In this document: positions 1 to 64,000 of the stretch, one piece after another
Numbering within the stretch: position 1 is the first letter of the stretch
How the letters are laid out: every line of letters begins with the position of its first letter
Origin: Candidatus Nitrosocosmicus agrestis
Lineage (GTDB): Archaea; Thermoproteota; Nitrososphaeria; Nitrososphaerales; Nitrososphaeraceae
DNA length: 64,000 nucleotides
Reading direction: 5' to 3'
NCBI RefSeq assembly: GCF_008389435.1
Contig: NZ_VUYS01000004.1
Location: forward strand, 186,001 to 250,000
Notes under the pieces: generated by a model
Databases searched by the model: none
What the model was told of the DNA's origin: nothing
Seen by the model: only the letters and a program-made list of their open reading frames with translations
Made by a program: the position numbers and the translations under genes

Positions 1-628
1 ATTGATCATTAGAATCCATTTGTGTAATAGAGCATGGCCAAGTACAAGCTTGGGCACTTTTAGAATAATAACCCTCACAGCTTTTAAAGTTCAGATCATT
101 TAAGCTTATCAACATAGTATTGCAATTCAAATCATTTTTTGCATATTCTAAGGCAATTTTGAGCAATTTTTCAGAGGTTGAATATCGGGGATTCTGTTTG
201 TCCATTATTGTGGTAGAGATACCTACTACCCTAATAGGACCAGAGGTACGTACAGGTTCTCTAGATATAGGATGAGAAGGATGTGGTAGTTTATTTCGAG
301 TTGTAGTAGGATTGAGATCGATGTATAAATCATTCTTCTCGATTTTAAGCCTATAACGAGGAACTCTATCATCTTCAAATCCAGGCTCGCCAAATCCAGT
401 TATTCGATGAAATTTCCAGTTATGCCAAGGACACACCACATAATCTTCAGATAATTTCCCTTTTCCTAAGGGCCCTCCCAAGTGATTGCAAATATTAGAA
501 ATAGCACCAAATTTTTCATCACAAAAAGACAAAGCAATGGTAAGTTTGTCATTGATCTTAATTTCTCTAAGAGATGGATCCTTAAAATCGTCGACTGTCC
601 CTAACTTATACCAATTTTCGCCACTCAT
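1..628 (-). CDS. Rieske 2Fe-2S / flavodoxin-like oxidoreductase, cut by window edge
   Basis: Reading starts at an ATG (626-628, minus strand) and stays open for 209 codons to the window edge, so the C-terminus is missing. Residues 1-110 form a Rieske ferredoxin domain with both cluster-binding motifs, C47-x-H49 and C66-x2-H69 (CPWH). From about residue 132 a flavodoxin/NADPH-dependent FMN reductase-like fold begins (IRVVGIS), followed near residues 185-200 by a Cys-containing stretch typical of iron-sulfur flavoproteins. Such fusions should pass electrons between a 2Fe-2S cluster and bound flavin in the cytoplasm; substrate and partner are unknown. The domain assignment is clear, the role is inferred. 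Confidence 0.85.
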   Translation of the reverse strand, partial: MSGENWYKLGTVDDFKDPSLREIKINDKLTIALSFCDEKFGAISNICNHLGGPLGKGKLSEDYVVCPWHNWKFHRITGFGEPGFEDDRVPRYRLKIEKNDLYIDLNPTTTRNKLPHPSHPISREPVRTSGPIRVVGISTTIMDKQNPRYSTSEKLLKIALEYAKNDLNCNTMLISLNDLNFKSCEGYYSKSAQACTWPCSITQMDSNDQ

Positions 629-936
629 ATAGTAATATCATATCTTAATCAAAGTACTTTATTTAAGAATTGAACAAAACTTGACAACTTTGATGTGATC
701 ATTTTGTTCTTAAAAGGGATATTAAACTTTAACAAAATGCCTCATTTAATTCAAATAACAGGTACAAATAGAATCGCAATTCATTAATCAAAATCAAAAA
801 ACGAACTATGAGGAGAGTGTATCAAAAGACCAAAAAGAATATTATAAGTTTCTTCTTGCAGTCATGTAAGAAAAGATATGTGCATCACCATTATTGTTCT
901 TAAAATCAATAATCAACCATACCTAATTATCTATGA
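629..936. other. Intergenic, no gene seen
   Basis: AT-rich spacer between two minus-strand genes. It holds the upstream region of the Rieske gene. I see no convincing ORF, RNA or repeat. Confidence 0.6.
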
Positions 937-1440
937 TTAAACCAAATTTTTCATATCTAGTTTCTTAAACAGTAAAGTAATTACTTGGGCGGCATGGACA
1001 ATACTTTCAATCGTATCATAATATAAATTCTTGTTGAACCCATCAAAATAAATTGTCTTGCTTATTTCAATCGATTCCAAATTCTCTATTTCAATATCTT
1101 TAATATCAACCTGGGTATCAGATGGGTTATTTTTATCCAAGAATGCATAGTTTAAATTCATTTGCAAGAGTGCTAATTGGATATCGCTAAGAAATTCAAA
1201 ACCTTTATCTTTGAATTTGGAAATAACATTAAAAGTATTTTCATTAAATCGATAATAAGTGGATAGTTTGATAAGCTCTTCACTTTTGAAAATTGCAATG
1301 TTGTAGCCAAAATCATTTGATTTTACAGAGCCAATAAAATCTATCCCAAAAGATTCCCCCAGTGACTCATCTTGATCTAACTTTAGACCTGCTAATTCGG
1401 TCCATTTGTAAATTTTATTTAATATTTCCTGCATATCCAT
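937..1440 (-). CDS. Unrecognised 167-residue cytoplasmic protein
   Basis: Intact ATG-initiated frame of 167 residues, without signal peptide or membrane segment. It begins with a helical MDMQEILNKIYKWTELAGL and alternates short beta-like and helical stretches, ending in a hydrophobic helix (AAQVITLLFKKLDM). The size and layout recall small archaeal DUF2299-type proteins, but I see no decisive motif and do not claim membership. Codon and amino-acid composition match the neighbouring real genes. No operon partner: the next genes on this strand are about 300 bp or more away. Confidence 0.6.
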   Translation of the reverse strand: MDMQEILNKIYKWTELAGLKLDQDESLGESFGIDFIGSVKSNDFGYNIAIFKSEELIKLSTYYRFNENTFNVISKFKDKGFEFLSDIQLALLQMNLNYAFLDKNNPSDTQVDIKDIEIENLESIEISKTIYFDGFNKNLYYDTIESIVHAAQVITLLFKKLDMKNLV

Positions 1441-1745
1441 CTATCTACTAGAATTTTGAAGATAATAAATGGTCAGGTAATTTTATAAAATAGATTTTCT
1501 CCATATTCATACAACATTGCAAAAGAAATCCTAACTGTAATTTTATGGCCATATAATTATACATTTCTTTAACTTAACTTAGGGTTAAAAGCACAATATA
1601 TTACATCAATAATAATTGCTACCACTAGACAGCAGCGTAATATACGACATCAAAAAACATCAAAAATCTTTGCTCTTTCAATACAAGGTGTTTAGTCTTT
1701 ATGAAGTTTTTTTCTATATTAATAGAGTAGTAATAAACAAAGAAA
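1441..1745. other. Intergenic region, no gene seen
   Basis: Divergent spacer between the minus-strand 167-residue gene and the plus-strand Met-rich exported peptide. Apart from the promoter at its right end I see nothing supported. Confidence 0.5.
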
Positions 1746-1752
1746 TTATATA
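1746..1752 (+). promoter_or_regulatory. TATA box of the Met-rich peptide gene
   Basis: TTATATA is centred 27 nt before the ATG at 1776. In archaea transcription starts about 25 nt after the TATA centre, so the transcript is probably leaderless. Inferred from spacing only. Confidence 0.5.
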
Positions 1753-1775
1753 CTATTACATTAATTTTCTCTTGT

Positions 1776-1976
1776 ATGAATAAATTTAGCGCATTTGTAG
1801 TTTTGAGCGTAATTGCAGCAGCTGCTCTCATGGGAGGAGCTATGATGGCACCAGTATTTGCACAAGACAACATGACCATGACAATGGATGGTAACTCAAC
1901 CATGCCGATGGACCATGGCAATATGACTATGAGTTATGATAACTCAACTGATATGGCCAGCAACTCAACAATGTAA
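1776..1976 (+). CDS. Small exported Met/Asn/Thr-rich protein
   Basis: 66 residues. Residues 1-29 are a clear Sec signal peptide ending APVFAQ; the mature part of about 37 residues is built of NMTMTMDGNSTMPMDH-like units with repeated M-T-M, N-x-T/S sequons and one His. Clusters of Met and His outside the membrane are typical of soft-metal (copper) binding, which would suit a copper-dependent thaumarchaeon, but this is inference. A related exported peptide with the same FAQDNMTM cleavage region lies at 25037-25255. A TATA box 27 nt upstream supports the chosen ATG. Confidence 0.7.
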   Translation: MNKFSAFVVLSVIAAAALMGGAMMAPVFAQDNMTMTMDGNSTMPMDHGNMTMSYDNSTDMASNSTM

Positions 1977-2081
1977 TAGACCCTATATTTTTAGGTAGAA
2001 GTTTTATTACTTTTTTTGATTATATTTAGTCCACATTTTTTTGCAAATACCTTTAGATTATAACACAAATATCTCTATCGA

Positions 2082-2177
2082 GTGATTGGACCAAGATTGG
2101 ATCTCCATAACAAAATACTAGCAGGTGAATTTATTGTAGATGGATATCAAAACCAATGGCTAAGGGATCCAAGGTAA
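2082..2177 (+). other. Possible 31-residue coding remnant
   Basis: A GTG-initiated frame (2082-2177) reads as a natural-looking peptide containing LDLHNKILAGEFIVDGYQ. It is very short and has no visible promoter, so it may be a remnant or chance. Confidence 0.15.
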
Positions 2178-2231
2178 CGATTAGAAAAAATACTTTGGAA
2201 TCAAATGCAGTGTTTTAAAACTTTCGGGTCA

Positions 2232-2642
2232 CTACTTAACAGCCACTTTTTTAGGAGTCACTTTTAACAGGATCCTCTCTTCTCCTTCAATTCTCAATGG
2301 ATATGTATCTTTATCCAAATATTTTTTTGCCATTTTATCAATATGATCTTCGGCCTCTTGTCCAGTAATTTGCTCCGTTACTTCTCCTCGTATGCTGACC
2401 ATATGATAAATATTGTTTCTATCCACCACAGAAATAGCAATTCGCGGATCTTTTTCAATATTTTTTTGTTTTACTCTACCCATTGCAGTATTAATAAGAA
2501 TTGAATCATCCGCTATGTCAATCCATACCGGAGTTATTTGGGGAGATCCATATTTCATCAAAGTTGTTACAAAAGCAATATTCTTATCCTCGAAGAATTT
2601 TCTGGTTGCAGAGTCAAAATTCTTGTTGTCATGCAAATCCAT
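2232..2642 (-). CDS. PPOX-class (pyridoxamine oxidase-like) flavin/F420-dependent oxidoreductase
   Basis: 136 residues, the normal length for single-domain split-barrel PPOX proteins. The family signature is plain: an N-terminal helix, then IAFVTTLMKYGSPQITPVWI (strand, turn and active-site edge), INTAMGRVKQKNIEKDPRIA (cofactor phosphate-binding region) and RGEVTEQITGQEAEDHIDKM. Members bind F420 or FMN in the cytoplasm and reduce varied organic substrates; some are haem- or biliverdin-related. The archaeal context favours F420, but the cofactor cannot be fixed from sequence alone. It stands alone, with the next upstream gene more than 1.5 kb away. Confidence 0.88.
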   Translation of the reverse strand: MDLHDNKNFDSATRKFFEDKNIAFVTTLMKYGSPQITPVWIDIADDSILINTAMGRVKQKNIEKDPRIAISVVDRNNIYHMVSIRGEVTEQITGQEAEDHIDKMAKKYLDKDTYPLRIEGEERILLKVTPKKVAVK

Positions 2643-4205
2643 TCAACTAAATATTTTTGATCTTGATTGTTTTTATATATGATATAATGGAAAGCCAACT
2701 TAATAATGGAACTAACAAATGACATTTAGAATAAAGTCGCTGACAGTGAGAAATGAAATCAAATAATATGGATGCATTGATTCAATATTCAGACAAAAAA
2801 GTCTTTGTTCTATTAAATCTAAATCTAAATTTCAGTCGAATTATCTCAATTTTATTGGAATATTATGATCAGTTTTAAATAACAATTTGTTTAAATGAGT
2901 ACTACTAGCATGCACCCTTTGAGCATTTCAATCACGCTGCAAGATGATTGTGTAATAGATGTCAAAATTCTTCCAGATAGTTTGTATGACAAAACAATGA
3001 CTTCTACTACATTTGTGTTGATTACCAAAACTTTTAGTTGTGTTAAATATTGACTTAATATAAATAATTCTTGGTACTATCATCTAGGGAAATAACGTCT
3101 AGCTAAAAGATCATTTTGATTCTGTGAAGAATATAAAAAAAGAAAATAATTTTAAACAATTTGACTATTGCTAGATATACAACATTACAATAAAGGCGAA
3201 GAAGTATATTAAATATTACAAATGCTCATACGGGTCATACATCTGATGCAAATGAAAATAAGAGTTAAAAGGATCAATGAGAATATCTAAAAATTCTTGT
3301 AATGTAATCTATAAATGATTATCAGGTGTAAAAAAAAGGACCCTCGCCAAAGGAACATACGCGATGAATGGGAGGTAAACAATAGTAATTTACATTCATG
3401 CCATAAGCAACAGTGAATTAATTAAAGGTAAAAGTGTTAATCTCTTGTTCAAATAACTCACGAATGCGTTTATTTATACAGAATGTAAAAACATGTAGGG
3501 TTCAAAACACCTATTTATACTAATTTATTAAAATCGTCTTCTCATTCATCTTTTGCTATGCTATCATTTAACGGGAACATCAATACTGACTTTCCCTTTT
3601 GAGAATAATAAAACAACGATTTGTAAAGACCATCAATTCCTCGTACTCTAATATTAAGAGAAATGAAAATTATAGTGATAAAAAAGATGGATCAATCTTC
3701 ACTATTCTTATTTCATTTTGTAAGTATAGAACAAGAGCAAGGTTGAGGAATGTTTAATTAAATAAACTGTTCTCCAATGCTTTATTGATTTACATAAACA
3801 GTACAATAAGATAAAGATTGCCAACTTTTAATTACCAGTAGATAATATGCTTCTCATTTTACTGGCAAGGTTTATTCATCTAAACATACATTTTCCTTTA
3901 CCACATCTATTATGAGAAGGTATCAAAAAGCTCAAAACTATCAAAACTATTTATCCACATAAACAAAAAGCAGGGCAAAGTCTAAATTTAAACTAGTTTC
4001 TCTTCACATATATTATTTAGTCATGATGAATTCAAAACTTTTTCATCGTGTTCGCGACTTTCCAGTTTTTGTTTAATAAATACAATGGTTCAATCCATTG
4101 GATTTAGGAGCAGTAAATTGATCAGTTGCAGAAAGTCATCAAGGCGAACATAAAATCATTCTACAAAATAAAATAGATGATAAGATATGTCAAACGTGGA
4201 TTCCA
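2643..4205. other. Long intergenic region with only weak coding-like fragments
   Basis: About 1.56 kb without a convincing gene. A 52-codon ATG frame (2895-3053, plus) reads naturally (SISITLQDDCVIDVKILPD) but has no recognisable family. On the minus strand 4021-4149 reads as 43 codons with one internal stop (FLQLINLLLLNP). Both may be remnants of decayed genes. No RNA, repeat or mobile element is recognised. Confidence 0.4.
2895..3053 (+). CDS. Possible 52-residue small protein
   Basis: ATG-initiated frame in the middle of a long gap. The peptide (MSTTSMHPLSISITLQDDC at the start) has a mixed, protein-like composition, no signal peptide and no known domain. No clear ribosome-binding site or TATA box is seen. 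It could be a real small gene, a remnant, or chance. Confidence 0.2.
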   Translation: MSTTSMHPLSISITLQDDCVIDVKILPDSLYDKTMTSTTFVLITKTFSCVKY

Positions 4206-4691
4206 CTAGTTTATTTCATCATTAAAATTGATACTAATATGTGTTCCGTCACAGACTGCTTTATTCTTGGAAGCGCCGCATCTGCATAAAGTATAATGTT
4301 CTTTTGATGCATTATCATCAATTTTTGTATCATTTAACAATTCAATACCACCTGATACCACATAAGGACCATTGTTTGAAACAGTAATTAGAGGTTTTCG
4401 ATCTTCTACATCTTTGAATTCTATACTCTCCAATGAATAACTTAATGCTCCAGACGGATATTGACGGATACTCTCAATGATCTCGTCTTTGGTAGCACCA
4501 TTAGGATTAATCCAAGGTCTCGAATTTAGTCTGAATACAGAGGAGAGTTTTTTAACACAATGGGCGGCATGAGAACACAATGAGCGATTATTATGTATAG
4601 TTATGGCAGATCCAACATAACTTTTCTTCGACTTTCTGATCCCAGATAATTCATTACTTTCAGTCTTATTCTCAGTAACGAATTTTATCAT
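4206..4691 (-). CDS. CDGSH iron-sulfur protein, C-terminal part of a broken gene
   Basis: 161-residue frame holding two domains. Residues about 25-90 match the divergent 4Fe-4S mono-cluster domain (Fer4_19): SAITIHNNRSLCSHAAHC, then RPWINPNGATKDEI and YPSGAL. The usual third Cys (CPSGAL) is Tyr here. Residues about 136-150 form an intact CDGSH (mitoNEET-type) site, C-x-C-x2-S-x3-A-V-C-D-G-T-H, which binds a 2Fe-2S cluster. The frame continues upstream without a shift, through a single TAA at 4725-4727, into the 69-residue frame at 4725-4934 that carries the first CDGSH half-motif. The ATG used here lies inside what was one gene with CDGSH-Fer4_19-CDGSH architecture. It may still be made by re-initiation. 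Confidence 0.7.
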   Translation of the reverse strand: MIKFVTENKTESNELSGIRKSKKSYVGSAITIHNNRSLCSHAAHCVKKLSSVFRLNSRPWINPNGATKDEIIESIRQYPSGALSYSLESIEFKDVEDRKPLITVSNNGPYVVSGGIELLNDTKIDDNASKEHYTLCRCGASKNKAVCDGTHISINFNDEIN

Positions 4692-4724
4692 GCTATAAGA
4701 ACCATCACAAAATGGTTTATTCTT

Positions 4725-4934
4725 TTAAGTGCCGCATCTACACAATGCTACACCTCTCACATTATACAACGCTTCTCCCCGTGAGTTTTGCAAATTTTCA
4801 ACGATCATTGGCTTTAAATTATTATGCAAATACAAAGGCCCGTTTGGTAGGGGAAGGATTTTAGGAACAGGATCTAATTTTATATCATTATTTTTCGTTT
4901 TGGATTTATTTTCATTTTTGATTGATATTTTCAT
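4725..4934 (-). pseudogene. N-terminal part of the CDGSH protein, ended by a premature TAA
   Basis: 69 residues ending exactly inside a CDGSH motif: the frame reads LCRCGT, then TAA (4725-4727), then KNKPFCDGSY in the same frame. In CDGSH proteins the stop position is normally Ser (CRCGxSKNKPFCDGSH), so one TCA-to-TAA change explains it. The terminal His ligand is also Tyr (CDGSY), so this first cluster site may have been lost before the stop arose. The composite gene 4206-4934 would be 242 codons before its stop, a normal size for this architecture. Alternatives: sequencing error or stop read-through. Confidence 0.7.
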
Positions 4935-4958
4935 TCAATTCATCTTAACCCTGAATCA

Positions 4959-5267
4959 TTATTCGATAAAAATCTGATCGAGGTAGCACCATTTCCAAAA
5001 TTCGCCAGGTTCATAAGAATTGATTATTGGATGTCTAGTACAATGATAGTGTTTTGTGCCATGTTTATTGGGAGAAGAATCACAACAGCCTACGCGACCA
5101 CATGTTAAGCAAAGTTGCAAATGAACCCAATTAGAGCCTATTTTTTCACACTCTTCACAGCCTTTTGTATTGCCGACATCCTTGGCCAGGTCCACTTGTT
5201 TCAGATGCCCACATTGATTTGAGTTTTTAATTTGTTCAGACATGACGTAATCGCATGTATTAAGCAT
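4959..5267 (-). CDS. UBP-type zinc finger protein
   Basis: 102 residues; a second ATG at residue 9 (5241-5243) may be the true start because family members begin shortly before the first C-x-H. The zinc ligands are plain: CGHL, C-x2-C (CEEC), C-x2-C-G-R-V-G-C-C-D-S-S, and H..H..H (HGTKHYH, HP). This short stand-alone version of the ubiquitin-hydrolase zinc finger is widespread in bacteria and archaea that lack ubiquitin; its ligand is unknown. It lies 24 bp upstream of the broken CDGSH gene on the same strand, so the two were probably co-transcribed. A second copy is at 63231-63491. Confidence 0.88.
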   Translation of the reverse strand: MLNTCDYVMSEQIKNSNQCGHLKQVDLAKDVGNTKGCEECEKIGSNWVHLQLCLTCGRVGCCDSSPNKHGTKHYHCTRHPIINSYEPGEFWKWCYLDQIFIE

Positions 5268-5692
5268 TATTAAATTGCGTAGTATTCAGAAAATGACTAG
5301 ATAATAATTACATTACTCTCACCATTTATCTTGACCACCTTCTTCGCACGGATCCATTCCATTAAACATCAAATTCTAAGGAACTATGTTTAAATTATGT
5401 GATTTTTTAGAATGACTTTGAGAAAATTATTGTTAAATTGGTAATTAGGACAGATATTGTATATTGCACTTCATAGATAATTCATCCAGATAATCATAAA
5501 TAGAGTAATGATTACAGGATATTTTGATATTGACTGATTTTTTGCCAAGGATCATTTATTCTTCTTTTTAGAAAAGAAAGAGAACAAATGATTGCTGTAC
5601 ATAAAATAAGACAAATTCTATATTCACTAATTATTACTAACTAAGTAATTAATTACTACTAAAGTTAAATAATATTTAGTGGTATACTGAAT
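5268..5692. other. Divergent intergenic region, no gene seen
   Basis: AT-rich spacer between the UBP zinc finger (minus) and pirin (plus), carrying both promoters. I see no ORF, RNA or clear palindrome. Confidence 0.5.
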
Positions 5693-6691
5693 GTGGAAAA
5701 ATTAACTTTTGAAAATAGACGGGATGACGTCCATACTAATAATACCGCAGATAATGATGAAAATGAAAATGAAAATAAAAGGATAACACCTAAGAATAGT
5801 AAAAATACATTTAATATTAGATTAATTAATAGAATAATTGACAGCGTAACAACAACAGAGGGAGAAGGGTTTATAGTTCATAGATCATTTCCAACAAATA
5901 CATTATCACACTTTGACCCTTTCTTGCTCTTAGACGAAATGGGTCCGATGGACTTGAAACCAGGAGAGGCAAAGGGTGCGCCGGATCATCCCCATAAAGG
6001 TTTTGAAACTGTTACATACATGCTCTCCGGAAATTTTGTACACAAAGATTCACACGGACGTTCAGGTTGGCTGAATCCTGGCGATGTTCAATGGATGACA
6101 GCAGGGTCGGGGGTAATTCATTCAGAAATGCCCTCAAAAGCTATGATAGAGAAAGGTGGAACACTTCACGGCTTGCAGTTATGGATAAACCTGCCCAGAA
6201 AAGACAAGTCGGCTGCATCTAGCTATCAAGAAATATCCGCTTCAAAAATTCCAATTGTGCAAATTCCAGGAGGAAAAGGACAAATAAAGGTAATCGCAGG
6301 AAGATACAATGAAACTGAGTCAAAGATCGATACAAAGATATCAATTATATACCTTCATATAATTCTGGAGCCAGGTACAACAATTCAAGTTCCCGTGAAT
6401 CCAAAACACAACATCTTTGCCTATATATTGAGCGGAATTGCATCATTTGATGAAAAAAATAATCCACAGGCAAAGAAAGGCCAGATAGTAATATTTGAGA
6501 AATTCGGAGACTCCATTATAATTAAAACCGCTCCCAATGCTAAAGAAGTATTACAAATATTACTAATTGGTGGAAGTCCATTGAATGAACCCATAGTACG
6601 GTATGGACCGTTTGTTATGAATAGTAAAGAGGAGATATATCAAGCCATTGAGGACTATAGAAGTGGTAAACTTGGAAGTATCATCCGCTAG
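5693..6691 (+). CDS. Pirin family protein (iron-binding bicupin)
   Basis: 332 residues, GTG start; the ATG two bases upstream is in another frame and closes at once. Pirin metal ligands are present in the N-terminal cupin: H99-x-H101 (DHPHKGFETVTY) and H143-x-E145 (HSEMP). The second cupin covers about residues 200-310. The first 40 residues are an unusual Asn/Asp/Glu-rich, disordered extension (NDENENEN). Pirins are Fe-dependent; some have quercetinase activity, others act as redox-sensing co-regulators. Which applies here cannot be told. No operon partner. Confidence 0.92.
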   Translation: MEKLTFENRRDDVHTNNTADNDENENENKRITPKNSKNTFNIRLINRIIDSVTTTEGEGFIVHRSFPTNTLSHFDPFLLLDEMGPMDLKPGEAKGAPDHPHKGFETVTYMLSGNFVHKDSHGRSGWLNPGDVQWMTAGSGVIHSEMPSKAMIEKGGTLHGLQLWINLPRKDKSAASSYQEISASKIPIVQIPGGKGQIKVIAGRYNETESKIDTKISIIYLHIILEPGTTIQVPVNPKHNIFAYILSGIASFDEKNNPQAKKGQIVIFEKFGDSIIIKTAPNAKEVLQILLIGGSPLNEPIVRYGPFVMNSKEEIYQAIEDYRSGKLGSIIR

Positions 6692-7286
6692 ATCAAATTT
6701 TGTTTTTTTCTGACAATAATAGAATGTCTTTAGTAAAACCTTAAATCATGAGTTTATCTGTTTCCAAGCCATATAATATTGAATATCTTATTGTGTGTAT
6801 TCGCAAACCAATTTTCAAAAGTAGTAAAATAAAGTTGTAAAATGTAGTAAGTATGAGTTATAGGATTAAAAAAAGACCAGTCACCCTTCACTAAATCTAT
6901 TTTGTAAATTTTTTACAGAGAGACCATCAATCATAAATTGATTGAATTTTTGTATTATAATATCACCAGTGTATCAAAAAAAGAAATTACATTTATAAAG
7001 TAGATCCATTCTTAAACTAAGAAATTCAATAAAATTTTTTTGTAGCATGAGAATCTTTATTCCAATGTTTACCATAGTTAGTTGCTTGGATGATTTGAGT
7101 AATCAAATAACTCTTGCGTAATAAAATTGTTATTTATCAGTTCAAGTACAGGTTTATTGTATGAAATGACCAGACAGAATAGAAAAGTTAACCAGAGTCA
7201 TAGTAATTTATGCTTGGAAGCAAAAAAAGAAAGTAAATTTTGGTTAAATAGATTGGCGTTAAATAATTTAATAGATTAGGATTAGT
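6692..7286. other. Intergenic, no gene seen
   Basis: Nearly 600 bp of AT-rich DNA between two plus-strand genes, with a T-rich stretch just after the pirin stop that could end transcription. I see no coding frame or RNA. Confidence 0.5.
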
Positions 7287-7874
7287 ATGTTTCCAGATCC
7301 AACAGAGTCAATTTCTGAAGTTGTATTTCCGACTTTTAGAAATATACTTGTAACTCATGATGGTGAAGAAAAATCCAACAAGGCGATCAATTATGCAATA
7401 TATTTGTCAAACTTGTCAGGGGCTGAGATTACAATCTTACAAATAGTAAACCGTTCTCGTCAATTAGCAGACATTTCTGAGTTTAAAAATTCTAATGAAA
7501 AATCAGGTACATCAGAGGCAATATCATCATTTTCATCGAAGTCCTTATCCACAAAGCCACGATCGGAAGATACATCGGCTATCCAACTGCCATCTGAGGC
7601 TGATCAAATATTTTCAAAAGAAATAGAAGAGGATTTGGTCGAATCGGTTAAAACTAAGATCAATAAAATAAAAGAGGCGGGATGTAAAAATAAAGTCGCT
7701 TACAAGATTAAAATCGGGGATGTAGTACAAGAAATAGTTAATGAAGTAAATCAGCAGGATTATGATTTGCTTATCCTTACGTCTTCGCATCTTAGTTCAT
7801 GGATAGATTCATTATTTAGTGACGCAAGAAAAATTATTAGCAAAATAAACACTAGTGTTCTCATACCTTCCTAA
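7287..7874 (+). CDS. Universal stress protein (UspA family) with an insert
   Basis: 195 residues, longer than the usual 140-150. The N-terminal strand and first helix (FRNILVTHDGEEKSNKAINYA) and the C-terminal part (YDLLILTSSHLSSWID...) are those of the USP fold. Residues about 62-115 form a Ser/Glu-rich, probably disordered insertion. The usual ATP-binding G-x2-G-x9-G-S/T motif is not clearly present (TSSHLSSWIDSLFSDARKII), so this may be a non-ATP-binding type. Likely cytoplasmic stress protein; partner unknown. Confidence 0.82.
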   Translation: MFPDPTESISEVVFPTFRNILVTHDGEEKSNKAINYAIYLSNLSGAEITILQIVNRSRQLADISEFKNSNEKSGTSEAISSFSSKSLSTKPRSEDTSAIQLPSEADQIFSKEIEEDLVESVKTKINKIKEAGCKNKVAYKIKIGDVVQEIVNEVNQQDYDLLILTSSHLSSWIDSLFSDARKIISKINTSVLIPS

Positions 7875-7942
7875 ACGCATTTAAGCGTATCCAAAAAATA
7901 AATAAATTGAAAGGTAACTGAAAACAAAGTTTAAGAATAAAA

Positions 7943-8098
7943 ATGTCAATTCTCGAAGGAAGAAACTTCATACCATTCATGGAGTTGTATTATCAAAGCC
8001 TGATAAGATTAATTTGGAATAGTCGAAAATACAACCCATCTTATCTGAATGCCTTCACAGAAACTCAGATTATGAATCAAGATAATTATTTAAGGTAA
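7943..8098 (+). CDS. Possible 51-residue small protein, convergent with the radical SAM gene
   Basis: ATG-initiated frame with protein-like composition (EGRNFIPFMELYYQSLIRLI). It overlaps the 3' end of the convergent radical SAM gene by 29 bp. No family recognised, no clear ribosome-binding site. Could be chance. Confidence 0.2.
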   Translation: MSILEGRNFIPFMELYYQSLIRLIWNSRKYNPSYLNAFTETQIMNQDNYLR

Positions 8099-9041
8099 GT
8101 TGTCTTTTATCACAGTTCTTGAATTTAGTATTATAAGGGAATTTATTTTCTTTCAGTTCGGGAAAACCATTGATCATGCCGTTTTCTAAAACTTTGGATG
8201 CAATATTATTTAAAAAAGTAGATTCGAGACTACGCTCCATTGATAAATTATTGTCATGTCGTAGAGGTTCTGAAAATCCATAAATCTTTTTGTAATGATT
8301 AATTGAAAAATCTAAATTCATATTTAATAACGCAAACACCATTTTCAATCGATCCCAAATATCATATCGGAGTCGCAGAAATGCACCAAAAACATTCTTA
8401 ATTCCAGCTACTTTGCAAAGGGAAATTATAGTATCTATATTTTCATTAGAGTCCGTGACCAGTGGAATAATAGGATCGATGTTAACAGCACATTGTATCC
8501 GTTTACTAATGAATTTTTCCATAACTTTAAACATTGATGCTGTAGGAGGTGTACCAGGCTCTAAAATGCGTCGTATTTTCTCATCAGCAGTAGTAATTGA
8601 CCACACAATAAAGCATTTATCGCGATAATCTGCATGAAGATCTAAATCTCGAGCAATTAGAGTTGATTTTGTGAAGATGTAGTAGGGAACATCATATTTT
8701 TGCAGAATTTTGACGCATTTACGAGTCAACTCAAACTTCATTTCTGCTGGTTGATAAGCATCAGTTGCTGAAGATACCATTACGGGTAGTATATCACCAG
8801 ATCTCCAGTTTCTAATTTCATTTTCAAGGATTTCAGGTGCATTATTTTTTGCATATATCTTATTATAAAATTCGGGCGACCATTCGTAAGTAGCATAACA
8901 ATATCCACATCGATGTTGACAACCTTGATAAACATTCAAAGTATGACCATGATACTTACCAATAGTAAAAGGGTGTAAAATTGTTTTACTTCTTTTAGCA
9001 ATAAATACTGGAGGTGCATTCTTGTTATACCAGAAGTTCAT
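8070..9041 (-). CDS. Radical SAM protein (SPL-like, Rv2578c-type)
   Basis: 323 residues. The 4Fe-4S/SAM motif is C41-x3-C45-x2-C48 (CQHRCGYCYA), preceded by LNVYQG, the hallmark of the spore-photoproduct-lyase-related family that includes Rv2578c-like proteins. Further family features are the SSATDAYQPAE segment and EPGTPP. Members cleave SAM to a 5'-deoxyadenosyl radical in the cytoplasm; the substrate of this subgroup is unknown, and DNA or nucleotide substrates are a guess. The C-terminal Cys of true SPL is not evident. Monocistronic. Confidence 0.88.
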   Translation of the reverse strand: MNFWYNKNAPPVFIAKRSKTILHPFTIGKYHGHTLNVYQGCQHRCGYCYATYEWSPEFYNKIYAKNNAPEILENEIRNWRSGDILPVMVSSATDAYQPAEMKFELTRKCVKILQKYDVPYYIFTKSTLIARDLDLHADYRDKCFIVWSITTADEKIRRILEPGTPPTASMFKVMEKFISKRIQCAVNIDPIIPLVTDSNENIDTIISLCKVAGIKNVFGAFLRLRYDIWDRLKMVFALLNMNLDFSINHYKKIYGFSEPLRHDNNLSMERSLESTFLNNIASKVLENGMINGFPELKENKFPYNTKFKNCDKRQLTLNNYLDS

Positions 9042-9978
9042 GTTCTAAATATTGACATTATTATAATTAAACATAAATGAAAGTCATTTATTGAAGGTAT
9101 TTGACTCAGTCACAGGATATAATGGGTTACTGGTTGAAGGAGAATAACTCTGGTTGTATAATTATATCATTAAAAGCTCAAAGTTTTTACCTTTACATAG
9201 TTCTTTATATCATTCAGTGTATCTTAAAGTACAATTTTGGATTCGCCCAAATCTTTTTTTACATTGACACGAGATTAATACTATTTATTCCAATAAGATC
9301 CACTGTAATTTTTCATCACAATTTAGGAAATATTGAAATAATTTGGTTATAGGGTAAATTGTCATTCTTACCCTTGATGAGGTTTGAAATCAAGGAATAA
9401 AAACCATCTATTGTATTATTATAGATATTGTTAATATTTCTAACAAATAATTTAGTATCTTTAATCCTTTTTATCTAAAAAAATATATCTTTTGCTTAAT
9501 AAAATCTAAACTACTGTTTACAAGTACCATACCTAAGTTCGAACATCATATAGAAGTTAACCACATACCTGACTACTTCAAATCCCAATATTAATAAGAA
9601 CAAGTATTGAGAATTTTCCGTAGTAAAAAAATGGTTTCTGATATAAAATGGCATAAACGTAATTAAAATGGAAATTATTGGAAATCCATATATAGGTGAC
9701 TAATATATAATATAATTCCTGCTACCACATGGGATTAATATCTCATCAAAATGATGAATACCCACTTTGAGAGATGGATTAAGGCTACATTCATGTGATA
9801 AGTATTTCCATAGGATCACATAATTGAGGCCCTACGGAAATACAAAAGCGTGAAGGGTTAACGAGACACCTATTGATGCCTTTTTCCATTCTCCGTATTT
9901 AATTAGGCTCACAGAATTCAAGCATTTATGTTATGGAGCAAACATGGATTGGCTAAAAAGACAATTTGTTTAATATTT
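9042..9978. other. Intergenic, no convincing gene
   Basis: About 940 bp. A TTG-initiated 83-codon plus-strand frame (9101-9352) is rich in Ile/Phe/Tyr as expected from random AT-rich DNA and shows no family. Nothing else is seen. Confidence 0.45.
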
Positions 9979-10746
9979 TTACAAATTGTTTTCTTCAACA
10001 TCGTCGTTATCACTCTCGTCACTACGTTCCCTATCCCTGTCAGCAGTGTCACTGCTTCTGACTCCATCTCCATCACTATCTCCATCACTATCTCCATCAC
10101 TATCACCGTTATCAAGGCTATTGATATCACCCGAGGTGTCCGGCTTTGAGGCATCAAGAAATTGAAATGAATTTATTATGTGATTGAATACTTCTTGACT
10201 GGGTCGTGAATCAAATGTGCTAACGATATTTTGATAGGTAAATACAAATAGTGCATCATCATGTATTAGGATTATTCTTTCTAATCCTCGATCAGGAACA
10301 TCAGGTATTCCCTCTAAGACAGTTAGTACGGAAGCAGTATCAGCACCATCTATGAAATATTTATTCTCTTCAATTTGTCCAATGATTCTTTCCTTTGAAG
10401 GCAAAATAAGCTCGACAATCTCTTTTGGTCCGCCTAATTTTTCAACTAATTCTGCATCCGAGTTAGATTGCGATTTCATAACCCTGAATGAACTATTACC
10501 ATTGATTACAGCAACTTCAGAATTTTTTTCAAATCTATTTATTTTTTCATCCAAGGTCCAATTTGAAGGGTATTCAAAACTGACTCCCAATCGAGCATCT
10601 GCATATGTTGTATAATTTGAGGGCACATTGGTAAGTTTGGCTGTGGTTGGAGATCCTAAAACATATTCATTTTGATGATATGCTATGGTAACCAATCCCA
10701 AGATAAAAACAATATTCAGAAAGAATGATAACTTTAAATCATACAT
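9979..10746 (-). CDS. Exported PsbP-like protein with acidic Asp/Ser tail
   Basis: 255 residues. A hydrophobic N-terminal segment (residues about 5-24) acts as signal or anchor. Residues about 45-195 match the PsbP/MOG1-like fold found in many thaumarchaeal exported proteins: YADARLGVSFEYPSNWTLDE, then the IINSFQF helix. The last 55 residues are almost only Asp, Ser, Gly, Glu and Arg, with GDSDGDSDGDSDGDG encoded by three 12-bp repeats at 10069-10104. Acidic repeats of this type may bind Ca2+ or keep the protein soluble outside. Role unknown; no operon partner. Confidence 0.7.
   Translation of the reverse strand: MYDLKLSFFLNIVFILGLVTIAYHQNEYVLGSPTTAKLTNVPSNYTTYADARLGVSFEYPSNWTLDEKINRFEKNSEVAVINGNSSFRVMKSQSNSDAELVEKLGGPKEIVELILPSKERIIGQIEENKYFIDGADTASVLTVLEGIPDVPDRGLERIILIHDDALFVFTYQNIVSTFDSRPSQEVFNHIINSFQFLDASKPDTSGDINSLDNGDSDGDSDGDSDGDGVRSSDTADRDRERSDESDNDDVEENNL
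10069..10104 (+). repeat. 12-bp tandem repeat, three copies
   Basis: TCCATCACTATC occurs three times in a row and encodes Gly-Asp-Ser-Asp on the minus strand, inside the acidic tail of the PsbP-like protein. Confidence 0.85.
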
Positions 10747-12307
10747 CCATAAATTATTACAAATTTCAATTTAAATAAGCTAATGCAAGATTCTTCATAA
10801 GATTTTTCTATTTTACTGATCTAAAAGTATCTTTAATCCATAGAATCTGAAGTTTTATGATTTACTAAACGAAAGGATATTGTGTTACATTGTATCTTAT
10901 TACAAGGAATGTATGATTGTAAATTATTCATTTTCCTTTCTTTCGTCTGTCAAAATTAGCCTTAGCAAATGCAACTATGATTTTCTGGTAAATAAGCCTA
11001 CAGAAAAATCATATCTCCAAAATATTTTAAATTGGTTACTGATAGTTATTGGATTTATTACTGTAACTGTTAGGTTTATTGGCCCAGTCAAATAACCTAA
11101 GTAGGATACTCTAGAAATTTCAAATTCGGGTCATCTTTCCCTCTAAATACTCTGTGAGTATCGGTTTTGTTATGGAGACTCCGGTAGTTCTATGACTGTC
11201 AGGATTGACGGAAAGGTGTATACCAATTGGTGTTGTTTTCAAGAAAATTAGTCCTTAAATAGCGGAGGCGGAATCATTTCAAACAGATAATTAATTCATT
11301 TGTATCAAAACGAGGATTCATAAATTGTTTGCTACCACTAGCACCTGACAAGACGATGTCAACAGAATCATTAGAAATTCCCATGGCGCATATATCATTT
11401 TAGTAAGAATGATCAAGGTATTATCCTATCTTATGGAAATACTACCTAGTAGTTTTTAAGTAAAAAATGGTGGAGCAACATCCACTCAAGATATAAATTG
11501 TCTCACCCCATCAGAATTAAAGACACTGAAGGATAGAATACCTCACCACACTTTTCGAATAATTTTTTGAATCCACCCTCAAAATCCCATTACAGATCAT
11601 AAAACACATTAGATTCATCATTCAATTCGAATATACTCAATTTTGATTCTACTATCTGATAACTGTCTGCTGATGAAAAAAGATAAAGACTAAAATCCAT
11701 CGCGTCACTTACTATTTCCAAATAATAATCTGTTTCCTTTTATCCCCTGAGTATTGAAATTGTCATTTATGAACAGATCACAGCTTTTTTTGTAAATAGG
11801 TAAAGTTAACCCTAAGTGAAATAATTATCAATATCTGACTTTGACCAACATATAGAACTCAAGCTTTGTCTATTACTTATGTAAATGACAGCAATGATGT
11901 CAGTATTATCATTTTTTTAAATTCTTATCACTATTACCACAAGAATGAAACCTTTTTGCAATTTAGTTCAGATCCAATTAAAATTCATATATTGGAGATG
12001 ATAGAGCATAACTAAACCGTTCGATAATTGTTGACAACATCATAATCAAATTCAGATCTATTACGACTTTTGACATACAGACATGTTAGTAGCAATTCCA
12101 CTTCTAAAAATAATATTATATGTTAAAATAACTGACCTCGTTAAACAAATACAATTTCACAGTGAGTAAAAACATTTTTAGTTTTCACTTAATTCCAAAT
12201 AGCCGTTTTGAAAGTTAGTATCCCAACATAATTCATTCAGTAATCAAAGTCTACTGTATCGCAAATAGATGACAGTAATATAGTAATATACATACTAGTA
12301 TATTACA
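10747..12307. other. Long intergenic region with a decayed gene remnant
   Basis: About 1.56 kb. The one notable item is the minus-strand remnant at 11120-11384, described separately. At 11462-11572 the plus strand also reads as a short coding-like stretch (CLTPSELKTLKDRIPHH) without a start. The rest shows no ORF, RNA or repeat. Confidence 0.4.
11120..11384 (-). pseudogene. Probable remnant of a frameshifted gene, unrecognised
   Basis: An ATG frame at 11274-11384 encodes 36 natural-looking residues (MGISNDSVDIVLSGASGSKQ at the start). After its stop, a second frame (11120-11242) reads TTPIGIHLSVNPDSHRTTGV and continues to YLEGKMTRI. Both have protein-like composition and the same direction, which suggests one gene broken by at least one indel. 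I do not recognise the family. Confidence 0.3.
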
Positions 12308-12652
12308 ATGGAATCAGATTATAAATTCAAATATGTAGATGAGTATATTACAAATCTATTGGATGGTCATGTTGTACTCCAATATGAGGATGTGGATTTG
12401 AAGGGTGAAAAAAAACCGGTGGAATATGTTGACAAAATTGAAAAATGGCTCGAATTTCGAAATAGAGTCAGAGAAGAAGATCCGGACGAATTTACAAAAC
12501 TCACCGATGAATTATTTACACATTTACTTGCAATTAGACTAGCTGGTGTAATTGTAGATCATAGCTGTGAGTATTGTAATGTGGCAATGGATAATGGATC
12601 TGCTTCAAATTATTCGAGTGTTAGAGACGAATCGACTACTCCGACCCTCTGA
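12308..12652 (+). CDS. Unrecognised 114-residue protein
   Basis: Intact ATG frame, charged N-terminus (YVDEYITNLLDGHVVLQYED), helical middle rich in Glu/Arg (WLEFRNRVREEDPDEFTKLT) and a C-terminal HSCEYCNVAM with a C-x2-C that could bind metal or form a disulfide. No signal peptide or membrane segment. It lies 129 bp upstream of the HxlR regulator on the same strand, but that gene has its own TATA box, so joint transcription is not assumed. Confidence 0.55.
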   Translation: MESDYKFKYVDEYITNLLDGHVVLQYEDVDLKGEKKPVEYVDKIEKWLEFRNRVREEDPDEFTKLTDELFTHLLAIRLAGVIVDHSCEYCNVAMDNGSASNYSSVRDESTTPTL

Positions 12653-12718
12653 TATTTTTGAATAACCGATAATTCGATTTTTTCTTACTTTGTATGGTCT
12701 ATCACTTAATTAAAGCAG

Positions 12719-12734
12719 ATATATAAAGGTAAGT
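12719..12734 (+). promoter_or_regulatory. TATA box plus HxlR operator half-site
   Basis: An ATATATAAA box is followed at once by AAGGTAAGT (12726-12734). The same 9-mer, in both orientations, surrounds the promoter of the MFS gene downstream. Its position on the TATA box suggests autorepression of the HxlR gene. Motif seen; regulator assignment inferred. Confidence 0.6.
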
Positions 12735-12781
12735 TTTTAAACTAGATTATCCAAATAGTTGCAGGGGAGCAGGAACATTAA

Positions 12782-13273
12782 TTGGAAGAACGAATGATCA
12801 GTCAATGTCAAGACACGGGCAAATTAAACATCAAGCGGGTTTTAATGCTTGAAGATATGTCATGTAAATGCTGTCCGGTTTTTAATACATTCAACATTAT
12901 CGGAAAGAAGTTTTCGATTCTGATATTACGTAATATGATTTACAATGGTCATAAGAGATTTAACGAATTTTTAAATACCATTGAAGAAATAAACCCTAAA
13001 ACACTCTCCATTCGATTAAAAGAGATGGAAGGTGACGGTCTCATAACCCGCAGGGTTTACAATGAAACACCTATAAGAATAGAGTATGAACTGACTCAAA
13101 AGGGCAAGGAGTTACAACCTATATTAGAACAAATGGCCCTCTTTTCAATAAAGTACTGCTCTGAACAGGTTTTTGATAATCCCGACTCTTCTAAAATCAA
13201 CAAGGTAACCGCGCGCGTATTTGAGGAATCCCAGAGAATGAGAAATACTGTTTATCATGTGGAAAGAAAGTAA
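12782..13273 (+). CDS. HxlR-family winged-helix transcriptional regulator
   Basis: 163 residues from a TTG start that has a GGGGAG-type ribosome-binding site 12 bp upstream; an ATG four codons in is possible. The HxlR signature is clear: CKCCPVFNTFNIIGKKFSIL at about residues 28-47, RFNEFLNTIEEINPKTLSIR (recognition helix) and LKEMEGDGLITR (wing). The N-terminal CC-P-V cysteines match the redox- or aldehyde-sensing Cys of family members such as YodB/HypR. It probably represses itself and the MFS pump downstream through the shared ACTTACCTT sites. Confidence 0.9.
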   Translation: MEERMISQCQDTGKLNIKRVLMLEDMSCKCCPVFNTFNIIGKKFSILILRNMIYNGHKRFNEFLNTIEEINPKTLSIRLKEMEGDGLITRRVYNETPIRIEYELTQKGKELQPILEQMALFSIKYCSEQVFDNPDSSKINKVTARVFEESQRMRNTVYHVERK

Positions 13274-13415
13274 GGCTAATCCAGGCAGAATTTTATCAAC
13301 CAAATGTTGATTTATATACAATTTAGATAATAAATACAGTAATCAAGAATTTTCTAAGAACTGAATTTCATCTAGCATGTAAGAAAATGCGATATTGGTT
13401 ACGTGGGCTTAACCA

Positions 13416-13481
13416 ACTTACCTTTCTCTCACCTACCATTTTAAATACTTACCTTATTATAGTTAATAACACAAGGTAAGT
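13416..13481 (+). promoter_or_regulatory. Operator cluster at the MFS promoter
   Basis: ACTTACCTT occurs at 13416-13424 and 13447-13455, and its exact complement AAGGTAAGT at 13473-13481. The last two form a perfect 9-bp inverted repeat with a 17-bp spacer, placed between the TTTAAATA-like box (about 13440) and the ATG at 13487. The same 9-mer overlaps the HxlR promoter. This layout fits repression by a dimeric winged-helix regulator. Confidence 0.65.
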
Positions 13482-13486
13482 CAATT

Positions 13487-15001
13487 ATGGAAAATAAAGA
13501 TGTAAAACGGAATAATATGATAAATCAAACAATAGTAGTCAGTCGTAATGCATGGACTACTCTTGCCATTCTAAGTGGAACTCTTTTAACAGTATTCTTT
13601 TCAGAAACGATGTTATTACCAGCTATCCCTGACATCATAACAGATCTTAATATAACGTATGGGACAGCGGCATGGATTTTTAGTGCATATCTCATAGTTG
13701 CAGCAGTGATGACACCCATTGCAGGGAGACTTTCGGATCTATATGGAAAGAAAAAGGTATTGCTAACTCTTTTAGCAGTTTACATTGCAGGGTTAGCGGC
13801 AGGAGGTTTTGCTGATAACATTACCATGTTGCTCGCGACCAGAATTATCCAGGGTTTTGGGTTGGCGGCTATACCTGCTGCTTTCAGTTTACTAAGAGAT
13901 ACATTCCCTCCTGCCAAATTATCGATAGCGGTAGGTGTATTTGGGTCAGCATATTCGGCCGGTTCTGTTATAGGTCTACTCATCGGAGCAACCATTATAC
14001 AACACTTTGGATGGCATGCCACATTTTTGGCCATTATACCATTTTCAATAATTGTTGCTTTATTAATAGCCAAATTTGTTAAGGAACAAAATAATCCTAG
14101 TAAGATATCAAATCAAGCAAATGATACAAAATCTGCAAAAGCTGGTGGTAGGTCATCCATATTAGATTTCAAAGGAATAATAACACTTTCTGCTACAATC
14201 ACATCTTTCCTTATTGCGCTTACAGCAATACAAATAGGAATTACAAATGAGAATATTCCTTTGATATCCAGTTCATTTGCTATCTCGGCAATCTCTTTAG
14301 CTCTATTCGCTACAATTGAAAGGAAAATATTTAACCCATTTGTAAATTTGAATCTTCTCAAACACAAAGTTCTCTTACCATCATATATTTTGCTAGTAGC
14401 AACAGGAATCACGATGTTCATGATATATCCTACTATAGTCCAGATTGTGAGAAGCCCGGCCCCATGGGGATTTGGAGGTAGCTCTGTGGATGCAGCAAAC
14501 GTTCAACTTCCATTCATGATTGCATTTTTGATCTTCGCTAGCATAACCCCATTAATAATCAATAAAATAGGCAGTGCAAGACCAGCATTAATAGGTGGAA
14601 TCATTAGCTTAACTGGAGGAATAGGATTATCATTGTTCCATTCAAGCGGAATCCAGTTGTCTACTAGTTTGGCAATAGTAGCTACAGGATTGTCGCTGAC
14701 AATGACAGCGACTTGGAACTTGGTGGTATCAGGAGCAACTAAAGAATTTACAGGAATTTCAGTTGGCGTTGGAGCCCTGTTATTGTTCATTGGGATGGCC
14801 ATTGGACCAGCATTGGCAGGAGTCTATATGTCAGACCATGTGACAAACGGGCCTTTGGAAACTTATCCGTCTCCCAAGTCCTATGTAAACATATTCCTTA
14901 CTGCAAGCTTACTTTCAGTAATAGCAATAGTGGTATCTTTGTTCCTAATTAAGAAAACAAAGAATATTGCTAATACGAGTAATAAACATTCTGACAAATA
15001 A
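13487..15001 (+). CDS. MFS drug-efflux transporter (DHA2-like, 14 TM)
   Basis: 504 residues, strongly hydrophobic, with about 14 predicted membrane helices. The family's loop motif between TM2 and TM3 is present (GRLSDLYGKKKVLL) and so is the TM5 motif C-like stretch (GSAYSAGSVIGLLIGATI). A hydrophilic cytoplasmic loop (residues about 198-225, NPSKISNQANDTKSAKAGG) separates the halves. It should export small hydrophobic compounds by proton antiport. It follows the HxlR gene on the same strand and has its own operator-bearing promoter, the classic regulator-pump pair. Confidence 0.92.
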   Translation: MENKDVKRNNMINQTIVVSRNAWTTLAILSGTLLTVFFSETMLLPAIPDIITDLNITYGTAAWIFSAYLIVAAVMTPIAGRLSDLYGKKKVLLTLLAVYIAGLAAGGFADNITMLLATRIIQGFGLAAIPAAFSLLRDTFPPAKLSIAVGVFGSAYSAGSVIGLLIGATIIQHFGWHATFLAIIPFSIIVALLIAKFVKEQNNPSKISNQANDTKSAKAGGRSSILDFKGIITLSATITSFLIALTAIQIGITNENIPLISSSFAISAISLALFATIERKIFNPFVNLNLLKHKVLLPSYILLVATGITMFMIYPTIVQIVRSPAPWGFGGSSVDAANVQLPFMIAFLIFASITPLIINKIGSARPALIGGIISLTGGIGLSLFHSSGIQLSTSLAIVATGLSLTMTATWNLVVSGATKEFTGISVGVGALLLFIGMAIGPALAGVYMSDHVTNGPLETYPSPKSYVNIFLTASLLSVIAIVVSLFLIKKTKNIANTSNKHSDK

Positions 15002-15317
15002 GTGTATAAGACACTTCAAATAATTTTTTATCATTACCATTCGTTTATGATTTTGATCAGATTATAAGATTTGCATGCTATAGGATTAACTTTTTGTAAA
15101 CTTGCGTAATGAGATAAAAACGGGCAATTCCGGGGAAAAATTAACCAATCATCTAATGACAGAAAATTAACATTGTTAGAAGTTAAATTTATGAAGTATT
15201 ATTATCTTAACGTAGGTAAAAAAAGGCGATATTTTTGTCTATTTCATAAGCAAAATTCAAGCAAAGAATAAATAATTAATAAAAATCTATATTACCATCT
15301 CGTAATTTTTACAAATT
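15002..15317. other. Intergenic, promoter region only
   Basis: AT-rich spacer upstream of the Gly/Gln repeat protein. A TATA-like ATCTATATTA near 15285-15294 is about 30 nt before the ATG. Nothing else seen. Confidence 0.45.
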
Positions 15318-16091
15318 ATGGAAATTATGAAAAATGTGTTACTCATAATTGGGTTGATAATGGTCATCTTTATCATTCCTGCTAGCATGATGCAATCCGG
15401 TCTTGTGTTAGCTCAAAGAAATAACTTTCAGTTTGGAGGTCAAGGAGGTCAGCTAGGTCAAGGAGGTCAGCTAGGTCAAGGAGGTCAGCTAGGTCAAGGA
15501 GGTCAGCTAGGTCAAGGAGGTCAGCTAGGTCAAGGAGGCCTGGAGACAAGAAATAACTTGCAACATCAAAGTGGTGAGGGATGTCAAGAAGGAGCAAAAA
15601 ATGTTGATGTACAAAAATGTCAAGTTCAAAATAAGAACACAAATATAGAGGGATGTCAAGAAGGAGCAAAAAATGTTGATGTACAAAAATGTCACATCGG
15701 TCCGACCGACATAAGCAATACAAAAGATAATACTAAAAACGTAGTAGTAACCAATCCTTCAACCTCATCATCTTCTTCATCTTCATCGTCTGACGACTCT
15801 TCATCTTCATCTTCATCGGATGAATCAACTTCATTAAAGGGCAATACTTACATTGTACATGGACCTATCGTGAATTCAGGAGGTAGTCCATTTTCTTCGA
15901 CTGCTTCTTGTCATAGCAATGATTCTATTCTAGGTGGCGGATATGTTTACGGAATTTCTGACGGAAACATAATTTCAGTTTCGTCAATCCCAGATACGCT
16001 CACTTCATATACAACGACAATAAATTCGGATTCAACAGCAGATTCTGCACTTTCCGTTCAATCTTATGCCGTATGCTACAACAATCCTTAA
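15318..16091 (+). CDS. Exported repeat protein, Gly/Gln and Ser rich
   Basis: 257 residues. Residues 1-33 are a signal peptide ending LVLAQ. The mature part has five GQGGQL units (residues about 41-70), two copies of EGCQEGAKNVDVQKC, each with two Cys, then a Ser-rich stretch (about residues 150-172) and a C-terminal globular domain of about 85 residues (NTYIVHGPIVNSGG onward) with a conserved-looking Cys pair. This is a likely cell-surface or matrix protein; the Ser tract is a plausible O-glycosylation substrate. The C-terminal domain is not recognised. A run of eight T follows the stop and could terminate transcription. Confidence 0.75.
   Translation: MEIMKNVLLIIGLIMVIFIIPASMMQSGLVLAQRNNFQFGGQGGQLGQGGQLGQGGQLGQGGQLGQGGQLGQGGLETRNNLQHQSGEGCQEGAKNVDVQKCQVQNKNTNIEGCQEGAKNVDVQKCHIGPTDISNTKDNTKNVVVTNPSTSSSSSSSSSDDSSSSSSSDESTSLKGNTYIVHGPIVNSGGSPFSSTASCHSNDSILGGGYVYGISDGNIISVSSIPDTLTSYTTTINSDSTADSALSVQSYAVCYNNP
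15438..15527 (+). repeat. 18-bp tandem repeat, five copies
   Basis: GGTCAAGGAGGTCAGCTA is repeated five times without change and followed by a partial copy; it encodes GQGGQL in frame. The lack of variation points to recent expansion. Confidence 0.95.
15576..15694 (+). repeat. 47-bp direct repeat, two copies 72 bp apart
   Basis: Copies at 15576-15622 and 15648-15694 appear identical and encode EGCQEGAKNVDVQKC. The offset is a multiple of three, which keeps the frame. Confidence 0.9.
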
Positions 16092-16291
16092 TTTTTTTTG
16101 ATAAAAATACAACATCAATAACTTATTCTTGGAAAAATCAAATTTTTTAACGAATACCGTTTAATATTGTAATCTAGACTCTACAATATCGGCCAGCTCT
16201 TAAGATAAGAAGATAAGGATATTCCCCATATTAATTGAATTAAGCTGCTTTATCGATTATTACGTCGTTTTCCTAAAATGTATATCTATTT

Positions 16292-17011
16292 TCACCTTAT
16301 AATATTTTGAATTACTTCTGATAACTCTTTTGGAGCTGTGATCATCACATCATGTCCTCTTTTTATGTCATAATAATAATCCCATTTATTCTTCTCATCC
16401 ACCCCTTGCCTCTCAAACATTCCTTCTCCAAATTCCGCGGAAGTAATGAAAGCCCTGGGAATTTTTTTTGCTTTTTCGTTTTGAATCTTGAGTGGTTCAT
16501 CATGAGTATGCCATGGCATTGGAACTAATTTAGGTTCCATCCATGCGATATCTTCAGGATTAGTGATCCCAAATTCGTCAGGCGTATAAGATTTGACAAG
16601 CCATGGTTTGTTTTGATCTTTCAATGATCTTCCTCTATAGAGGTCGATAAGCCCAGGTACAAGATCGAAAGCAGTTTTCCCATCTTGAGGAATGTATGCA
16701 TCCAGATAAATCATCAATTGAATTTTGTCGGGGATTACCTCTGCAACTCCACTTATTATCATGCCGGCATAACTATGACCTACTAGGATTACATCAGATA
16801 GGTCTTCATATTCAAAGATCTGTAAAATATCTTCTATATGAATATAAAGATCTGTGAATTCATTTACAAGATGACTTCGATCGCCTAATCCAGTAAGTGT
16901 TGGGGTATAAATGTTAAACTCATTTGGATTGAAAAACGGCAGTATTTTTTTCCAACACCAACCTCCATGACAAGAACCATGAACAAATACGATATTTCGT
17001 TTTGTGTTCAT
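16292..17011 (-). CDS. Alpha/beta hydrolase (plant methylesterase/hydroxynitrile lyase-like)
   Basis: 239 residues, full length for the fold. The oxyanion-hole region FVHGSCHGGWCW (9-20), the nucleophile elbow G-H-S80-Y-A-G and the catalytic H220 (KRGHDVM) match the esterase group that includes plant salicylate methylesterases and hydroxynitrile lyases. It should cleave small esters in the cytoplasm; the substrate is unknown. Plant-like esterases of this type are common in soil bacteria, so transfer is possible. Monocistronic and minus strand, ATG start. Confidence 0.88.
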   Translation of the reverse strand: MNTKRNIVFVHGSCHGGWCWKKILPFFNPNEFNIYTPTLTGLGDRSHLVNEFTDLYIHIEDILQIFEYEDLSDVILVGHSYAGMIISGVAEVIPDKIQLMIYLDAYIPQDGKTAFDLVPGLIDLYRGRSLKDQNKPWLVKSYTPDEFGITNPEDIAWMEPKLVPMPWHTHDEPLKIQNEKAKKIPRAFITSAEFGEGMFERQGVDEKNKWDYYYDIKRGHDVMITAPKELSEVIQNIIR

Positions 17012-17191
17012 ACCACAATGGCTATAACTTTATGGACCAATTAAAGTTAATTGCAGGCAATGTGACTACAAACGCTATTGATAATACCTTCGGTATTTTG
17101 TATCAAGTAATAACATCGATAGTTTTGATATGGCATTATTGCTACTATATAATACCTTTTTTACAAACTTTAACAAATATATCAATAGCGA

Positions 17192-17527
17192 ATGGAGAAA
17201 AGCCTAAGGATCATAATTTTATTATCCATCCCTATTATTATTGTAACCGCTGGAGTAGCAGTAATTTATGCCCCTTCTGCCTATGTGCAACAGTGTAAAC
17301 ATCAAGCAAGCCAACTTGTAGATAATTTGTACAAGATAGAAGGAGGCAAAGAGAAATTTACCAAATCAGTCCAAAATCAAAAGTTGTCTGAACAAGCACA
17401 AGTAATATTACAAAAAATAAGTAAATTAGCAAATCAGTGTCCAGAAATAGGATCATTAACGATAAATAACTTTGATTTATTGAATGATTCAAAGGACAAT
17501 TTATCAAAACAAGAATATCAGATATAA
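17192..17527 (+). CDS. Small exported or membrane-anchored helical protein
   Basis: 111 residues. Residues 5-27 are a hydrophobic signal or anchor (IIILLSIPIIIVTAGVAVIY). The rest is helical and Lys/Gln rich, with a Cys at 35 (QQCKHQ) and one near 83 (NQCPEIG) that could form a disulfide. No family recognised. Predicted to sit outside the membrane. Confidence 0.55.
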   Translation: MEKSLRIIILLSIPIIIVTAGVAVIYAPSAYVQQCKHQASQLVDNLYKIEGGKEKFTKSVQNQKLSEQAQVILQKISKLANQCPEIGSLTINNFDLLNDSKDNLSKQEYQI

Positions 17528-17645
17528 TAAGGCCACCTAACTTTCGGTAATGAGTCTATTTCAATGACAATGGAATTGTCACTTACTATATTTTTGAGAA
17601 TTAGTACTTTATTACACAGATGCCTTCTTAAGATAGTCGATCAAT

Positions 17646-18932
17646 CTATCCTCCAAATACCATTCTTCTCAATAGTATTATTCTTCTTTGATCTATCAAA
17701 GCCGCTTTAGGATAATAAGCATCATCATGACGAATTATTTCTGAAATAGATATAGTTATCGGAGACTTGCGTAGTTCTTTCTCCGAAGGTGTCTGAAATA
17801 CAACAGAATTTCCGATTCTACCACATGGAAATGAACCTGCTGTAGTATTCCAAACTGTTTCTAATATTTTTGGTAGCAGGCATTCAGAAAGGCGCAGTTT
17901 AAAAGTCAAATTGTCTTTGTTTCTTATATCAAAGATGGCAACATTTTTTTTATTGTTTCCGCAGATATCAAGAGATTTAACCCTCTCATACAAAATCCTC
18001 GTAAGACTAACGTATTCAGATGTAAAGAACCTAGAATATGACAAATCAATCTTTAATTTTTCTTGAAACATCCATCTCCAATAACGCAAATAAAGTTTTA
18101 GGTCGCATAGGATACAACTTTGCTCCTCGGTATTAAATGTGGAGTAGAGAAGATTCTTGTCTGGCAACAACTTAGAGTAGGTATGACAATCATTTTCATC
18201 GCATTCTGGCAGTGCTGTCCCCATAACAACCTCTTCCGCCTGTTGATTCCGACTATCGAACCCATCATGGATACTTTTACATTCCAGTTTGACTTCATAA
18301 GAATTCCTGTTAAGAAATCCACCCATCCTTTTCAAAGTTATTTCCAAAAAATAGTTGCGTACCACTGGAGAATTTATGAATAATGTATTTATAGTTCCTA
18401 TTGACCCTACTTCGTCTGACGAAGGTGGATTCCCGTTTTGGTGGTTTAAAACAAATGGATAGACACTCAACTGTATCGTTATTTTTTTTGTATCGATTGT
18501 TTTGTCAAAACCGCCTCGAGGTGGATAATAAACTGCACAATTACTGTCGTGAAAAATATCAGAATACCGAGTATCCAAACCCCCGTTGGATTTGAAAGCT
18601 CCTTCGCTCATACCACCAAGAAGCTTCCATTTACATCCAGATTCTATCGGAACCCTTATCTTATTTTTTATTTTGTGAACGCACTGAATATCGAAAACAA
18701 GAAAACTCTCTATTAGAATTGATATTGGAAAACCATCATCACTTTGAAAAGATATCAAACTAGTATTTTTGTCTAGCAAATGATATGAAACAAATACTTT
18801 CTTCAAATTGTGCTCGATGCCTATAGAGATATTTTCAAATTCAAGATCGCTCCAAAAGGAGCCTCTAGAATTATTGCAGGTATCCACAGATAATAATGTA
18901 AAAACAAATTGCATTATTAAGATAGATCCCAA
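17646..18932 (-). CDS. Unrecognised 428-residue protein
   Basis: Long intact frame with balanced composition, so it is very likely a real gene. No signal peptide (the first 15 residues are only mildly hydrophobic), no membrane helix and no motif that I know. It is rich in beta-type segments and contains about eleven Cys, among them ECDENDCHTY (near 245) and SCILCDL (near 273), which could bind metal. A second ATG at residue 7 is possible. Isolated between plus-strand genes. Possible accessory or transferred gene. Confidence 0.6.
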   Translation of the reverse strand: MGSILIMQFVFTLLSVDTCNNSRGSFWSDLEFENISIGIEHNLKKVFVSYHLLDKNTSLISFQSDDGFPISILIESFLVFDIQCVHKIKNKIRVPIESGCKWKLLGGMSEGAFKSNGGLDTRYSDIFHDSNCAVYYPPRGGFDKTIDTKKITIQLSVYPFVLNHQNGNPPSSDEVGSIGTINTLFINSPVVRNYFLEITLKRMGGFLNRNSYEVKLECKSIHDGFDSRNQQAEEVVMGTALPECDENDCHTYSKLLPDKNLLYSTFNTEEQSCILCDLKLYLRYWRWMFQEKLKIDLSYSRFFTSEYVSLTRILYERVKSLDICGNNKKNVAIFDIRNKDNLTFKLRLSECLLPKILETVWNTTAGSFPCGRIGNSVVFQTPSEKELRKSPITISISEIIRHDDAYYPKAALIDQRRIILLRRMVFGG

Positions 18933-19381
18933 TCAATTTTTGCAGTTTGTACAGTAAGAAACTACACACATGAAATAATAGAGTTCGCAATCCTTGACTA
19001 GTATGTCACAGTAACTATATTCTAATATGTATAGCGGCCAAGTTTATGAATATATAACCAAATATTGATTGTCAGAGATTCGATTAAAAATATCTATTTA
19101 CGTCAATTCATTGTAGAACACAAGACAACCCAATTCGTTCTAAGATTAAAAAATAAATACACCTCATTGACAAGAGGATCACTATTTCGACGTTAAATCG
19201 ATGCTCTATCACCTATTGATCGGATCAAGATCGAATTTAGGAAACAAATTTAGGAAAAAAACTCGATTTATTATATATATGGTTAAAGACTAGAAATTGT
19301 ACTAATCTAGATTAAGTTTTATTGTTTGTTATTGGGGTTAAATACCAATAACTATAAATATCTTTTAATATATATCTATTT
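18933..19381. other. Intergenic, no gene seen
   Basis: AT-rich spacer upstream of the frameshifted gene at 19382. A TATA-like stretch (AATATATATC, about 19367-19376) lies just before it. No other signal is seen. Confidence 0.4.
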
Positions 19382-19649
19382 ATGAATTCAAGAATTAAAA
19401 AGATTGCAACTCTTATAGACCAAGATTTGCATAGCCACGAGGTAAAAATAAAATCAATTCAAACTTTGGTAGCAAACAAAGATCAAATCATACAAGTTAA
19501 CAAATATTTAAGATCCCTTAGAAGGAGAATTACTTTACCTAACTCGTTCAATTGAAGTTACTAGTACATTTGGACATAATAGAGTTGGATTAATAGGGGA
19601 TAAAATTGCCTTATTATCTGTGTATTACAAAAAATTAACTAAAACGTAA
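19382..19649 (+). pseudogene. Frameshifted small gene, unrecognised
   Basis: An ATG frame (19382-19555) reads 57 residues starting MNSRIKKIATLIDQDLHSHE. From about 19512 a second frame reads DPLEGELLYLTRSIEVTSTF and runs to a TAA at 19647-19649 (ending ALLSVYYKKLTKT). Joined near 19505-19512 they make one protein of about 90 residues. The first frame's tail after that point turns Arg-rich and unnatural. This suggests a single indel in a real gene. The family is not recognised. Confidence 0.45.
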
Positions 19650-19835
19650 ATCATTTTCCATAGTCTATTTTCAATATTATCAAACATTTTACAATATTTA
19701 ATATAGGGACACCCGATAGTTTGTGGCCACACACAGTGTGAATCATTGTTTAGTGGTTTGACAATGACCGATTAGAAATTTCAAATATCAGACTCAACGA
19801 AGTGTTATTATAAGAATTAGACACTATTTATCAAC

Positions 19836-20870
19836 GTGAAGAAGAAATCTACATTTGCTTCTTTCTTTATTTTTTGTATATTGTTTGGGATGGCGTTATA
19901 TAATGAACCTATCAAACATATTGTGACAACTTCAACCCAAATTGTATATGCTCATAATTTTCCACCAAATGATTATTCCAAGTTTATAGCATCCTTGGAT
20001 CAATTTCAAGTAGAATCAAATCTGATCAAAGAGAATCTTGTCAACAATAACATTTCTCTTGCCCAAAAACATGCTAATGAAGCAAATAGTATTTACTATT
20101 GGGACCTTTTGGTGGACATAGTAAAACAAAATAAGACAATTGGAGATGAATTGAAAGTGGGAATAGGAGATCTCCGTAATTCAACTTTATCACTTTCAGA
20201 GGGGAAAGCCACCGAAGCCCTCAGACAGCAGGCTATTCAACAATCAGACAAACTTGTAAATTTGATTAATTCAAGTGCAGACAAAATTATTACTGATGCT
20301 GCGGCGTTAAGACAGACTGAAAGTTCTGATCCATTTAGTCAGATTTCAGGATTTTTCGCTAATCTATTCGGCACTGCAAATAATTCCAATGATACAAGCA
20401 ATTCCATACATCCAATCAGATTTGCAGACCTACTGGATAATGTGCTTCGAAATTACGGGGATGCATACAATGTTAAATTTGACATGACAGACATGGCTAA
20501 CATGGCTAATATAGCTTCTACGAATGATACCTCATCTACTATGAGTCACAATATGACAGGTAACATGAACTCAGGCGCAATGCATGATGGAATGGTCTCG
20601 GAAAATAACGAACCCATAGTAAATATGGCAAACTATCAAAGTGCAGATGGGATGGCAAAAGAACTGATGCAAATATATAGTAAAGAATTAAAACCACTAA
20701 TATCCAATGAGGATAAAAGCGGCCAAATTTCCGATTTGGAAAATGGGATTCGACATCTAATAACGTCGATTGAAAATAAAGATACTCCTTTACAGATAAT
20801 GAACATTGTTCATACACAGATTCATCCTCCTTTAATACAGGCGTTTAATTTGCAAATAATTTCTAGCTAA
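19836..20870 (+). CDS. Exported helical protein with Met/His-rich segment
   Basis: 344 residues, GTG start. The signal peptide ends near residue 40 (IVYAHNF). The mature protein is mostly helical with two similar blocks, about residues 45-155 and 265-344, each reminiscent of the EfeO-type or M75 helical bundles used in metal uptake. Between them lies a Met-rich stretch (residues about 212-255, DMTDMANMANIA and MSHNMTGNMNSGAMHDGM) with His residues, a likely copper- or iron-binding region. Function is inferred from composition only. It stands alone, 186 bp after the frameshifted gene. Confidence 0.6.
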   Translation: MKKKSTFASFFIFCILFGMALYNEPIKHIVTTSTQIVYAHNFPPNDYSKFIASLDQFQVESNLIKENLVNNNISLAQKHANEANSIYYWDLLVDIVKQNKTIGDELKVGIGDLRNSTLSLSEGKATEALRQQAIQQSDKLVNLINSSADKIITDAAALRQTESSDPFSQISGFFANLFGTANNSNDTSNSIHPIRFADLLDNVLRNYGDAYNVKFDMTDMANMANIASTNDTSSTMSHNMTGNMNSGAMHDGMVSENNEPIVNMANYQSADGMAKELMQIYSKELKPLISNEDKSGQISDLENGIRHLITSIENKDTPLQIMNIVHTQIHPPLIQAFNLQIISS

Positions 20871-21006
20871 AGTTTTAATCCTTGGCAATTATTTTAGATT
20901 TTCTTTGATTTTCAGCAGGTCGGGGTGGCACTCAATAAAAAATCAGATCCAGAGAAATAAAAAAAGCCAATGTGTCAATTAATACGAGGAAATTTTGGGA
21001 CTAAGA

Positions 21007-21372
21007 CTATTCTAAATCTTTTTTGAGTTTTGAAAGCAGGTCTAATGAGTTTATAGAGAAATTAGATATCAATCTATCGTGGATTTCCTTAATAGGAAAA
21101 AGATTGATATAATTCCATCTATATTTTCCTTTGTGTCTTACTACAATTAGGTCAGCTTCTTCCAAAACACCAAGATGTTGCATTACTGTACATCTATCAA
21201 ATCCATCAAATGAATTGCACAAATCAGAAGTAGTTCGGGGCTGATCTTTTATCAGGTTCAATATTTTTCTTCTTTGGGTATTGCCTAGAGCTTTAAGAAT
21301 GCGATTGTATCTCTCCTCCTCTTCTTTCTCTTTCTCTTCTTCGGCCCTACTCATGTTACATTTATATAACAA
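21007..21372 (-). CDS. ArsR-family winged-helix transcriptional regulator
   Basis: 121 residues; the second ATG (21352-21354, MSRAEEE) may be the true start. The ArsR helix-turn-helix is clear: ILKALGNTQRRKILNLI, TSDLCNSF, CTVMQHLGVLEEADLIVV and the wing RHKGKYRWNYIN. An Arg/Glu-rich N-terminal helix precedes it. There is no metal-binding CVC motif, so it belongs to the non-metal subgroup that commonly regulates a neighbouring AHSA1 gene. That partner starts 34 bp away in the opposite direction but is interrupted by a stop codon. Confidence 0.85.
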   Translation of the reverse strand: MLYKCNMSRAEEEKEKEEEERYNRILKALGNTQRRKILNLIKDQPRTTSDLCNSFDGFDRCTVMQHLGVLEEADLIVVRHKGKYRWNYINLFPIKEIHDRLISNFSINSLDLLSKLKKDLE

Positions 21373-21406
21373 ATACTACTAATAAACTTAATAACAGCGA
21401 ATATTA

Positions 21407-21850
21407 ATGGAATTAAAGTTCACCGTACAAGCAAAAATAAAAAAACCAATAGAAGAAGTATTTGATGCTGTTTATAATTCAAAAAAACTTTCAAAGTATT
21501 TTGCTACAGGTGGAGCTAGCAGATCACTTGATGAAGGTGTTGAGGTCATATGGGATTTTCATGATTACCCATGATCCTTTCCAATATATGTTGTTAAAAG
21601 TATCAAAAATCAAAGAATAATTTTTGAATGGGCCAGTGCAGTTGAGGATCATCGCTTAACAGTTAAGATAGATTTTGAAGTCTTAAGCGAAGATTCAACA
21701 TTGGTAAGAATCTCAGAGCCTGGATGGACTAAAGAGGAACAATCCTCATTGGAAGAATCTTATAGCAACTGTCATGGTTGGACTCAAATGCTCTGTTGCT
21801 TAAAAGTGTATTTGGAATACGACAAGAACTTGAGAGAATTCTTTTATTAA
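21407..21850 (+). pseudogene. AHSA1/SRPBCC-domain gene with one in-frame TGA
   Basis: The frame opens at ATG 21407 and reads as a typical AHSA1-type START-like domain: FTVQAKIKKPIEEVFDAVYN, the YFATGGASR strand and VIWDFHDYP. Codon 56 is TGA (21572-21574), and the frame then continues to TAA at 21848-21850 with SFPIYVVKSIKNQRIIFEWA and GWTQMLCCLKVYLEYDKNL. Relatives have Gly at this place (DYPGxFPV), so one GGA-to-TGA change explains it. Everything else is intact, so the mutation is recent, an error, or read through. Divergent from its probable ArsR regulator. Confidence 0.75.
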
Positions 21851-22008
21851 TTGCTGCAGGCATGAACACGAATACTTGATCGATTATATACTGATTTTAC
21901 TATTATCAAAATATCACAATAAAATAAATTGCAGATGGTTTAAACAGGCACTTGTCAGACTACAAAATTGTAGTATATAATAAAATTAAAAAATTGATCC
22001 TAGTGAGT

Positions 22009-22551
22009 TTATTCACACAACTCTGGGACTTCTACACATATAAGATGTTGTGTACCGTATATTGGGGTTGTTCCAAAGTGAGTGTTAGTTAAGTTTCCAT
22101 CAACGGCAATAGCTATTCCACTATCATCTAATAAATCGATCTGGGTAGGAACGTTTGAAACTGGTCCGTCTTTCAATGTTACTGTGGTAGTACCCTTAAG
22201 AGTAGTAGTGTTGGTTGCACTATCAAATGTGGGTTCTCCAGATAATTTCAAATCATAGATATGATGAATATGTTCTGCAGTACCATCAGTTTTAGTCATA
22301 TAAAATGAAGCGTTAAAGACGGGAGCTGATGAATTGAATTCTGTAAACTTATATACACCACCTAATATCCATGCTGGATCTGTAGTGTTTCCATTGTTAG
22401 ATGTACTTGTAATAGCGCCTTTCAAGACATTTGGATCAGAATTAGAAGGATTCTGAGAATACGCTTGATTTAGACTCGTTCCAGCAATCAGTAATAACGA
22501 TACAGCCAAAAGAAAAGTAGTCGGTATCAAATTCTTGTTGAATTCCATCAC
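22009..22551 (-). CDS. Exported beta-rich protein of unknown role
   Basis: 180 residues. Signal peptide of about 32 residues ending QAYSQ. The mature chain has Asn/Ser/Thr-rich spacers and beta-type segments (PAWILGGVYKFTEFNSSAPV), with HIHHIYDLKL near the middle and two Cys at the C-terminus (HLICVEVPELCE) that may pair. I recall proteins of this layout from thaumarchaea, where they are annotated only as hypothetical. Probably extracellular or surface-bound. Monocistronic. Confidence 0.65.
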   Translation of the reverse strand: MMEFNKNLIPTTFLLAVSLLLIAGTSLNQAYSQNPSNSDPNVLKGAITSTSNNGNTTDPAWILGGVYKFTEFNSSAPVFNASFYMTKTDGTAEHIHHIYDLKLSGEPTFDSATNTTTLKGTTTVTLKDGPVSNVPTQIDLLDDSGIAIAVDGNLTNTHFGTTPIYGTQHLICVEVPELCE

Positions 22552-23613
22552 ATAAATTTGAGGCCAATAGTATTTAAGTTTGATAAAAATACACTATAAA
22601 AAATATTAAGCAATATTATTTGGCAAGCACAATCATAAATATGAAACACTAAATTATTTTAGTATTCAAAGAAAATTGGTCCAGATTTATTCTCACAGAG
22701 TTAGAGATACTCAAACCAATTGTGTATCCAGATTCTTTAGAATCATCCATTAAACAAATGCATATTTATTATAATATTAGTTGACATCATAGGTATCATC
22801 GTCCCCTACTAGTTGAAAGGAAAATTCCACTTTGAGATCGCAATCAAATGTAAATAGTATTAGAGTACAAGGTCAATCCTCAAGATTTCTAAAAAAACCA
22901 GATCAAGGTTATACTAGTTCTGTAAGAAATGGAATTATCGATTAAAGAGATACTATTAATTTTTGTATCCTCTTTTAATATTGCCTATTAATTCAGAAGT
23001 GACTGTTATTTTTAATATTATTACTACTGTTTTCCTTACAGGAAACTACCCGAATGGAATCACCCGGATTATGTCCATCGCAATGTTTATCAACATATAT
23101 TGATTCGTAATAAGGTCCATTGTCATAGAAGGATCAACAGAATTGTAAGAATTTTAAGTATTGACAAATGAGGACGTGTAAAAAAATTGGCATTATAAAA
23201 TATGGATCATTTAACCAAAAATAAGGTAAATAGTGAAATGTACATAGATATAAAAACAGATGGTTGTCCGATGGATTAAGTCAAAAAATAAATGTTTACC
23301 AGAATAGCAACATATCACAAGATTAGATGACAAAATCCGGAATTCAAATAAATACATCTTTTACCATCTTGCCTTAGATAAAGACATCCTGCGACTAATG
23401 GACCATATGAGTGTTTAAAACACCGGAATCCTTTTGAATATATTGCAAAATATACAATTGTTCCCTTACTGATTTTTATACTATGTTTTGTAAATGTGGG
23501 TATGTTTGGACCGCATGTATGTTCGTACAGACCAAGATTGCATCTTGACTATATTATAATTAACTTAGAACAATACTATAACAGCAAAATCAATAGTTTG
23601 AGGTGAAAAATAA
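22552..23613. other. Long divergent intergenic region
   Basis: About 1.06 kb. A 43-codon stretch without a start near 22655-22790 (plus) reads FILTELEILKPIVYPDSLES and may be a gene remnant. No other ORF, RNA or repeat is seen. Confidence 0.35.
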
Positions 23614-23991
23614 GTGTTAGGAGATAAAGATTCATCCGCAGATATAGCAGTAAAGAATATTGAGACTGCCAAGAATTTTTATGAAAATATACTGGGATTA
23701 AAAAGAATTGAAACATTTGGAAAAGAGGTAATAGTTTACAAGAGCGGACATTCGTCGATTGTTGTTTATAGATCGGATTTTGCTGGGACAAATAAGGCAA
23801 CATGTGTAACATGGGCAGTAGGTGCAGATATTCAAAATATTGTGAAACAGCTTAAAGAGAAAGGTGTGAGTTTTGAGCATTATAAAATGCCTGATACAGT
23901 CTTGGAAGGAGATATTCATGTTTATGGTGACATGAAAGTTGCTTGGTTTAAAGACCCAGATGGAAATATCCTCAACTTGATCAATCAATAA
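23614..23991 (+). CDS. VOC-superfamily (glyoxalase/bleomycin-resistance-like) protein
   Basis: 125 residues, GTG start. One VOC unit made of two beta-alpha-beta-beta-beta modules: DIAVKNIETAKNFYENILGL and FEHYKMPDTVLEGDIHVYG, closing with AWFKDPDGNILNLINQ, the usual C-terminal motif. The family binds a divalent metal and handles small substrates such as methylglyoxal adducts or antibiotics; the substrate here is unknown. It would act as a dimer in the cytoplasm. No operon partner. Confidence 0.88.
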   Translation: MLGDKDSSADIAVKNIETAKNFYENILGLKRIETFGKEVIVYKSGHSSIVVYRSDFAGTNKATCVTWAVGADIQNIVKQLKEKGVSFEHYKMPDTVLEGDIHVYGDMKVAWFKDPDGNILNLINQ

Positions 23992-24435
23992 TATTTACTT
24001 AACAAAGAAGAGATAGGTATTGGGAAAACACCTCCTATCAACCTTATACTGCTTAGAGCCAATTCCCATTAGTGGTTTTACCAGTAACGGGTAGGGAATC
24101 ATTTTTAGAAATTCAAGTTTTCCATTCATATCTTTGTTGATATTTGGAATTAAACCGCTTGCTATGTTAAATTATGGCAATATAAAAACCTTGATACTAG
24201 TTTATTTTTGCAATTCAGCAAGACTTGTTGATGGCCTTATCCACCAAGGGAGTGGACATATCAGAAAGATTAAACAATAAATATGATGAAGAACGATCAA
24301 TCTTTTTTTAATAAAGTAAAGAGATTTATCTGCAAAGACAATCCTTTTGCCAACTAAAAAATAGGTTGTTAGTTTGTAATTTAGACGGATAGAATGGGCT
24401 CAAGTGAATTGACCATTAGTCGTCTGCCTCAGTTA
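23992..24435. other. Convergent intergenic region, possible tiny ORF
   Basis: Between the VOC gene and the convergent acidic exported protein. A TATA-like ATATAAAAA (about 24180) precedes a 26-codon ATG frame (24231-24311, MALSTKGVDISERLNNKYDE). This may be a small protein or chance. Confidence 0.3.
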
Positions 24436-24837
24436 CTAATTACTACCTTCGCTATTATTACTACTAGTACTTTCTGAGTCATCATCACTACTACTACCAT
24501 CAGAATCGTCATTGCTGCTTGAATCCGTAGTGCTGCTACCGCCTATGCCATCCCCACTAGAACTGTCACTAGCGATCGAATCACCCGCGGTATCTGCCTG
24601 AGGGTCATATATAGGTCTGAAACAATCTCTTATCTCACTCTCACTAGCATATCCTTTATCTCCTTCAGATTGACCTAAGCAGTTAACAAACTCTTCGTAA
24701 TTACTAGAACTAGATGTGTCATCATCGCCATCAGATTGAGCAAAGGCAGGTAACATAGGTAATGCAGGAGAGATAGCTGCAAGCATTGATGCTAATGCGA
24801 TAACAAAGCTGATAGATAATTTGTTTTTGTCATTCAT
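24436..24837 (-). CDS. Exported acidic Ser/Asp-rich protein
   Basis: 133 residues. Signal peptide of about 34 residues ending PAFAQ. A short folded part (residues about 45-75, YEEFVNCLGQSEGDKGYASE and CFRPIY, with two Cys) is followed by a low-complexity tail of Ser, Asp, Gly, Thr and Asn to the C-terminus. The tail is a likely substrate for O-glycosylation or cation binding. Unknown function; one of several small exported proteins between 22 and 26 kb. Confidence 0.65.
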   Translation of the reverse strand: MNDKNKLSISFVIALASMLAAISPALPMLPAFAQSDGDDDTSSSSNYEEFVNCLGQSEGDKGYASESEIRDCFRPIYDPQADTAGDSIASDSSSGDGIGGSSTTDSSSNDDSDGSSSDDDSESTSSNNSEGSN

Positions 24838-25036
24838 TTTATTTTAATTATCAACATAATATAAAAGATAAATACGATCTTTATAATCCTCCAATCAAAA
24901 CCTTGTTGTAAATCCATTATTAGCATAAATACATTTTATTGAAATAACAAAAAGAAACTTTAAGATAAAACTTGTTTCATAAGATTTTCGATTCAGAATA
25001 ACAATATAAAAAATTAAAAGAAATTAGGATTATTTA

Positions 25037-25255
25037 TTAACTAGTTGCATTTGCTCCCGAAGAATTACCTAAGGCAATATTTGCATCCAAACCTGCACCT
25101 GTATCAGTCAATTGTGTCGTATTATCAACTGGGGCAGACTCCGAAGTATTCATGGTCATATTATCCTGTGCAAATGCGGAAGAGTTTGCGCCTACTAGCA
25201 AGACTGATGCTGCTAACACACTAATTATTGAAAATAGATGTATTTTGTTCATCAT
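25037..25255 (-). CDS. Small exported peptide with NMTM motif
   Basis: 72 residues. Signal peptide ends SAFAQ; the mature part begins DNMTMNTSESAPVDNTT and is rich in Asn, Thr, Ser and Ala. It shares the FAQDNMTM junction with the Met-rich peptide at 1776-1976, so the two belong to one family of tiny exported proteins. It has far fewer Met, so metal binding is less likely here. Confidence 0.6.
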   Translation of the reverse strand: MMNKIHLFSIISVLAASVLLVGANSSAFAQDNMTMNTSESAPVDNTTQLTDTGAGLDANIALGNSSGANATS

Positions 25256-25564
25256 CTTTCACTAAAGAACAAGATTTATAACACTATATTATATTGTGCA
25301 GATAAGTAAGAAAGCAATTTAGTTTAACAAACATACATCAGAGTTTTAAGCATTAGAATACAGAGTCATAATTACACTTGAACTACCACGATGGATGGAT
25401 ATAGGTATTAGTTAAAGTCATGTCTATCAATATGATAACCCATTATCTTTCTCGGCTGAATTCTCTGATTCGATCAATTGAGGAATGGTATAGCCACAAA
25501 ATTCATGTGCGATCCAATAATTGCAGTTCTCTTTAAATAAAACCAACTAGATACTAAACTTGAA
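25256..25564. other. Divergent intergenic region, no gene seen
   Basis: Promoter-bearing spacer between two exported-protein genes; no coding frame or RNA is seen. Confidence 0.4.
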
Positions 25565-26008
25565 ATGAAGATATCTCTGTATTATTTTGTTGCTATAATA
25601 CCAATGTTGCTTGTATTCTATGGCGCAACTACTGAAAGCGGAAATGTTAGATTTGACGCATTTGCTCAAACCGCTGAAAACAGTAACGAAAATGCAAAAG
25701 TATTGGAACAGTTAGTCCAAAATTTAACCCAAGCTCAAAGCTCGGTATCAAATAACGATTCGGGACTAGCTACTACACAATTAACCGCAATCATAGGAGA
25801 ATTATCAGACATCATAGGTAAAATCACCACTGACAACAGTGGTCAATATCTTGACACCCATACACATTACTTTACACATAAAGATCATGTACATACCGTA
25901 ACTCACACCCATCCCCACCATGCTGATCACCACAGTCATCATGAGAGTTGGACTGAAAAACACCACATCTTTGATCCTAAAAACTGCAAGCCGGGGTTAA
26001 TGTGTTAA
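25565..26008 (+). CDS. Exported His-rich protein, likely metal binding
   Basis: 147 residues. Signal peptide of about 35 residues ending DAFAQ. The middle (residues about 40-95) is helical and Gln/Asn rich. From residue about 97 a dense His region follows (HTHYFTHKDHVH, HTHPHHADHHSHHES) with about 17 His in 40 residues, and the chain ends NCKPGLMC with two Cys. Such clusters bind Zn, Ni or Cu ions; here probably outside the cell as a buffer or scavenger. Metal identity is unknown. Monocistronic, ATG start. Confidence 0.7.
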   Translation: MKISLYYFVAIIPMLLVFYGATTESGNVRFDAFAQTAENSNENAKVLEQLVQNLTQAQSSVSNNDSGLATTQLTAIIGELSDIIGKITTDNSGQYLDTHTHYFTHKDHVHTVTHTHPHHADHHSHHESWTEKHHIFDPKNCKPGLMC

Positions 26009-26154
26009 CAATTAAAAACACATACACTTTTTTATTCAAGATCCAAAATAATTTAAAATTATATACCTTAGAATCTTAAATTTTAGATATCCCTTTAAAA
26101 TTCATGTGCTTAATTGTCTAACTGATGTATGTAGAAAATACATGTGACTAATGT

Positions 26155-26784
26155 ATGAATAAGTTGGTCAATAAATGCTTCTGGCCCTATATAATAGTAA
26201 AGATGACTACAATAATAGGAATCAAAACAAAAGAGGGAGTCGTACTTGCATCCGATAAGAGGGCCAGTAAAGGATTCTTTATTGGATCTAAAATAGTCCA
26301 AAAAATCTCCAAGATAGATGATACACTTGCTATTGCCATAGCCGGACAATTATCTGATGCAGAACACTTGATCAAAGTGGCGGCTGCAGAAAGAAAATTA
26401 ATAGAAATGAGAAGAGGCTTTCCTTTAACTGTAAAAGAATCGTCAAGACTTATCGCAAATCTAGCATATTCAGGACTCAAAAACTATCAACCTTACTATG
26501 TTGAGCTATTAGTAGCTGGAGTTGATTCGACAGGTTCACACATAAATGTAGCAGACATGAGTGGAGCCATTACGAATGAGGATTTTGCCGCATCGGGTTC
26601 TGGAGCTCCTATTGCATACGGTGTTTTAGAAAGCCTGTATCGCAAAGACATTTCAAATGAAGAAGCTAAAGAAATTGCAGCTAAAGCGGTCTCTGCGGCT
26701 ATGGAGCGAGATCCAGGATCAGGAAATGGTATAGATGTTCTAATAATACCCAAATTGATTTCTGTCGGCGAGGTTGTGGCCTAA
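26155..26784 (+). CDS. psmB: 20S proteasome beta subunit
   Basis: 209 residues as drawn, but the functional start is probably ATG 26203, which gives MTTIIGIKTKEGVVLASDKR: the catalytic Thr1 then directly follows Met, so removal of Met alone would activate it. In that numbering Thr1, Asp17 and Lys33 (IVQKIS) are all present, and GSGAPIAYGVLES and the final DVLII segment match active beta subunits. Starting at 26155 would add a 16-residue propeptide lacking the usual Gly before Thr. It is followed 21 bp later by an alpha-like subunit, so the two are co-transcribed and probably form one particle. Confidence 0.92.
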   Translation: MNKLVNKCFWPYIIVKMTTIIGIKTKEGVVLASDKRASKGFFIGSKIVQKISKIDDTLAIAIAGQLSDAEHLIKVAAAERKLIEMRRGFPLTVKESSRLIANLAYSGLKNYQPYYVELLVAGVDSTGSHINVADMSGAITNEDFAASGSGAPIAYGVLESLYRKDISNEEAKEIAAKAVSAAMERDPGSGNGIDVLIIPKLISVGEVVA

Positions 26785-26805
26785 CAGGAGAGAAGTGATT
26801 AGAGA

Positions 26806-27480
26806 ATGTCAGATACCAACAATTCTGGATATAGCTCAGGCGGTAATGGAAGATATCCATACTACTATGGACAAGGAGGACGACTGATTCTAGTTGATAG
26901 TGCTTTAGAAGCAGTAAACAGAGGTTCAACCACGGTAGGAATTAAGACACCCGAATTTTCATTGATATCCAGTCACATCAAACCCACATTGCCATTAGTT
27001 GATCCTAATGAGAAAATTTTCACGATAGACAAACACATTGGAGCTACTGGTGCTGGATACATAGCGGACATAGAACAGTTAATTGAGGAAATAAGAGTAC
27101 AAGCTCAGAAACACCTACTGTCCTACGATAGTCCAATCGATGTCAAATCAGTTGCCAAGCACTTGAGTACTTATCTCCACAACTATACAATCTATGCTGT
27201 CAGGCCACAAGCCGCATCCATAATTATTACCGGAATTGATGAAAAAGGAATTCAATTATTCCAGGTTGATCCAAGTGGAACATATTTAAGCGGAAATGGT
27301 TTTGCAATTGGACACGCATCTGATGTTGCAATAGAAGAGATTCAAAAGGGATATAGCAAAAACTTGACGATCGATAGCGCACTCGAACTTGCAAAAAGGG
27401 CAATTGAAAGTGCAATTGGTGAAAAACCAACAGTAGAATCAGGTATTGTAACTTCAAAAGGATTTTCAAAGATGAATTAG
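26806..27480 (+). CDS. Divergent 20S proteasome alpha-type subunit
   Basis: 224 residues. GGRLILVDSALEAVNRGSTT (about 25-44) corresponds to the alpha-type GRLFQVEYAREAVKRGTT, and IFTIDKHIGATGAGYIADIE plus VRVQAQ-like helix match the alpha fold; no N-terminal catalytic Thr. It departs from standard alpha subunits in three ways: the gate motif YDRAITVFSP is replaced by a Gly/Tyr/Ser-rich leader (SGYSSGGNGRYPYYYGQ), EYA is DSA, and the KDGVVLA strand is TPEFSLIS. Gate and regulator docking are therefore probably altered. Co-transcribed with the beta gene. Confidence 0.85.
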   Translation: MSDTNNSGYSSGGNGRYPYYYGQGGRLILVDSALEAVNRGSTTVGIKTPEFSLISSHIKPTLPLVDPNEKIFTIDKHIGATGAGYIADIEQLIEEIRVQAQKHLLSYDSPIDVKSVAKHLSTYLHNYTIYAVRPQAASIIITGIDEKGIQLFQVDPSGTYLSGNGFAIGHASDVAIEEIQKGYSKNLTIDSALELAKRAIESAIGEKPTVESGIVTSKGFSKMN

Positions 27481-27499
27481 ATCTCTCAATGGTACTACC

Positions 27500-27525
27500 T
27501 TCCGAAACAATTTTTTTGTTTTTGA
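27500..27525 (+). terminator. T-rich terminator after the proteasome pair
   Basis: Two T tracts follow the stop within 45 bp, as expected of archaeal intrinsic termination. No hairpin is needed. Confidence 0.35.
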
Positions 27526-27638
27526 TACTTAAATGTGCTTTATGAATAAGTTAAATCTGATACCAGATTATGATTCTTTCAATAAAAGTTTTACAAAGAA
27601 TTGAAAAGTTCAAAAAGTTTGGTGAAGAATAAAAAAGA

Positions 27639-28529
27639 TCATTCGCCTTTCTTAACAGAATACTTGATATCATTTGTATATATTTTGTGAAACTTCTTAT
27701 CGGTCTCTTTTTCACTCTTCAGGTTATCTTTAATGATTTTTATTATATCGCCTACAATTCTGTTTGAAGACGCCATAGCATCCATCTTTTCTTCTTGGCC
27801 TTCGGCATCCGACTCAACTATTATATAATCTGCCACGATGTTAACAATAATCTTGAATAGGTTCTCATCGCTGTATTTATCTAATGCCACCCACTCTAGC
27901 CTGTAACCAGTATCCTTTTTAACTAATCCAAGCCATCTAAGATTACCAAACCATTTTCCACTCACGGCCGAAATTATTGCTTCTATGTCTACCTTGATGG
28001 GAAGATAAACTTGTAGGAATTGTTTGAACTTTCTACTTCTTTTTGATCGGCTGATCTCTGTATCAATCTCTGTCTCTGTTATCAAATTGATAATTGAATC
28101 TCCATCCTTAGAGAAGAGCCAAGATGAATTAATTTCGTTAATTTGATATCCTCTTGATGATTTTATTATTAACTTTAATTCAATAAGTCTTTTGAGAGAT
28201 CTCGTAAGAGTTTGTTGATGTATATTTAATTTGCGTTCCAAAGCCTTAAACGTGAATGTCGACCCTAGTTGTTCATTTAACAGAAATAGAATTCTCTGGT
28301 CAACTTCAGAAAGATCCTTGAGTGATAGTAGATAATCATCTTCTGAAAGGAACACTTTACCCAATTTAGGAAAGCGGTTTCTATGGATACCACTGTTCTG
28401 GTTTTCGTTAGTAAGATTAATTTCATTTAGTGTCTCATACTTTGCAGGCATCAAATGCAGATTTCTATTATTATTGTACCCTAAACTAAAATCAAGGTAT
28501 TCGGGAATTATCATGTTAGAAATTTGCAT
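27639..28529 (-). CDS. Winged-helix DNA-binding regulator, thaumarchaeal type
   Basis: 296 residues. Residues about 75-135 form a MarR/ArnR-like winged helix: LSEVDQRILFLLNEQLGSTF, then ALERKLNIHQQTLTRSLKRL (recognition helix) and IIKSSRGYQIN (wing). The C-terminal 150 residues (from SRKFKQFLQVYLPIKVD) are a separate alpha/beta domain with SGKWFGNLRWLGLVK, seen in archaeal regulators of unknown ligand. The first 60 residues look disordered. It lies convergent to the proteasome genes; no target can be named. Confidence 0.75.
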   Translation of the reverse strand: MQISNMIIPEYLDFSLGYNNNRNLHLMPAKYETLNEINLTNENQNSGIHRNRFPKLGKVFLSEDDYLLSLKDLSEVDQRILFLLNEQLGSTFTFKALERKLNIHQQTLTRSLKRLIELKLIIKSSRGYQINEINSSWLFSKDGDSIINLITETEIDTEISRSKRSRKFKQFLQVYLPIKVDIEAIISAVSGKWFGNLRWLGLVKKDTGYRLEWVALDKYSDENLFKIIVNIVADYIIVESDAEGQEEKMDAMASSNRIVGDIIKIIKDNLKSEKETDKKFHKIYTNDIKYSVKKGE

Positions 28530-29072
28530 CTTATCACTCGACCCGCGTATTACAAATTGGAAAATCGATCAACACTTTAGTTTCGTAAATCCCACTATGG
28601 GCTACTGCTACTTTGTACCTCCCGGAAAATTCATTTTCCAATTTCATACTATATTAAATATACTAAACCTTTTAAAAAACTTTGGAAATTAGAGGATCTT
28701 TTAATTGTGGCAGGTATTCGTTCCGAAAATCATATCAAGTATACAAGTGCAATGAAATTAAAACAAAAAGGGAATACGAAAACATTCATAGAAGCAGTCA
28801 TAATGTAGCTTATCAATCCCCGATTAAAAGACATTCAATGTCGTTATTTGTGTTGTGTAAGAGGAAGTGGAAAGGAATTAGTATTAATATAAAATACAAA
28901 ATATAAAAGTGAATAATTGTTCTTTACATTAAACTGCGATACTCTTGTAGTAATAATTAGGTAGGTAATTATTCAAAAAAAGGTATTAAATGCATTGAAT
29001 GGGTTTTTGTGGTCTGACATAAAGTTAACAATATTTTTGACTGGCCTTTAGTTCTACCAAATAAGCATTTGC
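28530..29072. other. Intergenic, no convincing gene
   Basis: About 540 bp. A 33-codon GTG frame on the plus strand starting near 28708 (VAGIRSENHIKYTSAMKLKQ) looks coding-like but is tiny and ends in TAG. Probably a remnant. Confidence 0.35.
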
Positions 29073-29888
29073 TTATCTAAGAGTCTGTCGTTTAAAGAGC
29101 CAAGTTGCGAGCGGGACAGATACTGCAATAATACCAATGCACCAGGCAAATGCAAGGTACCCGGAATCACCTACAGGCGCCCCAACCAACCAAGAGCGTA
29201 TGGCCTCTATTACATGTGTAAGTGGTTGGTTATCGGCAAATACTCGTAATGCAAATGGCATCGTATCCGTAGGTACAAATGCGCTGCTAACAAACGTCAA
29301 AGGAAAGATCACTATAAAACCTGTCCATTGTGCGGCTTCGATACTTTTTACCAGCAGCCCCATTACCGCAGAGATCCAAGAAATAGCCAAAGAAAAAAGA
29401 GCACCTAAGATGAATATTAGTATCCAATCAAGAGGAGTCGCAACAGGCTCGAAACCAACTAGGAAACTAACACCTATGACAATGGACCCGGTTATCATGT
29501 TTCTAACTAAATCTGCACCAACATGACCTATCAGCCATGCCGACCTTGCAATTGGAAGTGACTTGAATCGATTTACGATACCTCGCTGTAAATCTATAGC
29601 TAAATTCATTGTAGTATAATTTGCTCCAAATGCAAGCATTTGAACAAAGATACCGGCAACTAGGAAGTTTACGTAGCTAATACTACCAGTATCTATTGCC
29701 CCGCCGAACACGTATCGGAATAGCAGAAAGAACATAATTGGAAATAACGCAACTGAGAAAAGTTGATCCAGATTTCGGGTTATATGACGTATACTACGCT
29801 TTGCCAAAACCCATGAATCGCTTATAAGCCAGAATAATTTAGAGTGCTTCTCGATATCTACACTGTAGTTAATATAATTTTTGTTCAT
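29073..29888 (-). CDS. ABC-2 type exporter permease (DrrB-like)
   Basis: 271 residues with six predicted membrane helices and the ABC-2 signature near residues 100-130 (LAIDLQRGIVNRFKSLPIAR, then GHVGADLVRN). QPLTHVIEAIRSWLVG near the C-terminus is typical of the daunorubicin-resistance DrrB group. It forms the membrane part of an exporter with the ATPase encoded 17 bp upstream on the same strand. Likely drug, lipid or polysaccharide export; the substrate is unknown. Confidence 0.92.
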   Translation of the reverse strand: MNKNYINYSVDIEKHSKLFWLISDSWVLAKRSIRHITRNLDQLFSVALFPIMFFLLFRYVFGGAIDTGSISYVNFLVAGIFVQMLAFGANYTTMNLAIDLQRGIVNRFKSLPIARSAWLIGHVGADLVRNMITGSIVIGVSFLVGFEPVATPLDWILIFILGALFSLAISWISAVMGLLVKSIEAAQWTGFIVIFPLTFVSSAFVPTDTMPFALRVFADNQPLTHVIEAIRSWLVGAPVGDSGYLAFAWCIGIIAVSVPLATWLFKRQTLR

Positions 29889-29905
29889 AGTTTATTTTCA
29901 AACCC

Positions 29906-30934
29906 TTAACTGATCTCGCTTTCTGTGTTTAATTGTTGCGTCATATGTCCTGTTAAGATCAAAAAGACATCATCAAGGGTAGGATTATGAAAGGAAATAT
30001 TTTCTACAATAATATTGTCTTCATCTAACCGGTCTAGTACTTGTTTTAACTGACGCACTCCTCCATTTATAACAAAACTAAGTTTCCGTGCTTGTTTATC
30101 TATACTTAGATTTTCTTCATTGATAAGATTGATAGCCCTTGTAAAGTTGTCATCTCCTGCAACAGTAATTTCTAATCGTTCCGATCCAACAAGTTGTTTC
30201 AATTCCTCAGACGTACCTTCAGCTATTATCTTACCTCCATTAAGTACGATTATCTTGTCTGCGAGACTATCAGCTTCGTCCATATCTTGGGTGGTCAATA
30301 AAACTGTAGTCCCCTGTGACACCAATTGTCTCACTATATCCCACATAATTAACCGGCTATGAGGGTCTAGTCCTGTTGTAGGCTCATCCAAAAACAGCAC
30401 AGGAGGTGATGCAATAAGACTAACAGCCAAGTCCAAACGCCGTTTCATTCCACCAGAATAAGTCTTTACTGCTCTATTTGAAGCGCTGACCAGATCAAAT
30501 AATTCCAGTAGTTCAGTTGTTCTTTTTTTTATGGCCTTATGGCTAAGACGATACAATCTACCAATCATTTGTAGATTTTCTTTCCCTGTCAAATATTCAT
30601 CGAGGGCGGCGTATTGCCCCGTTAGCCCAATCAAACTCCTCACTTTTTCTACATCTTTTACAACCTCATGATTGTTAATCCTTATGTCACCACTATCAGG
30701 TAACAACAGAGTACTTAATATATGAACAGTAGTAGTTTTTCCGGCACCATTTGGTCCAAGTAATGCTAAAACTGTACCTTTCTTAACGTCAAAAGTAATT
30801 CCATCGAGAACTGTCACATCTTTAAAGGATTTTCGAAGTTCCTTAACAGAAATTGTAATCTCATTCAAAACATCATTTGAAGTTGAATTATTTTCTAATG
30901 TACTATTTTTCTTATCGTCTATTTTTGTATTCAT
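29906..30934 (-). CDS. ABC exporter ATP-binding protein (DrrA-like)
   Basis: 342 residues. Walker A GPNGAGKTTT (60-69), signature YSGGMKRRLDLA (159-170), Walker B VLFLDEPTTGLD (179-190) and the switch region LLTTQDMDEADSLAD are all intact. The extra C-terminal domain (about 250-342, ending NPTLDDVFLILTGH) is characteristic of the DrrA family. The first 25 residues are an Asn/Ser-rich extension. It powers the permease at 29073-29888, its operon partner. Confidence 0.95.
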   Translation of the reverse strand: MNTKIDDKKNSTLENNSTSNDVLNEITISVKELRKSFKDVTVLDGITFDVKKGTVLALLGPNGAGKTTTVHILSTLLLPDSGDIRINNHEVVKDVEKVRSLIGLTGQYAALDEYLTGKENLQMIGRLYRLSHKAIKKRTTELLELFDLVSASNRAVKTYSGGMKRRLDLAVSLIASPPVLFLDEPTTGLDPHSRLIMWDIVRQLVSQGTTVLLTTQDMDEADSLADKIIVLNGGKIIAEGTSEELKQLVGSERLEITVAGDDNFTRAINLINEENLSIDKQARKLSFVINGGVRQLKQVLDRLDEDNIIVENISFHNPTLDDVFLILTGHMTQQLNTESEIS

Positions 30935-31588
30935 CTAAAAAACACCTTTCAACAAGAAACTGGCAATTATGTTTATCAAAATCAAAAAGTATCGCGAATA
31001 AAAATATAATGGAAAGAAGAGGGACAAGATTTGTCTATAGTAAGAATGACTGGTGATGAAGTTATATTTTTCCCATTAAAATTGATAGAGAGATATGTGC
31101 CGACAATATTTATTAGATAATCTAGTAAGGACATTCTTTTACTTGGAGTCTTTGATATAAAAATCATTACGGGATAAAAAGTATATCTGATAGATAAAAT
31201 TCAGATATAATACCATTTTACTGATTAAGAAAATAAACTAATACATGGAAGCAAGATGTTTCCTCATCTCATATCATAACATCCTGCACATGATAACATG
31301 TATTTATAGATTGCATAATAAAATTACTCAAACTGTAAAAATAATGTCAATAATCCAAGTACTAGTATCATAAAAATAATAACCTTAAGATTAAGTAGAA
31401 TAAGTATAGCAGACTATTCTCTTAATTGGAGTAATTGGATATCGTAAATGAGTAGAAACAAAAGTGTTGTAACTGACTTGGTGTGAGAGGCCAGATTATT
31501 TGATGACAAATATATAGCGAACAAAGTATCTGAGACGATGATAAATTTAAAGACGTATTAATATTTCGGGATGACTTCTTGCAAATCT
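30935..31588. other. Intergenic, no gene seen
   Basis: AT-rich region upstream of the ABC operon. I see no supported feature before the remnants that begin at 31589. Confidence 0.4.
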
Positions 31589-31723
31589 TTATTGCGAAAC
31601 AAATCCCATACTAATAAAATTCTTTGTATGATTATAGGAATTGACTTTAATTACAGGATTATCTCCGTTATAATGCATATAATCAGATGCCAGAGCCCAG
31701 TCAGCAGAGGCCTTATCAGGCAT
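31589..31723 (-). pseudogene. Short coding remnant, possibly GNAT-like
   Basis: An ATG frame of 44 codons reads MPDKASADWALASDYMHYNG and NPVIKVNSYNHTKNFISMGF, ending FVSQ. Just upstream in another frame (about 31720-31765) is KGQGYKAVVIEYA. The K-V-N-x-N-x2-x-F-x-x-M-G-F pattern recalls the C-terminus of GNAT acetyltransferases, but this is weak. Together with the transposase remnant next to it, it marks a decayed stretch. Confidence 0.3.
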
Positions 31724-31779
31724 ATTCTATCACAACTGCTTTGTATCCTTGTCCTTTTAATCTAACTATGCTTGTTACC

Positions 31780-32408
31780 TTATATTCTCCTAAACAGATT
31801 ATACAATGACACTTTTATCATCATCTCCTTTATCATTTTGAAACCTTGTTGCGAATACATACACTCGCCAAAATGCTTTTGAATGTTAAGAAAGCAGTTT
31901 CAGCCATCCATCCATCTATGTCCGTACTTTCTTTTCTTTTTCTTCCATTTCAATAGATCTCTTTTGTTTGCAGTATTGCTTCCTCATTTCTTAAACTGTT
32001 GTTTTTAGGTGTAACGACTGAATTCTTTCTTACCTTTATTCCCAGTTTGATCCCTTCCTTTCTCCTGAAGATGCTGAAAGTTTGTATTTGAATCATAAGC
32101 TCCATCCCCTAGGAGAGAGTAGCGAATTAAATTCTTCGCATAGGTAGTGGTAGAGAGGTAGAGATAGTGGTAGTATTCAGAACATGGTCGACCAATTTCT
32201 TTAATGTCTACCATCATGAATCTTCTCATCTGTTACCGCGGGCAAGGATTTCCTTTGTTTTTATGTTTAAAGCGATATGGATCTTTAGATAGCCTTTTTT
32301 CCTATTCTGCACCTTCCATTTCCCTTCCATTTCTCATCCATTCATCCATTCATCCACTGGCCCCTATTGGTTATCTTGGCTCCAGAGCTAGCTATCTATG
32401 GAAATCAT
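31780..32408 (-). pseudogene. Decayed IS5-like (DDE) transposase
   Basis: Reading the minus strand and switching frame, a transposase can be followed from 32408 down to TAA 31780-31782: ISIDSS and GAKITNRGQWM, KVQNRKKGYLKIHIALNIKT, VTDEKIHDG, KKLVDHVLN, LLGDGAYDSNTNFQHLQEKG, IKLGIKVRKNSVVTPKNN, GHRWMAETAF and KEMMIKVSLYNLFRRI. These are the DDE blocks of IS5-type elements, with catalytic Asp (IDSS, GDGAYD) and Glu (AET) still visible. At least four frameshifts occur, including a duplicated TAGC just after IDS, and the N-terminal third is absent. Not functional. Confidence 0.85.
32335..32356 (+). repeat. Short (CATCCATT)n-type tandem repeat
   Basis: CATCCATT repeats about two and a half times within the transposase remnant and contributes to one of its frame changes. 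Confidence 0.7.
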
Positions 32409-32445
32409 GATGTAATTATTATTATATACAAAATTGCTATAAACT

Positions 32446-32461
32446 GTCCAATTTTTTGGAC
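32446..32461. repeat. Small palindrome GTCCAA-TTTT-TTGGAC
   Basis: Perfect 6-bp inverted repeat with a 4-nt loop, between the transposase remnant and the 3' end of the sugar dehydrogenase gene. It could be a hairpin at the transcript end or part of a vanished insertion-sequence end. Confidence 0.35.
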
Positions 32462-32506
32462 TAAATAATTTATAATGTAACTGACAATGACGATTGAATA
32501 GAAGGG

Positions 32507-34213
32507 TTATTCACTGTCAGAGTCATCACTGTCAGAGTCATCACTGTTAGGTGTGTCTACAACGACCTCTCCCACCATGGTTGGATGGTAAATGCAATAG
32601 TAAGGAAAGTCCCCAGCCTGGTTAAATGTGAGGCTATAATACTGACTCGGGATTATCGCATCAGAATCAAACAGAGTACCTTCATCAGGATCCCCATCTG
32701 CTCCTGAGGTCACGGTATGCGAAATAGTATCACCATTATACCAAGTTACTGTTTGACCCACGTTAATTTCAATAGGATTAGGAGAATAGGAGTCATCTCC
32801 ATCAATTCCCAGTATTACTGCAGGTACTGATTGATTACGCAAAGTCTCTTCTTCAGCAGATACGACCGGCGGACTACCAGGTTTTATGCTATCAGAAATA
32901 GGCAATATTCTAAATAGTGATCCAGTATAACTTAAAACATAAAGATACCCATCAGGTCCAACTTCAATGTCAGTTATCCCGCCAAAACCTTGGGCAAAAA
33001 TTAATGGCTGGTTTTCCTTAGGATCGTCGACTTCATTATCTTGCAAAAGATCTATATTTCCAGGATATGTACTATTTATAAAAATTGCATCTCTTTCTTC
33101 GTTAAGTGTAAATCGATATAGTAGTCCGTTATTAATATCACCTACAAACATATTGTTTGCATATTCATCACCTAATCTGTGGGAATTTAGAAATTTTAAT
33201 GCGGTTATACCTATAGTGGTATCCCATACAAATTTCGGGTCAGCATATTGACTACTACCGAAAACTACGAGATCATTTTCGGTAGTTCCATGTTCTAGTA
33301 TGTCATCATCTACAAAACCCTGAATTTGATACCAGCCACTATTGAAACCAGGGAAAACCAAATTTATCTCATCACCAGCTGCAGGACCATTTTCAGTATC
33401 CCACAGATTACCCGTTAGAGGGTCAAAATCCATTCCAAAACTGTTACGGATGCCCATTGCATAGTAAATGTTCAATGGCAATCCTTTTCCGAAAATAGGG
33501 TTAGCAGGATCTACTATACCCCCATCTTGGGTTATACGCAGCACTCCACCTAAACCATTGGGAGGAGGTCCTGTAAGAATATTCTGAGCCTGTGTTCGAT
33601 GTCCACCCACTTCTCCTACCATATAATAAACATTATTATCAGGACCGATTCTTATCTTGCCTCCATTATGTTCTCCTCTACCATTAACAGGAACAGCAGT
33701 CAAATCCAATAATAACACAGGATTAATTAATCTGCCGTCAACAAACTCATAGCGATAAAGTCTGTTACCTAATGGCTCAACAAAGCTAGTAACATCACTG
33801 CCATCAACACCATTACCTGATTCAGTGTAAGAGAGAAATACATAGATTTTCCCATCGGGCTGTTTCGCTACAGCAATACCTAAAAGACCTCGTTCAATTC
33901 CATTGGCAACAGGTACATCCAGAACCGGATTCGGATTCACAATCCCGTTTGTTACTCGCATTACTTTTCCTGTAGTTTTTTCGGTAACTAGAATATCATT
34001 CGGACCAAGAAATGCCATACTGGTTGGAAATTCCAAATCATCCGCTATTTTTTCCACAGTTAGAGTGTCATCATTTACGGTTGGACCATTTGGAGATAAA
34101 GGTGCCTTCGCATATGCACCATAAGATAATTGAATAGAAGAAGTAATGGATGAAATGGTAATCAAGAACATGGCAAAAAAGGAAATCAACAGTTTCTGTC
34201 TATTACTAACCAT
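32507..34213 (-). CDS. Exported PQQ-type sugar dehydrogenase fused to a cupredoxin domain
   Basis: 568 residues. Signal peptide of about 32 residues (ending SYGAYA). Residues about 50-440 are a six-bladed glucose/sorbosone dehydrogenase propeller: DLEFPTSMAFLGPNDILVTE, ERGLLGIAV, the active-site GEHNGGKIRIGPD, ENGPAAGDEINLV and FGGITDIEVGPDGYLYVLSY. Residues about 455-552 are a plastocyanin-like domain with a complete type-1 copper site: H499, C540, H543, M546 (CIYHPTM). A short DSDSDDSDSE tail ends the chain. The layout suggests that electrons from sugar oxidation pass from PQQ to the attached copper centre. Extracytoplasmic. Monocistronic. Confidence 0.9.
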   Translation of the reverse strand: MVSNRQKLLISFFAMFLITISSITSSIQLSYGAYAKAPLSPNGPTVNDDTLTVEKIADDLEFPTSMAFLGPNDILVTEKTTGKVMRVTNGIVNPNPVLDVPVANGIERGLLGIAVAKQPDGKIYVFLSYTESGNGVDGSDVTSFVEPLGNRLYRYEFVDGRLINPVLLLDLTAVPVNGRGEHNGGKIRIGPDNNVYYMVGEVGGHRTQAQNILTGPPPNGLGGVLRITQDGGIVDPANPIFGKGLPLNIYYAMGIRNSFGMDFDPLTGNLWDTENGPAAGDEINLVFPGFNSGWYQIQGFVDDDILEHGTTENDLVVFGSSQYADPKFVWDTTIGITALKFLNSHRLGDEYANNMFVGDINNGLLYRFTLNEERDAIFINSTYPGNIDLLQDNEVDDPKENQPLIFAQGFGGITDIEVGPDGYLYVLSYTGSLFRILPISDSIKPGSPPVVSAEEETLRNQSVPAVILGIDGDDSYSPNPIEINVGQTVTWYNGDTISHTVTSGADGDPDEGTLFDSDAIIPSQYYSLTFNQAGDFPYYCIYHPTMVGEVVVDTPNSDDSDSDDSDSE

Positions 34214-34681
34214 AAGTCTGTCTATTTATACTAAGGATTATGTTAAATTAATTAAGGTTTCGTAACTGAGATAGTAATTTCATCATAAACAAGTAAAGAT
34301 ATCTTCCACTATTATAAAATTATTGTAAATCAATATTATAGTTTTTTACAATTATGAATAAAGATGATTACAAAAAGGGCATCGATGATTTTGTAGTTCA
34401 AGGTATAGCATAAAAACGTGTAAAGTTAAAAAATCTAATGAAATCATGTCAACTAGCGGATGACTAGGAGATATGAGTATAGAAAGTAAACTTAATTACA
34501 AAGAAAAAACCACATATTCTAATCCATATTTGATTAGTTGCAAAAAGTTTTAGGTCAAAGTCAATTTTATGTTTTTTCATATTTGGTGTCTCAGAATCAC
34601 ATTACATGATATGATGGACTTTGGACTTTACTCGTAGCGAAAATTCGGTCTGATTCATAAGCGCATATGTATAATTCATTC
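34214..34681. other. Intergenic, no gene seen
   Basis: Spacer between two minus-strand exported-protein genes, holding the sugar dehydrogenase promoter. Nothing else is seen. Confidence 0.4.
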
Positions 34682-35668
34682 TTAATTAACAAAATAAACC
34701 TCATTTTTGCCAGTTACAGTAAGTCCAGGATGTGGTCCCCCTCCGATTACATAGATTTTGTCTTCGATATTAGCAATACCAAGTCCATGTCTAGCTGTAG
34801 GCATAGGTGTTTCCTCGGTCCAAACATTATTGGTTGAATTATACACCTCATTCCTGTTAAAAGTACCTTGATTCTGTTCGCCACCCAATACATAGATCAG
34901 GCCATTAACAGTAGTTGCAGCAATTCCACTTCTCTTAGAGGGCATGGGTGAAAGATCAGAATCCCATTTATCCAAAATTGGGTTGTATCTTTCCACGACA
35001 TCCACATTCACAAGGGAAGTAGCGATCCTTCCTCCGATTACATAAATATTTCCATCTACTACTCCCGATGCTGCGTGGTGTCTTGCCGTAGGCATTGGTG
35101 AAAGACTTGTCCACGTTCCATTGATAGTATTATAAGCTTCTACAGTAGAAAGAGACTGATCATGCTTATCACCACCAATTACATACAGAACATCACCTAC
35201 AAAAGACGATACTGGAGAACCTCTTGCTGTAGGCATTGATGGGCCGATCGTCCAGTTATTAATTTTAGGATCATATATGAATAACAGATTACTGGGATTC
35301 CAATCTCCCGTATATCCACCGATAACATAAATTTTTCCATCATAGACAGATGAGCTTGTATGATGAAGTGGAACAGGCAAGGGACTTGAATTTGCATTCC
35401 AACGATTGTTGGTCGTATTATATACCTCAACTGTACTAGTTATTCTTCCATCATTTGTGAACCCACCCATTACATATACTAAATCATCAAGACTTGCCGC
35501 CGTTACTTCAGTACGTGGAGTTGGTAACGATTTTCCTTCTAACCAAGTTCCATATCCACTTGATTCTTGAGAAAAAGCAGCAATATAATCATCTGATTTC
35601 AAAATAGCAACCAAAAAAATAAAAACCAAAATAACAAGGGATAGCAGTTTAAAATTTTTATTTATCAT
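34682..35668 (-). CDS. Exported Kelch-repeat beta-propeller protein 1
   Basis: 328 residues. Signal peptide or anchor of about 32 residues (ending AAFSQ). Six Kelch blades can be counted by their double-Gly strands: VYVMGGF, IYVIGGY, LYVIGGD, IYVIGGR, IYVLGGE and IYVIGGG, each preceded by a P-M/L-P-T-x-R-x turn. So it is a complete six-bladed propeller outside the membrane. Such proteins bind sugars or partners; some are oxidases or epimerases, but no Cu-oxidase Cys-Tyr pair or epimerase motif is recognised. Close relative of the protein at 40124-41128. Confidence 0.88.
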   Translation of the reverse strand: MINKNFKLLSLVILVFIFLVAILKSDDYIAAFSQESSGYGTWLEGKSLPTPRTEVTAASLDDLVYVMGGFTNDGRITSTVEVYNTTNNRWNANSSPLPVPLHHTSSSVYDGKIYVIGGYTGDWNPSNLLFIYDPKINNWTIGPSMPTARGSPVSSFVGDVLYVIGGDKHDQSLSTVEAYNTINGTWTSLSPMPTARHHAASGVVDGNIYVIGGRIATSLVNVDVVERYNPILDKWDSDLSPMPSKRSGIAATTVNGLIYVLGGEQNQGTFNRNEVYNSTNNVWTEETPMPTARHGLGIANIEDKIYVIGGGPHPGLTVTGKNEVYFVN

Positions 35669-36136
35669 AACATTCTTACTATAAGAGAACTAATATAAAA
35701 TAGAAGACAATCCTCAAACATGATAATGTACTTTTATGACAACAGATATGTATCCTTAGAGGTTGCGAACATTTTGATTTAATTATAAATTCGCTAAATA
35801 CAAAGACTTTGAGTTTGATGAATCCTGATTCATAAATACTTTATGTTACTATTCAAATAATCACAGTATAGAAAATATACCTGTCATCATCAATCAGTAA
35901 TTATTTTTTTAAGGCACGTTAATGACATAAGACCTAAAGGTAGAAAACTCTTTTTGTGATTTTATTGAATATTAGATACTTATTGAAGTAGAATCCAAGT
36001 CCAAGCGATATATTTTATATCAATTTAAAAGATTTTCTATAGTAAAGGTTAAATACTTGCAAAATTTTTTTATTCATTCACAAGGTTCAACATATATTAT
36101 ATTATTAACCTATGATGTATATAGGAAGAAGGATAT
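35669..36136. other. Divergent intergenic region, no gene seen
   Basis: AT-rich region with promoters for Kelch protein 1 and mannosyl-3-phosphoglycerate synthase. No ORF or RNA seen. Confidence 0.4.
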
Positions 36137-37351
36137 ATGAGATTAGACTTTCCTCCAAAGTATACTGAAGTCATAGGTGCTGTCAAAATTCACTCATTGC
36201 AGAAGGTATATGAAATAGATTCAGGATATGGTACTAAAACAAAGAACTCTCAACTCAACAATTCAACAATATCTTTTGGTAACAAAAAAATATCTAAAAT
36301 CTGTAACGAAATGGCAATAGTCATTCCAGTAAAAAATGAAAAACTAAGTCTTTTGGAGGGTGTCCTTAGTGGTGTTCCTAATGAATGTCTAATCATCATA
36401 GTTTCAAACAGTCAAAAGACTCCTGTAGATAGATATTCTATGGAAGTTGAGATGGTCAAACAATATTCTCAATTTACTAATAAAAGGATTGCAATTGTTC
36501 ATCAGAGAGATTCGAATCTTGGTAGAATATTTCACAAGCTCAATTATTCCTCAATTTTGGATAATTATAGCCAAATTCGTAGCGGAAAGGCTGAAGGAAT
36601 GGTAATAGGCATATTACTGGCAAAGATGCACGGGATGAAATATGTGGGATTTGTTGATAGCGATAATTATTTTCCCGGTGCGGTAAATGAATATGTAAAA
36701 ATCTTTGCTTCAGGGTTTGCCATGTCCAAGTCTCATTTAAGTAACGTAAGGGTTTGTTGGCGTTCAAAGCCCAAAGTAGCTAATAATCGAGTCTATTTCC
36801 CTCGATGGGGACGTATCTCAGAACACAGTAATAAATATCTCAATGATCTGATCTCATATATAACTGGTTTTGAAAGAGACATTGTAACCACAGGCAATGC
36901 AGGTGAACACGCATTATCAATGAGTTTAGCTGAAAACATGGATTTTTCAACAGGATATTCGGTAGAACCATATGAATTAATAAACATCTTAGAAAAATTT
37001 GGTGGAATAATCAACGAAACTACAAACTCGACTAAGGACTTTGTTGAAGTATTCCAGATAGAAACAAGGAATCCACATTTTCATGAAAACAAAGGTGATG
37101 AACACATTACAGGAATGTTATATGAATCTCTCAATGTCATAAACAACAGTAAAATATGCAATACCGAAATTACCAAAGATATAAAAAATCATATGATAAT
37201 GTTACAACATAAAGCAAACAACGGCAGCATAAAACTTAATGGGAACAATAATGACCACATTATGGCGCCTATCAACACTATCCCAATTGACAAATTTAAT
37301 GAATTAGTAATTGATAGTCCTCAATTATTGCATTTGTTTAACGTCCAATGA
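36137..37351 (+). CDS. mpgS: Mannosyl-3-phosphoglycerate synthase (GT55)
   Basis: 404 residues, the usual length. It transfers mannose from GDP-mannose to 3-phosphoglycerate in the cytoplasm, the first step to the compatible solute mannosylglycerate. Family blocks are clear: AIVIPVKNEKLSLLEGVLSG (43-95 region), RSGKAEGMVIGILLAKMHGM, the metal/donor site FVDSDNYFPGAVNEYVK, WGRISEHSNKYLN, TGNAGEHALSMSLAE and FSTGYSVEPYELINILEKFGG. No phosphatase gene (mpgP) is adjacent or found in the window, so the second step must be encoded elsewhere or in another way. Monocistronic. Confidence 0.95.
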   Translation: MRLDFPPKYTEVIGAVKIHSLQKVYEIDSGYGTKTKNSQLNNSTISFGNKKISKICNEMAIVIPVKNEKLSLLEGVLSGVPNECLIIIVSNSQKTPVDRYSMEVEMVKQYSQFTNKRIAIVHQRDSNLGRIFHKLNYSSILDNYSQIRSGKAEGMVIGILLAKMHGMKYVGFVDSDNYFPGAVNEYVKIFASGFAMSKSHLSNVRVCWRSKPKVANNRVYFPRWGRISEHSNKYLNDLISYITGFERDIVTTGNAGEHALSMSLAENMDFSTGYSVEPYELINILEKFGGIINETTNSTKDFVEVFQIETRNPHFHENKGDEHITGMLYESLNVINNSKICNTEITKDIKNHMIMLQHKANNGSIKLNGNNNDHIMAPINTIPIDKFNELVIDSPQLLHLFNVQ

Positions 37352-37492
37352 TTTAAGTTTAAATAAAGGTTTCAAAAGGTAACAAATTTGAGATCTATGC
37401 TATTTTTTTGAATTTCTAGATTATTACAAATCAAATTTCAAATCCTAGAATCTAGTACAGGTTTTTATTACGCTTTCCTTTGTTTTCTCAAC

Positions 37493-38164
37493 ATGTATAG
37501 TAAGTTGGTTTTTGTATCTTTGTTATTGATATTCGTAACTGTATTTTCAAGTTTAATTATTCGACCCATGCAATCCGAAGCGACTACAGAGAATCAATCT
37601 TTTTTTGATGCTGAAAACATAGATTCCAAAATTCTATCAAATGAATCTGTATCATTGGAGCCACCAGTTGCTAACACAACATCATTAGAGTCCCCAGTTG
37701 CTAACACAACATCATTAGAGTCCCCAGTTGCTAACACAACATCATTAGAGTCCCCAGTTGCTAACACAACATCATTAGAGTCCCCAGTTGCTAACACAAC
37801 ATCATTGGAGCCACCAGTTGCTAACCTCACTAACCACTTTGCTGCTCAAGTTTTTATTCATAAGAATTTTGTAGGGAATAACACAATAATTACTCAAAAC
37901 ACTCCATTGATCAATGGTCAATTTCAAGATTCGATAAGTAGTTTAATAATTACAATTGATGGAAATCAGAGTGCAGGATACATGGTAGAAGTTTGCGAAC
38001 ATAAAAGCTATGCAGGAAATTGTATGATACTAGGTGCAGGTAAACATAACATTCAAACTCTAGGATGGCTTAATGATCAAATTTCATCCTTAAGAGTTTT
38101 ATCCCCAGAAACTTTAGAACTCAAGAACATCAAACCGGGAATAATAACTAACGGATCTAATTAA
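37493..38164 (+). CDS. Exported beta/gamma-crystallin-domain protein with Thr/Ser repeats
   Basis: 223 residues. Signal peptide or anchor at 1-31. Residues about 54-113 are six tandem decapeptides (SLESPVANTT), rich in Ser, Thr and N-x-T sequons: a likely glycosylated stalk. Residues about 118-205 form a beta/gamma-crystallin domain: AAQVFIHKNFVGNN, FQDSISSL, YMVEVCEHKSYAGNC and LNDQISSLRVL. Both Ca2+-binding [N/D][N/D]xx[S/T]S-type sites (QDSISS, NDQISS) are recognisable, the second in full, and two Cys (CEHKSYAGNC) probably pair. Likely a Ca-binding surface protein. Confidence 0.82.
   Translation: MYSKLVFVSLLLIFVTVFSSLIIRPMQSEATTENQSFFDAENIDSKILSNESVSLEPPVANTTSLESPVANTTSLESPVANTTSLESPVANTTSLESPVANTTSLEPPVANLTNHFAAQVFIHKNFVGNNTIITQNTPLINGQFQDSISSLIITIDGNQSAGYMVEVCEHKSYAGNCMILGAGKHNIQTLGWLNDQISSLRVLSPETLELKNIKPGIITNGSN
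37652..37831 (+). repeat. 30-bp tandem repeat, six copies
   Basis: Unit TCATTAGAGTCCCCAGTTGC plus CTAACACAAC-type remainder, 30 bp each. The four inner copies are the same; the first and last carry GAGCCACCA (Pro instead of Ser). This pattern points to recent expansion between older outer copies. Confidence 0.92.
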
Positions 38165-38261
38165 TATAACAATTCAAACTCTATTATTGTATGATGTGTA
38201 TTTCATAAATGATAATTTAACAAAAGGTTATAAGTCATTTTTATTTTAGGGATCCTCAATC

Positions 38262-39287
38262 ATGGGATCAGAGTACAGTGCGATTGTTTCAATATCCGTT
38301 TTATTTGTGTTTACAATCATTTTTGCATTACCAGAGGATACTAACGCCGTCAACAATTCCACTTGGGAATTTGGAAAAGAAATGCCAACAAATAGAACTG
38401 AAATTACTGCAGACGTCGTAAATGATAAGATATTTGTCATCGGTGGAGCGGACTATAGAAATGGTGGTCAACTAAATTTAGTCGAAATATATGATCCCCA
38501 AAACAATAATTGGACCAAGGGAAATCCTCTACCATATTCACTTGACCATGCACCATCCGTTGTTTATAAAAACAAAATATATGTGATTGGAGGTTTTCAA
38601 GAGGATAAAATTACCACAGATAAGGTATTGATTTATGATTCTGTAACAAATCAATGGACTGAGGGAAACCCTCTGCCCGAACCAAGAGCTGCCTCAGTAG
38701 CAGAAGTTGTAAATGGCACTATATATATCATATCAGGTCTAAATTTGGATCACGACCCCGTAAGGACTAATTTTGCATATAATATAGAAAATGACACATG
38801 GATGACTAAAGCTCCAATGCCAGAACATAATGGTCCAAAACACCATGCCGCATCTGCCACGGTTGACGGCAAAATTTATGTTATCGGTGGAAGACTGTTT
38901 GGCAATGGAGTACCTAATGAAATAAACGATGCTCTCACAAACCTAGACGATAATATGCAATACGATCCAAAGACAGATAAATGGACAGAGATGGATCCAA
39001 TGCCCATCAGAAGAAGCGGCTTTTCAGCCGAGTCATTAGACGGGAAGATATATGTATTTGGCGGACAGATGGCAGACGGAGCTAGCAAAAACATAGAGAG
39101 ATACGATCCAATTACTAATCAATGGTCCATCGAGCCTGATATGCAAGCAGACAGATCGGGCTTGGCAGTTGCAGCATATAATGATAAAATATATGTATTT
39201 GGCGGACAGCATGAAGGACTTCAGGCTATGAATATAAACGAGGTATTAACTCCGGGAAACAGTAGTCACCAGAACAAAATACCATAA
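38262..39287 (+). CDS. Exported Kelch-repeat beta-propeller protein 2
   Basis: 341 residues with a signal peptide of about 27 residues (ending EDTNAV). Six blades: IFVIGGA, IYVIGGF, IYIISGL (degenerate, Gly-Gly replaced by Ser-Gly), IYVIGGR, IYVFGGQ and IYVFGGQ. It differs from the other two Kelch proteins of the window by a longer loop in blade 4 (FGNGVPNEINDALTNLDDN) and the degenerate third blade. Extracytoplasmic; ligand unknown. It starts 97 bp after the crystallin-like gene on the same strand. Confidence 0.87.
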   Translation: MGSEYSAIVSISVLFVFTIIFALPEDTNAVNNSTWEFGKEMPTNRTEITADVVNDKIFVIGGADYRNGGQLNLVEIYDPQNNNWTKGNPLPYSLDHAPSVVYKNKIYVIGGFQEDKITTDKVLIYDSVTNQWTEGNPLPEPRAASVAEVVNGTIYIISGLNLDHDPVRTNFAYNIENDTWMTKAPMPEHNGPKHHAASATVDGKIYVIGGRLFGNGVPNEINDALTNLDDNMQYDPKTDKWTEMDPMPIRRSGFSAESLDGKIYVFGGQMADGASKNIERYDPITNQWSIEPDMQADRSGLAVAAYNDKIYVFGGQHEGLQAMNINEVLTPGNSSHQNKIP

Positions 39288-40123
39288 ATCAGTATCATAT
39301 TCAATAGTATAGTGGGTTAATCTTTTGTGAAGCTCATTCATAGTTGTTTATTTAAGATGTATGGAAAATTTGCAGAGTATGGTAATCGAAATGCCATTTA
39401 ATACAACCACTTTATTTAATTTGTTTGCCCAGTCATTTATTAAATATCACTCACGATTCTCATATGACATCTAATAGTGACAAAAATAATCGAGTCTAAA
39501 GTTGTAATCTCTTGACCATATTAGAAGATGAAAAAAATATATACCGCCTGTATCTCCGATTACTGTTCAAAGTCTGATCATATTATAACAAGAGGTAATA
39601 GACAACCCATTTTTTTTAATTTCAGTAATATAGGCTCGATCATGGATTATTAAGACCTAATAACACATAAACCCAATATACTCTATATTAATTTGAAAAC
39701 TATATCTGCTTCAATGGAAGACGTTCTATCTGAATCTGTTTCCATCAATTTATCCAACTCTAGATGACAATCCCAGCCTATCTAGATTTTGAAATACAGT
39801 ATTTTCTCTAGACATCATGGAATTAGCCAAAAAAAATGTTTACTACACTAAGTAACCTATGAGGGTCATATTTACTATGTACAGATTGATGGGAAATATC
39901 TTGGCATAAAAGATATTAATGCAAAATGCAGCCAAAGGCGAAATCCTTTTAAATTTATGAAATTGTGGGTCAAGATATCAACTTTTTTTAATTCCAGTAA
40001 ACCTAGAACTCGCATAGGTTTACTAGAGTTTTCTAAATCATAATCAATAAAAAAAGAATATGAACATGTCTAATGGTGAAGCATCTCAAACAGGCAAAAA
40101 CTATCCCTCCGATCAGTCCATAA
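39288..40123. other. Convergent intergenic region with one open coding-like stretch
   Basis: About 840 bp between two convergent Kelch genes. At 39852-40043 (plus) a 63-codon stretch without a start codon reads YEGHIYYVQIDGKYLGIKDI and may be a gene remnant. Otherwise nothing is seen. Confidence 0.35.
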
Positions 40124-41128
40124 TTATTGACTAGTGCGATTTAGAGGATGATATATTTCAGTTATATTTGATGTAAAGAAACCTCTTTGAGGTCCGCCTC
40201 CTATCGCATAAATCTTACCATCAAAAGACGCTGCACCAAATCCATGTCTAGCATTCATCATGGGTAATTCCTTGGTCCACGTATCAGTTTGAGGATCATA
40301 GCGTTCGTTATCATTGAAGGCACCCTGATTCTGTTCTCCTCCCAAAACATAAATAAATCCATCTAATGATGTAGCAGCATTTCCACTCCTCTTTGATGGC
40401 ATGGGTGAGAGATCAGTAATCCAAGTATTAGAGACAGGATCGTATTTTTCAATCAAGTCAACATTGTTAAGTTCTTCTCCAATTCTACCGCCGATTACGT
40501 ATATATTTCCATCAACAACTGCAGATGCCGCATGATGACGGGATGTAGGCATAGAAGCCTTTGTAGTCCATTGATTGGTATTTGGATCATATGCCTCGGT
40601 TGTGTTTAAGGCTCTATCATATCCCTCTCCACCATCACCACCCATAACATATAAAGTTCCATTAACAAATTCTGCGTTAGGGTATCCTCGTGGGGTAGGC
40701 ATAGGATTGCCTTGGGTCCACTCATTCGTAACTGGATCATAAATGAAAAGTCTATCACTTGCAGTCCAATCTCCTGTGTAACCACCTGCAACATAGACTT
40801 TGCCATCAAAAGCTGCCGCTGCTACATGATGCAGAGGTAACGGTAATTGTGATATATCTTCAGACCAAGTATCCATTGTAGCATTATACAATTCAACCAT
40901 TCCTACTCCTTCTCCTTCTTGATCATAGCCTCCTATTACATATATGCCGTCACCAATTTGGGCTGCTGTAGCTTCAGTTGTTAGGCGAGGCATATCTGCT
41001 CCTCGGGTCCAAAAAACTCCAGTGTCCGGTTGTGAATATGAAAATTGGAAATAATTTATCATGCTTAATGTTGATATCATTATTATACAAAGGAAGGTCG
41101 TCAAGTGTTTTTTTGTGAAAAAATTCAT
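40124..41128 (-). CDS. Exported Kelch-repeat beta-propeller protein 3
   Basis: 334 residues with a signal peptide of about 32 residues (ending FSYSQ). Six blades: IYVIGGY, VYVAGGY, LYVMGGD, IYVIGGR, IYVLGGE, IYAIGGG. The order and many loop words (GYTGDW, SRHHAASAVVDGNIYVIGGR, PMPSKRSG) match Kelch protein 1 at 34682-35668, so the two are recent paralogues; protein 2 is more distant. Located outside the membrane; ligand unknown. Confidence 0.88.
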   Translation of the reverse strand: MNFFTKKHLTTFLCIIMISTLSMINYFQFSYSQPDTGVFWTRGADMPRLTTEATAAQIGDGIYVIGGYDQEGEGVGMVELYNATMDTWSEDISQLPLPLHHVAAAAFDGKVYVAGGYTGDWTASDRLFIYDPVTNEWTQGNPMPTPRGYPNAEFVNGTLYVMGGDGGEGYDRALNTTEAYDPNTNQWTTKASMPTSRHHAASAVVDGNIYVIGGRIGEELNNVDLIEKYDPVSNTWITDLSPMPSKRSGNAATSLDGFIYVLGGEQNQGAFNDNERYDPQTDTWTKELPMMNARHGFGAASFDGKIYAIGGGPQRGFFTSNITEIYHPLNRTSQ

Positions 41129-41275
41129 AATAGCTAATTTTTTAAAAGTAGATATAAAGGAATTGCTGATCCTCTAATTTGAAATTAAAATATTCTTATT
41201 AAAACTAGTAGTATATTATAAAATTATGTCTGAGATGGAATAATACAATTGTCTTGAATTACTCGATTAAAAAAA

Positions 41276-41728
41276 TTATGGATTTTGTTGGAACAAAACT
41301 TCTGCTTGATCCAAGTTGTTATTTATTGTATTTATCAAATTCTGAATCTCTGAAACTGGTGCTCTTTCCTGAATGGCCGATATCAAGTCTTCACGAATTA
41401 ATAATTCAGTTGCTTCCATTAATTCAGGATTCAATGCAGCTAATGGTCCTTCTAAGAATTCATAATGATCTAAATAAGCAGTTCTGACTGTTTGTTCAGC
41501 TGCTACAAAATCTTGAGATGCATATTGATTATTTGCTTGTGTCAAGAGATTTCTTATTTCGTTAATAATTGCGATTGGAGAACGACTATCTTCTTCGCTT
41601 GTAGCAGACTCACTTTCAATTTGTCCAAAAACAATGCTGGGAGATGCTGTAATTAGTAATGTAACAGCGGAAATCATGAATACAAAGATCGTACTGAATT
41701 TGAATTTGGCAAGAGGATTACTATTCAT
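41276..41728 (-). CDS. Small exported helical protein
   Basis: 150 residues. Signal peptide of about 36 residues ending IVFGQ. The rest is helical: NEIRNLLTQANNQYASQDFV, AEQTVRTAYLDHYEFLEGPL and LIREDLISAIQERAPVSEIQ. The A-x2-A-Y-x-D-x-(Y/F)-E-x-L-E-x-P-L pattern resembles the extracytoplasmic helical part found with FTR1/EfeU iron permeases, though no permease is next to it. A role in metal handling is therefore only suggested. Confidence 0.62.
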   Translation of the reverse strand: MNSNPLAKFKFSTIFVFMISAVTLLITASPSIVFGQIESESATSEEDSRSPIAIINEIRNLLTQANNQYASQDFVAAEQTVRTAYLDHYEFLEGPLAALNPELMEATELLIREDLISAIQERAPVSEIQNLINTINNNLDQAEVLFQQNP

Positions 41729-41934
41729 TTAACGATAAGTGATTCTTTAACAATATAATACATTTGTTAATTCTCATTTCATAGAATGAAGGTGAACCTT
41801 GATTGAAAAATATCCTTACTTGATGAAATAAAAATAAATAAAAGCTTTGGTAACCTATAAAATGTTACCTAAGAAATAGATTTATATCAAACTATTAGTC
41901 TTAGTTAAAGAATTAGGAGGAAATTCGAAACTGA

Positions 41935-43593
41935 ATGTCTCTGCTAGCCAGAATGACATTGATTTATGAAAGCAAATACTTTACAATCATTTTGATAATT
42001 TCTATATCAACATTATTTCATCTCTATAATGTTACTGGATTCCCCACTATCCACATAGATGAAGGGACTTATATGTACAGAGCAATGCATTTTTTGACCT
42101 TGGGAAACGTTGGATGGAATGTTTCATTTTATGATCATCCGTATTTTGGTCCGGTTTTGCTTGGAATTCTTTTAAAAGTTGTTAATTACCCTCTTCTTGT
42201 ATTATCAGATACACAATTTCAAGGATTAGCCAACAATCCCTACTTAATTCCTAGACTCATGATGGGCCTATTTGCAATAATAGATACATTTTTGGTGTAT
42301 GCAATTTCAAAAAGATTGTACGACCGCAACGTAGCAATTTTATCGGCGGTATTATTTTCTGTAATGCCTTTTACCTGGGCACTACGACGAATTTATTTGG
42401 AATCGCTACTGTTGCCTTTTTTTCTTGGATCTGTTTTGCTTGTCTTGTATTCAAATTATCAAAATCAGTCGAACAGAAAAAACACATGGTTATTAATATC
42501 AGTTTCAGGAATACTTTTCGGGTTATCAGTTTTTACAAAAGCACCGATATTTCTTATGATTCCTCTATTGATATATCTTATCTACAAACAGAACAAGGAG
42601 TTGACGTATATCATAATATTCATGATTCCGGAAATTGTAATCTCAACAATTTGGCCACTAGATGCATTAATTAAGGGAGAATTTGAACAATGGACGCTAG
42701 GTGTAAGTTCTCAAATGATGAGACACGACGCCGCCATGCTCGACGCCATCTATAACATTCTTGAAATCGACCCAACCATTTTTTCAATTGGCATTGCAGG
42801 GATCTTATTTGCCATTATTAAAAGAGATTATTTTATTTTACTAGGAATAATACCATTCTTAGCTTTTTTTTCAATTTTAATAGATTATATAAATTGGTTC
42901 TACATGATACCTATTTTTGGATTTGTTTGTATATCCTCCAGTGTACTAATAATAAGAATCATTTCCTCCTTTTCGAAATTTAAATTATTTACTGTTTCAA
43001 TTATTGGACTTGTTATCACCTTTGGCTTTCTCTCAACCTTACTTTTGATTTTGACTGATGTAGGGTCATTCCAAGATCAAACGATTTCTTATATTAATGC
43101 AATTCTATCTAAAGGAGATATTAATTTTGACTTAGGATTAGAAGATCCCTTCAAACAAAAGAATGCCGAACCGATATCTGACTTGGGAAATTCTCAAAGA
43201 GAAAGAAATAATTTGAGGGATAGCAATATCAACAAATTAAAAACAACGATGATTGCTAGTCCAATATATTCGTGGATTTACAAATACATATATTCTTACA
43301 ATGAAACTTCTTATAGCTATACAGAAGACAAAGAATTCAGAAATGACACCAAGTTAATTTTAGTTTTGGATAGATACTTCAGAGATTTTTTAGCTAATAA
43401 TGTAGAATCAAAAAACAGTACATGGAATCAAGATATTGCATCTGCTGATAGAATTTACGAAGTAATGAAGAGATTGAATTCATCAAAATATTTTGTAGGA
43501 AATGGGAGAGAGTTTAACTTTAATCAATACCCATATAGCAGTATGAGATTTAATTTGGGTGGGAGTCCAATAGAGGTAAGGACAAATTTTTAA
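41935..43593 (+). CDS. GT39-like membrane glycosyltransferase (dolichyl-P-mannose type)
   Basis: 552 residues with about ten membrane helices in the N-terminal 400 residues. The first external loop carries the catalytic Asp-Glu of PMT/GT39 enzymes at D42-E43 (FPTIHIDEGTYMYRA), followed by DHPYFGPVLLGILLK. The C-terminal 150 residues are an external soluble domain. It should move a sugar from a dolichyl-phosphate donor to proteins or lipids outside the membrane. AGGAGG lies 14 bp before the ATG. A paralogue fused to a sugar dehydrogenase is at 44665, and the donor synthase at 47970. Confidence 0.85.
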   Translation: MSLLARMTLIYESKYFTIILIISISTLFHLYNVTGFPTIHIDEGTYMYRAMHFLTLGNVGWNVSFYDHPYFGPVLLGILLKVVNYPLLVLSDTQFQGLANNPYLIPRLMMGLFAIIDTFLVYAISKRLYDRNVAILSAVLFSVMPFTWALRRIYLESLLLPFFLGSVLLVLYSNYQNQSNRKNTWLLISVSGILFGLSVFTKAPIFLMIPLLIYLIYKQNKELTYIIIFMIPEIVISTIWPLDALIKGEFEQWTLGVSSQMMRHDAAMLDAIYNILEIDPTIFSIGIAGILFAIIKRDYFILLGIIPFLAFFSILIDYINWFYMIPIFGFVCISSSVLIIRIISSFSKFKLFTVSIIGLVITFGFLSTLLLILTDVGSFQDQTISYINAILSKGDINFDLGLEDPFKQKNAEPISDLGNSQRERNNLRDSNINKLKTTMIASPIYSWIYKYIYSYNETSYSYTEDKEFRNDTKLILVLDRYFRDFLANNVESKNSTWNQDIASADRIYEVMKRLNSSKYFVGNGREFNFNQYPYSSMRFNLGGSPIEVRTNF

Positions 43594-43663
43594 AAAGTAT
43601 GCATGATAACAATATTAATCAAGATGAGTAGATTTTTTTATTATTTTAATCAAAAAAAGAAAA

Positions 43664-44440
43664 TTATTGACACTTTTCATATCCTAATTTATAAAGATCG
43701 TTACAAACAAACGTTTTGGTAATATTAAATAATAAATCATCATTCTTTATTTCGGTTGCTGATTCTGATTCTGGCATCTTCAAACTAGATTTAGGATTTA
43801 AACGGAGATTGACCTCAGATTTGTCTTTAGGTTGTTGATTTCCATCATAAAGTCCGTAATATATAGCTGATTCACCATCCGTAAAATCGATTTTAAGCAA
43901 TATGAAACTAACGTCTCTGTTAGGAACATCCAAGATAAAAGTTTCATTTAAAGGTATATTGTTATAGAGTCTTGCTTGCTCTAGTAAATTGTCAAAGTTA
44001 TCAAAATCTTGGAGTTGTCCTACGACCAAATCACTATTAGTAAAGTTCTCAAAAGCAGAAGATTCTTTGTATCTAGGTTCTAGCTTTATGAGTTGATACC
44101 AATTTACCACTTGAAATGGAAATAGTTCGTCATTTAGATCACGGAAAATATCCACAGTATCATTGAAAATTAATGCAGACAGATATAGAGTTCCAGTGTC
44201 CTTTGGTTCCACGTGTATGGAGACGTTTGAAGGTACAGTCTCATAGATTAATTTCGATCCCGCTACTGTTTCGTTGCCAAAAATTGTCGGACTTGGTTCA
44301 AAAGCCATACTGATGGACTTTGATACAGCGCCACCATCTATAATAATTACAGCAAAAAAAGCAAAAAAGCATGACAAAAAGACCACTTTTATTTTACCGC
44401 TAACAAACAAAAAATTCAACATGCTTTGGTATCGAGACAT
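43664..44440 (-). CDS. Membrane-anchored extracytoplasmic protein, unrecognised
   Basis: 258 residues. One hydrophobic helix at about 17-35 (KVVFLSCFFAFFAVIIIDGG) serves as signal or anchor. The outer part is acidic with several N-x-T/S sequons and predicted beta strands, ending NDLYKLGYEKCQ with Cys residues that could pair. It lies on the opposite strand between the two GT39 genes; a role in the same surface pathway is possible but not shown. Confidence 0.6.
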   Translation of the reverse strand: MSRYQSMLNFLFVSGKIKVVFLSCFFAFFAVIIIDGGAVSKSISMAFEPSPTIFGNETVAGSKLIYETVPSNVSIHVEPKDTGTLYLSALIFNDTVDIFRDLNDELFPFQVVNWYQLIKLEPRYKESSAFENFTNSDLVVGQLQDFDNFDNLLEQARLYNNIPLNETFILDVPNRDVSFILLKIDFTDGESAIYYGLYDGNQQPKDKSEVNLRLNPKSSLKMPESESATEIKNDDLLFNITKTFVCNDLYKLGYEKCQ

Positions 44441-44664
44441 ATGTTATATTTATATCTAAACACCTTTTTCTGCTTAAAGAACAATGGAGTGTCAGATTAT
44501 GATTTTCCAATTTCAAAAATCATATCAGAACACATATATCTATAATCTTTCGAATAGAAACATTCTTAATTCAGATAATATCGATAATGTTTTTATTTAG
44601 TTGTTAAAGCACGAAGTGTCAGTGTTATCCTTTTCGCATTAATGAATGGAAGGTGAAATAATTT

Positions 44665-47634
44665 TTGATAAAGTGTACAGAAAAACAATGCAATAAAACC
44701 AAGTATATAATAATCATCCTGATTCCTGTAGTATTATCTGCATTCACACATCTATGGAATCCGACTGGATTTCCATCCATATACATAGATGAAGATCACT
44801 ATATGAGAAGGGCACTTCAAGTATTAGAAGGCCAGGGACCTCAAGAATCAATATTAGTATATGATCATCCTTATGACCACCCATATTTTGGTCAGATTTT
44901 TTTAGCCTCGTTACTAAAAATAGCAGATTACAGATATCATGCGGATCAAAATGCTGAAAGTCCTCAATCAATTGAACAGCTATATCTTACACCTCGAATA
45001 ATAATGGGACTATTAGCAGTTGTGGATACCTTATTAGTTTACAAGATAGGAGAAATATGGAAAGGAAAAAAAGTAGGTTTTGTGTCGGCCATACTTTTTG
45101 GAGTCATGCCGTTAACATGGATGTTAAAGATGACACTATTAGACAATTTACTAATGCCATTTTTCCTCTCTTCAGTTTTGTTAGCTTTGTTTGTAGGAAA
45201 AAGGTTTAAGAAAGATTCGTCTGTGACGGCTTTGATCTTTTTGTCCGGCATAACTCTTGGACTCGCAATTTTTACCAAGATACCAGTAGTAACTTTCATT
45301 CCCTTAGTAGGATACATAATCTATAAAGAAACCAAAAGTTTTAGGAAAATAGGTTTATGGTTGATTCCAGTTATATTAATTCCTTTAATTTGGCCAGGTT
45401 ATATTATTTATAGTGGTAATTTAGAGAATGGGCTAAATGGAATCTTATATCAGATTGAGAGAGGCGAAAGGGACTTTGCAGATACTTTGAATTTTATTGT
45501 TTTTGCAGATCCTGTACTTGTAATTCTTGGTATTGTTGGAGGACTAACTCTCACATTTGTCAAAAGGGATCTGCTTTTTGTATTATGGACTATTCCCTAT
45601 TTCTTGTTTATTTGGCAAGTTGGTGGAATAGTAAAATACTTTCACTTTATTGAGTTGTTACCCATATTAGCAATTTCAGGAGGGTTTATAATAGTAACAA
45701 TTAGTAATAAAATATCTGCGATGGGTAAAAAAAGTGCAAGAAAGATTAAGATACATAATTTTTTATCAATAATTCTGATTGCTGGAATAGGTATTTTCGG
45801 ATTAACTTGCACTTTAATGGTAATTGGTAATAATACAAACGAAACCTTTTTTGAGTTATCGGCATTTATCTCAAATTATGTGGTTTCAAACACAGACCTT
45901 AATATGAAAACAACACTTATGGGTCAGCACTGGATTAGAAGCTTTTCATGGATTCCTATGTATATACATGACAAGACAAATTTCGTAAAGGACGTATTCC
46001 CTGAACGTTATTTGAGAGAACCGTTAAAGACTGACGATGTCCTAATGGTAGTGGATAATCAACTAAAGCACGACGTACTAGATTATTCGGTTCAGGGTGA
46101 GCACCTCGATAAAATAAGAAAAATATACCATAATTCCGACAGAGTGGGTTTATTTGTTGACAATCCAATTAAAAATATTGACATAAATCAATATCCATTT
46201 ACCAATATGAAAGAGGTACGGGAATTAGGACTGATTGAAGTTAGATCAAATCATGTAAATGAGGACAATATAGTATACGCTCAAACATCTAACGGGACGA
46301 TGGATTCCGAGAATCTCAATTTGACTGTTCCTCAGATCCCTATGCCAACGGTTGCTGATCCTAATTTGAAAGTTGAGCTAGTAGCCAGTGGACTCAAGTA
46401 TCCTACAACAATGGCATTTGTCGGAAAAGATGACATTCTAGTCCTAGAAAAAAATAATGGCACTATAATGAGAATAATAAACGGGACTTTATTGGATAAG
46501 CCAGTCATAGACTTTAACGTTGCAAACAAGATAGAAAGAGGTCTGCTAGGTATTGCAGTAGCGAATCAGACATTGAATAACTCTACAGGCGAGAAAACAT
46601 ATGTTTACGTCTTCTATACTCAAGCTCTAAAAGATGGAAACGATGTTTGTTCTGGAGCTACAGTTTGTGATGAAAAAACAAATCCTTTGGGAAATAGAGT
46701 TTATAGACTTGAGTGGACAGGAAGCGAACTAATAAACCCTAATCTCATCTTGGATCTTCCAGTAGGTCCAGGCGCTGATCATAACGGCGGAGTGATAAAA
46801 GTTGGTCCTGATGGAAACATCTATGTCCTCGTTGGAGATGGCGATAGTTGTTGGGAAGATGAATTTTGTACTGGTACTTTTGAAGATAGTACTGTAAATG
46901 CAGAATCATCCAATGTTCCTACGGGTCATCCACCCGATGGAAGAGGGGGTATACTAAGAATAAATCCATTTGGGGAACCAATATTAGGAGGAGAAAATAA
47001 AACAACTGGGGTATTAGCGGATCATAGCCCTCTAAACAAGTATTTTGCTTACGGAGTTAGAAACGGATTTGGATTAGCATTTGATCCGATTTCCAATAAA
47101 CTGTGGGACAGTGAAAACGGTCCTGGTTATGGTGACGAACTAAACTTGGTAGAACCAGGGTTCAATAGTGGATGGTTAAAAGTGCAGGGATGGTGGCCTG
47201 TAGAAAATGCACAGCCTTTACCCCCAGAGAGAGGATATTTTGGAGATAAGATCGTGACAATACCAGATAATTTAGAAACCTTTGCGGATAAAGGACATTA
47301 CAGTAGTCCAGAGTTTACATGGAACATGTCCGTTGGAGTAACAGCACTTGAGTTCCTCAAGAACGATACATTAGGGACTCAATACCAAAATGATTTGTTT
47401 GTAGCGGACTATAACAATAACTACCTGTATGATTTCAACCTGATAGACGACAGGACAAAGTTAGATTTAGAAGGAGATCTAGTAGACAAAGTTGCAAATA
47501 ATAACGCTGAATTGGATTCTGTAGTATTTGGTCAAGGATTTGGAGTTGCTACAGATATAAAGGAGGGTCCAGATGGTTATCTGTATGTGTTGTCTCACTT
47601 GTATGGTAATCTCTATAGAATCGTCCCAAAATAA
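44665..47634 (+). CDS. Fusion: GT39-like glycosyltransferase + PQQ-type sugar dehydrogenase
   Basis: 989 residues, TTG start with AGGTGA upstream. Residues 1-530 are a GT39 enzyme parallel to the 41935 gene: catalytic D42-E43 (FPSIYIDEDHYMRRA), about ten membrane helices, and an end IEVRSNH that matches the paralogue's C-terminus IEVRTNF. A linker with VYAQTSNGT follows, then residues about 560-989 form a complete glucose/sorbosone dehydrogenase propeller: LKYPTTMAFVGKDDILVLE, IERGLLGIAV, GADHNGGVIKVGPDG, SENGPGYGDELNLV and GVATDIKEGPDGYLYVLSH. The dehydrogenase would be fixed to the outer face of the membrane. An unusual combination. Confidence 0.9.
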   Translation: MIKCTEKQCNKTKYIIIILIPVVLSAFTHLWNPTGFPSIYIDEDHYMRRALQVLEGQGPQESILVYDHPYDHPYFGQIFLASLLKIADYRYHADQNAESPQSIEQLYLTPRIIMGLLAVVDTLLVYKIGEIWKGKKVGFVSAILFGVMPLTWMLKMTLLDNLLMPFFLSSVLLALFVGKRFKKDSSVTALIFLSGITLGLAIFTKIPVVTFIPLVGYIIYKETKSFRKIGLWLIPVILIPLIWPGYIIYSGNLENGLNGILYQIERGERDFADTLNFIVFADPVLVILGIVGGLTLTFVKRDLLFVLWTIPYFLFIWQVGGIVKYFHFIELLPILAISGGFIIVTISNKISAMGKKSARKIKIHNFLSIILIAGIGIFGLTCTLMVIGNNTNETFFELSAFISNYVVSNTDLNMKTTLMGQHWIRSFSWIPMYIHDKTNFVKDVFPERYLREPLKTDDVLMVVDNQLKHDVLDYSVQGEHLDKIRKIYHNSDRVGLFVDNPIKNIDINQYPFTNMKEVRELGLIEVRSNHVNEDNIVYAQTSNGTMDSENLNLTVPQIPMPTVADPNLKVELVASGLKYPTTMAFVGKDDILVLEKNNGTIMRIINGTLLDKPVIDFNVANKIERGLLGIAVANQTLNNSTGEKTYVYVFYTQALKDGNDVCSGATVCDEKTNPLGNRVYRLEWTGSELINPNLILDLPVGPGADHNGGVIKVGPDGNIYVLVGDGDSCWEDEFCTGTFEDSTVNAESSNVPTGHPPDGRGGILRINPFGEPILGGENKTTGVLADHSPLNKYFAYGVRNGFGLAFDPISNKLWDSENGPGYGDELNLVEPGFNSGWLKVQGWWPVENAQPLPPERGYFGDKIVTIPDNLETFADKGHYSSPEFTWNMSVGVTALEFLKNDTLGTQYQNDLFVADYNNNYLYDFNLIDDRTKLDLEGDLVDKVANNNAELDSVVFGQGFGVATDIKEGPDGYLYVLSHLYGNLYRIVPK

Positions 47635-47969
47635 ATCCATAAATTTTTTTAGTAACCAAATAATAGTATATACATCTAATAATTTACGGGCAATATAACA
47701 CTCTGTTGGAGACAAAGAAATTCGAAACCTTGAGATCTACGCTGTAGGATGGGAAATTCCATAATATCTTAACTAATGTTTTTTTACAAATATTTTTCTC
47801 AATCAATTTGTCTCCCCGGTATAAAGAAAAACAATTGTTGATTATCGTAAATGGAATTTAATAGTAGACCTGACTTTGAACACATTAAACTCATTCTAAT
47901 ATTAGAAAACAATCGTATGTATTATATAGTATTTTGATAATTGATTAAATGTGAGATGAGGAAGTAGCC
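47635..47969. other. Intergenic, promoter region only
   Basis: AT-rich spacer between two plus-strand glycosylation genes; a T tract follows the stop at 47634. No gene seen. Confidence 0.4.
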
Positions 47970-49199
47970 GTGACAATGCTTAATGTGAATGATACTCTGC
48001 AAGAGGTCAAAGATGATCAAAAATTTGTTTCTATTATTATCCCTACTTTCAATGAATCCTTGAATATAAGAGAGCTTTTAAACCAAATTCAATTTAATAT
48101 TCCTGCTAAAACCAATGTTGAAATCATAATTGTAGACGATAACTCTCCAGATGGCACAGGACTTATTGTGGAGAAATATATCGAAGAGAACTCAAAGGCA
48201 CCTAAACAGAAATTAATCTCAAAGAACGTTTTGATTAGAGTAATTCATAGGAAGGAAAAAGCTGGGTTAATAGCTGCTATAGTCAATGGTATAGGCCTTT
48301 GCAAAGGTAAAAACGTTCTAATAATGGATGCGGATTTTTCTCATCCCCCAGAAGTAATAAACAAAATGATCAGTGAATTGAAAAAAGCACCAAATTGTAT
48401 CATTATTGGTTCTCGCTATGTAGATGGTGGAGCGATTGATGGGATGTCATTTAAGAGATTTTTGTTAAGTCAAGGAGCTAACTGGATTGCGAGGCACGGT
48501 TTATCTCTTAAAAACGTTTACGACCCCATGTCAGGATTTTTTGCGTTTCCGAAACATGTATTGCAAGATGTAGAGTTTAATACAAATGGATTTAAAATTT
48601 TGCTGGAGATTTTGATTAAAAAGAATAATAATATTTGTGTTAAGGAAATTCCTTATACATTCAGAGATAGAAAACATGGTCAAAGCAAGTTGGATTTTTC
48701 AACAATTGTTGACTATCTGAAAGCAGTTTGGAAGCTTTATAGATATGGTAGAAAATCAAAGAGACAAAATACTCAATCAGAAAGCAGAAAATCGGTCAAG
48801 TTTATTTCAAAAGCTGCTAGATTCTATACTGTAGGAGCTAGCGGGTTTGTCCTCAATTATATAATATCTATACTATTTTCAAATGGAATTCTTGGTAATC
48901 TGGAATATCTACAAGCAACGGCAGTAGGAATTGCAGTATCCGTTACCACTAACTTCTTGCTAAACAAATTCTGGACTTTTGAGGACAAGAATAGAGATCT
49001 GATCAGATCTATTAAGCAGTACGGAATGTTTGTTGGATGTAGTTCACTGGGAATACTCATACAATTCTTGTCCATATATTTCCTAAGAGAATCAGGAATG
49101 TCATATGATATTTCATTATTACTAGGGGTGACAATTGCATCGGTAAGCAACTTTTTGTTCAACAAGAAATTAACCTTTAAGGAAAATATATGGGAATAA
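47970..49199 (+). CDS. Dolichyl-phosphate mannose synthase (GT2) fused to GtrA
   Basis: 409 residues, GTG start (an ATG two codons later is possible). Residues about 20-255 are a GT2 domain of the DPM1 type: SIIIPTFNESLNIRELL, VDDNSPDGTG, the metal site DADFSHPPEVI, GSRYVDGG, DPMSGFFAF and RKHGQSKLD. Residues about 278-405 are a GtrA domain with four membrane helices (FYTVGASGFVLNYIISILF to SNFLFNKKLTF). It transfers mannose or glucose from a nucleotide sugar to dolichyl phosphate, and the GtrA part may flip or position the lipid. Probable donor supplier for both GT39 proteins upstream. Confidence 0.92.
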   Translation: MTMLNVNDTLQEVKDDQKFVSIIIPTFNESLNIRELLNQIQFNIPAKTNVEIIIVDDNSPDGTGLIVEKYIEENSKAPKQKLISKNVLIRVIHRKEKAGLIAAIVNGIGLCKGKNVLIMDADFSHPPEVINKMISELKKAPNCIIIGSRYVDGGAIDGMSFKRFLLSQGANWIARHGLSLKNVYDPMSGFFAFPKHVLQDVEFNTNGFKILLEILIKKNNNICVKEIPYTFRDRKHGQSKLDFSTIVDYLKAVWKLYRYGRKSKRQNTQSESRKSVKFISKAARFYTVGASGFVLNYIISILFSNGILGNLEYLQATAVGIAVSVTTNFLLNKFWTFEDKNRDLIRSIKQYGMFVGCSSLGILIQFLSIYFLRESGMSYDISLLLGVTIASVSNFLFNKKLTFKENIWE

Positions 49200-49450
49200 A
49201 TAGTTATTAAAGTCTTGTCTGGCTTCGTTAACTTAACGAAAAATTCAATTGCTTGAAGATGCTCTACTTCAATCATGATCAACAACAAAAAAACAGAACA
49301 TCTGAATCAGATATTGATCATATTTTATATTTTACTTGAATTATCGACTAGATGAGATTCCAAAACATATATCTCTTATTCAAAATAAAACAAATCATAA
49401 CGTTTCAATGTGAAGCTGTAGTCAAAATCCCCATCCAACAATAAATTAAG

Positions 49451-49881
49451 AAAGATAGGATTTTTGAATTTATTGTCGATGAGACCTTATTGTTGAAGGT
49501 TGGGTCAGAATACATATGGCTTTGGGTAATCATAGAGCCAGAAAACAGGTAAATTCTCGCAGTAACTATATCTAAAGAAACATGCTGATAATAGAGAGAT
49601 TTCTATCGAAGGTAGTCAAGATTTATGGCAAACATCCAGTATCCACTTATGGAGGTACTTGGAATCTACAGGCTTGTAGATCCTTAAATCTCGATCATCA
49701 CATTCATTCTTCAGTAGAGAAGAGCCTTACAGAAATGAAAATGCAATACATTAAAGACAGAACGCAAAGTTTTGATGATTACTTTCATTGTAGAATAAAG
49801 AATTGCAAGTTAAAGCATGTACGGAATTGGCTGCGGCTCTTTGTAGATTATCATAACAATGAAATAAAACATATTAAGTGA
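49451..49881 (+). pseudogene. Inactive IS6-like (IS240-type) transposase fragment
   Basis: From about 49451 one frame reads KDRIFEFIVDETLLLKVGSE and YIWLWVIIEPENR, then hits TAA (49550-49552). A second frame (49582-49881) continues with ERFLSKVVKIYGKHPVS, YGGTWNLQACRSLNLDHHIH and FDDYFHCRIKNCKLKHVRNW. These are the DDE blocks of archaeal IS6-type transposases. The second catalytic Asp (normally STDGGTW) is Tyr (STYGGTW), so it is dead even apart from the frameshift. The N-terminal DNA-binding part is missing. Confidence 0.85.
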
Positions 49882-49956
49882 ACAGAGCCCGTATCGTCTG
49901 TATAATCGTTATTAACCATATTATTAATAAGCAAACATGAGAGGTATAGACGATTA

Positions 49957-50898
49957 ATGAATCCCGTGTCGACAAATCCAAAGGGAGAACCAAGTATAGG
50001 AGTTGGAGCTTCTACTACAACCAAAATAATAACAATTGCAGATCTGAATAATTTGAAAAAGGATCGAACTATACTGATTGCAGGTTTTCCAGGTCCAGGA
50101 CTCGTTGGATCAATCAGTACTAGTTATATTATTGATAAGCTAGAGATGTATCAAATAGCATTTGTAGAATCCCACTATATCTCACCCGGGGTCATTTTTA
50201 TTGATGGTAAATTAAGACATCCATTTCGCTTGTATGCAAACAAAGAAGGCAATGTTTGTGTGCTAGTATGCGAAGCACCCATAATGATGGATGGGACTCA
50301 TTTTGTACTAGATGCAGTGATGGACTGGGCCATCAAGAATTCCATAGAAGAAGTAATGGTGTTAGATGGAATCCCGGTTCAAGGTATACCAGATTCAGAT
50401 AGAAAGACAGTTATTCTTGCAAGCGAAAATATGGAACAAAATCATAGTAGTGAGATTAAAATTGCAGAAACTCAATCCTCAGAAAATTCTGACAGAGAAT
50501 CCAATCGACCAATCAAACAAGAAGGGAGTTCTCAAAGCAACTTTAATAGGAATGCAATAGAAGATTCGAGTAAAAAATACACTACATTCATAGGCGGTAT
50601 AGCTGGAGGATTATTATCTTCTTGCCTATCTTATCAGATACCGTGTGCGGCAATTCTTATTCCCTCGTCCAGCGGAATACCTGATCCTGAAGGCGCTTCG
50701 CTTTTGATAGAAACTTTCAATAATTTTATCAACGACGATAAATTAAAAATCGAAACTACCCAGTTGAGAGAACAGGGTCAAAAATTGAAAAAACAATTAG
50801 AACAAATCATTAAAGCAGAACAAGAACAGCGAGTGGTAGGAGGCACAGGCGGGCAAGATGAAGGAAATGTTTCTAGTCATCGATTTATGTATGGCTGA
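49957..50898 (+). CDS. PAC2-family protein (archaeal proteasome assembly chaperone-like)
   Basis: 313 residues. PAC2 fold blocks: TILIAGFPGPGLVGSISTSY (about 38-57), FVESHYISPGVIFIDGKLRH, VCVLVCEAPI, EEVMVLDGIPVQGI and GIAGGLLSSCLSYQIPCAAI with SSGIPDPEGAS. Residues about 165-215 are a polar insertion. A C-terminal coiled coil (QLREQGQKLKKQLEQIIKAE) precedes a tail ending FMYG, which fits the HbYX rule (hydrophobic-Tyr-any) used by PbaA/PbaB-like chaperones to dock in proteasome alpha-ring pockets. It likely assists 20S assembly. Confidence 0.88.
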   Translation: MNPVSTNPKGEPSIGVGASTTTKIITIADLNNLKKDRTILIAGFPGPGLVGSISTSYIIDKLEMYQIAFVESHYISPGVIFIDGKLRHPFRLYANKEGNVCVLVCEAPIMMDGTHFVLDAVMDWAIKNSIEEVMVLDGIPVQGIPDSDRKTVILASENMEQNHSSEIKIAETQSSENSDRESNRPIKQEGSSQSNFNRNAIEDSSKKYTTFIGGIAGGLLSSCLSYQIPCAAILIPSSSGIPDPEGASLLIETFNNFINDDKLKIETTQLREQGQKLKKQLEQIIKAEQEQRVVGGTGGQDEGNVSSHRFMYG

Positions 50899-51314
50899 TT
50901 TTCTTTGTATGACTCGGTAAAGTTAAAATATAATCATTTGAATGTTCGACAGTCATTACCGTGGACATGTATTCCATACCCCTTAACTTTGTTTTCATAA
51001 CAGCTATTGTAAGGTGTATATCATTTGTTGGAGTATTGAGTGAACATAGATTCTCCTCTCTAAATCTAAAATCCTTATCATGTACGATTGGAAACTGACC
51101 TGCTAGTGTCGTCAGCAATGTTTTAAATATTGCAGAAGGTGAAAAAGTGTCGGTTTAATTTCAGTCATGATCGCCTAAGCATGGTAAGACGATTTTTACT
51201 ATCGTACATATAATCGCATAAATTAGGCCGGGTGTAATATTCTGTTTGTGTCAGACTCGGGTCCAATACCAGAATCCTTTGCAGTGAGTCATTTATTGTT
51301 TCTCTCGAACTCAT
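50885..51314 (-). pseudogene. Probable frameshifted gene, unrecognised
   Basis: An ATG frame at 51165-51314 gives 49 residues (MSSRETINDSLQRILVLDPS at the start). After its stop, a different frame from about 51150 down to 50885 reads SAIFKTLLTTLAGQFPIVHD, DIHLTIAVMKTKLRGMEYMS and TVEHSNDYILTLPSH. Both look like real protein sequence in the same direction. The ATG inside the second part (51116-51118) could still give a 77-residue protein overlapping the PAC2 stop by 14 bp. Family unknown. Confidence 0.35.
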
Positions 51315-51661
51315 GATCGGATTTGTAACTATAAAAGGTATACAGAAATTCAGAGAGAATTACATCACATAAATAAATGAATTACAATAAATTGTATTTA
51401 TCGTTAATCAAAGAAAGCATCATATCGATTAAAATTATTTTAGTCATACCGACAATCTTGTATGAAACTAGTTCTTCCTCTAAAGAATATAAACATTAAT
51501 GTCGACAACCTTTGCCATATATATAGATGGAATAATTCATAAATTATATTATATTATAATAAAATATAACTTAACCATAAAAAAAAGCAAGTCGGGCTAT
51601 TTTTGGTAATAAGAAGAATTGATGATCACATCCATGACACTTGACATCTAGGATTCTTAAT
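51315..51661. other. Intergenic, no gene seen
   Basis: AT-rich spacer downstream of the Hef-like gene. No supported feature. Confidence 0.4.
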
Positions 51662-54040
51662 CTATAATGTCCTTTTTACCAATAAATGAAGTTTACCTGA
51701 ATTTCGATATAGTTCCCCAATAATAGTAATAGTATTTCCTTTTTTTAATAATGCCCTAGGACCAAAGTAATCAGAGTGATCTAGTAATGCATACCATTTT
51801 TCATTGACTCTAACAAGAGCCTTTCCTGTCATAATCTTTTCTACAAAAACAGAATACTTATTTCCTGACAAAAACTTTTTTGATTCGATTGGAATTATAA
51901 CATCATCCTCTGAAATTGTAATTCGCTTTGATTTTTTCAAATTGTTTATCGCATCCGCCACGATACTTTTATCTTTAACATTGATTTCATCTAATTGCGA
52001 AACTTGTAATCCCGAACGTCCAACTTGGCTTAGTAATTCCATAATTTGTCGTTGGATTCTACTGGTTATCTTCTTTCTATCTAAATTTAAAGAAACCTCG
52101 AAAAGATCCTCCAAACTATCACTTAAATTAGAATCCTCATCATTAGAAGAATTAGCTCGAGTATACCCATAAGATAATTTTTTCAAAAGATGTTTGATGT
52201 TCCGATTAGAACTAGATGTAATGGATTCTATAACTGGGTTGCTACTAACGTTTGCAATAACATGTGTGCCCTCATCTACACTTTGCTTTGTAAGTTTGGG
52301 TATTCTTGAGTGCCTCTTTCTTATATGATCCAATTCTGATTCCGAAATTCTATCACATTGTCCAAAGTCTCTCTTATCAAAAGTGGTCAACGAGAAATTG
52401 GCATTTTGAAGCAAGGCCTTCATCTTGGATAGTTTTCTCTTTGAAGAATCCAGGTATTTGATGTCAATAGAGTCCTCATAACTTAAAATGATGACTCTTC
52501 CATTAGAAAATCTCCCAGTCCTGCCTTTTCTCTGTATGAACCTAATTTCACTTGGAACAGGTTCATAGAAAATTACTAGATCGACATTTGGAATATTTAG
52601 CCCCTCTTCAGCAACAGAAGTCGCAACCAGAACTTGAAACTTTCCATTTCGAAAATCCTCCAATATAGATAATTGTTTGTCCTGATCTAGTCCCTTTTGG
52701 CCATTCTTTTTAGATTGTCCAAAGAAACCCTTACATGATATATTATGCATATTAAGAAATTCAGTAATTTCTTCCAGAGTGTTCCTATATTGCGAAAAGA
52801 TTAGAATCTTCTTTTGTATTGGTTTGAAAGTCTGTTTTTCAAATGAGTTCCCGTTTATAGATTCAAGTTTAAGGTTTTTTTGAGTGAAATTAGTTTTGGA
52901 GTTATGTTTTAAATTAAACTCTTGATATTTCTCTAATAACCCAAATTCTGCAATAATCGACAACAGCTTTTCCAACTTAGGTGAACTTTTGTTGATATGG
53001 ATATTGAGGATTTGGACAATCTCCTTTATTCTATTATCAGCAAAAAACTCGGCATATGTCTTTGACTCATTTAATTTTGACGAGTTAAGAAATTTTCTGA
53101 GAGCAAAATCTCCTTGAGACTCTATCAGGTCACGACAGTAATACAATATCATAGAAATGGATTGATACTTTAATCCAGCTATTAACAAAAAATTGGGGTT
53201 TTTTGGATCAAGATGCGAAATAATACTGTCTCTAAGTTCCAATAGATCTTTTTTATAAACATTTTCAATTTGCTTCTTTTTCAGAAATTTATTTTTGATC
53301 AACCATCCAATATAGTCACTGATCATGGATTTCAGCAATCTTGAAATTTCTACGTCAGAATCAGTCATCTTTAAATGGCAATATTCTATGCTTGTGTTAT
53401 AGACATAGGGAAGTACATCTGCATCATCTTCTGTCTTGGCAATGATTTGTTCTATGAATAAATTAGAACACACTTCTCTCACTTTTTCCTCGGTAAATCC
53501 TGGACTAGCTGATAACCCCAGAATTAATGGGGGTCTCATATTGGTAGCAGCATCATAAAACTGTTTTGCAATATGAGTATAGCTGTAATCTTTGACTGTT
53601 CGTTGAGCTTCGTCAAAAACAAGCAAGTAAAAGTCCTCCTTTTTTATAAGATTATTACGTAAATCATTAATTACTAATTCAGGCGTTGCAAAAAAAATTC
53701 TTATTGAATGCGATCTCCAAATTGTTTCTCGAATTTCAGGAGAAACATTACCCGTAAGAGCTACACATTGTTCTGATAAAACAGTATGGCTTCTAAACAT
53801 ATTAAAATGTTGCATAACAAGTGGTCTAGTTGGTGCCAAAATCAAAACCTTAGAGTGCTTCCAATTAAATAAAATATCTATACAAACCAATAACGCAATG
53901 ATGGTTTTACCTAAGGATGTAGGGATTACAACTAAGGAATTATTATATAGCAATTTGGTTACAATATCTTGTTGATATTGTCTGTAATTGAGCACATTAT
54001 CCCGTAATAGAGGATGTGAAAAATAATTTATTTTTGTCAA
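51662..54040 (-). CDS. hef: Hef/FANCM-like SF2 DNA helicase without XPF nuclease domain
   Basis: 792 residues. Motif I is PTSLGKT (40-46), motif Ia APTRPLV, motif II DEAQ (143-146; Hef of Euryarchaea usually has DEAH), motif III GLSASPG. Domain 2 carries VLVATSVAEEGLNIP and the Arg-finger motif FIQRKGRTGR. Between the RecA domains is the long helical insertion that marks Hef. After about 560, instead of the ERCC4 nuclease of euryarchaeal Hef, there is a winged-helix-like segment (MELLSQVGRSGLQVSQLDEI) and a beta-rich OB-like end (ISEDDVIIPIE to LHLLVKRTL). It should unwind forked or branched DNA at stalled replication forks. Confidence 0.92.
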   Translation of the reverse strand: MTKINYFSHPLLRDNVLNYRQYQQDIVTKLLYNNSLVVIPTSLGKTIIALLVCIDILFNWKHSKVLILAPTRPLVMQHFNMFRSHTVLSEQCVALTGNVSPEIRETIWRSHSIRIFFATPELVINDLRNNLIKKEDFYLLVFDEAQRTVKDYSYTHIAKQFYDAATNMRPPLILGLSASPGFTEEKVREVCSNLFIEQIIAKTEDDADVLPYVYNTSIEYCHLKMTDSDVEISRLLKSMISDYIGWLIKNKFLKKKQIENVYKKDLLELRDSIISHLDPKNPNFLLIAGLKYQSISMILYYCRDLIESQGDFALRKFLNSSKLNESKTYAEFFADNRIKEIVQILNIHINKSSPKLEKLLSIIAEFGLLEKYQEFNLKHNSKTNFTQKNLKLESINGNSFEKQTFKPIQKKILIFSQYRNTLEEITEFLNMHNISCKGFFGQSKKNGQKGLDQDKQLSILEDFRNGKFQVLVATSVAEEGLNIPNVDLVIFYEPVPSEIRFIQRKGRTGRFSNGRVIILSYEDSIDIKYLDSSKRKLSKMKALLQNANFSLTTFDKRDFGQCDRISESELDHIRKRHSRIPKLTKQSVDEGTHVIANVSSNPVIESITSSSNRNIKHLLKKLSYGYTRANSSNDEDSNLSDSLEDLFEVSLNLDRKKITSRIQRQIMELLSQVGRSGLQVSQLDEINVKDKSIVADAINNLKKSKRITISEDDVIIPIESKKFLSGNKYSVFVEKIMTGKALVRVNEKWYALLDHSDYFGPRALLKKGNTITIIGELYRNSGKLHLLVKRTL

Positions 54041-54109
54041 AGTTATATTATAGCCATATCTAACAGGATTTCAGTGACATTAGGAATACAAAAAACATTT
54101 TAGCTTATA

Positions 54110-54439
54110 TCATATTTCAAAAACTTCACTAGTATCACCCTTTGGTACAGTTTTTCTCTCAGGATTTACATTATCAATTGACTGTGCAAGTTGGGTAACT
54201 TTAGGATTTCCAACTAGATCCGAAATGGAATTTAATTCTTCAAGGGATTTGATTACAATACCACGCTTCTTACTAGGGGTACCATTGGAATTTAATGGGT
54301 TAATTTCAATTGCAATAGTTGGAGGTCTACCACGGTATTCAGGTAGTTTAAATAAGAAAACGCCAGCAACATTTGTTGGTTTTCGTTCCCAATCCTTACC
54401 TTCTTTCAAAAATTGTGATAATCGTTCATCTCCCGACAT
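54110..54439 (-). CDS. Conserved-looking 109-residue protein upstream of hef
   Basis: Small cytoplasmic protein with a compact beta-rich core (TNVAGVFLFKLPEYRGRPPT, IAIEINPLN, KRGIVIKSLEEL). No motif identifies it. It lies 69 bp upstream of the Hef-like helicase on the same strand, so the two are probably co-transcribed; a link to DNA repair is inferred from position only. Its own start is followed directly by MSGDERLSQFLKEG, with the divergent XPB promoter 300 bp away. Confidence 0.65.
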   Translation of the reverse strand: MSGDERLSQFLKEGKDWERKPTNVAGVFLFKLPEYRGRPPTIAIEINPLNSNGTPSKKRGIVIKSLEELNSISDLVGNPKVTQLAQSIDNVNPERKTVPKGDTSEVFEI

Positions 54440-54666
54440 TTTATAAGCAATTAATACTCCATAGACTATCCTTTTAATTTTATCTATTTACATATCTAAA
54501 AAATTTTTTAACTGACGATTAATTAATTAAACATATTTTGCTATTTAATTATATTCTATGAACATAAGAATAATTAATTTACGAGAAAAAATTGTGTGAA
54601 AAGTACACATTTATGTTTATGGTTATATTCATTTAATCAACAACGATAATTAAATAAAAACGATTG
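54440..54666. other. Divergent intergenic region, promoters only
   Basis: Strongly AT-rich spacer between the 109-residue gene (minus) and XPB (plus). No ORF or RNA seen. Confidence 0.4.
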
Positions 54667-54685
54667 TTTATATATAATATATAAT
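54667..54685 (+). promoter_or_regulatory. TATA region of the XPB-Bax1 operon
   Basis: TTTATATATAATATATAAT runs up to 54685. A TATA centre near 54673 would place the transcript start near 54698, inside the conserved N-terminal coding region of XPB, so translation would begin with almost no leader. Confidence 0.45.
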
Positions 54686-54764
54686 CACAAAAACCACTAC
54701 AAAGCTCAATTACGATAAAGGCACCATAGTTATTGATGGTGTATTTCACAGTCCATTTTCTGTT

Positions 54765-56090
54765 TTGGACCCCAGAACCAGCAAATACAGAGCATTGGGT
54801 ATGAATTATCAAGAAATAATAAAATATTTCAATAACAACAAAATTAATTATTTGGACTATGTGCCCAATTATTTGGTTCCATTACATGGTGATAAATTCA
54901 AAGAAAAAAAGACAATTAATCTAAGAAACTATCAAAAAGAGGCTCTTGCAAAATGGAAGATCAATAATAGAAGAGGATGTATCGTTTTGCCAACTGGGAC
55001 TGGCAAAACAGTTATAGCTTTAGAGGCAATAAGAGAAACCAACACTTCGACTCTGATAGTTGTCCCAACACTAAACCTTGTAGAACAATGGTACGAGGAG
55101 GTGTCTAATATACTAGAGGAGCCGGATCAATTAGGAAAGTTAGGTGGTGGGAATGAGAAAATAGGAACCATTACAATAACAACATACGATTCTGCATATT
55201 TGAAATCATCCTATCTAGGAAACAAATTTGAATTCTTGATATTTGATGAAGTACATCATCTAGGTTCAGACAAATATTCCTTGATTGGCGAACAATTTAT
55301 ATCGCCATTAAGAATGGGTTTGACTGCAACTATAGAGAGAGAAGATGGAAAACATATGAATATATACAAACTAGTAGGGAATGTAATATACGATCGGGAT
55401 TTTCATGAACTATCTAAAGACAATCATCTAGCAAAATTTAGATTAAGAAAGATGAAGATCAACATGTTACCTGAGGAGTCACACAGATACAATAAATCAA
55501 TGAATGAATATAAACAATTGTTAAGGGATTCGAAGATCTATTATCCAATAAAACTAGAAAAGCTAATTATGTTATCAGGAAAAAACCCCAATCTTAGAAA
55601 GGCATTATTATTAAGAAATGAAGCATTAGATATAGCACTTAACAGCCAAGCCAAAGTAGCAGAATTAGAGAACATTCTGAAACAAAATTTGCTTAAAAAA
55701 ATTATAATATTTACAGTACATACTAAACTTGCATATATCATTTCAGATCGGTTCTTGATTCCTGTGATAACACACAGAACAAAAAATGACGAAAGAAACC
55801 AAATCTTAAACAGTTTTAAGAAAGGACAGTACAAAATCATCGTGACTACAAAGGTCCTAGATGAAGGAACGGATGTTCCTGATGCGAATATGGGCATCAT
55901 ATTAAGTGGAACAGGTAGTAAGAGAGAATTCATACAAAGGCTTGGAAGAATATTAAGGCCCAAATCTGAGATAGAGAACGTAGCTGATCTTATAGAGATA
56001 ATATCAGCTGATACAAGTGAAATTTATACTAGCACTAGAAGAAACAAAGGAGTAAACAGTATAAATCACAAAAATAACTTACAGAAATGA
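54765..56090 (+). CDS. xpb: XPB-type SF2 DNA helicase (archaeal XPB)
   Basis: 441 residues from TTG, the first usual start. Motif I PTGTGKT (76-82), motif II DEVH (161-164), motif III TAT (187-189), the XPB-specific RED motif (192-194) and motif VI FIQRLGRILRPK are present. Archaeal XPB opens with a damage-recognition domain beginning about YxRGTIVVxG...; here that sequence (KLNYDKGTIVIDGVFHSPFS) is encoded in frame at 54702-54761, upstream of the TTG, without ATG, GTG or TTG. The real start is therefore probably unusual or damaged. Stop overlaps the Bax1 start (ATGA). Confidence 0.93.
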   Translation: MDPRTSKYRALGMNYQEIIKYFNNNKINYLDYVPNYLVPLHGDKFKEKKTINLRNYQKEALAKWKINNRRGCIVLPTGTGKTVIALEAIRETNTSTLIVVPTLNLVEQWYEEVSNILEEPDQLGKLGGGNEKIGTITITTYDSAYLKSSYLGNKFEFLIFDEVHHLGSDKYSLIGEQFISPLRMGLTATIEREDGKHMNIYKLVGNVIYDRDFHELSKDNHLAKFRLRKMKINMLPEESHRYNKSMNEYKQLLRDSKIYYPIKLEKLIMLSGKNPNLRKALLLRNEALDIALNSQAKVAELENILKQNLLKKIIIFTVHTKLAYIISDRFLIPVITHRTKNDERNQILNSFKKGQYKIIVTTKVLDEGTDVPDANMGIILSGTGSKREFIQRLGRILRPKSEIENVADLIEIISADTSEIYTSTRRNKGVNSINHKNNLQK

Positions 56091-58099
56091 TCCCTTCCGA
56101 CATCTTAAGGTACAAACTAGATAATAAGAACAATAGAATTCTCCCTGTATTATGTTCCTTAGACAAAAACTCAAAGGATCTAGAAATAGCCACACAAATA
56201 ATACAAGCGTTTGAATACTGCTTTAGAAACAAAGAGATAAAGGAAAATTTAGATCAGTTACTAAAGAACATAGAATATGTTTATAAGGATTTTAAACTCG
56301 TTAGAGGATTGTCCACCATCTTAGAAAGAAGATGTACTTTCAGTTCACACATACATAGAAATTTAACTGAAGTTAAACATCCCACAGAAAATGGTTATAA
56401 TGATTTATATGATAACAGAAATTTGTTCGAAAATTTTTCTGCCCCAGAAATCAGAAAAGCAGTATTTGCCGAATCTTCTATGCTAGGCATTGCGACTGAC
56501 AAGAACAAGAGAGAAACAATTTTACAAAACGTTTCCAATAGATTAGGCATTAAGGTTAGTTCTTTATTAGAGATAATGTGGTCAGATCTGGAAGAAAACT
56601 CTATAATCAGAAGCCTTAACCCAGTTACGCCCGAACAGTTACTTTACATGTATAACATATCTTCAGTTCAAACATTACTCTTTGGATGTATTCAAATGAA
56701 GGTATGGTTACAATCAAATCTTAGTGAAGGAACAATATGGAAAGAAATCTTAAGAGATGTGAAAAGACTGGGATTAATGTATTGGCTTGATTCGCTCGAT
56801 TATGGTAATGAAAATGAGTCAGATAATAACGATAAAAGGTCCCAAAGCAATCCTAAGATGATTTGTACCATAGAAGGAGCCCTAAATGTCTTAAAGTTAA
56901 CTGATAGATATGGAAACGCTATTTCTAAACTGTTTCCATACATATTAAAATCACAAAAATGGAATATAAGCTGTGACATACTTAAGAATTCAATTAATGG
57001 AAAGAAATCAATTTACAAATTTGAGATTGCATATGACACTTATCCCGATTTTATACCGACTTTAGGTATTCAAAATCAGAATATTCTAAATACTCTTTAT
57101 GTGAATCGTACTGCTACTGATCTATCATTCAGTTCAGAAAAGGATTTAAGCATATCACAGGCATCTTACGATAGTAAAATAGAAAAAATATTTTCAGAAC
57201 AATTTGAACTTATGCGATCAGGATGGAAAATTGAGAGAGAACCAGGACCTATTATCACGACTCATAAAGCAGCTTTCATACCAGACTTTGTCTTATCCAA
57301 ATATGATATCAAAATATTAGTTGAGATAGTTGGATTTTGGACCAAAGAATATCTCGAAAGAAAGTTATTAAAATTAAATGATATTATTCAGAATAAGAAA
57401 TATAGTAATGAGTATTTTTTTATGATTTTGGTTATTAATTATGCAAATTTGATGTCATACGAAATGAGTGAAAATGAAAATTTTATAGGCATTAAAAACA
57501 TGAACGATAGCAACAATCAGAACATATTGTTAACATCTTATAAGCAAAATAGAATATCCTTTAAAGATATTATTTCATATCTCAAAGCAATTGAGGAAAG
57601 ATATCTGAAGCATCAATTTCTTAATGAATCGAATCAAGAAAATTTAATGATAAAGTTTGCAAATTCATTAAAGGATCTCTCAAATACAGAAAGGAGTTTG
57701 ATATTGTTTGACGAACTCGAGAAGATTATTAAGACAGATAGGCAGGTCAACACTTTTGAAAAAATAAGACTATCAGATTTATTTAATAAGAATCCACATT
57801 TTAGCAACTTAATTAAGGAAGAAATATCTCGACAGGGATTAATTTTGATAAAAGAATGCATATTTAAGAAGAGAATTTTAGATGAAATTTTTAACGAAAT
57901 AAAAGAGATTTCTACTTTAGGCAAGGCAATTGACTTGTTAAAATCAAAAGAAATACCTGAAAAGATACATATCGACCTGCTCAATTTTCTTGGATTTCAA
58001 ATAGATTGGGCAGGCCTAGACTATTCAAAAGCAAAATTGGTTGTGGCAAAAGACTCCAATAATCTAAATCATTCATTTCATAAAAAAGACGACTCTTAA
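56087..58099 (+). CDS. bax1: Bax1 nuclease (DUF790), XPB partner
   Basis: 670 residues; its ATG overlaps the XPB stop by 4 bp, so translation is coupled. The N-terminal 250 residues are the DUF790 region (MIPSDILRYKLDNKNNRILP and later FSAPEIRKAVFAESSMLGIA). The nuclease core sits near residues 395-430, with PDFVL (Asp about 399) and VEIVGFWT (Glu about 412) as catalytic-type positions, and Lys residues after them. Bax1 forms a 1:1 complex with XPB and cuts DNA in bubble structures, taking the place of XPG in archaeal nucleotide excision repair. The middle is longer and more variable than usual, and the C-terminal 150 residues are helical. Confidence 0.9.
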   Translation: MIPSDILRYKLDNKNNRILPVLCSLDKNSKDLEIATQIIQAFEYCFRNKEIKENLDQLLKNIEYVYKDFKLVRGLSTILERRCTFSSHIHRNLTEVKHPTENGYNDLYDNRNLFENFSAPEIRKAVFAESSMLGIATDKNKRETILQNVSNRLGIKVSSLLEIMWSDLEENSIIRSLNPVTPEQLLYMYNISSVQTLLFGCIQMKVWLQSNLSEGTIWKEILRDVKRLGLMYWLDSLDYGNENESDNNDKRSQSNPKMICTIEGALNVLKLTDRYGNAISKLFPYILKSQKWNISCDILKNSINGKKSIYKFEIAYDTYPDFIPTLGIQNQNILNTLYVNRTATDLSFSSEKDLSISQASYDSKIEKIFSEQFELMRSGWKIEREPGPIITTHKAAFIPDFVLSKYDIKILVEIVGFWTKEYLERKLLKLNDIIQNKKYSNEYFFMILVINYANLMSYEMSENENFIGIKNMNDSNNQNILLTSYKQNRISFKDIISYLKAIEERYLKHQFLNESNQENLMIKFANSLKDLSNTERSLILFDELEKIIKTDRQVNTFEKIRLSDLFNKNPHFSNLIKEEISRQGLILIKECIFKKRILDEIFNEIKEISTLGKAIDLLKSKEIPEKIHIDLLNFLGFQIDWAGLDYSKAKLVVAKDSNNLNHSFHKKDDS

Positions 58100-58213
58100 C
58101 GTCTGACGATCGATATGATATGTATATATATATGGATAAACCCCGAACTTAAGGAAAGTAAACAGATTTAAAACAAGACAACATTAATAATTATTTAAGG
58201 CGACTGAAGTAGA

Positions 58214-58588
58214 ATGATGCAACCGTCCAAAAATGCAAAGGAAAAAAACGAATTTCTTGATGAGACAGATAATAAATCAGGGCAACAAAATGACAGGTGG
58301 TTAAGGAACATTAAACAGAGTTGGAGATATGTTCAGTGTATTTGCGGCAGTGAATTTCATTTCGACGGCAATATAGACAAACTATTTGAATGGGAAAACA
58401 TTCATCTCAGACATCTCGCCTCTGATTCAGACAATCATTCAATGATTTCTTTTTACCCTACAGACATGATAATATATTATCATTCTAAATCAGGATATGT
58501 AGTAGAACGCAGAAAACACAAAAGCCATGAGATCCAAGAAATTAACCAATCTTTAATGGCAGGAAAAGTTACAATGACAGGAGTATGA
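58214..58588 (+). CDS. Unrecognised 124-residue protein downstream of Bax1
   Basis: Intact frame; the second codon is also ATG. Disordered, charged N-terminus, then VQCICGSEFHFDGNIDKLFE with C-x-C and His, and ENIHLRHLASDSDNHSM with more His; the Cys/His set could bind zinc. No family recognised. It lies 114 bp after Bax1, and its TGA overlaps an ATG (58585) that opens the frame of the FAD oxidoreductase, so the two genes look translationally coupled. Confidence 0.65.
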   Translation: MMQPSKNAKEKNEFLDETDNKSGQQNDRWLRNIKQSWRYVQCICGSEFHFDGNIDKLFEWENIHLRHLASDSDNHSMISFYPTDMIIYYHSKSGYVVERRKHKSHEIQEINQSLMAGKVTMTGV

Positions 58589-58728
58589 ACAAGAATAAGA
58601 GAATTTTGTTTAGGAATTAGGGTCAAGAAATAAACGAAAAAGATAATATAATAATTGTAGGTGCAGGAATTCTAGGATTAGCTCTCGCAAACGTAATCTC
58701 TTCTTTATGTAAGTCGAAAATAACTATT
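58585..58728 (+). other. Disturbed 5' end of the FAD oxidoreductase gene (in-frame TAG)
   Basis: The ATG at 58585 overlaps the previous stop (ATGA) and opens the correct frame: ATG, ten sense codons, TAG at 58618-58620, then GQEINEKDNIIIVGAGILGL, the FAD-binding Rossmann start. Between TAG and the Rossmann motif there is no ATG, GTG or TTG. So either codon 12 is a nonsense mutation or error, or translation starts at a rare codon such as ATA. Confidence 0.6.
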
Positions 58729-60009
58729 TTGGAACAAGAAGCAAAACCAGCTTTGCATACAAGTTCTAGAAATACAGGGAAAGTACATGCGCCATTCATT
58801 TATCATCCAGAAAAGAAAAGAGTCTGGGCCAAAGCCGCGTTGTATGGTTATCAATTCTGGAAAAATTATTGTGAAGCAAATAAAATCCCATTTGAAGAAG
58901 ACGGAGTATTGGAGGTAGCTACTGATGCAGATTCAGCTAAAATACTTTCATTCCATCTGGATTGGGGGATAAAAAATGGATTGAATTACGATGAGATAAA
59001 ACTTTTAGATCAAAATGAGGTCAAAATGATTGAACCACATGTCAAATGCCATCAGGCCATATTATGCAAAAAGGATGCATCAGTAGATTATGGTCAAATC
59101 ACAAGACTTCTCGCTAATCACTTTCTCAATAACGATCGAGAAGTGAAAATTGCCACGTTATCAAAAGTTATAAACATAAAAACAGACAGAAATTTGGACT
59201 TACCTGGAATAATAGAATATCAGAATATGGACGGGAATGCGGTTAGACAAATGAAATTTGACTTTCTGATTAATGCTTCAGGAAGTAATGCACTCAATGT
59301 AATGAACACAACAAAAATAGAACATGGCTATCAAGATCTTTTCTTTTTGGGAGAATATTGGATTGCACCTTCAAAATATAATAATTTGACTAGGCGTAGT
59401 ATTTATTCAATACCTCAATTTCATCAATTTCCCTTTTTAGATCCACATTGGATTATTCGTACAAATGGACATAGAGAGATAGGGCCTAATGCCTGTCCCG
59501 TTTTTTCTCCATATGGATATGATAAACTCAATAATCTAAAGGAATTCTTCCCAAAGTTATACAAGTTAACACTAGGAGAGCATAGAATAAATAAATCCAT
59601 ACTAAGAAAAGAAATGTTCAATTTAGTTGCAACGGAAGCGCTAAGTAGTGTTTCGAAAAGATATATGATAAAAAGGGTGAAAAAATTTCTTCCCAGTATT
59701 GAAGCAAAAGATTTCACGATTCGTGGAACGTCTGGAATTCGCGCGAACATTATAGACAAAAATGGAGATTTTATATCGAGCCCAATATTCAAACTGCACA
59801 ATAATGTATTACATATTTTAAATTACAATTCTCCTGGTGCTACAGGTGTTTTTCCAATAGCTTACGCATTAGTCTTTAAACTAGTAGACAAAGGTATATT
59901 GAGATATAATAACAATGGCATAGAACAAAGAAAATTAACGAATTTAACACCATTTGATGAAAAACTAATAGAAAACTGTAGAAAAGAAATAGAAGTAGAA
60001 TTTAAGTAG
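58729..60009 (+). CDS. FAD-dependent oxidoreductase (L-2-hydroxyglutarate oxidase-like, DAO family)
   Basis: 426 residues from an internal TTG; the family's N-terminus is encoded further upstream (58621-58728) and includes the dinucleotide-binding GAGILGLALA. Without it FAD could not bind, so the TTG is not a functional start. Other family blocks: HTSSRNTGKVHAPFIYHPEK (LhgO has HNSGVIHAG), DASVDYGQITRLLANHF, FLINASGSNA and the C-terminal NYNSPGATGVFPIAYALV. LhgO-type enzymes oxidise 2-hydroxy acids and feed electrons to the quinone pool; the substrate here is not certain. Possibly a pseudogene because of the in-frame TAG at 58618. Confidence 0.82.
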   Translation: MEQEAKPALHTSSRNTGKVHAPFIYHPEKKRVWAKAALYGYQFWKNYCEANKIPFEEDGVLEVATDADSAKILSFHLDWGIKNGLNYDEIKLLDQNEVKMIEPHVKCHQAILCKKDASVDYGQITRLLANHFLNNDREVKIATLSKVINIKTDRNLDLPGIIEYQNMDGNAVRQMKFDFLINASGSNALNVMNTTKIEHGYQDLFFLGEYWIAPSKYNNLTRRSIYSIPQFHQFPFLDPHWIIRTNGHREIGPNACPVFSPYGYDKLNNLKEFFPKLYKLTLGEHRINKSILRKEMFNLVATEALSSVSKRYMIKRVKKFLPSIEAKDFTIRGTSGIRANIIDKNGDFISSPIFKLHNNVLHILNYNSPGATGVFPIAYALVFKLVDKGILRYNNNGIEQRKLTNLTPFDEKLIENCRKEIEVEFK

Positions 60010-60101
60010 TTCGAATCAGCTAAGTAAATTTTAAACTAAATGAAAGTTATGAGACACAATAAAATAGGTCATCAAGTTAACAAGAAGATCTAACAAAGGA
60101 A

Positions 60102-60175
60102 GGGATCATAGTCTAGCTTGGTATGATGCCAGCCTCGGGCGCTGGAGGTCGCCGGTTCGAATCCGGCTGATCCCA
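60102..60175 (+). tRNA. tRNA-Pro (anticodon CGG)
   Basis: A 74-nt cloverleaf. Acceptor GGGATCA pairs fully with TGATCCC; the anticodon stem CCAGC/GCTGG encloses loop CTCGGGC with anticodon CGG; the T arm is GCCGG-TTCGAAT-CCGGC. The D arm (GTCTAGCTTGGTATGAT) resembles other archaeal and eukaryal tRNA-Pro. Discriminator A; CCA is not encoded; no intron. Confidence 0.93.
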
Positions 60176-60423
60176 CCTTCTACTTTTTAGAATGACTATC
60201 ATCTTGTGAGGTGTATGATAAATGATCCTCGGGTTATGAGTAATCAAAAAATGGCAAGAATTCTTTCTATTCACTATACAAAATGTTCAAAATAATTTAA
60301 AAATAGATTTATATTATTTACAATTTACTTAAATAAATCAAATTTAGACAAATTTATTTGAGAAAGATTGGTAAGCTAGCAAATTTTAAATAGTGTGCAC
60401 AAGATATTAAAATAAATTTTAAT
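60176..60423. other. Intergenic, no gene seen
   Basis: AT-rich region between the tRNA and the CDF gene; nothing supported apart from likely promoter sequence. Confidence 0.4.
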
Positions 60424-61512
60424 TTGGACGATTTAGAAGACAGTAAACGGAATAATTCTACTGACGATCTCACAGAACTCAAAGATAATTTAATCAAAAA
60501 TGGTAACCCACAGCAACAGTCTCCTAATTTGGTACAGGAAGGAATTGTCGCTGGAAAGAAGATCGCAAAGATTTCGGTTATCACCCTTTTGGCAATTGGT
60601 ATCGTCGAAATTATAACTGGCATATTAAGTGGCAGTGTAGTAGCTATGGCAGATGGAATTGATTCCATATCCGACGCTGCAATTTCGTTTATAGTCTTAT
60701 TGGGACTAAGAATTGCTCACAGACCTGCAGATAAGAAATTCCACTTTGGATATCACAAAGTAGAAAGTTTTTCAGCATTAATAGCCGCAATAGGAATGAT
60801 AATAATTGGTGTAATAATATTCTACAACTCCTATCAAGCATTAATCAATCCTCATGAAATTAGGCACCCATACATAGTTATGGCTGTACTAGCAGGAGCA
60901 AGTGCATTATCACTACACAGAGCTTTCCAGATGCGCATCATCGCAAACAAATATAATCTATTATCTTTAAAGACCGATGCAAGGAATTCCATCAAGGATG
61001 GATCTGCATCTGTAATAGGTTTCTTTAGCATATTGGTAGCGACTCAATTTGGGTTTGTACAAATGGATGGCATCGGTGGGATGATAATAGCTTGTTACAT
61101 ATTTTCAGTTTCTTACCTCTCTCTCAAGAAATCATCGTTGATACTAATAGATTCATGGCAGAATCCTAAACTCACAGTTATGATCAAAAACATTATTTCA
61201 GAACAATTTAGTGATGAAAAAATTCTTGTAAGAGACGTATTATTACGATCTTCTGGTATGGTTGATCAAGCAGAAATACATATTGCAGTTGATGGAAAGG
61301 AATCACTTGAAGAAGTCGAGATGCTATCTTTAAAGATACAATTAGTCATTAGTTCTCAATTCCCCTCAATCGAAAGGGTATTAGTGATTCCTCATCCATA
61401 CTCTGCTTCAGAAACAAGAGTAACATCTAGAATGGATAAATTTAGAAGCATTAAATTGAGAAGACCATCTTACATGAACAGAAGTAATAAACAAAACGAA
61501 AATGCAAAATAA
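60424..61512 (+). CDS. Cation diffusion facilitator (CDF) metal exporter
   Basis: 362 residues, TTG start. Six membrane helices between about 47 and 250 and a C-terminal cytoplasmic ferredoxin-like domain (SEQFSDEKILVRDVLLRSSG, VDQAEIHIAVDGKESLEE). The transport site in helix 2 is D80-x3-D84 (DGIDSISD) and in helix 5 N188-x3-D192 (RNSIKDG). Zn-type CDFs have His in the first position of one or both pairs; the D/D-N/D set resembles Mn/Fe-type members. It should export a divalent metal by proton antiport. The hydrophilic N-terminal 40 residues are Asn/Asp rich. No regulator nearby. Confidence 0.92.
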   Translation: MDDLEDSKRNNSTDDLTELKDNLIKNGNPQQQSPNLVQEGIVAGKKIAKISVITLLAIGIVEIITGILSGSVVAMADGIDSISDAAISFIVLLGLRIAHRPADKKFHFGYHKVESFSALIAAIGMIIIGVIIFYNSYQALINPHEIRHPYIVMAVLAGASALSLHRAFQMRIIANKYNLLSLKTDARNSIKDGSASVIGFFSILVATQFGFVQMDGIGGMIIACYIFSVSYLSLKKSSLILIDSWQNPKLTVMIKNIISEQFSDEKILVRDVLLRSSGMVDQAEIHIAVDGKESLEEVEMLSLKIQLVISSQFPSIERVLVIPHPYSASETRVTSRMDKFRSIKLRRPSYMNRSNKQNENAK

Positions 61513-61663
61513 ACAGTATACAAAATTCAGAATGTACTTTATGTTTGAAGAAGTAAATGTAATATAGTATTAAAAAGTAGAAGATCGTAGAAATAATGGA
61601 GTGAACAATATTATATCTTATGAAGATAGAATTTAGTTTATATATTTTTATGCATACTCAAAT

Positions 61664-62641
<978 letters not shown>

Positions 62642-62953
62642 TTTTTTTTCTGAATTGTAAAGCTAAATAACAATAAAAATATCTAATTAATAGAAAAAAT
62701 TCTTATATTACTGGTACAAAGGTTAGACATTTTGATTTGTATCAGAACGACAGACTGTTTGTTTAGTCCTAACTGCTAAGCTATCTAATTATTAAAAACT
62801 CTATTTCCTAGTGAATTTATAATTGGTAAAAAGATAGATTAAACTTCCCTATTGACTCCAAATACAATATTCTAGAACAATTTAGGAAAATTCAATGGGA
62901 TCCATATGATATCGGGTATTGAGTTAAGCAAAGCAGAGACTGATTGCATTAAA
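62642..62953. other. Convergent intergenic region
   Basis: Begins with a run of eight T after the repeat-protein stop, a likely terminator. No gene is seen before the KGG protein. Confidence 0.45.
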
Positions 62954-63142
62954 TTATGAATTTTTGCGGGACGCTTTTCCACCGGCTCTAGCGACTCTAG
63001 TTCTTGTTTGAGGATCTGCTGCCTGTAATCCCCTCTCCTCATGTTTAGCTTTTCCACCTGCTCTAGCGACTCTTGCTCTAGTTTCAGCACTTGCAGATGC
63101 CAAACCCCTATTGTTTTGATTATTCTTGTTATTTTGAGGCAT
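62954..63142 (-). CDS. KGG-motif small stress protein (con-10/GsiB-like)
   Basis: 62 residues. Two copies of the stress-protein KGG unit are visible: RARVARAGGKAKHEERGLQA and TRTRVARAGGKASRKNS, each with R-V-A-R-x-G-G-K-A, and the leader NNRGLASAS is another partial unit. Such small hydrophilic, disordered proteins (con-10, GsiB, YciG type) accumulate in desiccation, salt or stationary stress. Cytoplasmic. Divergent from the UBP zinc-finger gene, with 88 bp between the starts. Confidence 0.85.
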   Translation of the reverse strand: MPQNNKNNQNNRGLASASAETRARVARAGGKAKHEERGLQAADPQTRTRVARAGGKASRKNS

Positions 63143-63230
63143 AACATCAAACCATGATAAACATACTATTTAATCTCTATTACCTTTGCTTATCGAATAA
63201 TTCTTAAAGTGAATATGACTTATCTTATTT

Positions 63231-63491
63231 ATGAAAAAAGGTTGTGAGCACACTCAATCCTCTATGGATAATTTTGATAAACCAAATTCATACGTATGTG
63301 AAGTATGTAATCAAGATGGAAGTAATTGGGTCGCGCTTAGAATGTGTTTGACATGCGGACATGTTGGATGCTGCGATTCATCAGCTGGCTTACATGCGAG
63401 AAAACATTTTGAATCCACCAAGCACCCTGTAATGATAGAAGTACCAAACAAATCATGGAAATGGTGTTATGAACATAAGCAGTATGGCTAG
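63231..63491 (+). CDS. UBP-type zinc finger protein, second copy
   Basis: 86 residues. Zinc ligands: CEHT (C-x-H), C-x2-C (CEVC), C-x2-C-G-H-V-G-C-C-D-S-S, and His in HARKHFESTKHP; the C-terminus WKWCYEHKQYG matches the other copy (WKWCYLDQIF). It belongs to the ubiquitin-hydrolase zinc-finger group found without any protease domain. The ligand is unknown; in eukaryotic members the pocket holds a free C-terminal Gly-Gly. Divergent from the KGG stress gene. Confidence 0.88.
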   Translation: MKKGCEHTQSSMDNFDKPNSYVCEVCNQDGSNWVALRMCLTCGHVGCCDSSAGLHARKHFESTKHPVMIEVPNKSWKWCYEHKQYG

Positions 63492-64000
63492 TAAAAAAAT
63501 TGTCAAAGTAATTTCAAGTAACCCATCAAATCATTGTTATACATAAATCCTACTTTCAATATATCAATTCGTAGTACAACCAAATAATATTTCTATATTT
63601 GGGTAAATCTTTCTACCATACTACCCATAGTTATAAGATCTCAATAATATGCATTTTGTCGAGTCTTTGGTATATAAATAATAACAAAGGCTAATAAATT
63701 TCCTTTACCAAAGAATATTACAGCCTAGTCTAATTCTTACACCAATTTATAACATGTATCTATAAATTAATTATTCTCGGCATCATAGATGTATCCAAAA
63801 AGATTATCAATCTATTTATCCATCCTAATTCTCTACTACAGGTGAAAAAGCCCTTAAAACTCAAAGTTTGTTAGATTTTTAGGGATAATCCCAATGAAAA
63901 TGATAGAATACGCTATGTTAAGGATTAATGGTCCACAACATATTACATACACATCCGTAAAAGTAAAATATAATGGTTACAGGCAATAAGTAAACCAAAT
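63492..64000. other. Intergenic to window end, no convincing gene
   Basis: A 31-codon ATG frame near 63895 is too short to support. No partial gene reaching the window edge is evident. Confidence 0.4.

Follow-up and report, generated by a model that had tools for sequence, protein, structure and literature searches.

A membrane glycosyltransferase joined in one frame to a GSDH-type propeller in Candidatus Nitrosocosmicus, and its possible place in surface-glycan assembly

A single open reading frame of Candidatus Nitrosocosmicus agrestis, 989 codons long and opening with TTG, encodes a membrane glycosyltransferase of the GT-C/PMT type that runs directly into a GSDH propeller. It lies in a 64,000-nucleotide stretch (the window) of a genome, G000, of 3.2 Mb. 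The protein is a new combination of known domain families, and it arose once, in Nitrosocosmicus. Related genes hint at a part for it in building the outer sugar coat of these cells. The explanation that best accounts for the whole, and which we hold with moderate confidence, is that it acts as an outer-face, membrane-tethered enzyme of glycan assembly and modification, fed by a neighboring dolichol-phosphate-sugar (DPM) synthase.

Profile searches bear out the organization—transferase joined to propeller in one long frame—that an initial annotation had read from the letters (Table 1). GSDH (PF07995) is matched by residues 577–983 with an E-value of 2.4e-30 (106.4 bits; cut-off 25), and the closest solved structures, 2ism, 2g8s, 3a9g and 1c9u, all match the propeller. 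The transferase half exceeds the cut-offs of PMT (residues 71–226, 28.3 bits against 22.7) and PMT_2 (residues 111–244, 31.1 bits against 26.1), modest scores from families that do not separate the CAZy groups GT39 (PMT) and GT83 (ArnT-like), so ‘GT-C enzyme of PMT/PMT_2 type’ is the safe name for it. Of the earlier description, ‘complete GT39’, the PMT-type transferase stands, while the choice of GT39 over GT83 is finer than Pfam allows. The acid pair that had been picked out as catalytic, D42-E43, is in place, and the motif IDE recurs in every fused orthologue that covers this region.

Table 1. Coordinates of the fused gene, its parts and its neighbors. Positions are those of the window unless a locus is named.
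Feature	Position	Strand	Basis
Fused gene, 989 aa: GT-C/PMT-type glycosyltransferase + GSDH propeller	44665..47634	+	ORF, Pfam, orthologues
GT half, residues 1-530	44665..46254	+	Pfam PMT/PMT_2, hydropathy, border from paralogue's end
D42-E43, presumed catalytic acid pair, first outer loop (YIDEDH)	44788..44793	+	IDE conserved in fused orthologues
Linker, residues 531-565	46255..46359	+	Remnant signal-peptide end + N/S/T-rich stretch
GSDH-type propeller, residues 566-989	46360..47631	+	Pfam GSDH, PDB relatives
H706 = catalytic His144 of soluble glucose dehydrogenase, kept	46780..46782	+	Alignment
R799-N800 = Arg228-Asn229, kept	47059..47064	+	Alignment
N917 at PQQ-binding Lys377 place, lost	47413..47415	+	Alignment
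V961, T963 at PQQ-binding Arg406, Arg408 places, lost	47545..47553	+	Alignment
GT2 + GtrA protein, dolichol-phosphate-sugar synthase type	47970..49199	+	Pfam Glycos_transf_2, GtrA_DPMS_TM; synteny
Unfused GT39-type paralogue	41935..43593	+	Pfam, synteny
Secreted protein, 258 aa, between paralogue and fusion	43664..44440	-	Synteny
G006 frameshifted fusion and partial duplicate	L047:6764-9548 and L047:16480-18138	opposite strands	

The border between the halves is as sharp as had been claimed: the GT half stops at residue 530 (IEVRSNH) just where the unfused paralogue stops (IEVRTNF). In the 35 residues past this border, V/F/Y-A-Q/L is followed in fused orthologues by an N/S/T-rich stretch that leads into the start of GSDH. 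Here the linker contains VYAQTSNGT, the Y at residue 538, and A-Q/L sits at the matching place in every fused orthologue; overall the linker sequence is weakly conserved, yet it is N/S/T-rich in all of them. Many signal peptides of unfused GSDH genes of the family end in FAQ, NAQ or DAQ, and from this likeness the linker is best read as what is left of a former signal peptide, its end (VYAQ), plus the mature N-terminus that followed it. The proposal that the dehydrogenase was once a separate, exported protein fits these alignments well. By hydropathy, no hydrophobic stretch is left in the linker, and cleavage there by signal peptidase is thought unlikely for that reason. The gene would have originated when a GT gene lost its stop codon and became continuous with the gene of an exported GSDH, whose signal peptide was stripped of its hydrophobic part.

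A sequencing join at about 46240–46350 had been named as an observation that could undo the fusion, and it is rejected: the same fusion recurs in independent assemblies, a closed chromosome among them. One-frame versions occur in the Candidatus Nitrosocosmicus genomes G001, G004, G005, G007, G008 and G011; that of G004, a complete, single-contig genome, encodes 998 aa. The matching copy in G002 is interrupted by the contig end, and the copy in G012 has one in-frame TGA, located in the GT half only. G006, a complete genome, has a frameshifted fusion and, about 7 kb off on the other strand, a partial duplicate made up of the last GT membrane segments and an intact GSDH. Thus a membrane-anchored propeller has survived the breakage of the fusion, and the halves are separable. 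Five Nitrosocosmicus genomes (G003, G009, G010, G013, G014) lack the fusion. The search for this two-domain architecture that the initial annotation had recommended found it within the genus and nowhere else among 70 genomes of the family or 398 drawn from the phylum; the sole long GT frame found elsewhere in that search (G080:C118) has a beta-helix attached, not GSDH. The other refuting observation that had been named, relatives that always keep the two parts as separate genes, is false for Nitrosocosmicus; some other genera do have separate DPM, GT39 and GSDH genes in a row, from different GT39 and GSDH subfamilies.

Maximum-likelihood trees group the GT halves of the fused proteins in one clade with a support of 100, and the fused GSDH halves likewise, which indicates a single fusion event, old within the genus. 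Both halves have since been maintained by selection: in two close pairs, G005–G011 and G007–G001, dN/dS is 0.14–0.19 for the GT half and 0.08–0.12 for the GSDH half. Conservation is about 86% in the GSDH half versus 68% in the membrane part of the transferase. A genome of another genus (G029:C99, locus L021; g9) carries a frameshifted remnant of a fused-type GSDH, 76–77% identical and without GT, which we leave as gene transfer or contamination.

Hydropathy reveals a multi-helix membrane part that extends to about residue 390, with nothing strongly hydrophobic beyond; residues 391–530 of the GT half form a C-terminal region that is probably extracytoplasmic. Twelve of the 13 N-glycosylation sequons fall past residue 388, and none occurs in residues 11–388. 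From the established topology of the GT-C class, both this C-terminal region and the propeller are expected on the outer face, and the earlier placement of the propeller directly beside the transferase is probably right. An AlphaFold model from a shallow alignment of nine sequences reached a mean pLDDT of 35.6, too low to use, so it is from these sequence features that we infer the orientation of the domains.

Syntenic orthologous loci with enough flanking DNA share an arrangement: GT39-type paralogue, opposite-strand secreted protein (252–258 aa; no Pfam match for the one in the window), then fusion. The GT2-GtrA gene lies 3′ of the fusion or, in G007 and G001, between paralogue and fusion. 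Its product likely supplies the donor for the GT half. There is a precedent for such a step in Haloarcula, where AepG, a DPM-synthase-like GT2, makes dolichol-phosphate-glucuronate for an acidic EPS (PMC9943897). More secreted proteins of the window were noticed by eye: three with kelch-like repeats, near one another at 34682-35668 (-), 38262-39287 (+) and 40124-41128 (-), and one at 37493-38164 (+) in which a tandem repeat, ESPVANTTSL, precedes a beta/gamma-crystallin-like stretch.

The propeller had been called ‘PQQ-type’, a label that its residues do little to sustain. When ten fused propellers were aligned to 3a9g, 2ism and 3das, the catalytic His and the Arg-Asn pair proved to be retained in all ten, and so did the replacements at the PQQ-carboxylate sites: N for Lys377, V or I for Arg406 (which we take to be a PQQ-carboxylate-binding residue) and T for Arg408, each in 10/10 rows. 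In the soluble enzyme, PQQ contacts Lys377 and Arg408, and His144 is the catalytic residue (PMC6881789). Almost every other GSDH examined in the family (e.g. L004-L008, L020-L036) likewise lacks equivalents of Arg406 and Arg408, and a canonical copy in the same genome, L001, has lysines in their places. The fused propeller scores 84.9 bits against NCBIfam TIGR03606, below the cut-off of 434.55. Nothing in this genome exceeds the cut-offs for PqqE (best match 69.7 bits; 381 needed) or PqqC (23 bits; 240 needed). Gain of pqqC has been reported in mesophilic Thaumarchaeota (PMC10640624), and E. coli takes up PQQ from the environment (PMC6881789); import may occur here too. Judged by its residues, dependence of the propeller on PQQ is doubtful.

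GT39-type and GSDH genes also keep company without being fused. A GSDH gene occurs within 4 kb of 13 of the 57 unfused GT39 loci, where 1.2 would be expected (an excess of about 10-fold), and on the same strand in 12 of the 13. A Poisson value for the proximity is inflated, since the count includes related loci as well as L047, which is a duplicated fragment of the fusion itself; by lineage, the independent unfused links number about four, besides the fusion. Genera g11 and g6 of the same family carry genes for a GT2 of the DPM-synthase type, a GT39 and a GSDH one after another on a single strand, 69–176 bases separating the last two. In both trees these GT39s and GSDHs form clades separate from the fused halves. 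They are not the nearest kin of those halves, then, and the pairing must have arisen at least twice; descent of the fusion from such a row is unsupported for the same reason. The pairing looks functional.

A third kind of module, the right-handed beta-helix, enters into similar combinations, several of them on single contigs of draft genomes. It is fused to GT39 in G080:C118 (L055:3294-5978), to a different PMT_2-like protein, itself just below the PMT_2 cut-off, in G080:C228 (L114:848-3700), to GSDH in G089:C392 (L107:514-3099), and to both LamG and GSDH in G036:C169 (L109:978-5264). NCBIfam's AlgG mannuronan 5-epimerase matches the helices of L055 (3e-12) and L107 (8e-13), in both cases far below its curated cut-off. 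Beta-helix genes adjoin GT39 genes at L079 and L115 and occur near the DPM/GT39/GSDH rows at L049, L061 and L096, and in G019 (L098) a gene of an alginate-lyase family lies between GSDH and GT39. These fusions and neighbors place GSDH in a surface-polysaccharide setting. Other GSDH combinations turn up in G000 itself: LamG + GSDH and NHL repeats + GSDH (L064:4149-6581 and L065:5740-7761), and, in the window at 32507-34213 (-), a GSDH with a C-terminal cupredoxin domain, possibly a built-in electron acceptor.

Our preferred explanation runs as follows. The GT half, in the membrane, would take a sugar from a lipid-phosphate donor made by the adjacent DPM-synthase-like protein and pass it to an outer-face acceptor. 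The propeller, held by its short linker at that same face, would modify or otherwise handle the growing glycan, or sugars at its free reducing ends. It would be one among several extracytoplasmic modules for surface polysaccharide that can be exchanged for one another. Putative actions of the propeller include oxidation at a free reducing end, reaction at another carbon, or a role that is not redox at all.

The main rival, possible in our judgment if rather unlikely, reduces the GT half to an anchor or exporter, its transferase activity incidental or fading. The surface dehydrogenase would oxidize free sugars and pass electrons to copper proteins or to quinones of the respiratory chain. The better conservation of the GSDH half accords with this, as do the GT half broken or cut to membrane segments beside an intact GSDH in G006, and the stop codon confined to the GT half in G012; so too do the cupredoxin domain on another GSDH of the window and the energy role proposed for the expanded GSDHs (PMC6657660). 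Against it stand the purifying selection on the GT half, the acid pair it has kept and the DPM synthase near which it remains; and where GT39 and GSDH are paired as separate genes, anchoring is impossible. The transferase might instead have been fused to its own client, and glycosylate the propeller or the S/T/N-rich linker. PMT enzymes O-mannosylate proteins, N, S and T abound in the linkers of all orthologues, and GT39 genes adjoin unfused GSDH genes as well; the poor conservation of the linker sequence, and the majority of the genome's GSDHs that have no GT39 alongside, speak against it, and we consider it improbable.

The mechanism that the initial annotation had put forward, in which a PQQ enzyme oxidizes the newly transferred sugar or its acceptor at the site of transfer, is more doubtful still. 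As this mechanism would have it, the propeller retains its catalytic His and Arg-Asn, and the two domains probably share one face; the PQQ-carboxylate residues and the PQQ biosynthesis enzymes discussed above count against it, and so does its chemistry. Known aldose enzymes of the GSDH family oxidize free C1, and since the new glycosidic bond ties up C1 of the sugar just transferred, its oxidation there is unlikely. That the whole is an artefact of assembly or annotation, or a random fusion of no function, has almost nothing to recommend it beyond the broken or stop-containing copies in two genomes: conserved orthologues across numerous independent assemblies, together with a closed genome, refute the artefact, and purifying selection on both halves argues against a lack of function.

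The expansion of GSDHs in Nitrosocosmicus is already known (PMC6657660), and has been taken to hint at heterotrophic or auxiliary energy metabolism (PMC6657660, PMC10432482). An alternative is offered by the fusion, by the recurrence of GSDH beside glycan genes and by the loss of PQQ-binding residues: at least part of the family may act on the cell's own surface glycans. The near-universal lack of Arg406 and Arg408 equivalents among the GSDHs examined renders the PQQ-dependent label of the expansion questionable. All this bears on how an envelope is constructed in archaea that have no canonical S-layer. In Nitrosocosmicus, GT genes are numerous, there is possibly a glycocalyx, and no canonical S-layer has been identified (PMC11559005). 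We would venture, tentatively, a broader idea. GT-C transferases, AlgG-like beta-helices and GSDHs may be mix-and-match outer-face modules, fused or co-encoded in pairs, that build the surface polysaccharide of these soil ammonia oxidizers, and the expanded GSDHs may be largely PQQ-independent processors of glycans rather than respirers of sugar.

In the open-licence papers searched we found no description of the GT39–GSDH architecture, in keeping with the earlier remark that no described system with this pairing was known to its author. Its parts are familiar. With PMT/ArnT-type GT-C enzymes (PF02366, PF13231; GT39/GT83) it has in common the acid pair in the first outer loop, the many membrane helices and a lipid-phosphate-sugar synthase gene nearby; it differs by the C-terminal propeller, and its sequence is too weak a match to choose between GT39 and GT83. 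With the soluble glucose and aldose sugar dehydrogenases (1c9u, 2g8s, 2ism, 3a9g) it shares the propeller family, the catalytic His, the Arg-Asn pair and a DE-N motif, but Lys377, Arg406 and Arg408 are replaced, and the domain is bound to a membrane glycosyltransferase rather than exported free. That the fold can work without PQQ is illustrated by the GSDH-like propeller of Hedgehog-interacting protein, a binding protein that is not known to be an oxidoreductase; it came up among the PDB relatives of one of this genome's canonical GSDHs. The fused propeller is a member of the expanded GSDH family of ammonia-oxidizing archaea (arCOG02796; PMC6657660) and has the arginine losses in common with it, although most members of that family have a signal peptide and no GT, and some have cupredoxin, LamG, NHL or beta-helix domains. 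Closest in organization are the DPM/GT39/GSDH rows of g11 and g6, where the same three functions stand side by side; there, however, they are separate genes, and the GT39s and GSDHs are of other clades, which makes the rows convergent with the fusion and not its direct ancestor.
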